Assembly: GCA_021296485.1 (NCBI GenBank)
Contig: JAGWAI010000009.1
Span: forward strand, 37,289 to 78,347
Reading direction: 5' to 3'
Length of the DNA stretch: 41,059 nt
DNA from: Acidobacteriota bacterium
Lineage (GTDB): Bacteria; Acidobacteriota; Vicinamibacteria; Vicinamibacterales; UBA8438
Below the pieces are notes generated by a model that did no database searches, was not told where the DNA came from, and saw nothing but the letters and a program-made list of their open reading frames with translations. How positions within the stretch are numbered: the stretch's first letter is position 1; each line of letters starts with the position of its first letter. Positions 1 through 41,059 of this stretch are shown one piece after another. The translations under genes were made by a program, and so were the position numbers.

Positions 1-279
1 GCGCACCCGCGCGGCCGCCACATCGATGTTGTCGTAACCCACCGCCACGTTGGCGATGATGCGCAGGTCGTCGGCCGCCTCGATGACCTGCCGGTCGATG
101 GCGTCGGTCACCAGGCAGACGAGCCCCTGCTTGCCCTTGACGCGTTCACGCAGCGCCGCGGGCGGCAGGCTGCCGCTGGCTGCGTGCAGATCGACGGCGC
201 ATGCGGATTCGAGCCGCGCCAGCGCCGCGCCCGGCAGGCGCCGGGTGACGAGAACCAGTGGTTTTTCTGCAGCGCTCAC
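1..279 (-). CDS. D-2-hydroxyacid dehydrogenase, N-terminal part (cut by window edge)
   Basis: The first 93 residues of a D-isomer-specific 2-hydroxyacid dehydrogenase (glyoxylate/hydroxypyruvate reductase type) are visible; the rest lies outside the window. The protein starts with GTG at 279 and shows the N-terminal substrate-domain pattern of the family: a beta strand of type PLVLVTRRLP near the start, then GLVCLVTDAIDRQVIEAA, then the hinge motif LRIIANVAVGYDNID just before the NAD domain. The start overlaps the stop of the upstream BMC-P gene by GTGA, which implies translational coupling to the shell operon. The enzyme could reduce or oxidise a hydroxyacid linked to microcompartment metabolism, but its substrate cannot be read from this fragment. 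Confidence 0.82.
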   Translation of the reverse strand, partial: MSAAEKPLVLVTRRLPGAALARLESACAVDLHAASGSLPPAALRERVKGKQGLVCLVTDAIDRQVIEAADDLRIIANVAVGYDNIDVAAARVR

Positions 280-566
280 GTGGCGCGTGGACGGGTGGAG
301 CCGGTGTCGATGGTGTCCACGACACCGACGATGGCGACATCGACCGGAGCGGCTCGGCGCCGCAGGGCCTGGCCGGCGGCGCGCCCCTCGATCACCAGCA
401 GGACGGTGTCTCCCACCCCGGCCTGCGCGGTGTCGACGGCCAGCAGCGGCCGTCCGTCGGGCGTGCCGGCGGCCGCAAGCGGCTGCACGAGCAGCAGCTT
501 CGCGCCGGTCAGCTTCTCGTTCTTGTGCGTGGCGACGACGTTGCCGGTGACCCTGCCCAATCGCAC
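276..566 (-). CDS. EutN/CcmL-family BMC-P pentameric shell protein (copy 1)
   Basis: A 96-residue bacterial microcompartment vertex protein. Members of this family form pentamers that cap the vertices of the icosahedral shell. The start is GTG at 566, two bases after the stop of the upstream paralogue. The family pattern is clear: an N-terminal RVTGNVVATHKNEKLTG, then KLLLVQPL, then a VDTAQAGVGDTVLLVIEG core and a C-terminal PVDVAIVGVVDTID strand. It is one of three tandem diverged paralogues, which is typical of BMC loci that carry three BMC-P genes. It overlaps the hydroxyacid dehydrogenase start by 4 bases. Confidence 0.9.
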   Translation of the reverse strand: MRLGRVTGNVVATHKNEKLTGAKLLLVQPLAAAGTPDGRPLLAVDTAQAGVGDTVLLVIEGRAAGQALRRRAAPVDVAIVGVVDTIDTGSTRPRAT

Positions 567-567
567 T

Positions 568-855
568 TCAGGAACCTGCCCGCGGCGTGTCGTCCGTGAA
601 CCAGGAATCCACGCTTGCGACGATCGCCGCGTCCGTCGGCACGCGCCGCGGCAGGAAGGGAAAGGATGCCTCGCGGCCGCGGACGAAGAAGACCGTCTCG
701 CCGACGCCCGCGCCGACCGAGTCCACGCCAACCAGGCTGGCGCCGGATGGATGGCCGTCGGGTCCCAGCGGCTGCAGCACCAGCAGCTTCAGGCCGTGCA
801 GGCCGGGATCCTTGCGCGTGGCGACGACCGTGCCCGAGACCCTCGCCAACTGCAC
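568..855 (-). CDS. EutN/CcmL-family BMC-P pentameric shell protein (copy 2)
   Basis: A 95-residue pentameric BMC vertex protein with a GTG start at 855. It has the family N-terminus QLARVSGTVVATRKDPGL, the KLLVLQPLGPDG strand, a VDSVGAGVGETVFFVRG core and an AIVASVDSW C-terminal strand. It differs from its neighbours in the loop after the core (REASFPFLPRRVP), so the three paralogues probably fill different vertices or load different surfaces. It sits 5 bases after copy 3 and 1 base before copy 1, and is certainly co-translated with them. Confidence 0.9.
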   Translation of the reverse strand: MQLARVSGTVVATRKDPGLHGLKLLVLQPLGPDGHPSGASLVGVDSVGAGVGETVFFVRGREASFPFLPRRVPTDAAIVASVDSWFTDDTPRAGS

Positions 856-860
856 CCGTG

Positions 861-1133
861 TCAGAGCTCCGCCAACTCGACCGTGTCGACGATACCTACC
901 ACGGCGGCGTCCACGGGGGTCTCTTGCAACTGGCCGGCCATCCGCGCCGAGCTGCCGCTGACGATCAGCACGGTTTCGCCGTATCCAGCATCGACCGTGT
1001 CGACCGCCACCAGCTGACCGCCGCGCGCCGCGCCGTTGGCGTCGAGCGGCTGCGCCACCAGCAGCTTGCTGCTGACCAGCCGTTCGTCCTTTTGCGTCGC
1101 GACGACCGTACCGACGATCTTGGCTAGTTGCAT
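861..1133 (-). CDS. EutN/CcmL-family BMC-P pentameric shell protein (copy 3)
   Basis: A 90-residue pentameric BMC vertex protein, ATG start at 1133. It is the shortest and most canonical of the three: QLAKIVGTVVATQKDERL, KLLVAQPLDANG, VDTVDAGYGETVLIVSGSSAR, then TPVDAAVVGIVDTVE. The GSSAR loop is the usual EutN/CcmL form. It is the first BMC-P gene in transcription order and is separated from the upstream BMC-H gene by a roughly 200-bp structured repeat, so expression of the vertex genes might be uncoupled from that of the hexamer gene. Confidence 0.92.
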   Translation of the reverse strand: MQLAKIVGTVVATQKDERLVSSKLLVAQPLDANGAARGGQLVAVDTVDAGYGETVLIVSGSSARMAGQLQETPVDAAVVGIVDTVELAEL

Positions 1134-1138
1134 TGCCT

Positions 1139-1344
1139 AGATGGGGCTGCGCCCCAAACCCCCGGCGGCCGCTTGCGGGGACCCCGGCGCCCCGCGCCGC
1201 CGCCGCCGAGCCGCGCCGTGCGCGGCTTGGGGACTGCCGCGCTCTTGCACGCAGTCCCCTCCAAATCCCACCGCTTGGTCACGCCATGCGGCATCAGTCA
1301 TATAGGGCGCTGCGCCCCAAACCCCCGGCCGCCGCCGAGCCGGT
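1139..1344 (+). repeat. Structured GC-rich intergenic repeat, copy R1 (near full length)
   Basis: This copy begins and ends with the palindromic core: GGGGCTGCGCCCC at 1143-1155 and a variant ending near 1318. Between them are a short hairpin (CCGCG/CGCGG, 1211-1225) and a longer one with arms GGGGACTGC (1229-1237) and GCAGTCCCC (1251-1259). The region after the second hairpin (CACGCCATGCGGCATCAGTC) is nearly identical in copy R3. The repeat separates the BMC-H gene from the BMC-P genes and its far end runs into the BMC-H stop codon. Function is unknown; a terminator, processing or REP-like role is possible. Confidence 0.85.
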
Positions 1345-1641
1345 CTAGCCTTCGGCGTCCGCGCCTGAGGTGCCGATCGGCAGCGTCTCTTCGAGGTTGG
1401 CATGTGGCCGCGGAATGACGTGCACGGCCACCAGCTCGCCGACGCGCCGGGCCGCCGCCGCGCCCGCGTCCGTGGCCGCCTTCACGGCCGCCACGTCGCC
1501 GCGCACGATGGCCGTAACGTAGCCCGCGCCGATCTTCTCCCAACCGACGAGCGTTACAGTGGCGGCCTTGACCATGGCGTCTGCCGCCTCGATCATGGCG
1601 ACCAGCCCCTTGGTTTCCACCATTCCCAAAGCCTCACCCAT
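1345..1641 (-). CDS. BMC-H hexameric microcompartment shell protein (PduA/EutM/CcmK family)
   Basis: A 98-residue single-BMC-domain protein that would form the hexameric facets of the shell. It starts at the ATG at 1641, preceded by a good ribosome site (AGGAGA); longer upstream reading runs only through repeat DNA. Signature elements are the N-terminus [21 protein letters not shown], the pore-loop region [20 protein letters not shown] (KIGAG at about 36-40, matching the KIGSG pore motif of PduA) and the AVHVIPRPH segment. The short C-terminal tail after NLEETLP is typical of carboxysome-unlike metabolosome hexamers. It is flanked by repeats on both sides and lies between the aldolase and the three BMC-P genes. 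Only one BMC-H is visible here. Confidence 0.93.
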
Positions 1642-1658
1642 GGTCTCCTCTTTATCAT

Positions 1659-1990
1659 CTCGGGGCTGCGCCCCGAACCCCCGGCGGCCGCTAGCGGGGA
1701 CCCCATAGCCCCGCGCCGCTGCCGCCGAGGCGCACCGTGTGCGCCTTACCCGTGGGGGGCTGCGCCCCGAACCCCCGGCGGCCGCTAGCGGGGACCCCAT
1801 AGCCCCGCGCGGTATTACCTGGATGGGGCTGCGCCCCAAGCCCCCGGCGGCCGCTAGCGGGGACCCCGTTGCCCCGCGCCGCGGCCGCCGGGTGCCGGCA
1901 GCGTCGATGCTTGCCGTCCCCTTCCTGCTTAGCCGTGCGACGGGGCTGAGCCCAATACCTCCGGCGGCGGCCACGTTTCCGTCACCACGG
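1659..1990 (+). repeat. Tandem partial copies of the structured GC-rich repeat (R2)
   Basis: The gap of about 350 bases between the aldolase and BMC-H genes is made almost entirely of repeat. The core GGGGCTGCGCCCC occurs at 1662-1674, 1756-1768 and 1825-1837, and a degenerate form lies near 1941-1953. Each of the first three is followed by a CCCCCGGCGGCCGCTAGC box and a GGGGACCCC box. The last unit carries a decayed version of the second hairpin (CTTGCCGTCCCC near 1910). No convincing gene is present. The array looks like successive insertions or local amplification of the same unit found at R1 and R3. Confidence 0.85.
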
Positions 1991-1997
1991 GCTGATA

Positions 1998-2855
1998 TCA
2001 GCGCAGCTGCCTCACGGCATCCTCGATGAGCGCCGCAAGCTCGCGGTATGTTAATCGAATTTCACTGTCCCGACCCAGTTGCGCCAGCGGGGCGGCCGGG
2101 CCCGTCACGACCTGCTGGCCGGGCGCGGACGGGGCCTGCACCACCTGGCAGTCCTGGTCCCCGTCGCCGGCGTCCGCCTCACCCGGCTCAGGACAGATCG
2201 GCGCCGGCGCCGCGATGCCGTACGAACCGCGCAACTCCTGAAGCCGCAGCACCTCCTCGCGGGACAACAGCCGTTCGCGACCGAGCGTGCGCGCCACCAG
2301 GCTGATGCGCGCGAAATGCTCGACGGTCTCCATCTTGTAATACGCGGCGTACAGGTCCCCCGCCACCGTCAGCGCGCCGTGGTTCGCCAGCAGCAGGCCG
2401 TCGTGCGCCTTGATGTACTGCCGCACGGCATCCGCCAGCTCCTGCGTGGAAGGCGTCCCGTAGTCGGCAATCGGAATGCTGCCGAGGGTCGTGATCACCT
2501 CGGCCAGCACGGCCCGATCCAGCGCAATTCCCGCCACGGCGAAACCCGTGGCGGTCGGCGGATGCGCGTGGACCACGGCGTTTATTTCCGGGCGGTTCTC
2601 GTATACCGCCAGGTGCATCAGCAACTCCGACGATGGGTCGCGCTGGCCGGCCAGCTTGCGCCCCTCGTAGTCGGTGACCACCATCATGTCGGCGGTCATG
2701 AACCCCTTGGATACTCCCTTGGGCGTGGTGAGCAGGCGGTCGTCGTCGAGCCGGACGCTGATGTTGCCGTCGTTGGACGCCACGTACGCGCGGGTGTGCA
2801 GGCGGCGCCCCAGCTCGACGATGTCCGCGCGCAGTTGCTCCTCGCGATGAGTCAT
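1998..2855 (-). CDS. Class II aldolase/adducin-family protein, probable microcompartment cargo (L-fuculose-phosphate aldolase-like)
   Basis: A 285-residue protein; the family core normally ends near residue 215. Class II aldolases cleave a sugar phosphate to dihydroxyacetone phosphate plus an aldehyde, using a zinc ion. Visible motifs are SNDGNIS (27-33), SSELLMH (75-81, with the expected catalytic Glu at 77), the zinc pair HAHPP (96-100) and NHG (158-160, expected third zinc His). After residue 215 comes a Pro/Ala/Gly/Gln-rich linker, then an amphipathic helix (about 263-285, [19 protein letters not shown]). This is the layout of a C-terminal BMC encapsulation peptide. The ATG at 2855 abuts repeat R3, so longer upstream reading is repeat-derived. 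An aldolase next to one BMC-H and three BMC-P genes matches fucose/rhamnose-type (PVM-like) BMCs. The exact sugar is inferred. Confidence 0.85.
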
Positions 2856-2861
2856 TGTCAG

Positions 2862-3058
2862 ATGGGGCTGCGCCCCAAACCCCCGGCAAGCCCTAGCGGG
2901 GACCCCGTAGCCCCGCGCCGGGCGTGCCGGGCCGCGCCGTGCGCGGCCTGGGGACGGCCGCGTCCATGCCTGCCGTCCCCTCCGCATTCCACCGCCGGAT
3001 CACGCCATGCGGCATCAGTCATATAAGGGGCTGCGCCCCAAACCCCCGGCAGGCGCTA
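2862..3058 (+). repeat. Structured GC-rich repeat, copy R3 (near full length)
   Basis: Core palindromes lie at 2864-2876 and 3027-3039. Stem arms GGCAAGCCC (2885-2893) and GGGCGTGCC (2920-2928) are complementary except for one position and differ in sequence from those of R5 and R6. A second hairpin has arms GGGGACGGC (2950-2958) and GCCGTCCCC (2972-2980), a compensatory change from ACTGC/GCAGT in R1. The far end supplies the TAG stop (3056-3058) of the YHS-like gene. The copy separates the cyclic-di-AMP operon from the BMC operon. Confidence 0.87.
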
Positions 3059-3316
3059 GCCCTCCATGAATGTCCGGCGGCACTTCTCCGAACAGAAATA
3101 ATGCACCTGTCCGCCGGTCCGCGCCTCCAGTGCGCGCGACTGCTGGACGTACGTCCCGCACACCGGGTCGCGCGCGAGCGCGAAGCTCTTGCCCGCACCG
3201 CTCTTCGGACGCCGCCGGGGCTCGGAGGCGCCTGCGAAGATACCGGCAAAGAAGCCCCACAGCGCCCGAATGATGAGCACGGCGATCAGCAGCCGGACGA
3301 GCCATCCACCGAACAT
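3056..3316 (-). CDS. Small membrane protein with YHS/TRASH-like metal-binding knuckle (PP0621-like)
   Basis: An 86-residue protein. Residues 5-28 form one hydrophobic membrane segment (LVRLLIAVLIIRALWGFFAG). The C-terminal part reads DPVCGTYV ... HYFCSEKCRRTF, the Cys-x(n)-CxxxC treble-clef pattern of YHS/TRASH-like domains that bind a metal such as zinc, iron or copper. It is the last gene of the folP-to-pdxJ operon, 11 bases after the TPR gene. Its stop codon lies at the end of repeat R3. The role is unknown; proteins of this shape are usually annotated as PP0621-family or as heavy-metal-binding. Confidence 0.7.
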   Translation of the reverse strand: MFGGWLVRLLIAVLIIRALWGFFAGIFAGASEPRRRPKSGAGKSFALARDPVCGTYVQQSRALEARTGGQVHYFCSEKCRRTFMEG

Positions 3317-3327
3317 CTGCTCTCACC

Positions 3328-3948
3328 TCATGGCCCGCCCGCCGAGCTGCCCGCGTCGAGGCCGCCGTGCGCCGCACCCAGGCGGTCGATGGCCTCGCGT
3401 GCGGCGTCGCTCTCGGGGCTGCCGGGCGCCGCGGCAATCACCTGCTCCCAGGCGTCCTGCGCGCCTTCCAGGTCCTGCAGGCCGAACGCCTTCACGATGC
3501 CCAGGCTGAGCAGCGCGCGCGGATGCTCCGGATTGGCCGCCAGCACCTGTTCAAAGGCCTCGACCGCGCGCTCGGACTCGCCGGCATAGAAATAGCTCAC
3601 CCCCAGGCTGGTACCTGCGTCCGCGTTGGCCGCGTCAAGGACCAGAACCTGCTCGTACCACGCAATCGCCTCTTCGAACTGCCGGGCCCCGAAGTAGAGA
3701 TCGCCGAGCGCCACGCGCGGTCCGGCGTCGTCGGGCGCCGCGGCGGCAGCCTCCTCGAGCGTCGCCACGCGGGCCGCATCGACCGCGGTCTCCTCCGGCG
3801 CCGAACCGGCGCCCAGCGCCGTCTCGGCCTGCTGATCGGCCGGCGGCTCCGGCGCCGTGGGCGGCCGCTCGCTCCAGACGATCCAGCCCATGACGGCGAT
3901 TGAAGACGCCGCGGCGACGGCCAGCACACCCCACTCACGCCCGCTCAT
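3328..3948 (-). CDS. Membrane-anchored tetratricopeptide-repeat protein
   Basis: A 206-residue protein with the start chosen at the ATG at 3948, one base after the pdxJ stop (TGACATG). Residues 6-25 form a membrane anchor (GVLAVAAASSIAVMGWIVW), followed by a Pro/Ala/Glu-rich linker to about residue 60. Then come three to four TPR units with typical residues (for example PRVALGDLYFGARQFEEAI, TSLGVSYFYAGESERAVEAF and ALLSLGIVKAFG). It resembles CcmH/NrfG-type TPR tails and probably scaffolds protein contacts on the outer face of the membrane. No specific partner can be named. Confidence 0.75.
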   Translation of the reverse strand: MSGREWGVLAVAAASSIAVMGWIVWSERPPTAPEPPADQQAETALGAGSAPEETAVDAARVATLEEAAAAAPDDAGPRVALGDLYFGARQFEEAIAWYEQVLVLDAANADAGTSLGVSYFYAGESERAVEAFEQVLAANPEHPRALLSLGIVKAFGLQDLEGAQDAWEQVIAAAPGSPESDAAREAIDRLGAAHGGLDAGSSAGGP

Positions 3949-3949
3949 G

Positions 3950-4666
3950 TCACGATGATAGCCGCAGCAGGGCAAGCATCTCGCGCACCGCACGATCCAT
4001 GCCGACCAGCACGGCGCGCGCGACGATGCTGTGGCCGATGTTCAACTCCTCGATCGCGGCGATTTCCGCGATCGGCCCGACGTTCTGATACGTCAGCCCG
4101 TGCCCGGCCAGCACCTCCAGGCCCCGGTCGGCCGCGACCGCGGCGGCCGCAGCCACCCGCTCCAACTGCTCCGCGCGCGCGTCCTCGGCGGCGTCGGCGT
4201 AGGGACCCGTGTTGATCTCGACGGCATCCGCGCCTGCCTCCGCCGCCGCCTCCACCTGCGCCCTGTCGGCGTCGATGAACAGGCTGGTGCGGATGCCGGC
4301 GCGGCGCACGCTCTGGACGACGATCCGCAATGCGGCGCTGTGGCGCGCCACGTCCAGGCCGCCGGTCGTCGTCAACTCCTCCGGCGTCTCGGGCACGAGC
4401 GTCACCTGGTGCGGCTTTACGCGCGCGGCGATGTCGATCATCTCCGGCGTGGCGGCCATCTCGACATTGAGCTTTGTCGCGACGACCTGGCGCAGCAACT
4501 CCAGATCGCGCTCCTGAATGTGCCGTCGATCGCCGCGCAGGTGCACGGTGATTCCGTGCGCCCCCGCGAGCTCGGCCAGCACGGCGGCCGCGACCGGCTC
4601 CGGCTCCGGGGCCAGCCGGGCCTGCCGCACGGTAGCGACGTGATCGATGTTGACTCCCAGGCGCAT
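3950..4666 (-). CDS. pdxJ: Pyridoxine 5'-phosphate synthase
   Basis: A 238-residue PdxJ of normal length. It condenses 1-deoxy-xylulose 5-phosphate with 3-amino-2-oxopropyl phosphate to make pyridoxine 5'-phosphate, the DXP-dependent route to vitamin B6. The N-terminus [17 protein letters not shown] is diagnostic. Also seen are [35 protein letters not shown] and the [10 protein letters not shown] segment. It follows glmM by 12 bases with a GGAGA ribosome site. pdxJ downstream of glmM is a recurring arrangement in several phyla. Confidence 0.96.
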
Positions 4667-4678
4667 GGGATTCTCCGG

Positions 4679-6001
4679 TCAGCCGAGTACTTCGTGGGCC
4701 GCCGCGGCGACCGTGTCCGCCAATTGCCGAACCGCCGCAGCCTCGCGGCCCTCGATCATGACCCGCAGCAGCGGCTCCGTCCCGGAGTACCGCACGAGGA
4801 CGCGACCGGCGTCGCCGAGGGTTTGCTCCGCGCCACGGATGGCCGACGCGATTCGCGGCTCGGACAGCAGGTCGGGCTTGGCGCGGACCGGGACGTTGAT
4901 CAGCACTTGCGGGTAGATTTCCAGGTCCTGCCGCAGGTCTGCAAGGTCGCGGCCGGTTTCGCCGATCACCTCGATGACCGACAACGCCGTCAACAACCCG
5001 TCGCCAGTCGGCAGCAACTCGGAGAAAATCAGGTGTCCCGACTGCTCGCCGCCCAGTGCGGCGCCGTGTGCGACCATCGCATCGCGCACCTGCCGGTCGC
5101 CGACCGGGCAGCGATGCACGGCTACGCCCGCGGCCCGCAGGCCGATTTCCAGCCCGACGTTGCTCATCACCGTGGCCACGACTGCGTTGCCCGGCAACCT
5201 GCCACAATCGTTCAGGAACCGGGCGCAAATGAACAGCATCGCGTCGCCGTCCACGACCTCACCGCGGTGATCGACCAGGATCACCCGGTCGCCGTCACCG
5301 TCGAATGCCAGACCGATCCGGCAGCCGTGGTCGATGACGGCCCGCTGCAGTCCCTCCGGATGCGTGGACCCGCAGTCGCGGTTGATGTTCCGGCCGTCCG
5401 GCGCGACATTCAACGCGACGACGTCGAAGTCGAGCCGGCGCAGCACTTCCGGCGCAGCCCGCGACATCGCGCCGTTGGCGCAGTCGACCGCAATGCGCAG
5501 GCGCGGCCGGGCGGCGCAATCCGCCAGCACACCGGCGGCGTGCGCGAGGTATGCGCCAGACAGATCCTGCGGCTCGGGCGCGGCGCGGTCGCACGGCGGC
5601 ACGTCCCACGATGCATCCATCACGCGCCTTTCGATCTCCGCTTCCAGCGCCGGAGAGGCCTTTCCGCCATCCGCGGCCAGCACCTTGATCCCGTTGTCGG
5701 GAGACGGATTGTGGGACGCCGACACCACCACGCCGCCGTCGAACGCGCCGGATGCCACCAGGTAGGCGGCGGCGGGCGTCGGCAGGACGCCGGCGCTCAC
5801 CAGCGTGCCGTGCTCGTGCGTAACACCGCGCGCGAGGTGCGCCTCGATCCAGGATCCGGACTCGCGGGTGTCGCGCGCCGCAAGGATGGTCACGCCGCGT
5901 GGGCCGAGCGCGCGCGCCGCCGCCGCGCCCAGGCGCGTGATGGTGCGCGCGTCGAGCGGCGCTCGTCCGGGAGTGCCGCGAACACCGTCAGTGCCGAACA
6001 T
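4679..6001 (-). CDS. glmM: Phosphoglucosamine mutase
   Basis: A 440-residue GlmM, close to the usual 445. It converts glucosamine 6-phosphate to glucosamine 1-phosphate for UDP-GlcNAc, and so for peptidoglycan. The sequence starts MFGTDGVRGTPG. The phosphoserine loop SASHNPSPDNGIK has the catalytic Ser at about residue 96, the metal-binding loop DGDGDR is at 234-239, the sugar-binding GGEQSGHLIF segment follows, and the C-terminal phosphate loop is RYSGTEPLLRVMIEG. In many bacteria GlmM is controlled by the cyclic-di-AMP synthase encoded next to it, here cdaA with cdaR just upstream. Confidence 0.96.
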   Translation of the reverse strand: MFGTDGVRGTPGRAPLDARTITRLGAAAARALGPRGVTILAARDTRESGSWIEAHLARGVTHEHGTLVSAGVLPTPAAAYLVASGAFDGGVVVSASHNPSPDNGIKVLAADGGKASPALEAEIERRVMDASWDVPPCDRAAPEPQDLSGAYLAHAAGVLADCAARPRLRIAVDCANGAMSRAAPEVLRRLDFDVVALNVAPDGRNINRDCGSTHPEGLQRAVIDHGCRIGLAFDGDGDRVILVDHRGEVVDGDAMLFICARFLNDCGRLPGNAVVATVMSNVGLEIGLRAAGVAVHRCPVGDRQVRDAMVAHGAALGGEQSGHLIFSELLPTGDGLLTALSVIEVIGETGRDLADLRQDLEIYPQVLINVPVRAKPDLLSEPRIASAIRGAEQTLGDAGRVLVRYSGTEPLLRVMIEGREAAAVRQLADTVAAAAHEVLG

Positions 6002-6015
6002 GCGAGTAGTCTGGT

Positions 6016-6402
6016 CTAGGGTTCATCGGCAACCTGCTCGAGAACCAGCGAGACGGTGGCCGGCACTACGCTCGTCACCTCAATCCCCGACGGCGTCCGC
6101 ACGCGCCCCGCGAACATGTCGAACGCATGCCGGCCCGGGCTGCCGCCGGAGAGGTCGAGCACCGCCGCCAGATCGTCGGACTCCACGCCGCTCACGACGT
6201 CGGCAGAGCCACGCAGCCGGACCCGCACGGCGTCCGGCGGGTCACCGGCTATCCGCAGCGTCCCGGGCACGTTCTCGAACTCGAGCGGCACCTCGAAACC
6301 ACGTTCGATGATCCGCTCGTCCGTCACGCTAAGCCACAGGAATACCGCAATGATGATCGCCAGCAACTTGAGGCTGAAGTCGCGGAAGGGAGCTATGGCC
6401 AT
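6016..6402 (-). CDS. cdaR: YbbR-domain protein, CdaR-like regulator of diadenylate cyclase
   Basis: A 128-residue protein with one N-terminal membrane segment (LKLLAIIIAVFLWLSVT) and a single extracytoplasmic YbbR-like domain (for example FEVPLEFENVPGTLRIAGDP and PSGIEVTSVVPATVSLVLE). CdaR of Firmicutes has four YbbR domains and modulates the membrane cyclase CdaA; this one is a minimal single-domain version. Its ATG shares one base with the cdaA stop (TAATG), so the two are translationally coupled. The role is inferred from gene order (cdaA-cdaR-glmM) and the domain. Confidence 0.85.
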   Translation of the reverse strand: MAIAPFRDFSLKLLAIIIAVFLWLSVTDERIIERGFEVPLEFENVPGTLRIAGDPPDAVRVRLRGSADVVSGVESDDLAAVLDLSGGSPGRHAFDMFAGRVRTPSGIEVTSVVPATVSLVLEQVADEP

Positions 6403-7223
6403 TACGGTGTCAGCGTCTGCCGATCCCTGCGGGCCAGCACGCGCCGCCCGGTCTGCAACATCAGCGCCTCCAGCCGGAAGCGGAGATCGTCGGACGCGAT
6501 CGGGCCCTCCACCTCGCCGTCGATCGCCAGCGACACGTCGCCGGTCTCCTCGGACACGATGAGCGCCACGGCGTCGGATTCCTCGGCCAACCCGATGGCG
6601 GCCCGGTGCCGCGCGCCGTAGCGCGTGCCGGCGCGCGTACTCACGGTCAGCGGAAGAAAGCACGCAGCGGCGGCAATCCGATTCTCCTGAATGATCACCG
6701 CGCCGTCGTGCAGCGGCGACTCCGTCTGGAAGATGCTGAGCAGCAGGTCGTACGTCACGGTCGAATCGATTGGGATGCCGCTCTCGATGTAATTGCGCAG
6801 GCCGACCGTCCTCTCCATCGCGATGATGGCCCCGATGCGCCGGCCGGCCAGCATTGTCGCCGCCACGACTATCTCCTCGATCGTCTCGTCGGTCGTGGTC
6901 GGGCGGGTCAGGTAACGGAAGAACCGCGCCCGTCCGAGATTGGACAGACCGCGCCGGATGTCGCTCTGGAACAGCACGATCGCCGCGAACACGATGTATC
7001 CGAGCATGTCGCTGACGAGCCAGTTGAGCGTCGGCAGCGGCGCCAGCTCCGACACGTAGTACAACGCCACCAGCAACCCGGCGCCGAACACCATCTGAAC
7101 CGCCCCGGTGCGCTGGATCAGCTTGAGGACCGCATAGATCAGGAACGCCACGACCGCCAGATCGGCGAACGCCAACCAGCCGGCGGAACCCTCGGGCCAG
7201 ACGTTAAGCAGATATTCGATCAT
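6402..7223 (-). CDS. cdaA: Membrane diadenylate cyclase (c-di-AMP synthase, CdaA family)
   Basis: A 273-residue CdaA. It makes cyclic-di-AMP from two ATP. Residues 15-90 hold three hydrophobic segments, and the DAC (DisA_N) domain follows from about 100. The catalytic motifs are intact: HDGAVII at 172-178 and RHRAAIGL at 205-212. The start overlaps the 3' ORF of folP by four bases (ATGA). Cyclic-di-AMP usually controls potassium and osmolyte transport and wall homeostasis; no riboswitch or effector is visible here. Confidence 0.95.
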   Translation of the reverse strand: MIEYLLNVWPEGSAGWLAFADLAVVAFLIYAVLKLIQRTGAVQMVFGAGLLVALYYVSELAPLPTLNWLVSDMLGYIVFAAIVLFQSDIRRGLSNLGRARFFRYLTRPTTTDETIEEIVVAATMLAGRRIGAIIAMERTVGLRNYIESGIPIDSTVTYDLLLSIFQTESPLHDGAVIIQENRIAAAACFLPLTVSTRAGTRYGARHRAAIGLAEESDAVALIVSEETGDVSLAIDGEVEGPIASDDLRFRLEALMLQTGRRVLARRDRQTLTP

Positions 7224-7633
7224 CGGTCTGCGGTCCGCTCAATCCGTCCTGCGCCGTTCGCACCCGACGCGCGTGCGGAAAGCGATTCGTCGCGCAGCCG
7301 GTCGGCCACGCGCACTACCTGGACCATCGCCCGCACGCCGTGGACACGTACGATATGCGCGCCCGACAGAACGGCTCCGGCCACTGCCGCGGCGGTGCCC
7401 CACTCGCGCTCTCCGGGCGGGCATTCGCCGACAACTTCCTGGAGAAACGACTTCCGGGAAGGACCGACGAGCAGCGGCCGATCGAGCGCCGCGAGGGCGT
7501 CGAGCCGCGCCAACACCGCAAACGTCTGGTCCGCCCGCTTGGCGAACCCGAGCCCGGGATCGAGAATGACCTGCTCGCGCCGTATCCCGGCCGCCGCCGC
7601 GCGTCCGAGCGCAGCTTCCAGCTCCCGCGCCAC
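7220..7633 (-). CDS. folP: Dihydropteroate synthase, C-terminal fragment (frame-disrupted folP)
   Basis: A 137-residue ORF covering the C-terminal half of DHPS, beginning at a GTG that overlaps the TAG stop of the N-terminal fragment (TAGTG at about 7633). It carries VILDPGLGFAK, the pABA/sulfonamide-region loop GPSRKSFL, and the final strand HIVRVHGVRAM, where the family normally has RVHDV, so the Asp is Gly here. Relative to typical DHPS, roughly seven residues of the loop after MYRRAA seem missing together with the frame. The parts may make a split enzyme by translational coupling, or folP may be broken, or the sequence may contain an indel error. Confidence 0.8.
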   Translation of the reverse strand: MARELEAALGRAAAAGIRREQVILDPGLGFAKRADQTFAVLARLDALAALDRPLLVGPSRKSFLQEVVGECPPGEREWGTAAAVAGAVLSGAHIVRVHGVRAMVQVVRVADRLRDESLSARASGANGAGRIERTADR

Positions 7634-8121
7634 TAAGCGGCCCGGCGGTACATGTCGCGGGAGCGGCCCCGCATGTGCATCAGCACGACCGGGGCGCCGG
7701 CGGCCGCGACGACCTGCGCCAGATCCGGATCATAGCTCAGCCCCGAAACGTCGTTCACGATCGCGGCGCCATGATCCAGTGCCTGGCGCGCGACTTCCGC
7801 TTTGTACGTATCGACCGAGACCGGCACCCGCAACCTCGGCGCCAGACGCCGCAGCACCGGGATGACACGCGACGCTTCCTCGGTGGCCGGCAACTCCGCC
7901 GCGCCGGGCCGCGTCGATTCCCCGCCGATATCGATGATGTCCGCCCCCGACTGCTCGAGCGCGAGCGCGGCGTCCGCCGCCCGGCCCGGCTCCAGGTACG
8001 CACCGCCGTCGGCGAACGAGTCCGGGGTGACGTTGACAATCCCCATGACCAACGTGCGGTCACCCAGGGCCAGCCCGCGGCCACCCGGCAGACTCAGCGT
8101 GTAGCGGGCTCGCCGAAACAT
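7633..8121 (-). CDS. folP: Dihydropteroate synthase, N-terminal fragment (frame-disrupted folP)
   Basis: A 162-residue ORF with the N-terminal half of DHPS, which joins pABA to a pterin pyrophosphate in folate synthesis. Seen are MGIVNVTPDSFADGG, the IDIGGESTRPGA motif, VPVSVDTYKAEVA, AIVNDVSGL and VVLMHMRG. It ends at an in-frame TAG just after DMYRRAA, exactly where the family continues into a helix that the next ORF resumes in another frame. It is the first gene of the folP-cdaA-cdaR-glmM-pdxJ operon; repeat R4 lies directly upstream. Confidence 0.85.
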   Translation of the reverse strand: MFRRARYTLSLPGGRGLALGDRTLVMGIVNVTPDSFADGGAYLEPGRAADAALALEQSGADIIDIGGESTRPGAAELPATEEASRVIPVLRRLAPRLRVPVSVDTYKAEVARQALDHGAAIVNDVSGLSYDPDLAQVVAAAGAPVVLMHMRGRSRDMYRRAA

Positions 8122-8130
8122 TTCCTTAGA

Positions 8131-8204
8131 CGGGGCTGCGCGGCGTTACCACTTGGTGGGGCTGCGCCCCACAACCCCCGGCGGCCGCTAGCGGGGCGCG
8201 GGGA
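8131..8204 (+). repeat. Structured GC-rich repeat, short copy R4
   Basis: A truncated copy between ftsH and folP. It has a partial core at 8132-8139, a full GGGGCTGCGCCCC at 8158-8170, and the CCCCGGCGGCCGCTAGCGGGG box following it. The long second hairpin is absent. The unit ends at the ftsH stop codon. Confidence 0.75.
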
Positions 8205-10121
8205 CTATTCCTGCGGTATCGCCTTGTCGAGTGACGGAACGGAGGGCACGACTGTGGTGGACCGGTCTTCGGGACGATCCGTCTCGCCGCCGGACGGCGT
8301 GTGCCGGGAATTGGTGCTTACCGGCTCCTCGATCCGCAGCCCCTTGGCGATCCGCCGCACCTGGTCGGCGTCGAGCACCTCGCGGATCAGCAATTCCTCG
8401 GCGATCCGCGTGAGCTCCTGCTTGTGGGCTGACAGCGCCTCCCGCGCACGGTCGTAGTTGCCGGTCACGATCCGCTTCACTTCGCGGTCAATCCTGATGG
8501 CGCTGTCCTCGCTGTAGTCCTGCTGCTGGGAAATGTCGCGGCCAAGGAAGATCTGCTCCTCCTTCTTGCCGAACGTGAGCGGGCCCATTTCGTCGCTCAT
8601 GCCCCACTCGCACACCATGCGCCGCGCCATCTCGGTGGCCCGTTCCAGATCGTTACCGGCGCCGGTCGTGACGTTGCCGTTCGTCAGCTCTTCCGCAATC
8701 CGTCCGCCGAGCAGGATGGCAATCTGGTCGTTGAGGTAGTCGCGCGAGTAGTTGTGCTTGTCGTCGACCGGGAGCTGCTGGGTAACCCCCAGCGCCATTC
8801 CGCGCGGGATGATGGTGACCTTGTGGATTGGATCGGCGTTCGGGAGCAGCACCGTGAGCAGCGCATGCCCCGCCTCGTGTACCGCGGTGATCTGCTTCTC
8901 CTCGTCGCTGATGATCATCGAGCGCCGCTCGGAGCCCATCAGCACCTTGTCCTTGGCGAACTCGAAGTCGTCCATCCGCACGACCTTCTGGCTGTAGCGG
9001 GCCGCGTTGAGCGCCGCCTCGTTCACCAGGTTCGCCAGGTCGGCGCCCGAAAAGCCGGAGGTTCCCCGCGCCAGCACGTGCGTGTCGACGTCGTCCGACA
9101 GCGGAATCTTGCGGGTGTGAACGCCCAGGATGCCGTCGCGGCCCTTCACGTCGGGCCGGTTCACGACGATGCGGCGGTCGAAACGGCCGGGCCGCAGCAA
9201 CGCCGGGTCGAGCACGTCGGGTCGGTTCGTCGCCGCCACCAGGATGACGCCCTCGTTCGACTCGAAGCCGTCCATCTCGACGAGCAGTTGATTCAGTGTC
9301 TGCTCGCGCTCGTCGTGTCCGCCGCCGAGTCCCGCGCCGCGGTGCCGGCCGACGGCGTCGATCTCATCGATGAAGACGATGCAGGGGGCGTTCTTCTTGC
9401 CCTGCTCGAACAGGTCACGCACGCGGGATGCGCCCACGCCGACGAACATTTCGACGAAATCGGAACCGCTGATCGAGAAGAACGGCACGTTCGCCTCGCC
9501 CGCCACGGCGCGCGCAAGAAGCGTCTTGCCCGTTCCGGGCGGCCCCATCAGCAGCACGCCCTTCGGAATGCGGCCGCCGAGCTTCTGGAACTTCTGCGGT
9601 TCCTTCAGGAACTCGATGATCTCCTGCAGCTCCTCCTTCGGCTCGTCAACGCCCGCGACGTCCTTGAAGGTGACCTTCTTCTGCGTGTTGGACGACAGCT
9701 TGGCGCGGCTGCGTCCGAACGACAGCGCCTTGTTGCCGCTGTTCTTCATCTGGCGCATGAAGAAGATCCAGAAGCCGATGATCAGCAGGAACGGCGCCCA
9801 CGAGTACAGCAGCGTCGCCCACGCACTGTTCTCCGCCTCCCGTGCCGTGACCGCCACGTCCCGGTCGACCAACTGGTTGACGAGGCCCTCGTACTGCGGC
9901 GGCGCGTAGGTGCGGAAACGGTCGCCCGCCGTCAGCGTGCCGGTGATCTCGTTACCTGCGATCGTGACGGTCTCGACCTGTCCGGCATCGACCCAGCGCA
10001 CGAACTCGCTGAAGCTGGCCGAGTTGTCGCCGGTCTGGAACTGCGTGGAGAAGCTCCAGATCATGACCACGACGACGACCAGGACGACCCAGAAGACGAG
10101 ACTGCGCACGGTCGAATTCAA
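8205..10121 (-). CDS. ftsH: ATP-dependent zinc metalloprotease FtsH
   Basis: A 638-residue FtsH, a membrane AAA+ protease that degrades damaged membrane proteins and regulators. It has a first membrane segment at 9-25, a periplasmic domain, a second membrane segment at about 104-122, Walker A GPPGTGKT at 193-200, Walker B IVFIDEID at 248-255, the second region of homology around [20 protein letters not shown], and zinc site HEAGH at 415-419. The start is TTG at 10121, chosen because GGAGGG lies six bases upstream and the residues following ([15 protein letters not shown]) form the expected first membrane segment. The C-terminal tail after about 600 is polar and variable, as usual. Confidence 0.97.
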
Positions 10122-10187
10122 CCGATCCCTCCAGGCATACTTGTCTCAAAGGTTAGCATGTCCGGGTAATCGGAGGTATCGCGAACA

Positions 10188-11204
10188 TCAACCCCTGCCG
10201 GCTCGCCGCGGGCGCGGCAACGGCGGCCGGACCACCAGGCGCGAACCGCGCCACTCGACGCGGCAGCCCGGAAAATCGGCCTCCCGCAGTTCGGCGCCCG
10301 GCTCGGCGGCCACGCCCAGGAACCGTTCCACCGGATCGAATTCCGTCGGCCGGCCGGCTACGTGCTCCAGCGCCCGACGGGCCAGCCGGCGCGCGATGGC
10401 CGGCGGCTGGCGCGCCAGCGCCGCGGCGTCGACCGTCGCCTCCTGCTCGCCGAGGGCCAGGACCGCGGGGACGGCCGCGTCGACCGCGGCTTCCATCCAC
10501 TCCGAATCGGCGCGCACGATCTCGGATGTGCGCGCCAGCACATTCGCGATGGCCGGGGAAAAACGCGCCTCGATAAATGGAATCAACTCGTGCCGCACCC
10601 GGTTGCGCGTGAACGCCGGATCGCAGTTGCTCTCGTCCTCGCGGAACGCCTGTCCGCAACCGGCCAGATAGGCGCGCAGCTCGGACCGGCGGGCGTGCAG
10701 CAACGGCCGGACAACGCAGCCGGCGCGCGGCCTGATCCCGGCGAGTCCGTCCGGGCCCGCGCCGCGGACCAGCCGCATCAGGCAGGTCTCGGCCTGGTCA
10801 TCCTGGTGGTGTCCGGTCGCGACCCGGTCGACGCGCAGCCGGTGCGCGGCGCGGCCGAAGAACGCGTATCGCTCGCGGTGCCCGGCATCCTCGATGGAGA
10901 TGCGGCCGCGCCGGGCCGCCTGCCGGACGTCCACGCGCTCCACGTCGATTGGCAGCGAAAGGGAGGCGGCCAGCTCGCGGCAGAACTGCTCGTCCGCGTC
11001 CGCCGCCGCGCGGAGCCGGTGGTTCAGGTGCACGACGCCCGCCAGCACGAATCCGGCCCGCTCCGCCAGCTCGCGCAGCAGCAAGGTCAGGGCTACCGAG
11101 TCGGCGCCGCCGGAAAGCGCGGCAGCCACGCGCCCGCCCGCCGGAAAGAGCCGCTCCCGGCGGATCAGGCGCAGGACACGCTCGTGCAGGGATGAAGACG
11201 GCAT
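10188..11204 (-). CDS. tilS: tRNA(Ile)-lysidine synthase
   Basis: A 338-residue TilS, which adds lysine to C34 of the AUA-reading tRNA(Ile). The PP-loop SGGADS is at residues 31-36, followed by HLNHRLRAAADADEQFC, the GHHQDDQAETCLMRLVRGAG block typical of TilS, and the NCDPAFTRNRVRHELIPFI segment. It is shorter than E. coli TilS and carries only a reduced C-terminal domain. It lies upstream of ftsH on the same strand, a common neighbourhood, but the hpt gene often found between them is absent. Confidence 0.93.
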   Translation of the reverse strand: MPSSSLHERVLRLIRRERLFPAGGRVAAALSGGADSVALTLLLRELAERAGFVLAGVVHLNHRLRAAADADEQFCRELAASLSLPIDVERVDVRQAARRGRISIEDAGHRERYAFFGRAAHRLRVDRVATGHHQDDQAETCLMRLVRGAGPDGLAGIRPRAGCVVRPLLHARRSELRAYLAGCGQAFREDESNCDPAFTRNRVRHELIPFIEARFSPAIANVLARTSEIVRADSEWMEAAVDAAVPAVLALGEQEATVDAAALARQPPAIARRLARRALEHVAGRPTEFDPVERFLGVAAEPGAELREADFPGCRVEWRGSRLVVRPPLPRPRRAGRG

Positions 11205-11233
11205 GAGCCCAGGGAACCGGAGTTTATCCGCTA

Positions 11234-11262
11234 TTGACTCACCGTGAATCGTCGCGTACCGT
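11234..11262 (+). promoter_or_regulatory. Possible sigma-70-type promoter for the PQQ dehydrogenase
   Basis: In the 86-base divergent gap between tilS and the PQQ gene there is TTGACT (11234-11239), a 17-base spacer and TACCGT (11257-11262). The -35 box is good and the -10 box is weak (three of six). This is only a pattern match. Confidence 0.25.
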
Positions 11263-11290
11263 CCGGATCAGCCTCACCAGGGAGACGCGC

Positions 11291-12991
11291 ATGACACGAA
11301 CGCTGCTCGCATCCGTCTCGGCCGCGCTGCTGCTCGCGGGCTCACCCGGTGCGGCCCAGGTCACCGACTTCACGCCCGTGACCGATGCGATGCTCCAGAA
11401 TCCGTCGCCGGCCGACTGGTTGAACTGGCGTCGTACGCTCGACGCCCAGGCGCACAGCCCGCTCGACGAAATCACTACCGAAAACGTCGCGGACCTGCGC
11501 CTCGTCTGGAGCTGGGCCATGGCCGACGGCTCACAGCAGACGACGCCGCTCGTCTACGACGGCGTCATGTACCTGGCGAATCCCGGCGAGATTATCCATG
11601 CGCTCGACGCCGCCACCGGCGAGTTGCTGTGGGAGTACCGCCGCGACGCCCCGGCGCCCGGCGAGAGCTACGGTGGACCGCCCCCGGGCCGCGCCCACCG
11701 CAATCTCGCCATCTACCAGGACATGCTCTACCTGAACACGGCCGACGCGCACGTGATCGCGATTGACGCCCGCACCGGCGAAGCGGTCTGGGACAACGAT
11801 GTCGGCAAGGGGGTGGGCTACCAGTTCTCGAGCGGCGCCATCGTCGCCGAAGGCAAGGTGGTGTCGGGCCTGACCAGCTGCGGCCGCTACCGCGACGACA
11901 CGTGCTACATCGTGGCCCTCGACGCCGCCACCGGCCAGGAGCTCTGGCGGACCTCGACCATCGCCCGGCCCGGCGAGCGCGGCGGCGACACGTGGGGCGA
12001 CCTTCCGCTCATGTTCCGGGCGGGCAGCGACTCGTGGATTCCGGGCAGCTACGACCCGATCACGCGGACGCTCTTCCACGGCACCTCGCAGGCCAAGCCG
12101 TGGGCGTCGGCGGCCCGCGGCACCGACGGCGACGGGCTCTACACCAACTCCACCCTTGCGCTCGACCTGGACACAGGCGAGATGAAGTGGTACTTCCAGC
12201 ACATTCCAGGCGACACGCTCGACATGGACGAGGTGTTCGAGCGGATCCTGGTCGACTACGACGGCCGGCGCTCGGTATTCACCATGGGCAAGATGGCCGT
12301 GCTGTGGGAGCTGGACCTGGAGACCGGGCAGTTCCGCAGCGCGAAGGACCTGGGCTACCAGACCTTTGCCGATGTCGACCCGGCGACGGGCGAGCTCTCC
12401 TTCCGCGAAGGCATGGTCCCGGTGCTGGGCGAGCCCGTCTTCTGGTGCCCCAGCACCTCGGGATTCAAGAGCTGGCGCGCCATGTCGTATCACCCGGCGC
12501 ACGAAACCTTCTACGTTCCGATCAATCTCAACTGCGAGACGGCGATCTTCGGACCGGTCGACAGGGTTCCGGGCGGCGGCGGCATCGGCCCGGTGCGCCG
12601 CACGAACCACATGCACCCGGACAGCCCCGACGGGTTGGGCGAGCTGCTGGCGATGAGCATGCGGACCGGCGAAATCCGCTGGCGCTTCCGCACGCGGACG
12701 CCCATCAACACTGCGGCGTTGACGACGGCCGGCGACATCGTCGTCGCGGGCGACTGGGACCGGCAGCTGTACGTCTTCGACGCAGAGAACGGCGGCATCC
12801 TGTGGCAGACGCGCCTGCCGCAGTCGCTGCAGGGCTTTCCCGTCACCTACGAGGCCGGCGGCACGCAGTACATCGCCGTGCCTACCGGTACCGGGGGCGG
12901 CAGTTGGGGCACCTCGGTGCCGGCCGATCTCCTGCCCGACAAGCGGCGTCCCGCGGGCGGGAACGGCGTCTACGTGTTCGCCCTGCCGTAA
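11291..12991 (+). CDS. Secreted PQQ-dependent dehydrogenase-like beta-propeller protein
   Basis: A 566-residue eight-blade quinoprotein of the methanol/ethanol dehydrogenase superfamily without a cytochrome c domain. The start is the ATG at 11291, with AGGGAGA upstream, giving a signal peptide of about 22 residues (TLLASVSAALLLAGSPGAAQ). Propeller 'tryptophan-docking' repeats recur, such as ALDAATGELLWEYRRDAP and ALDAATGQELWRTSTIARPG. An Asp-Met-Asp at 311-313 sits where the catalytic Asp-x-Asp of lanthanide-type enzymes is expected (DTLDMDE). No vicinal Cys pair is seen. It probably oxidises an alcohol or sugar in the periplasm. The substrate is unknown, and no PQQ synthesis gene is in the window. 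Confidence 0.85.
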   Translation: MTRTLLASVSAALLLAGSPGAAQVTDFTPVTDAMLQNPSPADWLNWRRTLDAQAHSPLDEITTENVADLRLVWSWAMADGSQQTTPLVYDGVMYLANPGEIIHALDAATGELLWEYRRDAPAPGESYGGPPPGRAHRNLAIYQDMLYLNTADAHVIAIDARTGEAVWDNDVGKGVGYQFSSGAIVAEGKVVSGLTSCGRYRDDTCYIVALDAATGQELWRTSTIARPGERGGDTWGDLPLMFRAGSDSWIPGSYDPITRTLFHGTSQAKPWASAARGTDGDGLYTNSTLALDLDTGEMKWYFQHIPGDTLDMDEVFERILVDYDGRRSVFTMGKMAVLWELDLETGQFRSAKDLGYQTFADVDPATGELSFREGMVPVLGEPVFWCPSTSGFKSWRAMSYHPAHETFYVPINLNCETAIFGPVDRVPGGGGIGPVRRTNHMHPDSPDGLGELLAMSMRTGEIRWRFRTRTPINTAALTTAGDIVVAGDWDRQLYVFDAENGGILWQTRLPQSLQGFPVTYEAGGTQYIAVPTGTGGGSWGTSVPADLLPDKRRPAGGNGVYVFALP

Positions 12992-13699
12992 TCAGCGGGT
13001 GTGGTTGGCGAGCATCTCGAACCAGCCCTCCAGCGCCACCTCGCCGTCCGGCGGGCTCGGCTGCCGCTCGAGAATGATGTCGCGGGTTTCGTACGGGTAG
13101 TCGTAGTACCGCTCGTTCGCGTCGCGGTCGGAGCGCACGGTGGAGCCCTCGAGGCTGACGCCCGCAAACAGGCCGCGCGACCGCGAATAGCTGAGGATCT
13201 CGGCCGTCAGCAGCAGGTCGGTTGCCGCGGCGGCGCTGCGCCCCACGGGACCGGCGGCCACCGACGCGTCGGCGCCGATCTTGAACTGGTTGTCCAGAAT
13301 GCGGTCCAGGCCGCGCCGGTTCATGATCAGCAGCATGATGTCGGTCGCCTGGCCGCCGATCTGCAGACCGAAGCTGGCGCCCGTAATCGTCAGAAAGGCG
13401 GGCAACGACCACTCGCCGGTCCTGACGTCGCGCGCGCTGATGATCCCCCGCCCGCGATGGGCGCCGAAGATGAACCCGCCGCGAACCGTCGAAGGAAAGA
13501 TCGCGATGGCGTCGACGTTCGACATCACGGAACGCGGCACGCCCGCGTCGTCCGCCCGCATGATCGCCTGCAGCGCCTGCGCCGAATCCCAGATCCGATC
13601 CGCTTCGTCCGACTGCGCGGACGCCGCGGCCGGCGCTCCCAGCATCAGGCAGAGCACCGCTGCCGCCACCGCGTAACCACCATGGAATCTGATGTGCAT
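12992..13699 (-). CDS. Secreted SYLF-domain (DUF500/Ysc84) lipid-binding protein
   Basis: A 235-residue protein with an ATG start at 13699 and a signal peptide ending near ...APAAASAQ (residue about 29). The remainder is a SYLF domain: AIMRADDAGVPRSVMSNVDA, AIAIFPSTVRGGFIFGAHRGRG, GEWSLPAFLTITGASFGLQIGGQATD, LIMNRRGLDRILDNQFKIGADAS and SRSRGLFAGVSLEGSTV. SYLF domains bind phosphoinositides in eukaryotes; the bacterial secreted forms have no settled role. It is the last gene of the cytochrome c / PQQ dehydrogenase / SYLF operon and ends tail-to-tail, with no gap, against the plus-strand PQQ gene. Confidence 0.88.
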   Translation of the reverse strand: MHIRFHGGYAVAAAVLCLMLGAPAAASAQSDEADRIWDSAQALQAIMRADDAGVPRSVMSNVDAIAIFPSTVRGGFIFGAHRGRGIISARDVRTGEWSLPAFLTITGASFGLQIGGQATDIMLLIMNRRGLDRILDNQFKIGADASVAAGPVGRSAAAATDLLLTAEILSYSRSRGLFAGVSLEGSTVRSDRDANERYYDYPYETRDIILERQPSPPDGEVALEGWFEMLANHTR

Positions 13700-13707
13700 G
13701 AGGTCCA

Positions 13708-15408
13708 CTATCGGTTGCGCAACGCGAAAGTCGAGAGGGCGTTGCCGGCAATCACGGCCACGTACTGCGTGCCGTCCACTTCGTACGTCATCGGGCCGTT
13801 GACAATCTGGCCGCCGAGGCTCGCCTTCCACAGCAGATCGCCCGTGCGCGCATCCAGGGCCTGGAAGTAGCCCGACCGCGCGCCGGTGAACAGCAGATCC
13901 GCCGCGGTCGTCAGGATGCCGCTGCTGATGACGTCGGTCAACTCGAACTTCCATTTCTGCTCGCCCGTCAGCGCGTCCACCGCCAGCACCGCCCCGTGCC
14001 CCACGGCGTCGGTCCACCTGTTGATCGGCCCGCGCGTCAGTCCCGGCAGGCCCGGCGCGCCGGCCACCGGTGCGTAGCCTCGAGGCCCGTCGGGCCCGCC
14101 GCCGACGAATCTCTGGCCCGCTTCGTACTCCTGCGGCGCTCCACCGAAGACCGTCGCATAGTCTTCCCAGGCCGGGATATAGAACAGCTCGGTGCGTGGG
14201 CTGTAAGCCGGCGAGTACCAATTGGTGGCGCCCTGAATGCCGGGATAGGTGGGCGCGCCGGGCGGCTGCGGCGTCTCTATCGGACGCCCGCTGTCGTCCA
14301 GACCCTCCGCCCAGTTCACGCTCACGAACGGCAGCCCGGTGAAGAAGCGCCCCGTCGCGCGGTCCAGCACGTAGTAGAACCCGTTGCGATTTGCCCACAG
14401 CATCACCTTGAACAGCGTGCCGCCGCGCTCGATGTCCGCCAGCACCGGAATCTGCACCGAGTCGTAGTCGTACTGGAAATGCCAGCGCAGCTCACCCGTG
14501 TCCGCGTCGAGCGCCACCACCGAGTTGGAATACAGGTTGTCGCCGGGCCGCTGCTCGCGGTAGAAGTCCGGTCCCGGATTGCCTATGCCCCAATACGTCA
14601 GGTTCAGCTCGGGGTCGTACGATCCGGTCAGCCAGGCTGGCGCCCCGCCGTGCTTCCACGCCTCCGGGTCGCAGTAGGTTTCCGGATTCGGCGGGCACGG
14701 CTCCCAGGTCTCATGACCGGGCTCGCCCGGGCCCGGAATGGTGTGGAAGCGCCAGACCTCATCGCCGGTCTCGGCGTCCAGCGCCGTGATGAAGCCGCGG
14801 ACGCCGCGGTCGCCGCCGGCGGTGCCGACGATCACCTTGTCCTTGACGGCCAGCGGCGCGCCCGTGAACGAGTACGCCAAGTGCTTGTCGGCCGCCTCGA
14901 CATCCCACAGCTCGGCGCCGGTCACCGCGTCAATGGCCACGATGTGCGCGTCGAGCGTGGACATGAACAGCCGGTCGCCGAGCGCCGCCACGCCTCGATT
15001 GTTCGACCCGCAGCAGGCGCGGTGGTCGGACGGCGTCGGATACTCGTAGATCCAGAACACGCGGCCCGTCCGGGCGTCGAGCGCCACGATGTCGTTCGGC
15101 CGCTGCGTCAGGTACATCACCCCGTCGACCACCAGCGGCGTGGACTGCCACGGACCGAACACCGGCGTCTGGTACACCCACTGCAACTGGAGGTCGCCGA
15201 CGTTTGCGGTCGTGATCTCATCGAGCTCGCTGTAGCGCTGGCTGAAATAGGTGCCGGAGTACGTCAGCCAGTTGTGCGGCTCGCTCAGTGCGTCCCGCAG
15301 GCGCGCAAACGGCACCTGCGCAGCCAGACCGTCCGCGATCAGCAGCCCCAGCGCGATCGCCAGCAGCCCCCCCGCGACGAAACCCCTCGCCGTCGTCCTG
15401 CCTCGCAT
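13708..15408 (-). CDS. PQQ-dependent alcohol dehydrogenase-type quinoprotein
   Basis: A 566-residue secreted quinoprotein; the hydrophobic N-terminus GFVAGGLLAIALGLLIADGLA is a signal or anchor. It has the vicinal cysteine pair at 132-133 (RACCGSNN) that stacks over PQQ, propeller repeats such as ALDARTGRVFWIYEYPTP and ALDAETGDEVWRFHTIPGPG, and LWANRNGFYYVLDRATGRF. After WHFQ the sequence goes directly to YDYDSVQIPV, giving Asp-Tyr-Asp at 314-316. Compared with family members as I recall them, the loop before this Asp-x-Asp is about six residues shorter. The neighbouring cytochrome c gene, five bases upstream in the same operon, is the likely electron acceptor. Confidence 0.9.
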   Translation of the reverse strand: MRGRTTARGFVAGGLLAIALGLLIADGLAAQVPFARLRDALSEPHNWLTYSGTYFSQRYSELDEITTANVGDLQLQWVYQTPVFGPWQSTPLVVDGVMYLTQRPNDIVALDARTGRVFWIYEYPTPSDHRACCGSNNRGVAALGDRLFMSTLDAHIVAIDAVTGAELWDVEAADKHLAYSFTGAPLAVKDKVIVGTAGGDRGVRGFITALDAETGDEVWRFHTIPGPGEPGHETWEPCPPNPETYCDPEAWKHGGAPAWLTGSYDPELNLTYWGIGNPGPDFYREQRPGDNLYSNSVVALDADTGELRWHFQYDYDSVQIPVLADIERGGTLFKVMLWANRNGFYYVLDRATGRFFTGLPFVSVNWAEGLDDSGRPIETPQPPGAPTYPGIQGATNWYSPAYSPRTELFYIPAWEDYATVFGGAPQEYEAGQRFVGGGPDGPRGYAPVAGAPGLPGLTRGPINRWTDAVGHGAVLAVDALTGEQKWKFELTDVISSGILTTAADLLFTGARSGYFQALDARTGDLLWKASLGGQIVNGPMTYEVDGTQYVAVIAGNALSTFALRNR

Positions 15409-15413
15409 GGCGC

Positions 15414-16187
15414 TCAGCCCTTCAGGGAGACGAGATAGGCCAGGACGTCCGCCAACTCCTGTTCGTCCAGCAGGTCAGCATAGGACGGCATCGGCGATTC
15501 GGTGCCCACCGTGAACTGCTGCAGGCGATCCTTGTCGAACGAGCGCAGCCGCCCCTGGTCGTCAATGATCTGCACGGTGTAGGTGTCTTCGTTCAGCCGC
15601 CGGCCGTTGACGCGCTCGCCCTCGTCCGTCACCAGCTCGACGGGGCGATCGATGGGCCGCATGGTCCCGGTCGGATCGAGCAGCGAGCGGCGCAGTGCGC
15701 TCGGCGGCCGCGCGGTGCCGATGGCCGTCAGATCCGGCGAGCCGCGCGGACCGCGCTGCTTCACGCGATGACAGCTCAGGCAGTCGCCCCTGCCCTCGAA
15801 GAGCATCTGCCCGCGCCCGGCGTCACCCAACGTGACCGCATCCACCTCGTAGTTGGGGTTCCGCAGGAAGGCGATGATGCCGGTCATCTCGGCCGTATCC
15901 AGATCGAACGCCAGCATCCCCGTGTCGGGAATCCCGTTGCTGATGAGCCCGCGCAGGTCCCGATCGGACGCGGCCCGCCGGAACTGCCCGCTGCGCAGAT
16001 CGACGCCCGCGATGCCGTCGCCGGTGTCACCGTGACAGCTGACGCACTGCGAGCGGTAGACGCTGAGGCCGTACTCGATGTCGGCCGGGTCGTATTCGGT
16101 GTGATCCTGCGCCTGCGCCTGACCGCCCCAGCCGATCAGCAGTAGCGCTGCACAGGCGGAAAGCCGTACGAAGATCGGTCGACTCAT
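15414..16187 (-). CDS. Periplasmic diheme cytochrome c
   Basis: A 257-residue protein with a signal peptide (FVRLSACAALLLIGWGGQAQA). The start is the ATG at 16187, just downstream of GGGAGGG. Two class I haem sites are visible: CVSCH near residue 48, and CLSCH near residue 135 in the second half. The second domain continues to MPSYADLLDEQELADVLAYLVSL, with the probable axial Met in SPMPSY. A middle stretch (ELVTDEGERVNGRRLNEDTYTVQI) matches the Q-rich insertion common in haem-binding domains fused to PQQ or sugar dehydrogenases. It is co-transcribed with the PQQ dehydrogenase and probably takes its electrons. Confidence 0.92.
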   Translation of the reverse strand: MSRPIFVRLSACAALLLIGWGGQAQAQDHTEYDPADIEYGLSVYRSQCVSCHGDTGDGIAGVDLRSGQFRRAASDRDLRGLISNGIPDTGMLAFDLDTAEMTGIIAFLRNPNYEVDAVTLGDAGRGQMLFEGRGDCLSCHRVKQRGPRGSPDLTAIGTARPPSALRRSLLDPTGTMRPIDRPVELVTDEGERVNGRRLNEDTYTVQIIDDQGRLRSFDKDRLQQFTVGTESPMPSYADLLDEQELADVLAYLVSLKG

Positions 16188-16216
16188 GCGTACCCTCCCG
16201 CAAAGCACCAATTATA

Positions 16217-16470
16217 GCCCCCGACGGGGTAAAGCCGCGCACGGCGCGGCCCGCCGGCCACGGAGTGGGGCAAAGGGGCCCCGCGAGTGGCCGGCGGGGG
16301 TTTGGGGCACAGCCCCAAGTAGCGACGAAGTAGCGAAACCCCTCCGACGGTGAAGAACGGAGGGGGACGGCAACATGAAGGCGTCCGTCCCCCAGGCCGC
16401 GCACGGGACGGAGTGGGGCAATGGGGTCCCCGAGAGTGGCCGGCGGGGGGCTTGGGGGCGCAGCCCCCAT
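16217..16470 (-). repeat. Structured GC-rich repeat, opposite orientation (R5)
   Basis: This fills the gap between the DUF5916 and cytochrome genes. It holds the small hairpin CCGCG/CGCGG (16235-16249), perfectly complementary stem arms GCCGGCCAC (16253-16261) and GTGGCCGGC (16287-16295), a core variant GGGGCACAGCCCC (16304-16316) and the long hairpin with arms GGGGGACGG (16372-16380) and CCGTCCCCC (16385-16393). A second partial core ends near 16468. It is inverted relative to R1-R4. The middle part (TAGCGACGAAGTAGCGAAAC) differs from R1 and R3. Confidence 0.85.
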
Positions 16471-16476
16471 CCGAGA

Positions 16477-18705
16477 TTAAAAGCGGTGCGTGTAGTTGAT
16501 CTTGGTGGTGGCGCCCCGCGACAACGTCACGAAGCGGTCGGCGGTCGACCGCCAGTTCTCCGTGTAGACGAAGTAGAAGTCGCGGCCCGGCCGCAGAATC
16601 CAGCGCACGCGCGTGTACAGGCCGGCGATCGATGTGACGGTGTCGTACTGGAGATTTCCGTCGAACGCCACCCACGGGCTCGCATGCCAGCTGCCGAGAA
16701 ACCTGATCAGGTTGGTCGTGAAACGCCCCTCGAACAGGTCGACGTCCTCATGCTCCCACTCGGCCGTGGTCGTGACGCCCGGCAACGGCCGCGCGGTGAC
16801 GCCAAGCTCGACCGCCGAACGGTCGCCGGACCAGAACCCGCCCGTCTCGATCGTTGCGCGGGCCGACAGCCGGCGGTGGCTTGCGCTCTCTGCCCGCAGC
16901 TCCCAATCGTCGAAGTGGTACTTCCCCACCGGTAGCGCCACGCCCGGATGGATTTCGAACGGCGCGTCGAGCTGCTCGAAGCGGAAGTTCCGCCGCAGGT
17001 CGAACCGGTCGCCGCTGTCGTACACGACACCGAGCAGCGTGAAGCCGGTTTCGCGCGTCAGCAGGCGGTTGTGCAGATCGGAGAGGTGCTCGTGGTAGAC
17101 GCGGAAGTCCAGGTTGCGCACGCTGGCGAACCAGTCAGGCCTCGGCGCGAACTGCACTACCGGGTTCGCACGGCGGAACCCGCGGCGCTGCTCGAAGCCG
17201 ACAGCCGGGTCCCAGTCGTCGCCGAACTCGCGGTACGAAAGGTGCGCCCGCCACACGTCGTTCGGGTAGTTGATGCGGAAGCCGCGCGACGCGCGGTCGG
17301 CGGCGCCCTTGATGCCGCCCCGCTCCGGATCGGTGTGCATGACGTAGAACGCTTGCATCTGCAGGTTCTTGTTGCCCAGAAAGGTGGAGGTGAATAGGTC
17401 GAGGTCCACACCGGCCGTGTGCCGGTCCACGGGCGCCGGGAACCCCTCAGATGCGGACGTCGAGCGGCGCGTGTAGATGAAGCCGATGCTCGACTGGGCT
17501 AGAAAGTTCCGCTTGACCCGGCCCACCGTGAACTGCTCGGCCGGCCGGCCGTCGACCGGCCCCGTGCGGACCTGCAGGAAGCCGAGGTCGTAGGCCCCCG
17601 CCTGCCCCGCCAGCCGCGCGCCGTATTCGATCGGAATTACCTGCCCCTTGTCGAGGCCGATGCGCCGGCTGAAGTACGGATTCACGGCGTTGAGCGGCGC
17701 GAACTCGAAGATGCTCGCGTTCTCCAGGAAGAAGTCGCGCTGCTCGGGATAGAAGAGCGGGAAGCGGGTCAGGTTGACGCGCCGCCGGTCGACCTCCGCT
17801 TCGGCGAAGTCGGTGTTGACGGTCACCGCCGCGCGCAGGTTGGACGTGACGCTGTAGTTGACGTCGATGCCGGCGTCGAGCGGCGTCTGGGCCGGCTGGC
17901 CGCTCACCTCGCGCCAGGCCGCCGCGCCGTACGGCACCACCTCCAGGCCGATGCCCTGCGTCACCTCGCGCACGCCGGTCAGCCGGCCGGCGTGGATCGG
18001 CCGCAGCAGACCCTGGTTGCGCCGGAAGCCGGACCACACCAGCTCCTCGTTCTTGCGCCGCACGGTGCGCTGGAAGTTGATGCCCCACGTATCCGACGAC
18101 TCGTTGAAGTTGAGCGTGCGGAACGGGATGCGGATCTCGGCTGACCAGCCGAACGCGCCGCGCGCGGTGCGCGCCTCCCAGACCCCGTCCCAGGCCTTGT
18201 TGACCGCGGAGTAGCCGGTGGCGCGCACCAGCCCGTCGCCCATCAGCCCGGCCGGGTTGGTCTCGAAGTAGTACGCCGTGCGGCCGTCGAGGAAAGTGTC
18301 CAGGATCAGCATGAAGCGGTCGTCGGACGACAGGTCCTGGTCGCGCTGCCGCTGGAAGCCGATGATGCCCTCCGGGTCGCTGTCGTGCAGCGTCGCGCCG
18401 ATATACAGGTTGTCGGCGTCGTACGCCACGCGCACCTCGGTCCGCTCGGTCGGCTGCTGGCCCTCGACCGGCTCCTGCTGCAGAAAGCGGTCGGAAGCCG
18501 GCGCGCGCGCCCATAGCGCCTCGTCGAGCCGGCCGTCGAGCGCGATCCGCTCGCCCGGCGCCAGGCGGACAGCCTGCAGGCTTGGCCGCGCGGCGGCGTC
18601 CTGTGCCGCCAGCGCCGGGGCAAGCCACACGACCAGCGCGCCGATTACCAGCGCGCAGGCGGCCGCCCGGCGTATCCGCTCAGGCCGGCCGCGGCGACCT
18701 TGCAC
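16477..18705 (-). CDS. DUF5916 outer-membrane protein with N-terminal CBM9-like domain
   Basis: A 742-residue secreted protein with a GTG start at 18705 and a signal peptide ending near ...LAPALAAQ (residue about 35). Residues 45-230 form a carbohydrate-binding family 9-like sandwich (IALDGRLDEALWARAPASD, VRVAYDADNLYIGATLHD, RFMLILDTFLDGRTAYYFETNPAG, SAEIRIPFRTLNF). From about 250 comes the DUF5916 barrel, with YGVTSNLRAAVTVNTDFAEAEVD-like and FPLFYPEQRDFFLENASIFEF elements and a C-terminal aromatic residue (THRF) as in outer-membrane strands. Such proteins are frequent in Acidobacteriota and Gemmatimonadota. A sugar or polymer-binding surface role is inferred. Confidence 0.9.
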   Translation of the reverse strand: MQGRRGRPERIRRAAACALVIGALVVWLAPALAAQDAAARPSLQAVRLAPGERIALDGRLDEALWARAPASDRFLQQEPVEGQQPTERTEVRVAYDADNLYIGATLHDSDPEGIIGFQRQRDQDLSSDDRFMLILDTFLDGRTAYYFETNPAGLMGDGLVRATGYSAVNKAWDGVWEARTARGAFGWSAEIRIPFRTLNFNESSDTWGINFQRTVRRKNEELVWSGFRRNQGLLRPIHAGRLTGVREVTQGIGLEVVPYGAAAWREVSGQPAQTPLDAGIDVNYSVTSNLRAAVTVNTDFAEAEVDRRRVNLTRFPLFYPEQRDFFLENASIFEFAPLNAVNPYFSRRIGLDKGQVIPIEYGARLAGQAGAYDLGFLQVRTGPVDGRPAEQFTVGRVKRNFLAQSSIGFIYTRRSTSASEGFPAPVDRHTAGVDLDLFTSTFLGNKNLQMQAFYVMHTDPERGGIKGAADRASRGFRINYPNDVWRAHLSYREFGDDWDPAVGFEQRRGFRRANPVVQFAPRPDWFASVRNLDFRVYHEHLSDLHNRLLTRETGFTLLGVVYDSGDRFDLRRNFRFEQLDAPFEIHPGVALPVGKYHFDDWELRAESASHRRLSARATIETGGFWSGDRSAVELGVTARPLPGVTTTAEWEHEDVDLFEGRFTTNLIRFLGSWHASPWVAFDGNLQYDTVTSIAGLYTRVRWILRPGRDFYFVYTENWRSTADRFVTLSRGATTKINYTHRF

Positions 18706-18758
18706 TTTCGGGAGCCTTGCGAGAAGATGCGCAGATGTTCGTCCGGGCAGGAGGCACT

Positions 18759-20108
18759 ATGAAGTCTCAGTCGATGATCGTTGTCGCCGCGGTGCTGCTG
18801 CTGGCGGCCGGTTCCACAAATGTTCCGGCCGCGGCGGCCGAAGACAATTGGCCGCAGTTCCGCGGACTCCGGGCCGGTGTGGCAGAGGATAGCCCAACCC
18901 TGCCCGAAAGCTGGAGTCAGACAGAGAACGTCGTGTGGAAGGTGCCCATCCCGGGCCACGGGTGGAGCTCTCCAATCGTCTGGGACGGCCTGGTCGTCGT
19001 CACCTCCGCCGTCAGCGACGATCCGGGTCCCGGACCGCAGCTCGGGCTGTACGACGGCCACTCCTCGGCCGCCATCCCGACTGCGATCCACCGCTGGACG
19101 GTCTACGGCCTCGATCTCGCGAGCGGCCAGGTGCGCTGGGAGCGGGAAGTGCGTGCGTCGCCGCCGCCCATCGCCCGCCACGGCAAGAACACCTACGCGT
19201 CGGAGACGCCGGTCACCGACGGCGAGCGGGTCTACGTCTACTTCGGCGGCATCGGCCTGTACGCCTTCGACATGGACGGCAACCCGGTCTGGTCCAAGGA
19301 GCTGGAGCCCCTGGAGTACCGCCACGGCTGGGGCAGCGGCGCCTCGCCTGTGCTGCACGACGACCGCCTCTACATCGTGAACGACAACGACGGCCAGTCG
19401 TTCCTCGCGGCGTACGACAAGCGGACCGGCGAGGAGGTCCTGCACATCGACCGCGAGGAGGGCAGCAACTGGGCGACCCCGTTCATCTGGGATAACAACG
19501 TCCGCACCGAGATCGTCACCGCCGGCACCGACAAGGTGCGCTCGTACGGCCTCGACGGCGAGCTGCTGTGGGAGCTGACCGGGATGACCTGGATCACGGC
19601 GCCCACGCCGTACGCAAAGCACGGGCTGCTGTACGTCAGCTCCGGCTTCCTCGCGGACGCCGTGCGCCCGGTGTACGCCATCCGCCCCGGCGCGATCGGC
19701 GACATCACGCTGGGGGAGGGCCGCGACCGCAACGAGTACATCGCCTGGTCGAACCCCAAGCTCGGCACGTACAGCACGTCGTCGCTCGTGTACGGGGATT
19801 TCCTCTACACGCTGCTCGACCGCGGCTTCCTCATCTGCACGGACGCCCGCACCGGCCGCGAGGTGTACTCGCGGAAGCGCATCGCGCGCCGCGCGACCGC
19901 ATTCACCGCCTCTCCGTGGGCGTACAACGGGAAGATCTTCGCGCTGAGCGAGGAAGGCGAAACGTTCGTCATCCAGGCCGGTCCGGACTACGAGGTGCTC
20001 GGCAGCAACGCGCTCGACGAGATGGCGATGGCGACGCCGGCGATCGCCGACGGCAGCCTGTTGATCCGGACTGCTTCCCATCTGTACCGCATCGCCGAGA
20101 CGCCATAG
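18759..20108 (+). CDS. Secreted PQQ-like beta-propeller repeat protein
   Basis: A 449-residue secreted beta-propeller. The start is the ATG at 18759, with AGGAGG ideally placed upstream; earlier in-frame ATGs lie inside the antisense gene. The signal peptide is MIVVAAVLLLAAGSTNVPAAAA. The mature N-terminus DNWPQFRGLRAGVAEDSPTLP is the standard opening of 'outer membrane protein assembly BamB-like / PQQ-binding-like' secreted proteins. Blade motifs include YGLDLASGQVRWEREVRAS, YAFDMDGNPVWSKELEP, AAYDKRTGEEVLHIDRE and SYGLDGELLWELTGM. It has no haem site, vicinal Cys or Asp-x-Asp, so enzyme activity is doubtful. The LVIVD gene follows 3 bases later. Confidence 0.87.
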   Translation: MKSQSMIVVAAVLLLAAGSTNVPAAAAEDNWPQFRGLRAGVAEDSPTLPESWSQTENVVWKVPIPGHGWSSPIVWDGLVVVTSAVSDDPGPGPQLGLYDGHSSAAIPTAIHRWTVYGLDLASGQVRWEREVRASPPPIARHGKNTYASETPVTDGERVYVYFGGIGLYAFDMDGNPVWSKELEPLEYRHGWGSGASPVLHDDRLYIVNDNDGQSFLAAYDKRTGEEVLHIDREEGSNWATPFIWDNNVRTEIVTAGTDKVRSYGLDGELLWELTGMTWITAPTPYAKHGLLYVSSGFLADAVRPVYAIRPGAIGDITLGEGRDRNEYIAWSNPKLGTYSTSSLVYGDFLYTLLDRGFLICTDARTGREVYSRKRIARRATAFTASPWAYNGKIFALSEEGETFVIQAGPDYEVLGSNALDEMAMATPAIADGSLLIRTASHLYRIAETP

Positions 20109-20111
20109 CCC

Positions 20112-21146
20112 GTGAAGACATGGATTGCGGCCGGATTCGTGGCGATATGGGTCGGCGGCGCCCTGCTCGCGCCGGCGTTCGCCCAGACCCGCAACCTGGA
20201 GCAGGTCGGCTTCATCCCCGGTCCGGCCACGACGGTGCACCTGCACGAGGGGATCGCGTACGTCTCCGACGGTCCCACGGTGCGCCTATATGACGTCTCG
20301 GACCCGGCGAATCCGGCCGCGCTGGGATCGCACACCTTTCCGCAGAACATCTACGGCGTGCGGGTGTCCGGGTCGATGGCGTACGCCGCCATCGATTTCA
20401 CCGGTCTCGGGATTCTCGACGTGTCGGACCCGGCGGCGCCGGTGGCGCTCGGGTCGCATCAGACCGCGGGTCAGGCGCTCGCCGTGGACGTCAGCGGGAC
20501 GACGGTCGTCATCTCCAACCGCCTCTCCGGCCTGGAGGTGATCGACGCGTCGAACCCCGCCGCGCCGGTCCTGCTCGGCTCCTACTTCACCGAGGGGTAC
20601 GGGACCGACGTCAAGGCGGTCGGTTCGTACGCCTACGTCGCCGACCGGCCGGGCGGGCTGTCGATTGTCGACTTGATGCAGCCGGGCAACGCCGGCGAGT
20701 TCGAAGCCGCCGCCATGGTCAGCTCCACCGAGCGGCCGGCGACCACCGCCGCGGTCAGCCTCGATCCGGATGCTCCGGGCGCGACCCTGGCGGCCATCGT
20801 CACCACCGACACACTCCTTGAGCTGTTCGACGTATCCGACCCGTCAAACCCGGTAGCCGTCGCGAGCTACCGCCACCCGGATCGGCCGGCGCTGGGCCTC
20901 AACATCGCCGCGCCGCGCGTGCGCTTCGAGGGCCCGCTCGCTTACATTGCCGACCTCAATCCGCCGTTCCTCGTGCAGGTTGTCGACCTGTCGACACCGG
21001 CTCAGCCATCGCTGGTAACAACCTACGAGCCGCCCGGACCGCCGCGCGACGTATCCGTATCGGGCTCGCTGGTACTGGTGGCCGTGGGAAACAACCCGGA
21101 TGCTTCCGGCGAGCCGGGCGTGGATATCCTGCGTCTGGGGTCGTAA
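20112..21146 (+). CDS. Secreted LVIVD-repeat beta-propeller protein
   Basis: A 344-residue secreted protein starting at GTG 20112, three bases after the preceding stop. The signal peptide is AAGFVAIWVGGALLAPAFA. At least four LVIVD-type repeats follow the scheme 'hxVRhYDVSDPANPhALGS': VRLYDVSDPANPAALGSH, LGILDVSDPAAPVALGSH, LEVIDASNPAAPVLLGSY and LELFDVSDPSNPVAVASY, with a weaker one near the end. These repeats form beta-propellers of unknown ligand. It is co-transcribed with the PQQ-like propeller, so the two may form one cell-surface complex. Confidence 0.88.
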   Translation: MKTWIAAGFVAIWVGGALLAPAFAQTRNLEQVGFIPGPATTVHLHEGIAYVSDGPTVRLYDVSDPANPAALGSHTFPQNIYGVRVSGSMAYAAIDFTGLGILDVSDPAAPVALGSHQTAGQALAVDVSGTTVVISNRLSGLEVIDASNPAAPVLLGSYFTEGYGTDVKAVGSYAYVADRPGGLSIVDLMQPGNAGEFEAAAMVSSTERPATTAAVSLDPDAPGATLAAIVTTDTLLELFDVSDPSNPVAVASYRHPDRPALGLNIAAPRVRFEGPLAYIADLNPPFLVQVVDLSTPAQPSLVTTYEPPGPPRDVSVSGSLVLVAVGNNPDASGEPGVDILRLGS

Positions 21147-21197
21147 CCCGAGCCCGGGGTCAGCCGGCGCCTCAACGGGCGCCGGAGCCACGCTTAC

Positions 21198-22133
21198 CTA
21201 CCGCTCGAGCTCGTCGTAGATTGTCTGGATGTTGGTCGGAATCCGCATCGGGTCCGACCGGTTGTAGCCCTCGAACCGGTCGGGGATGACATACTCCTCG
21301 GCCGCTTCCTCCGCCGTCTTGCCGGCCGCGTGCGCCGCCCGCGCCATCGACGCGAAGTCGGCCTGGAACTCCGCGTACTCCTCCAACTCGGCCCAGGTGA
21401 AGAAACCCGGCGTGTGACCCGGGATGATCATGTCCACGCCCTGGATGCCGGCGGCCGTCTTCGCCAACGTCTCGGGATACTCCAGGCCGCTGCCGCCGTT
21501 GTTGGTGTCGATGAACGGCGGGCGTTTCAGCGAGAACATGTCGCCGGAATGCATTGCCCGCTCCGCCGGGAACACCACCAGCGTGTCGCCGTTGGTATGC
21601 GCCGGGCCGAAGTGGTAGAGGTCGATCCGGTCGTCCCCGAACCAGACCGACGCCTTCTCCGAGAACGTCGTCTGCGGCAGGTACTTCGCGTTCTCGCCCT
21701 TGAACGTCTGGCAGTTGGTGACCGGCAGGCACTCCTCGCGGGTAAGGCTGGCCTTGATGTTCTCGTGCGTGATCACCTCGATGGTGTCGGGAAACTCCGG
21801 CGTGCTGCCGGCGTGGTCGTTGTGCGTATGCGTGTGGAACATCGCCAGGATCGGCTTGTCGGTCACCGTCCGGATCTGGTCGATGATCTGCTGGCCGTAG
21901 CCGGGCAGCTTCGAGTCGACCACCGCGACGCCCTGATCCATCACGTAAACCGCGACGTTGCCGCCGCTGAAGGTGGCACTATCAGTGGGATCGCCGCCCA
22001 TGATCACGTAGAGGTCGCCGCGCACCTGCTCGATCGCCGGCACCGGCGGCGGGCCGTCCGGCCCGCACGCGGCCGTGCCGATCAGCAGTCCGCCGGACGT
22101 GAGCAGCAATCCCAGCAACACGGTTCGTCTCAT
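21198..22133 (-). CDS. Secreted metallo-beta-lactamase-fold hydrolase
   Basis: A 311-residue MBL-fold protein with an N-terminal signal sequence (LLGLLLTSGGLLIGTAAC, Cys23). The lipobox is imperfect (TAAC), so a lipoprotein is possible but not certain. The zinc motif HTHNDH is at 102-107 (within HTHTHNDHAGS), followed by FGPAHTNGDTLVVFP with the third His and SGDMFSLKRPPF with the bridging Asp, then IPGHTPGF. All metal ligands are present. The family includes lactamases, lactonases and quinone-cofactor-related hydrolases; the substrate cannot be assigned. Two cysteines (115-125 region, EECLPVTNC) may form a disulfide. Confidence 0.85.
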   Translation of the reverse strand: MRRTVLLGLLLTSGGLLIGTAACGPDGPPPVPAIEQVRGDLYVIMGGDPTDSATFSGGNVAVYVMDQGVAVVDSKLPGYGQQIIDQIRTVTDKPILAMFHTHTHNDHAGSTPEFPDTIEVITHENIKASLTREECLPVTNCQTFKGENAKYLPQTTFSEKASVWFGDDRIDLYHFGPAHTNGDTLVVFPAERAMHSGDMFSLKRPPFIDTNNGGSGLEYPETLAKTAAGIQGVDMIIPGHTPGFFTWAELEEYAEFQADFASMARAAHAAGKTAEEAAEEYVIPDRFEGYNRSDPMRIPTNIQTIYDELER

Positions 22134-22212
22134 TCAATACCTCCCGGTGTGCGGCGCGCTCCCACACGGCACAGTGGGGGTCATTGTAGCGCGTACAACA
22201 ACCCCCGGCCCG

Positions 22213-22965
22213 TCATTCGGCGGTCAGCGTGTCGACGTACTCGCGGATGCGCGCGGCGTTCGTCCCGGCGTCCCCGCCGCCTACCCGCGACAGCGAGCGG
22301 ACGTCGATGCGGCTGCCGCCGCCGTCCGGCCGCACGCGAATCACGACGTCGTCCTTGAACCCGAACCAGAACGTGGTATCGGTCGCCTCGATGCGCCCCC
22401 CTGGCTCGTCCGCTTCCACCAGCTGCCAGCGCATTTGATATACCGCCGCGAGCGCCCGATCGAACGCCTCCGCGGGGGGGACGTCCAGCACGGCCGGCCG
22501 CAGGTCCGGGTAGGCTTCGCGCTGCTGCGCCGCAATCACCTCTCCCTCGTAGTCGGTCCGGCCGGGCGTGTTCAAGGGGACGACCGCGACGAACGGCGGC
22601 GGGTTCTCGATATCGGTGGTGATGTCGTGGATGGGCGGCTTGCGGGGGCCGACCCGGTAGCCGGCCGGAATGGAGAACATGACGCCGGCCAGCAGCAGGC
22701 TGACAACGGACAGCCAGACGCCGCGCCGGGCGTTGCGCGGTTGCGCCAGCTGAAATCCGAGGCCCAGGACCGAGACGGCCGCCGCCGCGGCCGCGCCGTA
22801 TGCGCCCCAGCGCAGCACGGTCAGCAGCGCCGTCCGCAGCGGCAGGATACCGAGCCGGTAGCCGACCGGCGCGGCGAGCAGGATGAGCGCCGACAGCACG
22901 ACCAGCGCCGCGGCCAGCCGTACGACCCACGGGATGGACGCCTTTCCCGACCGCCGCCGCGCCAT
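22213..22965 (-). CDS. DUF1499-domain membrane protein
   Basis: A 250-residue protein with the start chosen at the ATG at 22965 (GGAGG nine bases upstream). Three hydrophobic segments occupy about 12-34, 45-70 and 85-103. The C-terminal 140 residues are a DUF1499 domain: PPIHDITTDIENPPPFVAVVPL, AYPDLRPAVLDVPPAEAFDRAL, TDTTFWFGFKDDVVIRVRP and SRIDVRSLSRVGGGDAGTNAARI. The domain function is unknown. It is adjacent to, but not overlapping, the MBL-fold gene. Confidence 0.88.
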   Translation of the reverse strand: MARRRSGKASIPWVVRLAAALVVLSALILLAAPVGYRLGILPLRTALLTVLRWGAYGAAAAAAVSVLGLGFQLAQPRNARRGVWLSVVSLLLAGVMFSIPAGYRVGPRKPPIHDITTDIENPPPFVAVVPLNTPGRTDYEGEVIAAQQREAYPDLRPAVLDVPPAEAFDRALAAVYQMRWQLVEADEPGGRIEATDTTFWFGFKDDVVIRVRPDGGGSRIDVRSLSRVGGGDAGTNAARIREYVDTLTAE

Positions 22966-23084
22966 GGATCGAATCCTCCGTGCCAATTCCGGGACCGGAA
23001 ACACTATACCGCTTGCCGCGCCGCGGGAACCCCCGCGGCGCGGCGGCGGTATCATGGGGCGGCGTGCCGCCCGGAGCCGACCCC

Positions 23085-25712
23085 ATGCCACGTCTCAACT
23101 CCCGGCTGCAATATTTCCTCAGCGGCGCCGCAGTGGCCATTCTGGCGGCCTTGCCGCCGGCCGGCGGCCTGGGCGCCCAGGAGGAGGACGGCCCGAGCCC
23201 GCCGGCCGCCTACGAGGCGCTCCGGGATGCGCGGCTCGAACCGGCCGGCCGCATCGAAAACGGCGCGCTGCGCATCGACCGCTTCGAATTCGAGCTGACC
23301 GGCGGCGACCTGTACGTGCTGCCGGACGGCGACGCAGCGGGCGACATCGCCGTCTATCTCGGCGACGGCGTCGTGCGCTGCTACCCGCCCGACGGCGTGG
23401 AGCACCAGCAGGTGGAGAAATTCCTCGACGAGGACCTGCTGGAGGAGCGTTTCGACCGCTTCGTCTTCTGGCTGACCGGCGACGCCGGCGCGCGGCTGCG
23501 CGCGCTGGCGGGCGGAGCACCCGGCGACCGCGCAGGGCGGGCCAACGACCTGCTCGACGACCGTCGCGAGGCGCTGCTGGAACACCAGTTCCACAATCCC
23601 GACAGCCGGCTGCTGCTGGACCTCCTCGCGCCGGCTTCGACGACGCCTCCACCGCGGCGCCCGCCGTACTTCCACGCGCAGGTCGACGCGGACGACCACG
23701 GCTGGTTCTCGATTGAAATCGAGCCGCGGGCGCGCGAGGAAGTGACGGTCTTCCGCTACGACCGGCGGCGCAAGGTGCGCAACGTCTGGATGGGATTTCA
23801 CACGCTGGCGGAATTCGACGCCGACGCCGCGCTGCGCGCGTTCAGCGGCTTTCCCCGCGACCCCGAAACGGAAGGACCCGCGCCCGGGCGCCTCGACGAT
23901 GAGGATGACGACGACTGGAATGCGCGCGACCTCGGCCTGCCGCCGCGTACGCTGCACCCCGAGGAAGAGGGCTGGGCGCCCCGAGTCGCTGTGCGCCGCA
24001 CGGATGTCGACCTCGCACTTGAAGGTAACGGCGACGCAACGGGCACTGCCGCGCTGCTCATCGAGCCGCTGGAGCCGCTGGCCGCCGTGCGGCTGCAGAT
24101 CTCGCGCTTCCTGCGCGTTACCGGCGCGCACTGGCGCACGGCCTGGCCGGCGAACGCGGAGGACGTGCGCGCGGTAACTCTCCTCGCCGGCCCGGAACAG
24201 GTTGACGACGAGGACACGCCTGAAGCGGATCCCTCGGAGCCGGCGGCCCCGCTTGGCGATCCGCTGGCGTATGTGCAGGAAACGCACGGACGGCTGATGG
24301 GCGACGACCTCCACGAACGGTGGGTAACCGTCGCCCTGCCCCGCACCGTGGATGCGGGCGAGGGGTTCGTCCTCGAAATAACCTATTCAGGCGAGCTCGT
24401 GGAGCGGCTCCGCAGCGCGCGGGGATACCACCTGAAAGACACGCTGTACTGGGCGCCGGCGCACCCCGACAACCGGCGCAGCCGGCAGCGCTTCACCTTT
24501 CGCTCGCCCGAGCGGCTGCAGGTCGCCAGCGGCATGGAGATGCTGGACGAGCGCGTAGACGGCGGCACGCGTATCTCCGAATGGGTTTCGGATGCGCCGG
24601 TGCGCGGCATGTCGTTCAGCCTCGGCCGATTCGACGTCACCACTGCCGAGACCGAGAGCACGCCCCCCGTCACGGTGTACGAGAACCGCAGCCAGACCGG
24701 GTTCGCGCCGGGCGCGCTGCGCAAGACCATCGAGGATCTCGAGGGGTCCATCCGCCTGTTCGGCGAGTACTTCGGCGCCTATCCGTACCCCTCGCTGCTG
24801 CTAACCGAAACCGTCGCCCACAACGGCCAGGCCTTCCCTGGCATGGTGCTGCTGTCGTACCAGGCGTTCGGCCAGCTCCACACCGGGGTGTCCGAGGTGT
24901 TCCGCGCCCACGAGGTGGCGCACCAGTGGTGGGGCGCCCTCGTCCACTGGGAGGACTACCGCGACCAGTGGATCTCGGAGGGCTTCTCACACTACTCGGC
25001 CGCGCTGTACGTTCTCGCCGGCCTGGAGGATGAAGGTCAGTTCGAGGACATTCTCGACGCGTGGCGCCTCGACGTGCTCAACGAGGTGAATGTCGGCCAG
25101 GGCGCCGGCATCCTGCACTACGGCGTGCGCCCCGAGGTAATCCGCGAGAGCGAGGGACACGAATCCGGCCCCCTGGTTGCCGGATATCGGCTCAACTCCA
25201 CCGACACGCCGGTCGACTACCAGATCCTGGTCTACGAGAAGGGCGCCTTCATCCTGCACATGCTGCGGATGATGCTCACCGACATCGCAGCCGGCGACGA
25301 CTCCCGGTTCCGCGAGATGATGCGGCAGTTCGTCCGCGATCACCACGAGGCGCCGGCCAGCACGCGCTCGTTCGAGGCGGCCGTCGAGCAGGCCTTCGGC
25401 GCACCGATGGGCTGGTTCTTCGACCAGTGGGTATACGGCGTCGACGTACCGACCTACCGGCCCGACCTGGACGTGACGCGCGTCGCCGACCAGCAGCCGC
25501 CGTGGCTGCTGCACGGCACAATCCGCCAGGAGGACGTGCCGGACACCTTCAGCATGCCCGTGCCGATCCTGCTGCGGTTCGCCGACCGACCGCCCCAGGT
25601 CCACCGAATTCAGATGGACGCCCCGTCCGTCGAAGTGGAAATCCCGCTGCCGGCCGAGCCGACCGACATCGAGTTCAACTACCGGCACGCCGTGCTCGCG
25701 CACGTGCGGTAA
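23085..25712 (+). CDS. Secreted M1-family (gluzincin) aminopeptidase
   Basis: An 875-residue protein with an ATG start at 23085 after a GGAG box and a signal peptide ending near PPAGGLGAQ. The catalytic motif HEVAHQWW has its zinc histidines at 609 and 613 and the third ligand Glu at 632 (WISEGFSHYSA), exactly the HExxH-18-E spacing of the M1 family. The first 300 residues are not the usual M1 N-domain. They include VYLGDGVVRCYPPDGVEHQQ and a stretch rich in Asp (LDDEDDDDWNARDLGLPP), which is typical of large M1-like proteins in Acidobacteriota and Planctomycetes. The Gly-x-Met-Glu-Asn motif is replaced by a divergent GQAFPGMVLLSY, so aminopeptidase specificity is uncertain. Confidence 0.88.
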   Translation: MPRLNSRLQYFLSGAAVAILAALPPAGGLGAQEEDGPSPPAAYEALRDARLEPAGRIENGALRIDRFEFELTGGDLYVLPDGDAAGDIAVYLGDGVVRCYPPDGVEHQQVEKFLDEDLLEERFDRFVFWLTGDAGARLRALAGGAPGDRAGRANDLLDDRREALLEHQFHNPDSRLLLDLLAPASTTPPPRRPPYFHAQVDADDHGWFSIEIEPRAREEVTVFRYDRRRKVRNVWMGFHTLAEFDADAALRAFSGFPRDPETEGPAPGRLDDEDDDDWNARDLGLPPRTLHPEEEGWAPRVAVRRTDVDLALEGNGDATGTAALLIEPLEPLAAVRLQISRFLRVTGAHWRTAWPANAEDVRAVTLLAGPEQVDDEDTPEADPSEPAAPLGDPLAYVQETHGRLMGDDLHERWVTVALPRTVDAGEGFVLEITYSGELVERLRSARGYHLKDTLYWAPAHPDNRRSRQRFTFRSPERLQVASGMEMLDERVDGGTRISEWVSDAPVRGMSFSLGRFDVTTAETESTPPVTVYENRSQTGFAPGALRKTIEDLEGSIRLFGEYFGAYPYPSLLLTETVAHNGQAFPGMVLLSYQAFGQLHTGVSEVFRAHEVAHQWWGALVHWEDYRDQWISEGFSHYSAALYVLAGLEDEGQFEDILDAWRLDVLNEVNVGQGAGILHYGVRPEVIRESEGHESGPLVAGYRLNSTDTPVDYQILVYEKGAFILHMLRMMLTDIAAGDDSRFREMMRQFVRDHHEAPASTRSFEAAVEQAFGAPMGWFFDQWVYGVDVPTYRPDLDVTRVADQQPPWLLHGTIRQEDVPDTFSMPVPILLRFADRPPQVHRIQMDAPSVEVEIPLPAEPTDIEFNYRHAVLAHVR

Positions 25713-25759
25713 GGGACGCGGGCTGATGCGCGCCCGGGAGACGGCTTTCGATCCGTTCG

Positions 25760-25987
25760 ATGAATTGCAGATACTGCGGTGAACAGGCGGGGTTTCTCCG
25801 GCGCGAGCACGAGGCGTGCCGGAATCGGCACCGGAGCGCGCTGTCGGGGAGCCGCCTGCAGCAGGCCCGGGAGCGGCTGGTGAAGGCGGCGGTCATCCGG
25901 TCGCTGCTCCAGGGCGAGAACCCGGCGTCGCGGCAGCAGGTAATCGCCGGGACCCACCCGCCAGGCCGTGCTCCGAGTCCACCCTGA
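25760..25987 (+). pseudogene. Small zinc-knuckle ORF, probable truncated gene remnant
   Basis: A 75-residue ORF that opens with MNCRYCGEQAGFLRREHEAC, a CxxC...C zinc-knuckle of the kind that starts larger prokaryotic proteins. It continues into LVKAAVIRSLLQGENPA and then loses similarity to anything recognisable before a stop at 25987. Of the 354 bases between the M1 gene and the ATPase, this is the only coding-like stretch. I read it as the 5' end of a gene whose 3' part was deleted next to the ATPase module. It could also be a genuine small protein. Confidence 0.4.
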
Positions 25988-26066
25988 ACGAGAAACCTGC
26001 GTAGAACTGGACGTTGCTTGACGCACGTTGCTTGCCCAGCGCCGGAGGCGGTAGGCTGCAAGAACG

Positions 26067-27140
26067 ATGGACCGGCGCCTCCTGACCCGCGTCACGCTGC
26101 GGAACTACAAGAGCATCGCTGCATGCGATGTCTCGCCGGCGCAGCTCTCCTTCCTAGTGGGGCCGAACGGTTCGGGCAAGAGCAACTTTCTCGACGCGTT
26201 GCGCTTTATCGCCGACTCGCTGCAGTACTCGCTCTACCATGCGCTGCGAGACCGGGGCGGGATCCACGAGGTGCGGCGGCGGTCAGGAGGCCACCCTACG
26301 CACTTCGGGATTCGCGTGGAGTTCAGTTTGGCGGATTCGTTCGGCCATTATGCCTTCCGCGTGGGAGCGAGAGCGGGGGGCGGATACGAGGTTCAGGAAG
26401 AAGAGTGCCATGTAGTTCAACGTGACAGGCCCCTGTTTCAGAAAGGTGGCCGCAACGAACACAGTTACCGCGTGGAGAGGGGGTGCGTAACGAAGAGCAC
26501 CATCTCCCCGCCCCCGGCCGCTGCCGCCGATCGTCTGTATCTGGTTAACGTGTCGGGTGTGGACGCTTTCCGCCCGGTGTATGACGCGCTCTCCGGCACG
26601 GGATTTTACAACCTAAATCCGGAAGCGATCAGGGATCTGCAGCAGACCGACCCCGGTGAGCTGCTCAAGCGGGACGGCAGCAACTCGGCGAGCGTACTGT
26701 CGAATCTCGGTACCCGCTCGTCCGATTTCAAGAAGCGGATCGAGGCCTACCTCGGGAAGGTGGTACCCGGCGTTGCGGGCGTGGATCGACGAACGGTCGG
26801 ACCGCGAGAGACCCTTGAGTTTCGACAAATGGTCCGTGGCGCGCAGCATCCGTGGCGGTTCTTCGCCAGCAACATGTCGGATGGGACCCTGCGCGCGTTC
26901 GGCGTCCTTCTGGCGCTATTCCAAGTCGCGGGAAACAGCGCATCGCAACGGCGTCTGGTCGGTATAGAAGAACCCGAGGTCGCACTTCATCCAGCGGCGG
27001 CGGGAGTTCTTATCGACAGTCTACGGGACGCTGCCGAGCATGCGCAGATCCTGGTGACAAGCCACAGCCCGGATCTCCTCGACAACAAGGAGATATCTGG
27101 AGATTCGATCTTTGCAAAGTCGTATCGGTCCACTGGATGA
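26067..27140 (+). CDS. AAA-family ATPase (RecF/OLD-like), frameshifted near its 3' end
   Basis: A 357-residue ORF, ATP-binding subunit of a probable defence module. It has the N-terminus RVTLRNYKSIAACDVSP, Walker A GPNGSGKSN (32-40), an ABC-like signature (SNMSDGTLRAFGVLLALFQ), Walker B/D-loop GIEEPEVALHP and switch VTSHSPDLLDN. The ORF stops at 27140 after KSYRSTG, but the expected C-terminal tail (IGPLDETGRAVLRDHLYTAGELLR) continues in another frame to a TGA at 27271-27273, four bases before the next gene. So the original gene probably ran to 27273, and a small deletion shifted the frame near 27115-27125. Base composition is less GC-rich than in neighbouring genes. Confidence 0.82.
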   Translation: MDRRLLTRVTLRNYKSIAACDVSPAQLSFLVGPNGSGKSNFLDALRFIADSLQYSLYHALRDRGGIHEVRRRSGGHPTHFGIRVEFSLADSFGHYAFRVGARAGGGYEVQEEECHVVQRDRPLFQKGGRNEHSYRVERGCVTKSTISPPPAAAADRLYLVNVSGVDAFRPVYDALSGTGFYNLNPEAIRDLQQTDPGELLKRDGSNSASVLSNLGTRSSDFKKRIEAYLGKVVPGVAGVDRRTVGPRETLEFRQMVRGAQHPWRFFASNMSDGTLRAFGVLLALFQVAGNSASQRRLVGIEEPEVALHPAAAGVLIDSLRDAAEHAQILVTSHSPDLLDNKEISGDSIFAKSYRSTG

Positions 27141-27276
27141 GACGGGCCGTGCGGTTCTCAGGGACCACCTCTATACCGCCGGCGAACTGCTTAGAATGGG
27201 GCAACTCTCACCGGACCCGAAGCTCGCGAACGTTTCGCCCAAGCAGATCGAGCTGTTCGGCCCCCGGTCCTGAGCC

Positions 27277-27891
27277 GTGCCAGCGATTGCGACCATTGTC
27301 GAAGGGCACGGCGAAGTCGAAGCCGTCCCGATCCTGCTCCGGAGGATCGCTGAGCGTGTGGCGCCTGATGCCGTCGTGCAATCCCCACCACCTATCCGAG
27401 TCGCGCGTGAGCGGGTTTTCAAGGCCGGAGAGCTGGAGCGAGCAGTCGAACTGGCGGCCCGACAGACGCGACCGGACGGCAGAATCCTGATCCTGATGGA
27501 CGCGGACGACGACTGTCCGGCGGAAACTGCGCCTGAAGCGCTGCAGCGGGCCAACGAAGCCCGAGGGGACCGAGACATACGGGTAGTCTTTGCGAAAGTG
27601 GAATACGAAGCCTGGTTCCTGGCGGCGGCCGCGTCGATTGCCGGTTACTATGGCATCGATCCCGCCACTACAGCGCCTGACAATCCCGAGTCAATCCGCG
27701 GTGCGAAGGAATGGTTGGGGGCACGCATGCCTCCCGGTCAACGCTACCGTGCGACTCTCCACCAGTCTGCTCTCACCGAGATCTTCGATCTCGACGCGGC
27801 GCGGGCAGCTCCGTCGTTCGACAAGCTGTGGCGCGACGTGAGCGAGCTACTGGGTGCCGGTGAAGATCATGGGGAGCCGAGGGCGCAGTAG
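27277..27891 (+). CDS. DUF4276 Toprim-like protein (ATPase partner)
   Basis: A 204-residue protein starting at GTG 27277. It begins PAIATIVEGHGEVEAVPILLRR, with a conserved Glu (9), and has ILILMDADDDCP with an Asp-x-Asp (75, 77). Glu plus DxD is the metal-binding layout of Toprim nucleases, and KVEYEAWFLAA is the typical DUF4276 C-terminal motif. Genes of this family usually follow a RecF/OLD-like ATPase gene, as here (3-base gap to the restored ATPase stop). ATPase plus Toprim pairs (OLD, PARIS, Gabija, AbiL-like) cleave nucleic acid upon phage sensing; that role is inferred. The partner's frameshift may make the module inactive. Confidence 0.85.
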   Translation: MPAIATIVEGHGEVEAVPILLRRIAERVAPDAVVQSPPPIRVARERVFKAGELERAVELAARQTRPDGRILILMDADDDCPAETAPEALQRANEARGDRDIRVVFAKVEYEAWFLAAAASIAGYYGIDPATTAPDNPESIRGAKEWLGARMPPGQRYRATLHQSALTEIFDLDAARAAPSFDKLWRDVSELLGAGEDHGEPRAQ

Positions 27892-29387
27892 TCGCGTGAC
27901 TGCCGTCTGGCTGCTGTTGGCGGCAGGCCTGTCCGCCTGCTCGAGCTCGGAGCCCCCTCCGGCGGCGCCGGCGCCCGCTGCCGCCGAATCGTACGACCTG
28001 GTCATCGCCGGCGGGTGGGTCATCGATCCCGAGAGCGGGCTCGATGCGGTGCGTCACGTCGGCATCCGCGGCGGTGCGATAGCGGCCATCTCCGACTCGC
28101 CCCTGGCCAGCGGCACGACTGTCGACGCAACCGGCCTCGTCGTGGCGCCGGGGTTCATCGACCTGCACGCGCACGGGCAGGATCCGGTCAGCAGCCGGTT
28201 CCAGGCGATGGATGGCGTGACAACTGCGCTGGAACTGGAGATCGGCGCCTTTCCGGTCGAGCGCTGGTATGCGCGCCGCGGCGGCGCGGCGATCATCAAC
28301 TACGGCGCGTCCGCGAGCCATCAGGGGGCGCGGCTGCGCGCGCTGGGCCGGGCGGTGGCCCGCGCCAATGCCGAAGGGACGTTTTCGCTCGGCGCGAGCG
28401 GCGAGGGTGCACTGTACCGCGCGGCAGACCAGGACGAGCTGGCGCGTCTGGGCGCGCTCATGGAAAGCGGCCTGCGGGAGGGCGCCATCGGCTTCGGCTT
28501 CGGCCTGGGTTACACGCCGGGGGCAAGCCACCGCGAGCTGCTGCGGATGTTCGAGATCGCCGCGGCGCATGATGCGCCCGTATTCGTCCGCCGCGTTCGT
28601 GCACGGCGGCGCGCTGGCGCCGTTCCAGGAAGTAATCGCCAACGCGGCGGCCACCGGAGCCGCGCTCCACATCGTCCACCTGAACAGCACGGCCGACCCG
28701 CTCGCCGAGGAGATTCTGGCGCTGATCCGAGGCGCCCGCGAGCGGGGCGTGGACGTGACGACGGAGGCGTACCCGTACACCGCCAGTGCGTCGCTCATCG
28801 AATCGCCGCTATTCGACGGCTGGGTGGGCCGGCCGCGCGAAGCGTACGGGAGATTGCAGTGGGTCGAGACGGGCGAGCGGCTCACGCCGGAGACGTTCGA
28901 GCGCTACCGGCGGCAGGGCGGGTGGGTCATCATGCACGGTCGGTCCGAGGAGCTCAACGAGTGGATCGTCGGCCAGCCGGATGTCATTGCCGCCAGCGAC
29001 GGCATCCCGTTCAGCGAAGGCCGCGCGCATCCACGCGGCGCCGGGACGTTCGCCCGCATCCTCGGCCACTACGTGCGCGAGCGCGGCGCGCTGACCCTGA
29101 TGGACGCCCTCCGCAAGATGACGCTGCTGCCCGCGCAACGGATCGAAGCGATCGTTCCGCAGATGGCGCGCAAGGGGCGGGTGCAGGTCGGCAGCGACGC
29201 CGACCTGACGATATTCGATCCGCAGCGCATCATCGACCGGGCGACCTACGAAGCGCCCGATCAGTACTCGGCCGGCATCGAGCACGTCCTGGTGGCCGGC
29301 ACATTCGTCGTCCGCGACGGGGCGCTGGTCGAGGGCGTCCAGCCCGGCCGCCCGCTCCGTGGACGCCACCTCGTTCAAGGCAATTAA
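27869..29387 (+). pseudogene. D-aminoacylase-type amidohydrolase lipoprotein, frameshifted
   Basis: One amidohydrolase split over two frames. Frame 1 runs from ATG 27869 (or GTG 27896) and carries a perfect lipobox (GLSAC), then VIAGGWVIDPESGLDAVRHV, the metal motif GFIDLHAHGQDP and GLGYTPGASHRELLRMFEIA, up to DAPVFV near 28585. Frame 2 resumes at about 28590-28615 with GALAPFQEVIANAAATG and goes on through LHIVHLNSTADPLAEEI, VIAASDGIPF and the C-terminal GRVQVGSDADLTIFDPQ, to a stop at 29387. N-acyl-D-amino-acid deacylases are about 480-530 residues, so the joined product fits full length. The defect may be a real frameshift or a sequence error. Confidence 0.8.
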
Positions 29388-29415
29388 GTGTTATCATGCA
29401 TCGTCATCACATGCC

Positions 29416-29634
29416 ATGCGGACAATCATAGACCTTCCCGAGGAGCAGGTTCAGCGGCTCGGCGAGCTTTGCCGCCGCGAGGGCGTGTCGCGTGCCGAGG
29501 CGGTCCGGCGGGCGGTGACCGACTATCTGAACGCGCACGGCGTGCGCGAGCGGCAGGAAGCGTTCGGCATGTGGCGCGAGCGGCAGGTGGACGGTCTGGA
29601 GTACGAACGTCGGCTACGGCGCGAGTGGCCTTGA
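29416..29634 (+). CDS. vapB: VapB-type ribbon-helix-helix antitoxin
   Basis: A 72-residue antitoxin, ATG 29416. The N-terminus MRTIIDLPEEQVQRLGELCRR with GVSRAEAVRRAVTDYL is a ribbon-helix-helix DNA-binding domain. The C-terminal half (ERQEAFGMWRERQVDGLEYERR) is the toxin-neutralising tail. The stop is directly followed by the toxin ATG (one base gap). It is expected to bind its own promoter together with VapC. Confidence 0.88.
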   Translation: MRTIIDLPEEQVQRLGELCRREGVSRAEAVRRAVTDYLNAHGVRERQEAFGMWRERQVDGLEYERRLRREWP

Positions 29635-29635
29635 C

Positions 29636-30019
29636 ATGCGCGCCGTGATCGACACCAACATCCTCATCGACTATCTCGCCGGCGTCCAGGCCGCCCGCGA
29701 CGAACTCACGCGGCACGCCGGTGCGTCGATCAGCGCAATCACGTGGATGGAGGTGCTGGTCGGTGCAGCAGATGAACCGGAGACGGAGCGTCTCCGGTGG
29801 TTTCTGTCCGGGTTCCAGAGAATTCCCATCGACGACGCGGTCGCCGAGCTGGCAGTCGAGATAAGGCGCAAGAATCGGATGCGATTGCCTGACGCCATCA
29901 TCTGGGCCAGCGCCCGCAGCATCGGCGGCCTGCTGGTAACGAGAAATACGAAGGACTTCCCACCCGAGGATCCTGGCGTGCGGGTTCCGTACGCCCTGCC
30001 CGGCGGCGACAGCCAGTGA
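29636..30019 (+). CDS. vapC: VapC-type PIN-domain toxin
   Basis: A 127-residue PIN ribonuclease. It starts MRAVIDTNILIDYLAG with the first catalytic Asp (6). ITWMEVLVGA contains the conserved Glu, LPDAIIWASAR the third acidic residue, and LVTRNTKDFPP the fourth. All four acidic positions are intact, so it should be active. VapC toxins cut tRNA or rRNA when the antitoxin is degraded. The stop (30017-30019) directly precedes the phospholipase-D-like fragment in the same frame. Confidence 0.9.
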   Translation: MRAVIDTNILIDYLAGVQAARDELTRHAGASISAITWMEVLVGAADEPETERLRWFLSGFQRIPIDDAVAELAVEIRRKNRMRLPDAIIWASARSIGGLLVTRNTKDFPPEDPGVRVPYALPGGDSQ

Positions 30020-30523
30020 CCGCACCTCTTCCTCGTCCCGACCGAGGCGCCGGAGGACAAGCGTTCCGATGCAGACGAGGACGACAACCTCGACACGGTT
30101 CCTCAATTTGACGGCCCGCGCGCCTTCGCAGTGCTGGCGAAGCGGATGGACGAAACGCCGGCGCTGAAGGTCACCCTCCTGTTGAACGTACAGCGCAAGA
30201 AGAGCGATACGACCAGCGCCGATCATCTCGTCAGGAGGTTCGCGGACCGCTTCTGGAAGGAGGAATGGCCCGGAACCACCCGGCCGCGCGTCTTCTACGA
30301 CCCGCGGTCCGTCGATCCAGACAGCGCAGGAGTGCTCCACGCCAAGGCCTTGGTAGTCGACGACGAGACGGTGTTCGTGACGTCAGCCAACCTGACCGGG
30401 GCGGCGCTCGACCACAACATCGAGATCGGGCTTCTGGCCCGAGACCGCTCACTGGCGGCGACGGTCACCACCCACTTCAGGACGCTCATCGAGCAGTCCC
30501 TGCTCAAGCCCCTGCCGGCGTGA
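30020..30523 (+). pseudogene. 5'-truncated phospholipase-D-like (HKD) protein, DrmC-like fragment
   Basis: The frame is open from the vapC stop to 30523, but the first possible start is GTG 30131 (or ATG 30146); the upstream codons (HLFLVPTEAPEDK onward) look protein-coding. The fragment reads LKVTLLLNVQRKKSDTTSADH, PRVFYDPRSVDPDSAG and the single HKD motif HAKALVVDDETVFVTSAN. This resembles the C-terminal half of DrmC, the PLD protein of DISARM defence systems. The N-terminal half is missing, so the gene looks truncated when vapBC or a deletion reached it. No other DISARM gene is in the window. Confidence 0.6.
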
Positions 30524-30680
30524 GCGGACGTATGGCGCGGGCAACCGCGCCGAACCCGCGCCCGCTCAGGCGCACGACTCGCCGGACGCCGCTCGATCCG
30601 GACGCGCACGCAAGCGAACCCGACCGGTCACCAGCCAACTGGCGGCAACGGTTCGCGGAAGCCGGAAACTACCGTTGCCG

Positions 30681-31007
30681 TCAGCCCTTGATCCGGTTGA
30701 CCAGCCGCAGCGCCACTACCGTGGCAACGCCGCTGTATAGCGCGACGACCACGCCATCGAGGATGCCGTCGAGGTACATGCCAACCGCCGGAATCAGACT
30801 GAGCACGTCCCCGCCGGCGGCGGCGCCGGCGGCGACGGCGACCACTAGAACGTCCGTCGCGTTCTCGGCATCGACCTCCAAAGCCGCGTATACCAGACCG
30901 AGCACGACCAGCAGGATCGACAGCATGCCGCCCATGGCCGGATCCGGGACGACGGCCATCACAATTGCCGCAAGTAGCGTCAAACCAACGATTGCTCTGG
31001 ATACCAT
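30681..31007 (-). CDS. Small multi-pass membrane protein of unknown function
   Basis: A 108-residue protein, ATG 31007, preceded by GAGGGGGGAAGA. Most of the sequence is hydrophobic, with about four short membrane segments (IVGLTLLAAIVMAVVP, GGMLSILLVVLGLVYAAL, VLVVAVAAGAAAGG, VVVALYSGVATVVAL). I recognise no family. It is oriented away from the nuclease-helicase gene. Confidence 0.65.
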   Translation of the reverse strand: MVSRAIVGLTLLAAIVMAVVPDPAMGGMLSILLVVLGLVYAALEVDAENATDVLVVAVAAGAAAGGDVLSLIPAVGMYLDGILDGVVVALYSGVATVVALRLVNRIKG

Positions 31008-31352
31008 GTTCTTCCCCCCTCGTGAGTTATCGAATGAACGGCGCCATGGTGGTATCGAGACATGCTTCCGGTTGATCGTGGTGAATGCCGGCCGCGCCGC
31101 GGCAGGCCATGGGCGCGGACTGGCCGGGTGCGGCCGGAAGGGAGGGTGTGGTATCGGGCGGCGGCGACGGTGCACGATGCGCGAGAATGCGTAGCGGCGA
31201 CAAGGCGCGCTCCCCCTCCCGATTCGCAGTGCTGCCCGAACGACCCGCTGCCGAAACGCCGACCGCGACCGACAGGGGGCATCAGTCTCCCGCGTTCGCC
31301 GGAGCGGGTCAAGAGAAATCGCGTGCAGCTGCATGTATTCTGAAGAATTCGG
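31008..31352. other. Divergent intergenic region without recognised gene
   Basis: These 345 bases lie between the minus-strand membrane protein and the plus-strand nuclease-helicase. I see no conserved protein, RNA or repeat here. It must contain the two divergent promoters but I cannot pick them out. No copy of the structured GC-rich repeat is present. Confidence 0.5.
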
Positions 31353-34300
31353 ATGCGCCAGCTCCGCGGTCAGCTCACCTTCTCGGCCACCGACCTCAGC
31401 CGCTTCCTCGCCTGCGGACACCTGACGAATCTGCGCCGCGAGGTGGCGCTCGGAATCCGCGAGCGGGCGCCGCAGGTCGACGATCCCCGCACCGAGCTGC
31501 TGCGGCGGCGCGGCATCGAGCACGAGGAGCGGATGCTGGCCGCGTACCGCGAACGCGGCCTCACGGTGGAAGCCATCACGGAGACGGATGCGGCAGGCGG
31601 CGACGACCGTGATGCGGCCCGCGCGCGCACCGTGGAGGCGATGCGGCGCGGCGCCGACGTGATTTACCAGGGCCGTCTGGAGCACGGCCGCTGGAGCGGC
31701 TACCCCGATTTCCTGCTGCGGGTGGACGCGCCTAGCGCGCTGGGCGCATGGTCATACGAGGTTGTCGACGCCAAGCTCGCCCGCATTGCCAGGGGCGAGG
31801 CGCTGCTGCAACTGCTGCTCTACTCGGACCTGCTACGGCAGGTGCAGGCAGCCGCGCCCGAGCGGATGCACCTGGCGCTGGGAGGGGAGGGCGGCCGGAT
31901 CGAGCCGTTCCGCATCGCCGAGCACGCCGCGTACTACCGCGTCGTCCGCCGGCGCTTCGAAGCGCACGTGGATGCGCCGCCGGAAACCTCTCCCGAACCG
32001 GTCGCGCACTGCGAGTTCTGCGACTGGCAACGGGACTGCCGGGCGCACTGGCGCCGGGTCGACCACCTGTCGCTGGTGGCCGGCATATCCTCCCACCAGC
32101 GGCGGAAGCTGGCGGGCCACGGCGTCGAGACGCTCGCGGCGCTGGCAACGCTGCCCCTGCCGGCGACGCCACCGATCGACGGCATCGACAACGCCGCGCT
32201 CACCCGTATCCGCGAGCAGGCGCGGGTGCAGCTCGAGGCGCGCCAAAGCGGGCAACTGGTCCGCGAGCTGATTACGCCCGTTGCGGCGGACAGGGGACTC
32301 GCTTCGCTGCCCGCGCCCTGCGAATCGGACGTGTTTGCCGCAATCGACGGGGACGGGTACGCCGCGGACGACGGCCTGGAGTACCTGTTCGGGTTTGTGG
32401 ACCGCCGGGGCCGCCACGTCGCAAGTTGGGCGCTGGACCAGCAGGCGGAACGGAACGCCTTCGAACGGTTCATCGACGGCGTCATGGATCGCTGGCAGCG
32501 GGAGCCCGGCTTCCACGTCTTCCACTACGGGCCCTCCGCGCCGGCGGCCATCAAGCGCCTGATGAGCCGCTACGCCACTCGCGAGGACGCCGTGGACCGG
32601 TTGCTGCGGGGCAATATCTTCGTAGACCTGCGTCGCGCCGTGCGCCAGGGGCTGCGCGTCTCGGTCGAGAGCTATGCCCTCCCGCGGCTGGAACCCTTCC
32701 ACGGCTTCGAGCGCGACGTCGATCTCGCCGCCGCGATCCGCGCGCGGGTGCGCTTCGAGGCCTGGCTGGAGTCGGGGGACGCCGGCCGGGACATGCGTCC
32801 GCTGCCGGACGATCCGCGCGGCGCGCTCGAACGCTGCAACCGCGACGACTGCCGATCAGCGATGCGGCTCGCCGACTGGCTGGAAGCGTGCCGCGAAGAG
32901 CTGGAGGCCGCAACCGGGCAGCCACTGCCCCGCCCGGCGGTGGATACGGAAGCGCGCGACGCCGAGTCCGAGCAGGCGGCCGAGGTGACGGCGCTGATCG
33001 CGGCGCTCACCGCGGGCCTGCCGGCCGGCGACGAGGAACTGGACGACGACCAGCGTGCGCGCCGCCTGCTGGCGCACCTCCTCGAATTCCACCGCCGGGA
33101 GGAGAAGTCCATGTGGTGGGAGTTCTTCGAACGCTGCGGATTCACCGCGGAGGAGCATGTCGAGGACAGCTCGACGCTCGGGGGACTGCGCTGGACGGGC
33201 GAAGAACCGCGGCGCGAGAAGCGCTCCTTCATCCATCGCTACCGCTACCCGGCGCAGCCGCACGAGATCGAGGTGGGCGACGCGCCGCGCGATCCCGCCA
33301 CCGGCGGGTCGGCCGGCACGGTGGTCGCGCTCGACGACGCGGCCGGCGTGATCGAACTGAAGCGCGGCGTTGCTTCGGATGCGCCGGACCCGTTCGCGCT
33401 CGTGCCGCTCGACCACGTCAACGCGCGCGTCCTGGCGGAGAGCCTGCAACGACTGGCGTTGGCGGTCGCGGACGGCGGATCCGCGCCGGACAGCCCGCGC
33501 CTGGCCGCCTTCGACCTGCTGCTGCGGTCCGCGCCGCGCACCGCCGAGGCGGCGCCCGGGACGGCGGGAACGGACCTCGTGCATCCCGGTGAAACGCCGC
33601 TGGAGGCCGTCCGGCGGATCGCGCCCCTGCTCGACCGCTCGGTGCTGCCCGTGCAGGGGCCGCCCGGCAGCGGCAAGACCTACACCGGCGCGCGGATGAT
33701 TCTCGACCTGCTGGTCCGCGGCCGGCGCGTCGGCGTCACCGCCAACAGCCACAAGGTCATCTCCAACCTGCTCGGCGCGGTTTGCGCGGCCGCCGGCGAG
33801 GCAGGCGTGGACGTCCGCGGCATCCAGAAGGCGAATGCGCACGACGGCTGCCCGGACCGGCGCATCGAACCGGCTTCGACGAACGACGAGGTGGCTTACG
33901 CGCTCGCTCTTGGCGGCGCCAACCTGGCAGGCGGCACCGCCTGGCTGTGGGCCCGCCCGGAAATGGCGGGCTCGGTGGACGTGCTCGTCATCGACGAAGC
34001 CGGCCAGATGAGCCTGGCCAACACCCTTGCCGTGAGCCAGGCCGCTCGGAACCTGGTGCTGCTGGGCGACCCGCGACAGCTGGACCAGCCGATCCAGGGC
34101 GTTCATCCACCCGGCGCCGACAGCTCCGCCCTCGGCCATCTGCTGGGCGAATCGGCGACCATTGACCCGTCCCGCGGCGTCTTTCTTGGCGAGACCTGGC
34201 GCATGCACCCGGAGATCTGCGCGTTCACGACCGAGCAGTTCTACGACGGACGGCTGGCCGCGCGGCCTGCGCTGGAGCGCCAGACGGTGCTCGGACCCGG

Positions 34301-34811
34301 GCCGCTCGCCGGCCGCGGCCTGCGCCTGGTGGCGGTGGAGCACGCCGGCAACACGAAGGCCTCCGCCGAGGAGGCGGCGCGCGTGGCGGCGCTTGTCCGC
34401 GAGCTGCTCGACGGCGGCGCCGACTGGATCGACCGGCACGGCGTGCGGGCGGCGCTCAGGTTGGAGGACATCCTGGTGGTTGCGCCGTACAACGCACACG
34501 TCGCAGCTCTGCGGCGGGCGCTCCCGGACGGCGCGCGCGTCGGGACGGTCGACAAGTTCCAGGGGCAGGAAGCGCCGATCGCGCTGTACTCGATGGCGAC
34601 CTCGACGCCGGACGAGGCGCCGCGCGGCATGGCGTTCCTTTACAGCCTGCACCGGCTGAACGTCGCCACCTCGCGGGCGCGCTGCGTGGCGGCCGTTGTC
34701 GCCAGCCCCGCGCTCTTCACACCCGACTGCCGGACGCCGGAGCAGATGCGGCTGGCGAACCCGTTCTGCCGCTTCCGGGAGCTGGCGGCCGAGGCGCGGA
34801 CTCAGGCCTGA
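31353..34811 (+). CDS. TM0106-type RecB-family nuclease fused to SF1 helicase
   Basis: An 1152-residue protein. Residues 1-230 form a RecB/Cas4-like nuclease (YPDFLLRV, YEVVDAKLA, LLQLLLYSDLL) with four cysteines in the Fe-S arrangement: Cys21 and CEFCDWQRDC at 220, 223 and 229. From about 280 to 480 comes an RNase H-like domain (LEYLFGFVDRRGRHV, FHVFHYGPSAPAAIKRL, NIFVDLRRAVRQGLRVSVESY). The last 400 residues are an SF1B helicase with Walker A GPPGSGKT (769-776), DEAGQ (881-885), GDPRQLDQP, TVDKFQGQEAPI and ATSRAR. Size and order match the TM0106 family, probably involved in DNA processing or defence. It overlaps the convergent CitE-like gene by 10 bases. Confidence 0.9.
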   Translation: MRQLRGQLTFSATDLSRFLACGHLTNLRREVALGIRERAPQVDDPRTELLRRRGIEHEERMLAAYRERGLTVEAITETDAAGGDDRDAARARTVEAMRRGADVIYQGRLEHGRWSGYPDFLLRVDAPSALGAWSYEVVDAKLARIARGEALLQLLLYSDLLRQVQAAAPERMHLALGGEGGRIEPFRIAEHAAYYRVVRRRFEAHVDAPPETSPEPVAHCEFCDWQRDCRAHWRRVDHLSLVAGISSHQRRKLAGHGVETLAALATLPLPATPPIDGIDNAALTRIREQARVQLEARQSGQLVRELITPVAADRGLASLPAPCESDVFAAIDGDGYAADDGLEYLFGFVDRRGRHVASWALDQQAERNAFERFIDGVMDRWQREPGFHVFHYGPSAPAAIKRLMSRYATREDAVDRLLRGNIFVDLRRAVRQGLRVSVESYALPRLEPFHGFERDVDLAAAIRARVRFEAWLESGDAGRDMRPLPDDPRGALERCNRDDCRSAMRLADWLEACREELEAATGQPLPRPAVDTEARDAESEQAAEVTALIAALTAGLPAGDEELDDDQRARRLLAHLLEFHRREEKSMWWEFFERCGFTAEEHVEDSSTLGGLRWTGEEPRREKRSFIHRYRYPAQPHEIEVGDAPRDPATGGSAGTVVALDDAAGVIELKRGVASDAPDPFALVPLDHVNARVLAESLQRLALAVADGGSAPDSPRLAAFDLLLRSAPRTAEAAPGTAGTDLVHPGETPLEAVRRIAPLLDRSVLPVQGPPGSGKTYTGARMILDLLVRGRRVGVTANSHKVISNLLGAVCAAAGEAGVDVRGIQKANAHDGCPDRRIEPASTNDEVAYALALGGANLAGGTAWLWARPEMAGSVDVLVIDEAGQMSLANTLAVSQAARNLVLLGDPRQLDQPIQGVHPPGADSSALGHLLGESATIDPSRGVFLGETWRMHPEICAFTTEQFYDGRLAARPALERQTVLGPGPLAGRGLRLVAVEHAGNTKASAEEAARVAALVRELLDGGADWIDRHGVRAALRLEDILVVAPYNAHVAALRRALPDGARVGTVDKFQGQEAPIALYSMATSTPDEAPRGMAFLYSLHRLNVATSRARCVAAVVASPALFTPDCRTPEQMRLANPFCRFRELAAEARTQA

Positions 34812-35677
34812 TCGCCGGCGCTGCCCAGCCGCTCGGCGATGCGCAGCGTGCGGCGCGCGGATCGCACCACGGGCAGCTCGATGAGCTGGCCGTCGACCAG
34901 CAGCACGCCGCCCTGCTGCCGCTCGTATGCCGCGACGATCTTCCGCGCCCAGGCCGTCTCCGCCGCGCCGGGCGCGAACGCCGCCTGTATCACCGGCACT
35001 TGCGCGGGATGGATGGCGGCCTTCCCGGTGAATCCCAGGCGCCGTACGCGCCGGGTTTCTTCCGCCAGCGCGTCGAGCGCCGGCACGTCCATGAACGGGG
35101 AGTCGAGCGCGCTGACGCCGGCCGCACCGGCCGCCAGGACGACCCGCGAGCGCGCGTAGATCAGCGCCTCCCATTCCACGGCGCAGCCCAGGTCGGCCGA
35201 CAGGTCGATGGCGCCGAAGAAGACGGCCGACACGTTGGACGACGCCGCGGCAATCTCGGCAGCGGCGAGCAGGCCGGCGGCGGTCTCAATCTGCACGATC
35301 AGCGGCAACCCCCCGCCGGCGCGCGCGAGCGCCCTATCGACTGCCCGGATCTCCTCCGCCCCGGCCACCTTCGGCAGCATCAGGGCGTCGGGACGCGCGC
35401 CGGATTCGACCAGCTCCGCCAGGTCGGTGCGCCCCAGCGCCGTCTTGGCGTCGTTGATACGCAGGCTCACCTCCGCAGCGCTCGGGCCGCGGCCGGCGAG
35501 CAGGTCCAGCGCTGCCGCTCGCGCCGTCTCCTTGGCGTCCGGCGCCACGCCGTCCTCGAGATCGATGCAGACGGCGTCGGCGCCCGTCGCCAGCGCCTTG
35601 GGGAAGCGGTCCGGCCGAACAGCCGGCACGAACAGCAGGCTGCGACGTATCCGCTCCGCGGGGGCGTCAGTTCCCAT
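34802..35677 (-). CDS. CitE/HpcH-family CoA-ester lyase (citramalyl-/malyl-CoA lyase-like)
   Basis: A 291-residue protein of the CitE-like TIM-barrel family. Conserved blocks are RRSLLFVPAVRPDRFPKAL, CIDLEDGVAP, SLRINDAKTALGRTDL, LMLPKVAGAEEI, PLIVQIETAAGLL, FFGAIDLSADLG and GFTGKAAIHPAQV. Stand-alone members are usually (S)-citramalyl-CoA or malyl-CoA lyases that release a ketoacid and an acyl-CoA. The operon partner is a MaoC-type hydratase, which makes citramalyl-CoA lyase of itaconate or mesaconate breakdown plausible. It overlaps the amidohydrolase stop by 11 bases. Confidence 0.88.
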   Translation of the reverse strand: MGTDAPAERIRRSLLFVPAVRPDRFPKALATGADAVCIDLEDGVAPDAKETARAAALDLLAGRGPSAAEVSLRINDAKTALGRTDLAELVESGARPDALMLPKVAGAEEIRAVDRALARAGGGLPLIVQIETAAGLLAAAEIAAASSNVSAVFFGAIDLSADLGCAVEWEALIYARSRVVLAAGAAGVSALDSPFMDVPALDALAEETRRVRRLGFTGKAAIHPAQVPVIQAAFAPGAAETAWARKIVAAYERQQGGVLLVDGQLIELPVVRSARRTLRIAERLGSAGDQA

Positions 35678-37055
35678 AGTGGGTGGCGATCGCCTCCAGG
35701 CGGCGCTGGATTTCTTCTTCCGGGAGCCACCGGCCGCCGACCATCACCCCCGCGCGCCGCTCGGTGCGGGATATGTCCTCCAGCGGATTCGCCTCCAGCA
35801 GCAGCAGGTCGGCGCGGCGGCCGACGGCCACCGTGCCGAAGTCGTCGGTGGCGCCGAAGTACTCGGCCGGCTTGCGGGTGGCAATCTCCAGGACATCGTA
35901 CGGCGTCATGCCGAGGCTGACGTAATAGCGCATCTCGCGGTGCGCGGAGAAACCCGGCACGCTGAACGTCTGCGGCGAGTCGGTGCCGAGCGCGATATTG
36001 GCGCCGCCCTCATGCAGCGCGAGCAGTATCCTGCCGCGCAGCGCCGCAAGCCGCCGGTTCGCTTCCACGTCGCCCGCGGCGAGACGCTCGTCGACGCTGC
36101 GCGTCCACTGCTCCACGGTTTCGGGCGGCATGTAGCGCACCTCCGGTCGTTCCGCCGCGACGGTCGCGCCGGGCCGCGTGCCGAGGATCCCGGTCTCCCA
36201 CAGCACCATCGTCGGCACGACCCAGGCGCCGGCCCGCACGGTCGCCTCCACGACATCCGGCATGAGCGACTCGTCCACGCGCGCCAGCAACGTTCCGCGG
36301 CCGCCGAACCCGGGCCACTCTTCCGGCCGCGCCGCCTCCGGCACGAGCGCCTCGACGTAGTTGTCCAGGTGGTCGATCGAGACCTGCCGGGATGCGAGAG
36401 CGCGCCGCAGGCCGACCTGGTCCGGCACGTGCCCGGCAAGCGGCAGGCCGACCTCGGCAGCGGTGCGCACCGCCGCGTCGTACGTCTCGACGTCGAGCCC
36501 CTCGAGCATCTTGATCAGGTCGTATCCCTGCACGGCATACTCGCGAACCAGCTGTTCGGCCTCCTCCGGGGTCGAGACGCCGCGGCCGGGACTGAGCGAC
36601 ACGCTGGCCAGAAACAACTGCGGCCCGAGGACGGCGCCGCTGCGGACCCGCTCGCGCAGGTCGAATTGCGACGGATCGCCCTGCATGCCGCGCACCGTGG
36701 TCACGCCGTTGGCAACGTAGAGAAACAGGACGTTCTGCGCGTCCCGGTCCGGCACCCGCGGATTCGGCAGGTGGCCGTGCATCTCGGTGAAGCCCGGCAG
36801 CAGATATCCGCCCGCCGCGTCGATGAGCTCGACGCCCTCGGCCGGCGTCATCTCGTCGGCCGAACCGATGGCGGCGATACGCCCGTCGGCAATCACCACT
36901 GTCCGGTTCTCGAGCACCCGCTCGACGTCCATCGGAATCACGTTCGCATTGATGAATGCGATATCTCCCTCGACGCGCGGCAGGGCTGCGCCGCCGCAGG
37001 CGGCCGCTGCCGACAGCGACAGCGCCAGGCAGGCGACGGAAAGATTCCTAGCCAT
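35667..37055 (-). CDS. Amidohydrolase-family protein (imidazolonepropionase-like), secreted
   Basis: A 462-residue metal-dependent amidohydrolase. The N-terminus has a signal/lipoprotein-like segment (CLALSLSAAAACGG). Motifs: GYLLPGFTEMHGHLPN with metal-binding HxH, LAGHVPD with a further His, SIDHLDNY and NIALGTDSPQTF with the expected Asp. The C-terminus ends GTVAVGRRADLLLLEANPLED and IQRRLEAI. Its substrate is unknown; peptides, lactams or cyclic amides are typical. It overlaps the MaoC and CitE genes on both sides, so the three make one translationally coupled unit, although its product seems extracytoplasmic and theirs cytosolic. Confidence 0.88.
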   Translation of the reverse strand: MARNLSVACLALSLSAAAACGGAALPRVEGDIAFINANVIPMDVERVLENRTVVIADGRIAAIGSADEMTPAEGVELIDAAGGYLLPGFTEMHGHLPNPRVPDRDAQNVLFLYVANGVTTVRGMQGDPSQFDLRERVRSGAVLGPQLFLASVSLSPGRGVSTPEEAEQLVREYAVQGYDLIKMLEGLDVETYDAAVRTAAEVGLPLAGHVPDQVGLRRALASRQVSIDHLDNYVEALVPEAARPEEWPGFGGRGTLLARVDESLMPDVVEATVRAGAWVVPTMVLWETGILGTRPGATVAAERPEVRYMPPETVEQWTRSVDERLAAGDVEANRRLAALRGRILLALHEGGANIALGTDSPQTFSVPGFSAHREMRYYVSLGMTPYDVLEIATRKPAEYFGATDDFGTVAVGRRADLLLLEANPLEDISRTERRAGVMVGGRWLPEEEIQRRLEAIATHYGN

Positions 37056-37569
37056 CGGCCGGCCCCCTTGCCTCGTCCGGCTCCGGCAGGGATATCTGCG
37101 GTACGTGGCCGCGCCGGTACACCATGAACGTGCGCTTGAACTCGATGACGACCTTGCCGTCCTGGTTGAAGCCGGTCGTCTTCACCGTCACGATGCCGAC
37201 GTTCGGCCGCGACTTCGACTCGCGCTTGGAGAGCACCTCGCTGCGGGAATAGATGGTGTCGCCCTCGAACACCGGGTTGGGCAAGCGCACCTCGTCCCAG
37301 CCGAGGTTGGCCATCACGTTCCACGACAGGTCGATGACGGACTGGCCGGTCACCAGCGCCAGCGTGAAGGTGGAATCGACGAGCGGCTTGCCGAATTCGG
37401 TCTTCGCCGCGAATGCGTGATCGAAGTGAATGGCGTTGCTGTTCTGGGTGAGCAGCGTGAACCAGATGTTGTCGGCGGTGATCACCGTCCGGCCGAGCGG
37501 GTGGCGATAGACATCGCCTACCTCGAAGTCCTCATAGACGCGTCCGGTCCAGCCTTCCTTGTGTCCCAT
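37048..37569 (-). CDS. MaoC-family hot-dog hydratase (itaconyl-/mesaconyl-CoA hydratase-like)
   Basis: A 173-residue hot-dog protein with its start at ATG 37569, six bases after GGAGG. It shows VYEDFEVGDVYRHPLGRTV, the catalytic region FTLLTQNSNAIHFDHAFA with Asn/His/Asp, GKPLVDSTFTLALVTGQSV and a C-terminal TTGFNQDGKVVIEFKRTFMV. Single-domain MaoC proteins hydrate enoyl-CoA esters; those encoded beside CitE-type lyases include itaconyl-CoA and mesaconyl-CoA hydratases. A CoA-transferase to activate the acid is not visible in the window. Confidence 0.85.
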   Translation of the reverse strand: MGHKEGWTGRVYEDFEVGDVYRHPLGRTVITADNIWFTLLTQNSNAIHFDHAFAAKTEFGKPLVDSTFTLALVTGQSVIDLSWNVMANLGWDEVRLPNPVFEGDTIYSRSEVLSKRESKSRPNVGIVTVKTTGFNQDGKVVIEFKRTFMVYRRGHVPQISLPEPDEARGPADG

Positions 37570-37607
37570 CACCCGCCTCCGGAAACATGATAACGGGCCG
37601 GCCCGGA

Positions 37608-38975
37608 TCAGTCCGCGCCGCGCTCGACCGGCGCGCCGAAGCCCAATCCGGCCAGGCCGTCGAAGACTTCCGGCCGGGACCCGACCACGACGGCGACCAG
37701 GGCGCCCGGATGGAGATGCCGCTCGGCGGCCCGCCGCACGTCGGCAGCGCCGACCGCCGCAATCCGGTTCGGGAACTGCGCGTAGGCGTCCGCCGGCAAT
37801 CCGTGCAGCGCGATCTGTACTCCGGCGCGCACGATCTGCGCCGACGTTTCGAGGGTTCGTGGAAAGCCGCGCGTCAACGCTGCCTGCGCCACCGCCAATT
37901 CCTGGTCGGACGGCGGCCGCGACCCGCGGATGTCGACCACCTCGCGCACCGCTTCGCGGATGGCGTCCACCGTGGCCGTGGTCTGCACGCTGGTCTGCAC
38001 GCGGAACGGCCCGCGGCCCACCCGCCAGTCGAACGCCGTCGACGCCCCGTACGTATAGCCCTTCGCCTCGCGCAAATTCTGGTTGACGCGGCTGACGAAC
38101 TGCCCGCCCAAGACCATGTTCAGCACCATCAGCGCGTGGTAGTCGGGCGAGCGCCGGGGCGGACCGACGTGGCCGAGCCGGATCTCGGACTGTACCGCGC
38201 CGTCGCGCGCGACGAAGACCATCCGCTCACCGGCCGGCGGCGGGTCCGGCGCGGCGGTGGCGGCCGGCGACCGATCGACCGGCGTTGCCACCGCTGTCCA
38301 GGCCCGCTCCGCCTCCGTTATGAAATCGGCCGGCGCAACGTCGCCCGCCGCGACGAGCGTCCAGGGAGCCGCGGTGTACCCGCGCCTGTGAAAGGCCGCC
38401 ACGTGGGCCGGCTCAATCGACCGCAACGCCGACTCCGTACCGATCGACAGGTGCCCGTACGGATGCTCCCCGTAGAGCGTCTCCAGGTAGACTCGGTCGG
38501 CGATCGCGCCCGGCGACTGCCGCTGCTGGCGAATGCGATTGACCCGCAGATCGCGCTCGCGGGCCACGTCCTCCGCGTCGAGACGCGGCTGCATAGTGAT
38601 CTCGAACAGCAGCCGCAGCCCGGCGGCCGCATGCTGCGAGAGCACAGTCAAGGCGACCACGGTCGCATCACTGCTCACCGCCGTGGACAGGTGCCCGCCA
38701 ATCCGCTTCAGCGCGGCGTCCAGCTCGACCGCGGACAAACCGGCGGAGCCCTCCTCGAACAGCGCCGCCGTCAATGAGGCGAGACCGGGCTTGTCCGGCG
38801 GATCCGCCGCGTAGCCGGTGGGCAGCAGCAGGTGGAGCGTCAACAGCGGCGCCCGGCGGTGCTCCGCGACCCGCACGGCCGTCCCGCCGGCCAAATCGGC
38901 CCGCTCGAACACGGGCAAGGTGAATTCCGGGTCCGCGCCGGGCAACGGCAGGCGCGTGCGATCTGCGCGGGGCAT
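37608..38975 (-). CDS. M16-family peptidase-like protein lacking the zinc motif
   Basis: A 455-residue M16 (insulinase/pitrilysin) family protein without HxxEH, so it is the non-catalytic partner. Family features remain: LLTLHLLLPTGYAADPPDKPGLASLTAALFEEG, LYGEHPYGHLSIGT, FHRRGYTAAPWTLVAAGDV and MVLNMVLGGQFVSRVNQNLREAKGYTYGASTAF, the R/Y pair typical of the C-half. Bacterial M16 enzymes often work as active/inactive heterodimers encoded in tandem, as here. Its ATG is directly adjacent to the stop of the active subunit (TAAATG). Confidence 0.9.
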   Translation of the reverse strand: MPRADRTRLPLPGADPEFTLPVFERADLAGGTAVRVAEHRRAPLLTLHLLLPTGYAADPPDKPGLASLTAALFEEGSAGLSAVELDAALKRIGGHLSTAVSSDATVVALTVLSQHAAAGLRLLFEITMQPRLDAEDVARERDLRVNRIRQQRQSPGAIADRVYLETLYGEHPYGHLSIGTESALRSIEPAHVAAFHRRGYTAAPWTLVAAGDVAPADFITEAERAWTAVATPVDRSPAATAAPDPPPAGERMVFVARDGAVQSEIRLGHVGPPRRSPDYHALMVLNMVLGGQFVSRVNQNLREAKGYTYGASTAFDWRVGRGPFRVQTSVQTTATVDAIREAVREVVDIRGSRPPSDQELAVAQAALTRGFPRTLETSAQIVRAGVQIALHGLPADAYAQFPNRIAAVGAADVRRAAERHLHPGALVAVVVGSRPEVFDGLAGLGFGAPVERGAD

Positions 38976-40286
38976 TTATCGCGGGCTCACCAGGACGGAG
39001 TCGGGCAGCGCGGCTGCCGTCTCGCCGGCCGGCACGACGCTGACGGCGACCCGCTGCTCCGCGCGTAGATGGAGATCCGCCGCGCGGCGGAGCGCCTGCG
39101 GGAGCGCGGCGGCGTACCGCGCGCGGTCGGACGGGCCGTAGCCCGGGTCGCCGGCGAGGACGTTGTAGAGGTTCAGCTGATCGGACCGCCCGCCGAATCC
39201 GCCCACGGTCTGGGTGCGGTAGACGAAGTCGGCGTCGGCGGTAGTCCGCGCCCGTTCCACTTCGTCATCGCCCGGCGGGTCCGTCCGCAGCGCGTCCAGC
39301 TCGTCGGCAATCACCGCCTCCAGCTCGGCCAGGTCATGGCCCGGAGCGGCGGTGGCGGCGATGAAGAAGCTGCTCGCCAACTCGCGCGAGCCCTGCGCGG
39401 CGCTCACGTCGGTGGCTATCCGCTGCTCGCGAACGAGCCGCCGGTACAGGCGCGACGCCTTGCCGCCCGTCAGCAACTCCGCCAGCAGATCGAGCTCCGC
39501 GTCGTCCGCGGCGAACAGCGGCGGCGTGCGCCAGGCCAGATACAGCCTGGGCAACTCGACGCGGTCAACGAGCAGCAGCCGGCGCTCGCCGTCGGAATCG
39601 GCCTCGGCGGGCACGGCGGGTGGCGGCGGCGGCGGCCCGCAGGGGATCTCCTCGAAGTGGCGGCAGGCCTCGCCGAACGCGTCGGCGGCGCGCACGTCGC
39701 CGGCGATAGCGAGCGACGCATTGCCCGGGTGGTAGTAGGTGGCGAAGAACGCCTTTACATCGGCCAGGCCGGCGGCCCGCAGGTCGTCGGGCTCACCAAT
39801 CGTCAGCCAGTGGTACGGATGATCCGGCGGGTGCAGCGCCGCCATGAGCGCCATCGGGACGAGTCCGTAGGGTCGGTTCTCGTAGTTCTGGCGCCGCTCG
39901 TTCAGCACCACCTCGCGCTGCGTCTCGAATTTCTCCTGCGTGAGCGCCGGCAGGAGATATCCCATACGGTCCGATTCCATCCACAGGGCGCGCTCGAACG
40001 CGCCGGTCGGCACCACCTCCCAGTAGTTCGTGCGGTCGGTGCTGGTCGACCCGTTCAGCGTTCCGCCGACCTCCTGCAGCGGATGGAAATAGCCGCGGTC
40101 GAAATGCGCCGACCCCTCGAACATCAGGTGCTCGAACAGGTGGGCGAAACCGGTGCGGCCGGGCCGCTCGTTCTTGGATCCGACGTGGTACCAGAGGTTG
40201 ACCGCGACAATGGGACAGCCGTGGTCCTCGTGCACGATCACGTCGAGCCCATTGTCGAGCGTCTGCTTCTCGTAGGCAATCTGCAC
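38976..40286 (-). CDS. M16-family zinc metallopeptidase (active subunit)
   Basis: A 436-residue M16B protease with the inverted zinc motif HLFEH at 49-53 ([13 protein letters not shown]) and the downstream Glu in [10 protein letters not shown]. Other hallmarks are [66 protein letters not shown] and a Pro-rich linker of eight prolines near 220. No signal peptide is seen, so it may be cytosolic. It is the first gene of the five-gene minus-strand operon M16-M16-MaoC-amidohydrolase-CitE. Confidence 0.93.
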
Positions 40287-40394
40287 TGCTTGCGGCGCCC
40301 CTCCGGAAAAAGGCAGGCCATTGTAGTCGAAGTCGATTCCGCAGGCCGCGCCCGCCGTGGCGCGGCTGCACGCCGGGTGCTACGATCGCACGTT

Positions 40395-40964
40395 GTGCCG
40401 ACATTGCGCACCCCATGTCGCCCGCTCCGCCGCGTCGCGCGGGCGGTGACCGCGGCGATGCTGCTGGCGCTGCCGGGCGCGGCGCCCGCCGGCGCCCAGC
40501 CGGCGCTGCAGTACGACGCCCCGGCCGACTGGATCGCCGCCGAGCCGTCGTCTCCCATGCGCATCGCGCAGTTCCAGTTGCCGGGCGTGGACGAGGATCC
40601 GGAAGACGCGGAGTGCGTCGTGTTCTACTTCGGCGGCGCAGGCGGCACCGTCGAGGCGAACCTCGACCGCTGGACCAGCCAGATGCTGCAGCCGGACGAC
40701 AGCCCCTCTGTGGACGTCGCCACCACCACCAGCTTCGAGGTGTCCGGTATGCCGGTGACGGTGCTGGACGTGCCCGGCATCTTCGCCGCCGAAGTGCATC
40801 CGGGCTCGAAGATGCGCTACTACAAGCGTGACTTCCGTTTGAAGGCGGCGGTGGTGGAAACCCCGGAAGGTCCCTACTTCTTCAAGCTGACCGGTCCAAG
40901 CCGAACGGTCAGGCGCTGGGAAGCGGACTTCAACGCGCTCATCAACTCGGTCCGCTTCGAATAG
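40395..40964 (+). CDS. Small secreted protein of unknown function
   Basis: A protein of about 189 residues with a probable GTG start at 40395 (GTG 40446 is an alternative). The basic N-terminus PLRRVARAV plus [15 protein letters not shown] forms a signal peptide. The mature domain reads [57 protein letters not shown] and [28 protein letters not shown]. That pattern resembles small secreted proteins common in Planctomycetes and Acidobacteriota that have no named function. It is transcribed away from the M16 operon. Confidence 0.7.
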
Positions 40965-40978
40965 GTCCAGGAGGCATC

Positions 40979-41059
40979 AAGCCGCGCACGGCGCGGCTCG
41001 GCAGGCACGGCGCGGGGCGAAGGGGTCCCCGCTAGCGCCTGCCGGGGGCTTGGGGCGCA
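40979..41059 (-). repeat. Structured GC-rich repeat at the window end (R6, cut)
   Basis: This inverted-orientation copy holds the small hairpin CCGCG/CGCGG (40982-40996) and stem arms CGGCAGGC (40999-41006) and GCCTGCCG (41037-41044), perfectly complementary and different from the arms of R1-R5. The core at the far end (TTGGGGCGCA) is cut by the window. It follows the small secreted protein gene directly. Confidence 0.85.

Follow-up and report, generated by a model that had tools for sequence, protein, structure and literature searches.

A probable C-terminal encapsulation peptide on the class II aldolase of an ACI-type BMC locus in Acidobacteriota

The locus and its satellite

The window, a stretch of 41,059 nucleotides from an Acidobacteriota bacterium of the order Vicinamibacterales, carries near one of its ends a gene for a class II aldolase, which is followed downstream and on the same strand by genes for a BMC-H shell hexamer and three BMC-P shell pentamers and by the start of a gene for a 2-hydroxyacid dehydrogenase (Table 1). 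The dehydrogenase gene runs out of the window, and its 3′ part, separated from the 5′ part by a masked stretch, likewise matches 2-hydroxyacid dehydrogenase models. The aldolase frame ends at position 1998 of the minus strand and most likely starts at the ATG at 2855, giving a product of 285 residues; a longer open reading frame of 329 residues extends back into an intergenic repeat. A GC-rich interspersed repeat occurs in the intergenic spaces to either side of the aldolase (1139-1335, 1658-1892 and 2860-3056) and again at 8158. It is built of units of about 70 nt within copies of about 197 nt, one 71-nt unit having 58 matches in the genome, and looks like a REP/MITE-like family. No Rfam match was obtained in positions 1-9000 of the window.

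Table 1. Features of the aldolase locus and its satellite (window positions, unless a locus is named)
Feature	Position	Strand	Evidence
2-Hydroxyacid dehydrogenase, 5′ part, leaves window	1..279	(-)	PF00389; 3′ part L002:18600-19097
BMC-P shell pentamer gene 3	276..566	(-)	PF03319
BMC-P shell pentamer gene 2	568..855	(-)	PF03319
BMC-P shell pentamer gene 1	861..1133	(-)	PF03319
BMC-H shell hexamer gene	1345..1641	(-)	PF00936 E 9.6e-30; aligns to PduA 3ngk
Class II (FucA-like) aldolase gene, 285 aa	1998..2855	(-)	PF00596 E 4.8e-48; FucA fold Z 27.8
Terminal amphipathic helix, residues 265-285, probable encapsulation peptide	2001..2063	(-)	pN/pS 0.25; AF2 helix
Distal flexible linker, residues 251-264	2064..2105	(-)	pN/pS 0.85; pLDDT <50 at 258-265
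Conserved island 2, residues 236-250 (Cys-Gln ... Ala-Pro ... Arg-Leu-Val)	2106..2150	(-)	conservation, pN/pS, pLDDT
Proximal variable spacer, residues 223-235	2151..2189	(-)	pN/pS 0.83
Conserved island 1, residues 214-222, junction Cys221	2190..2216	(-)	C221, A218 in 103/103
Small YHS-domain protein, hydrophobic N-terminus, just upstream of aldolase	3056..3316	(-)	PF04945
Satellite aldehyde dehydrogenase (AldDh)	L126:6756-8519	(-)	EutE-like

In the genome as a whole (2.38 Mb, 88% complete) there is one PF00596 gene, together with two PF00936 genes and three PF03319 genes, the latter being the triplet of the window. The second BMC-H gene lies on contig C81, where it adjoins the gene for an EutE-like AldDh of 587 residues; the genome has four PF00171 matches, all of them off C36, the contig of the main locus, and the EutE-like one is that on C81. 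The satellite AldDh bears a C-terminal extension of about 130 residues, in which P/A-rich linkers surround a helix resembling an encapsulation peptide (EP) and are followed by a conserved small domain (FVCEDDVR ... TIITPAARDL).

The available excerpt of the published catalogue (Sutter 2021, PMC8217296) describes the ACI type of Acidobacteria as a class II aldolase with a C-terminal EP, a hydroxyacid dehydrogenase, a BMC-P triplet and a BMC-H, with the AldDh on a satellite locus. Feature by feature, the present locus is of this type: it holds a PF00596 aldolase with a C-terminal EP (by sequence and prediction), a PF00389/PF02826 dehydrogenase, the BMC-P triplet and at least one BMC-H, the AldDh is found on a satellite locus, the named close relatives are mostly Acidobacteria or Vicinamibacterales, and no difference in gene content from that excerpt was seen. 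In the published type the AldDh also groups near MIC3 in phylogeny. The C-terminal EP of the ACI aldolase is therein already published, and the helix as such is not new. The earlier note had suggested a comparison with PVM aldolases; a PVM assignment was rejected, the gene content being that of ACI. PVM loci (fucose/rhamnose) also have a PF00596 aldolase as candidate signature enzyme, but they hold the AldDh in the main locus (PMC4207490), whereas here it lies outside and a D-2-hydroxyacid dehydrogenase inside; the two are set apart by locus layout. Records whose titles name Cyanobacteria, Acidimicrobiia or Sulfopaludibacter (L154, L159-L163, L168, L203) also hold ACI-like loci of the window's type; they are probably mislabelled metagenome bins.

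The aldolase fold and its C-terminal extension

The Pfam Aldolase_II match spans residues 11-185 of the protein, and E. coli FucA is matched in structure (Z 27.8, rmsd 1.7) over residues 3-211/213, so that the FucA-like fold ends at about residue 213 of 285 and a tail of about 70 residues is left, in agreement with the extension first noticed in the sequence. The stretch 2001-2210 then singled out corresponds to residues 216-285, and the letters of its helix (residues 266-284) had been read correctly. Residues E77, H96, H98 and H159, which by position we take to be the zinc ligands and acid of FucA, are invariant in two alignments, of 21 and 60 sequences (A1 and A2). The aldolase and FucA have in common the fold to about residue 213 and these catalytic residues, while FucA chains stop at the fold (214-215 residues) and the aldolase adds the tail. 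A substrate name was dropped, since every NCBIfam aldolase model shown scored below its cut-off (for example, 122 vs 264 bits).

For comparison, the fetched loci supplied 187 class II aldolases that were distinct and complete. Of these, 103 make up an order-level set, drawn from loci L004-L191 on the basis of score (375 bits or more), completeness and distinctness, and so not a random sample. Duplicates from the genome itself, including the partial rows L129 and L131 of the window gene, are excluded from both counts, and pN/pS was computed over 400 of 964 pairs.

The terminal amphipathic helix

AlphaFold2, run on a 60-row alignment (mean pLDDT 90), predicts a helix at residues 270-284 with a pLDDT of about 91, and the most amphipathic 18-mers of the whole aldolase lie within residues 265-285. 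The hydrophobic moment of residues 268-285 was matched by 631 of 20,000 shuffles (p ~0.03), while a shuffle test carried out on each ortholog was passed at 0.05 by 59 of the 103; taken alone, the amphipathicity of the window helix is only modest. Positions 268, 273, 276, 277, 280, 281 and 284, in turn, are hydrophobic in all 103 order-level orthologs, and the pN/pS of the helix is 0.25, against 0.20 for the fold and 0.83 and 0.85 for the flanking spacers. The helix is under purifying selection. The amphipathic terminal helix claimed earlier is thus borne out, and the aldolase C-terminus displays the terminal amphipathic helix of 15-20 residues by which EPs are recognised. Outside the order, the structure predicted for a Firmicutes relative has this layout too, a disordered stretch leading into a helix at 250-269, and a terminal helix is present in other families and phyla as well.

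Conserved islands and cysteines ahead of the helix

Linker-like behaviour is limited to residues ~223-235 and 251-264. The description of everything ahead of the helix as one disordered linker is contradicted by the conserved islands, by pN/pS and by pLDDT: it holds for these two segments, but not for residues 214-222 and 236-250, which are conserved. Pairwise identity averages 0.77 for the fold and 0.73 for the helix; it is 0.71 over residues 214-222 and 0.53 over residues 237-248, and drops to 0.27-0.30 in the spacers. Similarly, pN/pS is 0.29 for residues 210-222 and 0.43 for residues 236-250, and AlphaFold2 assigns a pLDDT of about 80 to the block 231-250. Within the second island, C236 and Q237 are found in 103 of 103 orthologs, A241 in 100 and P242 in 101. 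PMC12339742, in the part available, characterises the linkers of EPs as disordered and of low conservation. Residues 251-264 behave in this way, while the conserved islands 214-222 and 236-250 break this published rule, and such conservation of part of the stretch ahead of the helix was unexpected.

Each island contains an invariant cysteine: all 103 order-level orthologs have Cys221 and all have Cys236, and position 221 is in every one of them the first cysteine of the tail. A tail cysteine also occurs in 54 of 56 tails from outside the order, mostly 10-18 residues past Arg209, which brings the overall count to 157 of 159 tails, Firmicutes included. Firmicutes tails bear CxxC runs, and CxxC is found in 18 of the 56 non-order tails. 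An earlier count, with duplicates still in, gave a cysteine density of 2.7% in tails vs 0.6% in the fold. Short tails lack cysteine in 27 of 28 cases, but this is weak evidence, as many such tails end ahead of the cysteine position. Cys221 and Cys236 could possibly form a clamp, a metal site or a disulfide.

Association of the tail with shell genes

Among the 187 aldolases, tail and flanking shell genes occur together in 150, shell genes without a tail in 2, a tail without shell genes in 9 and neither in 26. In other words, BMC-linked aldolases are tailed in 150 of 152 cases and those without nearby shell genes are untailed in 26 of 35. The order-level set has both in all of its 103 members; for the wider FucA-like clade the corresponding figures are 47 with both, 2 with shell genes without a tail, 9 with a tail without flanking shell genes and 9 with neither. 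Neither a tail nor flanking shell genes were found in any of 17 more distant PF00596 proteins of the order genomes. The observation named beforehand as refuting the targeting idea, a class II aldolase of a related genome that bears the same tail but lies outside any BMC locus, was looked for and did not turn up among these non-FucA-like enzymes, 17 of 17 being untailed.

The association is strong but imperfect. Five of the nine tailed, unlinked aldolases come from genomes with a BMC-H elsewhere and one (G363) from a genome with a weak partial match, while for the remaining three no BMC-H match was found, namely in the L206 bin and in the genomes G244 (94% complete) and G451 (100% complete). 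BMC-H was found in none of seven untailed FucA-like genomes outside the class, and the genomes of the untailed rows G009 and G017 do carry it. Two aldolases (L093, from G013, and L094, from G009) sit directly beside a BMC-H and three BMC-P genes and have no tail; a third untailed aldolase (L250) lies about 18 kb from BMC genes. Three order genomes (G113, G086, G137) have PF00936 genes without a close aldolase match, perhaps through a gap in the assembly or because their cargo is a different one. For gains and losses of tail and BMC the tree yielded 2 supported independent pairs, with 1.4 changes in the same way and 0 in the opposite, and there are too few independent changes for power; this tree still contained the partial duplicate rows L129 and L131.

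Of the 103 order-level loci, 101 carry the YHS gene upstream of the aldolase and on the same strand, as against 0 of the 35 loci that lack shell genes, and the product of this gene is possibly an unnamed part of the ACI system.

A targeting role for the helix and its alternatives

On these grounds, the final ~20 residues of the enzyme very probably form a C-terminal EP that would draw the enzyme into the lumen of an ACI-type metabolosome, as the earlier note had proposed. The support comes from the position of the helix, its prediction, the purifying selection acting on it, its conservation in 103 of 103 orthologs, the fact that the tail is mostly absent without BMC neighbours and the published ACI EP. 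By analogy, its mechanism would most likely be that of metabolosome EPs, namely a tethered amphipathic helix binding between BMC-H tiles and to other EPs. Specifically, a zinc aldolase of FucA fold, presumably a tetramer, would bear a short tether (residues 251-264) ending in the conserved helix. The exposed helices may bind one another as well as a hydrophobic groove on the luminal face of the BMC-H sheets, and this binding would gather the aldolase into the lumen, where its aldehyde product would pass to the acylating AldDh encoded at the satellite locus.

The EP of PduP is likewise an amphipathic helix, of about 18 residues, on a flexible tether, and the spacing L-x-x-L-[IV]-x-x-A-[VI] of the aldolase helix is, as we take it, also that of PduP. 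The PduP peptide is N-terminal, whereas that of the aldolase is C-terminal; moreover, of the oppositely charged pair one helical turn apart that characterises metabolosome EPs, acidic 278 with basic 282 is kept in only 64 of 103 aldolases and acidic 279 with basic 282 in 83, and part of the stretch ahead of the tether is conserved in the aldolase. As for the shell partner, the BMC-H of the window has alanine at all five EP-docking positions of PduA (A22, A26, A55, A59 and A62), presuming a numbering offset of one residue between the two proteins. These small groove residues may lend weak support to EP docking, since BMC-H proteins are generally alike at those positions. The docking site is taken from the available part of PMC11157265, which also gives I10 and L14 of PduP as needed for packaging.

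A different, rather unlikely, account would make of the helix mainly a glue between cargo proteins, forming bundles and condensing the core with no shell contact of its own, so that packaging would proceed by co-condensation with other cargo such as AldDh. Trimeric bundles and condensates of metabolosome EPs have indeed been reported (PMC12339742, in the part available), and in most of 20 orthologs of the AldDh family, judged by eye, an EP-like helix lies between variable linkers, which equally fits targeting shared with the aldolase. The same literature, however, assigns EPs both roles, and the PduL/PduA work, in the excerpt available, supports binding between shell tiles (PMC11157265). Glue and shell binding are inseparable by sequence.

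The conserved islands raise the further possibility that the tail belongs to the enzyme itself: at the mouth of the active site it might serve as a lid, as a clamp working by redox or through a metal, or as a lock on the oligomer, its helix packing on another subunit with no role in targeting. The invariant Cys221 and Cys236, the pLDDT of residues 231-250 and the near-universal tail cysteine across phyla would suit such a function. It would account for the islands, but not for a helix whose tether evolves almost neutrally, and not for the co-occurrence of tail and shell genes, and we regard it as improbable. That the tail is no more than a neutral lineage-specific extension is hardly credible: the near-neutral linker parts (pN/pS 0.83-0.85) are what it would predict, but the contrast in selection between helix and linker already disfavours it, as do the invariant positions and the recurrence of a terminal helix in other families and phyla.

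Returning to the encapsulation peptide, a tentative extension, possible but short of an even chance, is that the tail is a two-part device, in which the known encapsulation helix is joined to a cysteine clamp at the fold/linker junction that works within the shell as a switch of redox or metal type. The clamp would consist of Cys221, with Cys236 in the order and CxxC runs in Firmicutes, and it would accompany tailed, mostly BMC-linked aldolases across phyla. If confirmed, it would lock the tail or the oligomer, or tie the aldolase to other cysteine-bearing cargo; the C-terminal domain of AldDh likewise keeps Phe-Val-Cys-Glu. The available excerpt of the ACI description (PMC8217296) makes no mention of the tail islands, the tail cysteines or the YHS gene, and among the titles and abstract openings covered no report was found on aldolase tail cysteines, Vicinamibacter BMCs or the YHS link.

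The BMC type is already described. What this analysis adds is the quantitative case, together with its exceptions, and the cysteine conservation in the tail. A targeting helix that had only been named in the catalogue, in a BMC type of Acidobacteria, now has strong comparative support, and the two conserved cysteines and the YHS-domain neighbour emerge as parts of the organelle that can be tested.
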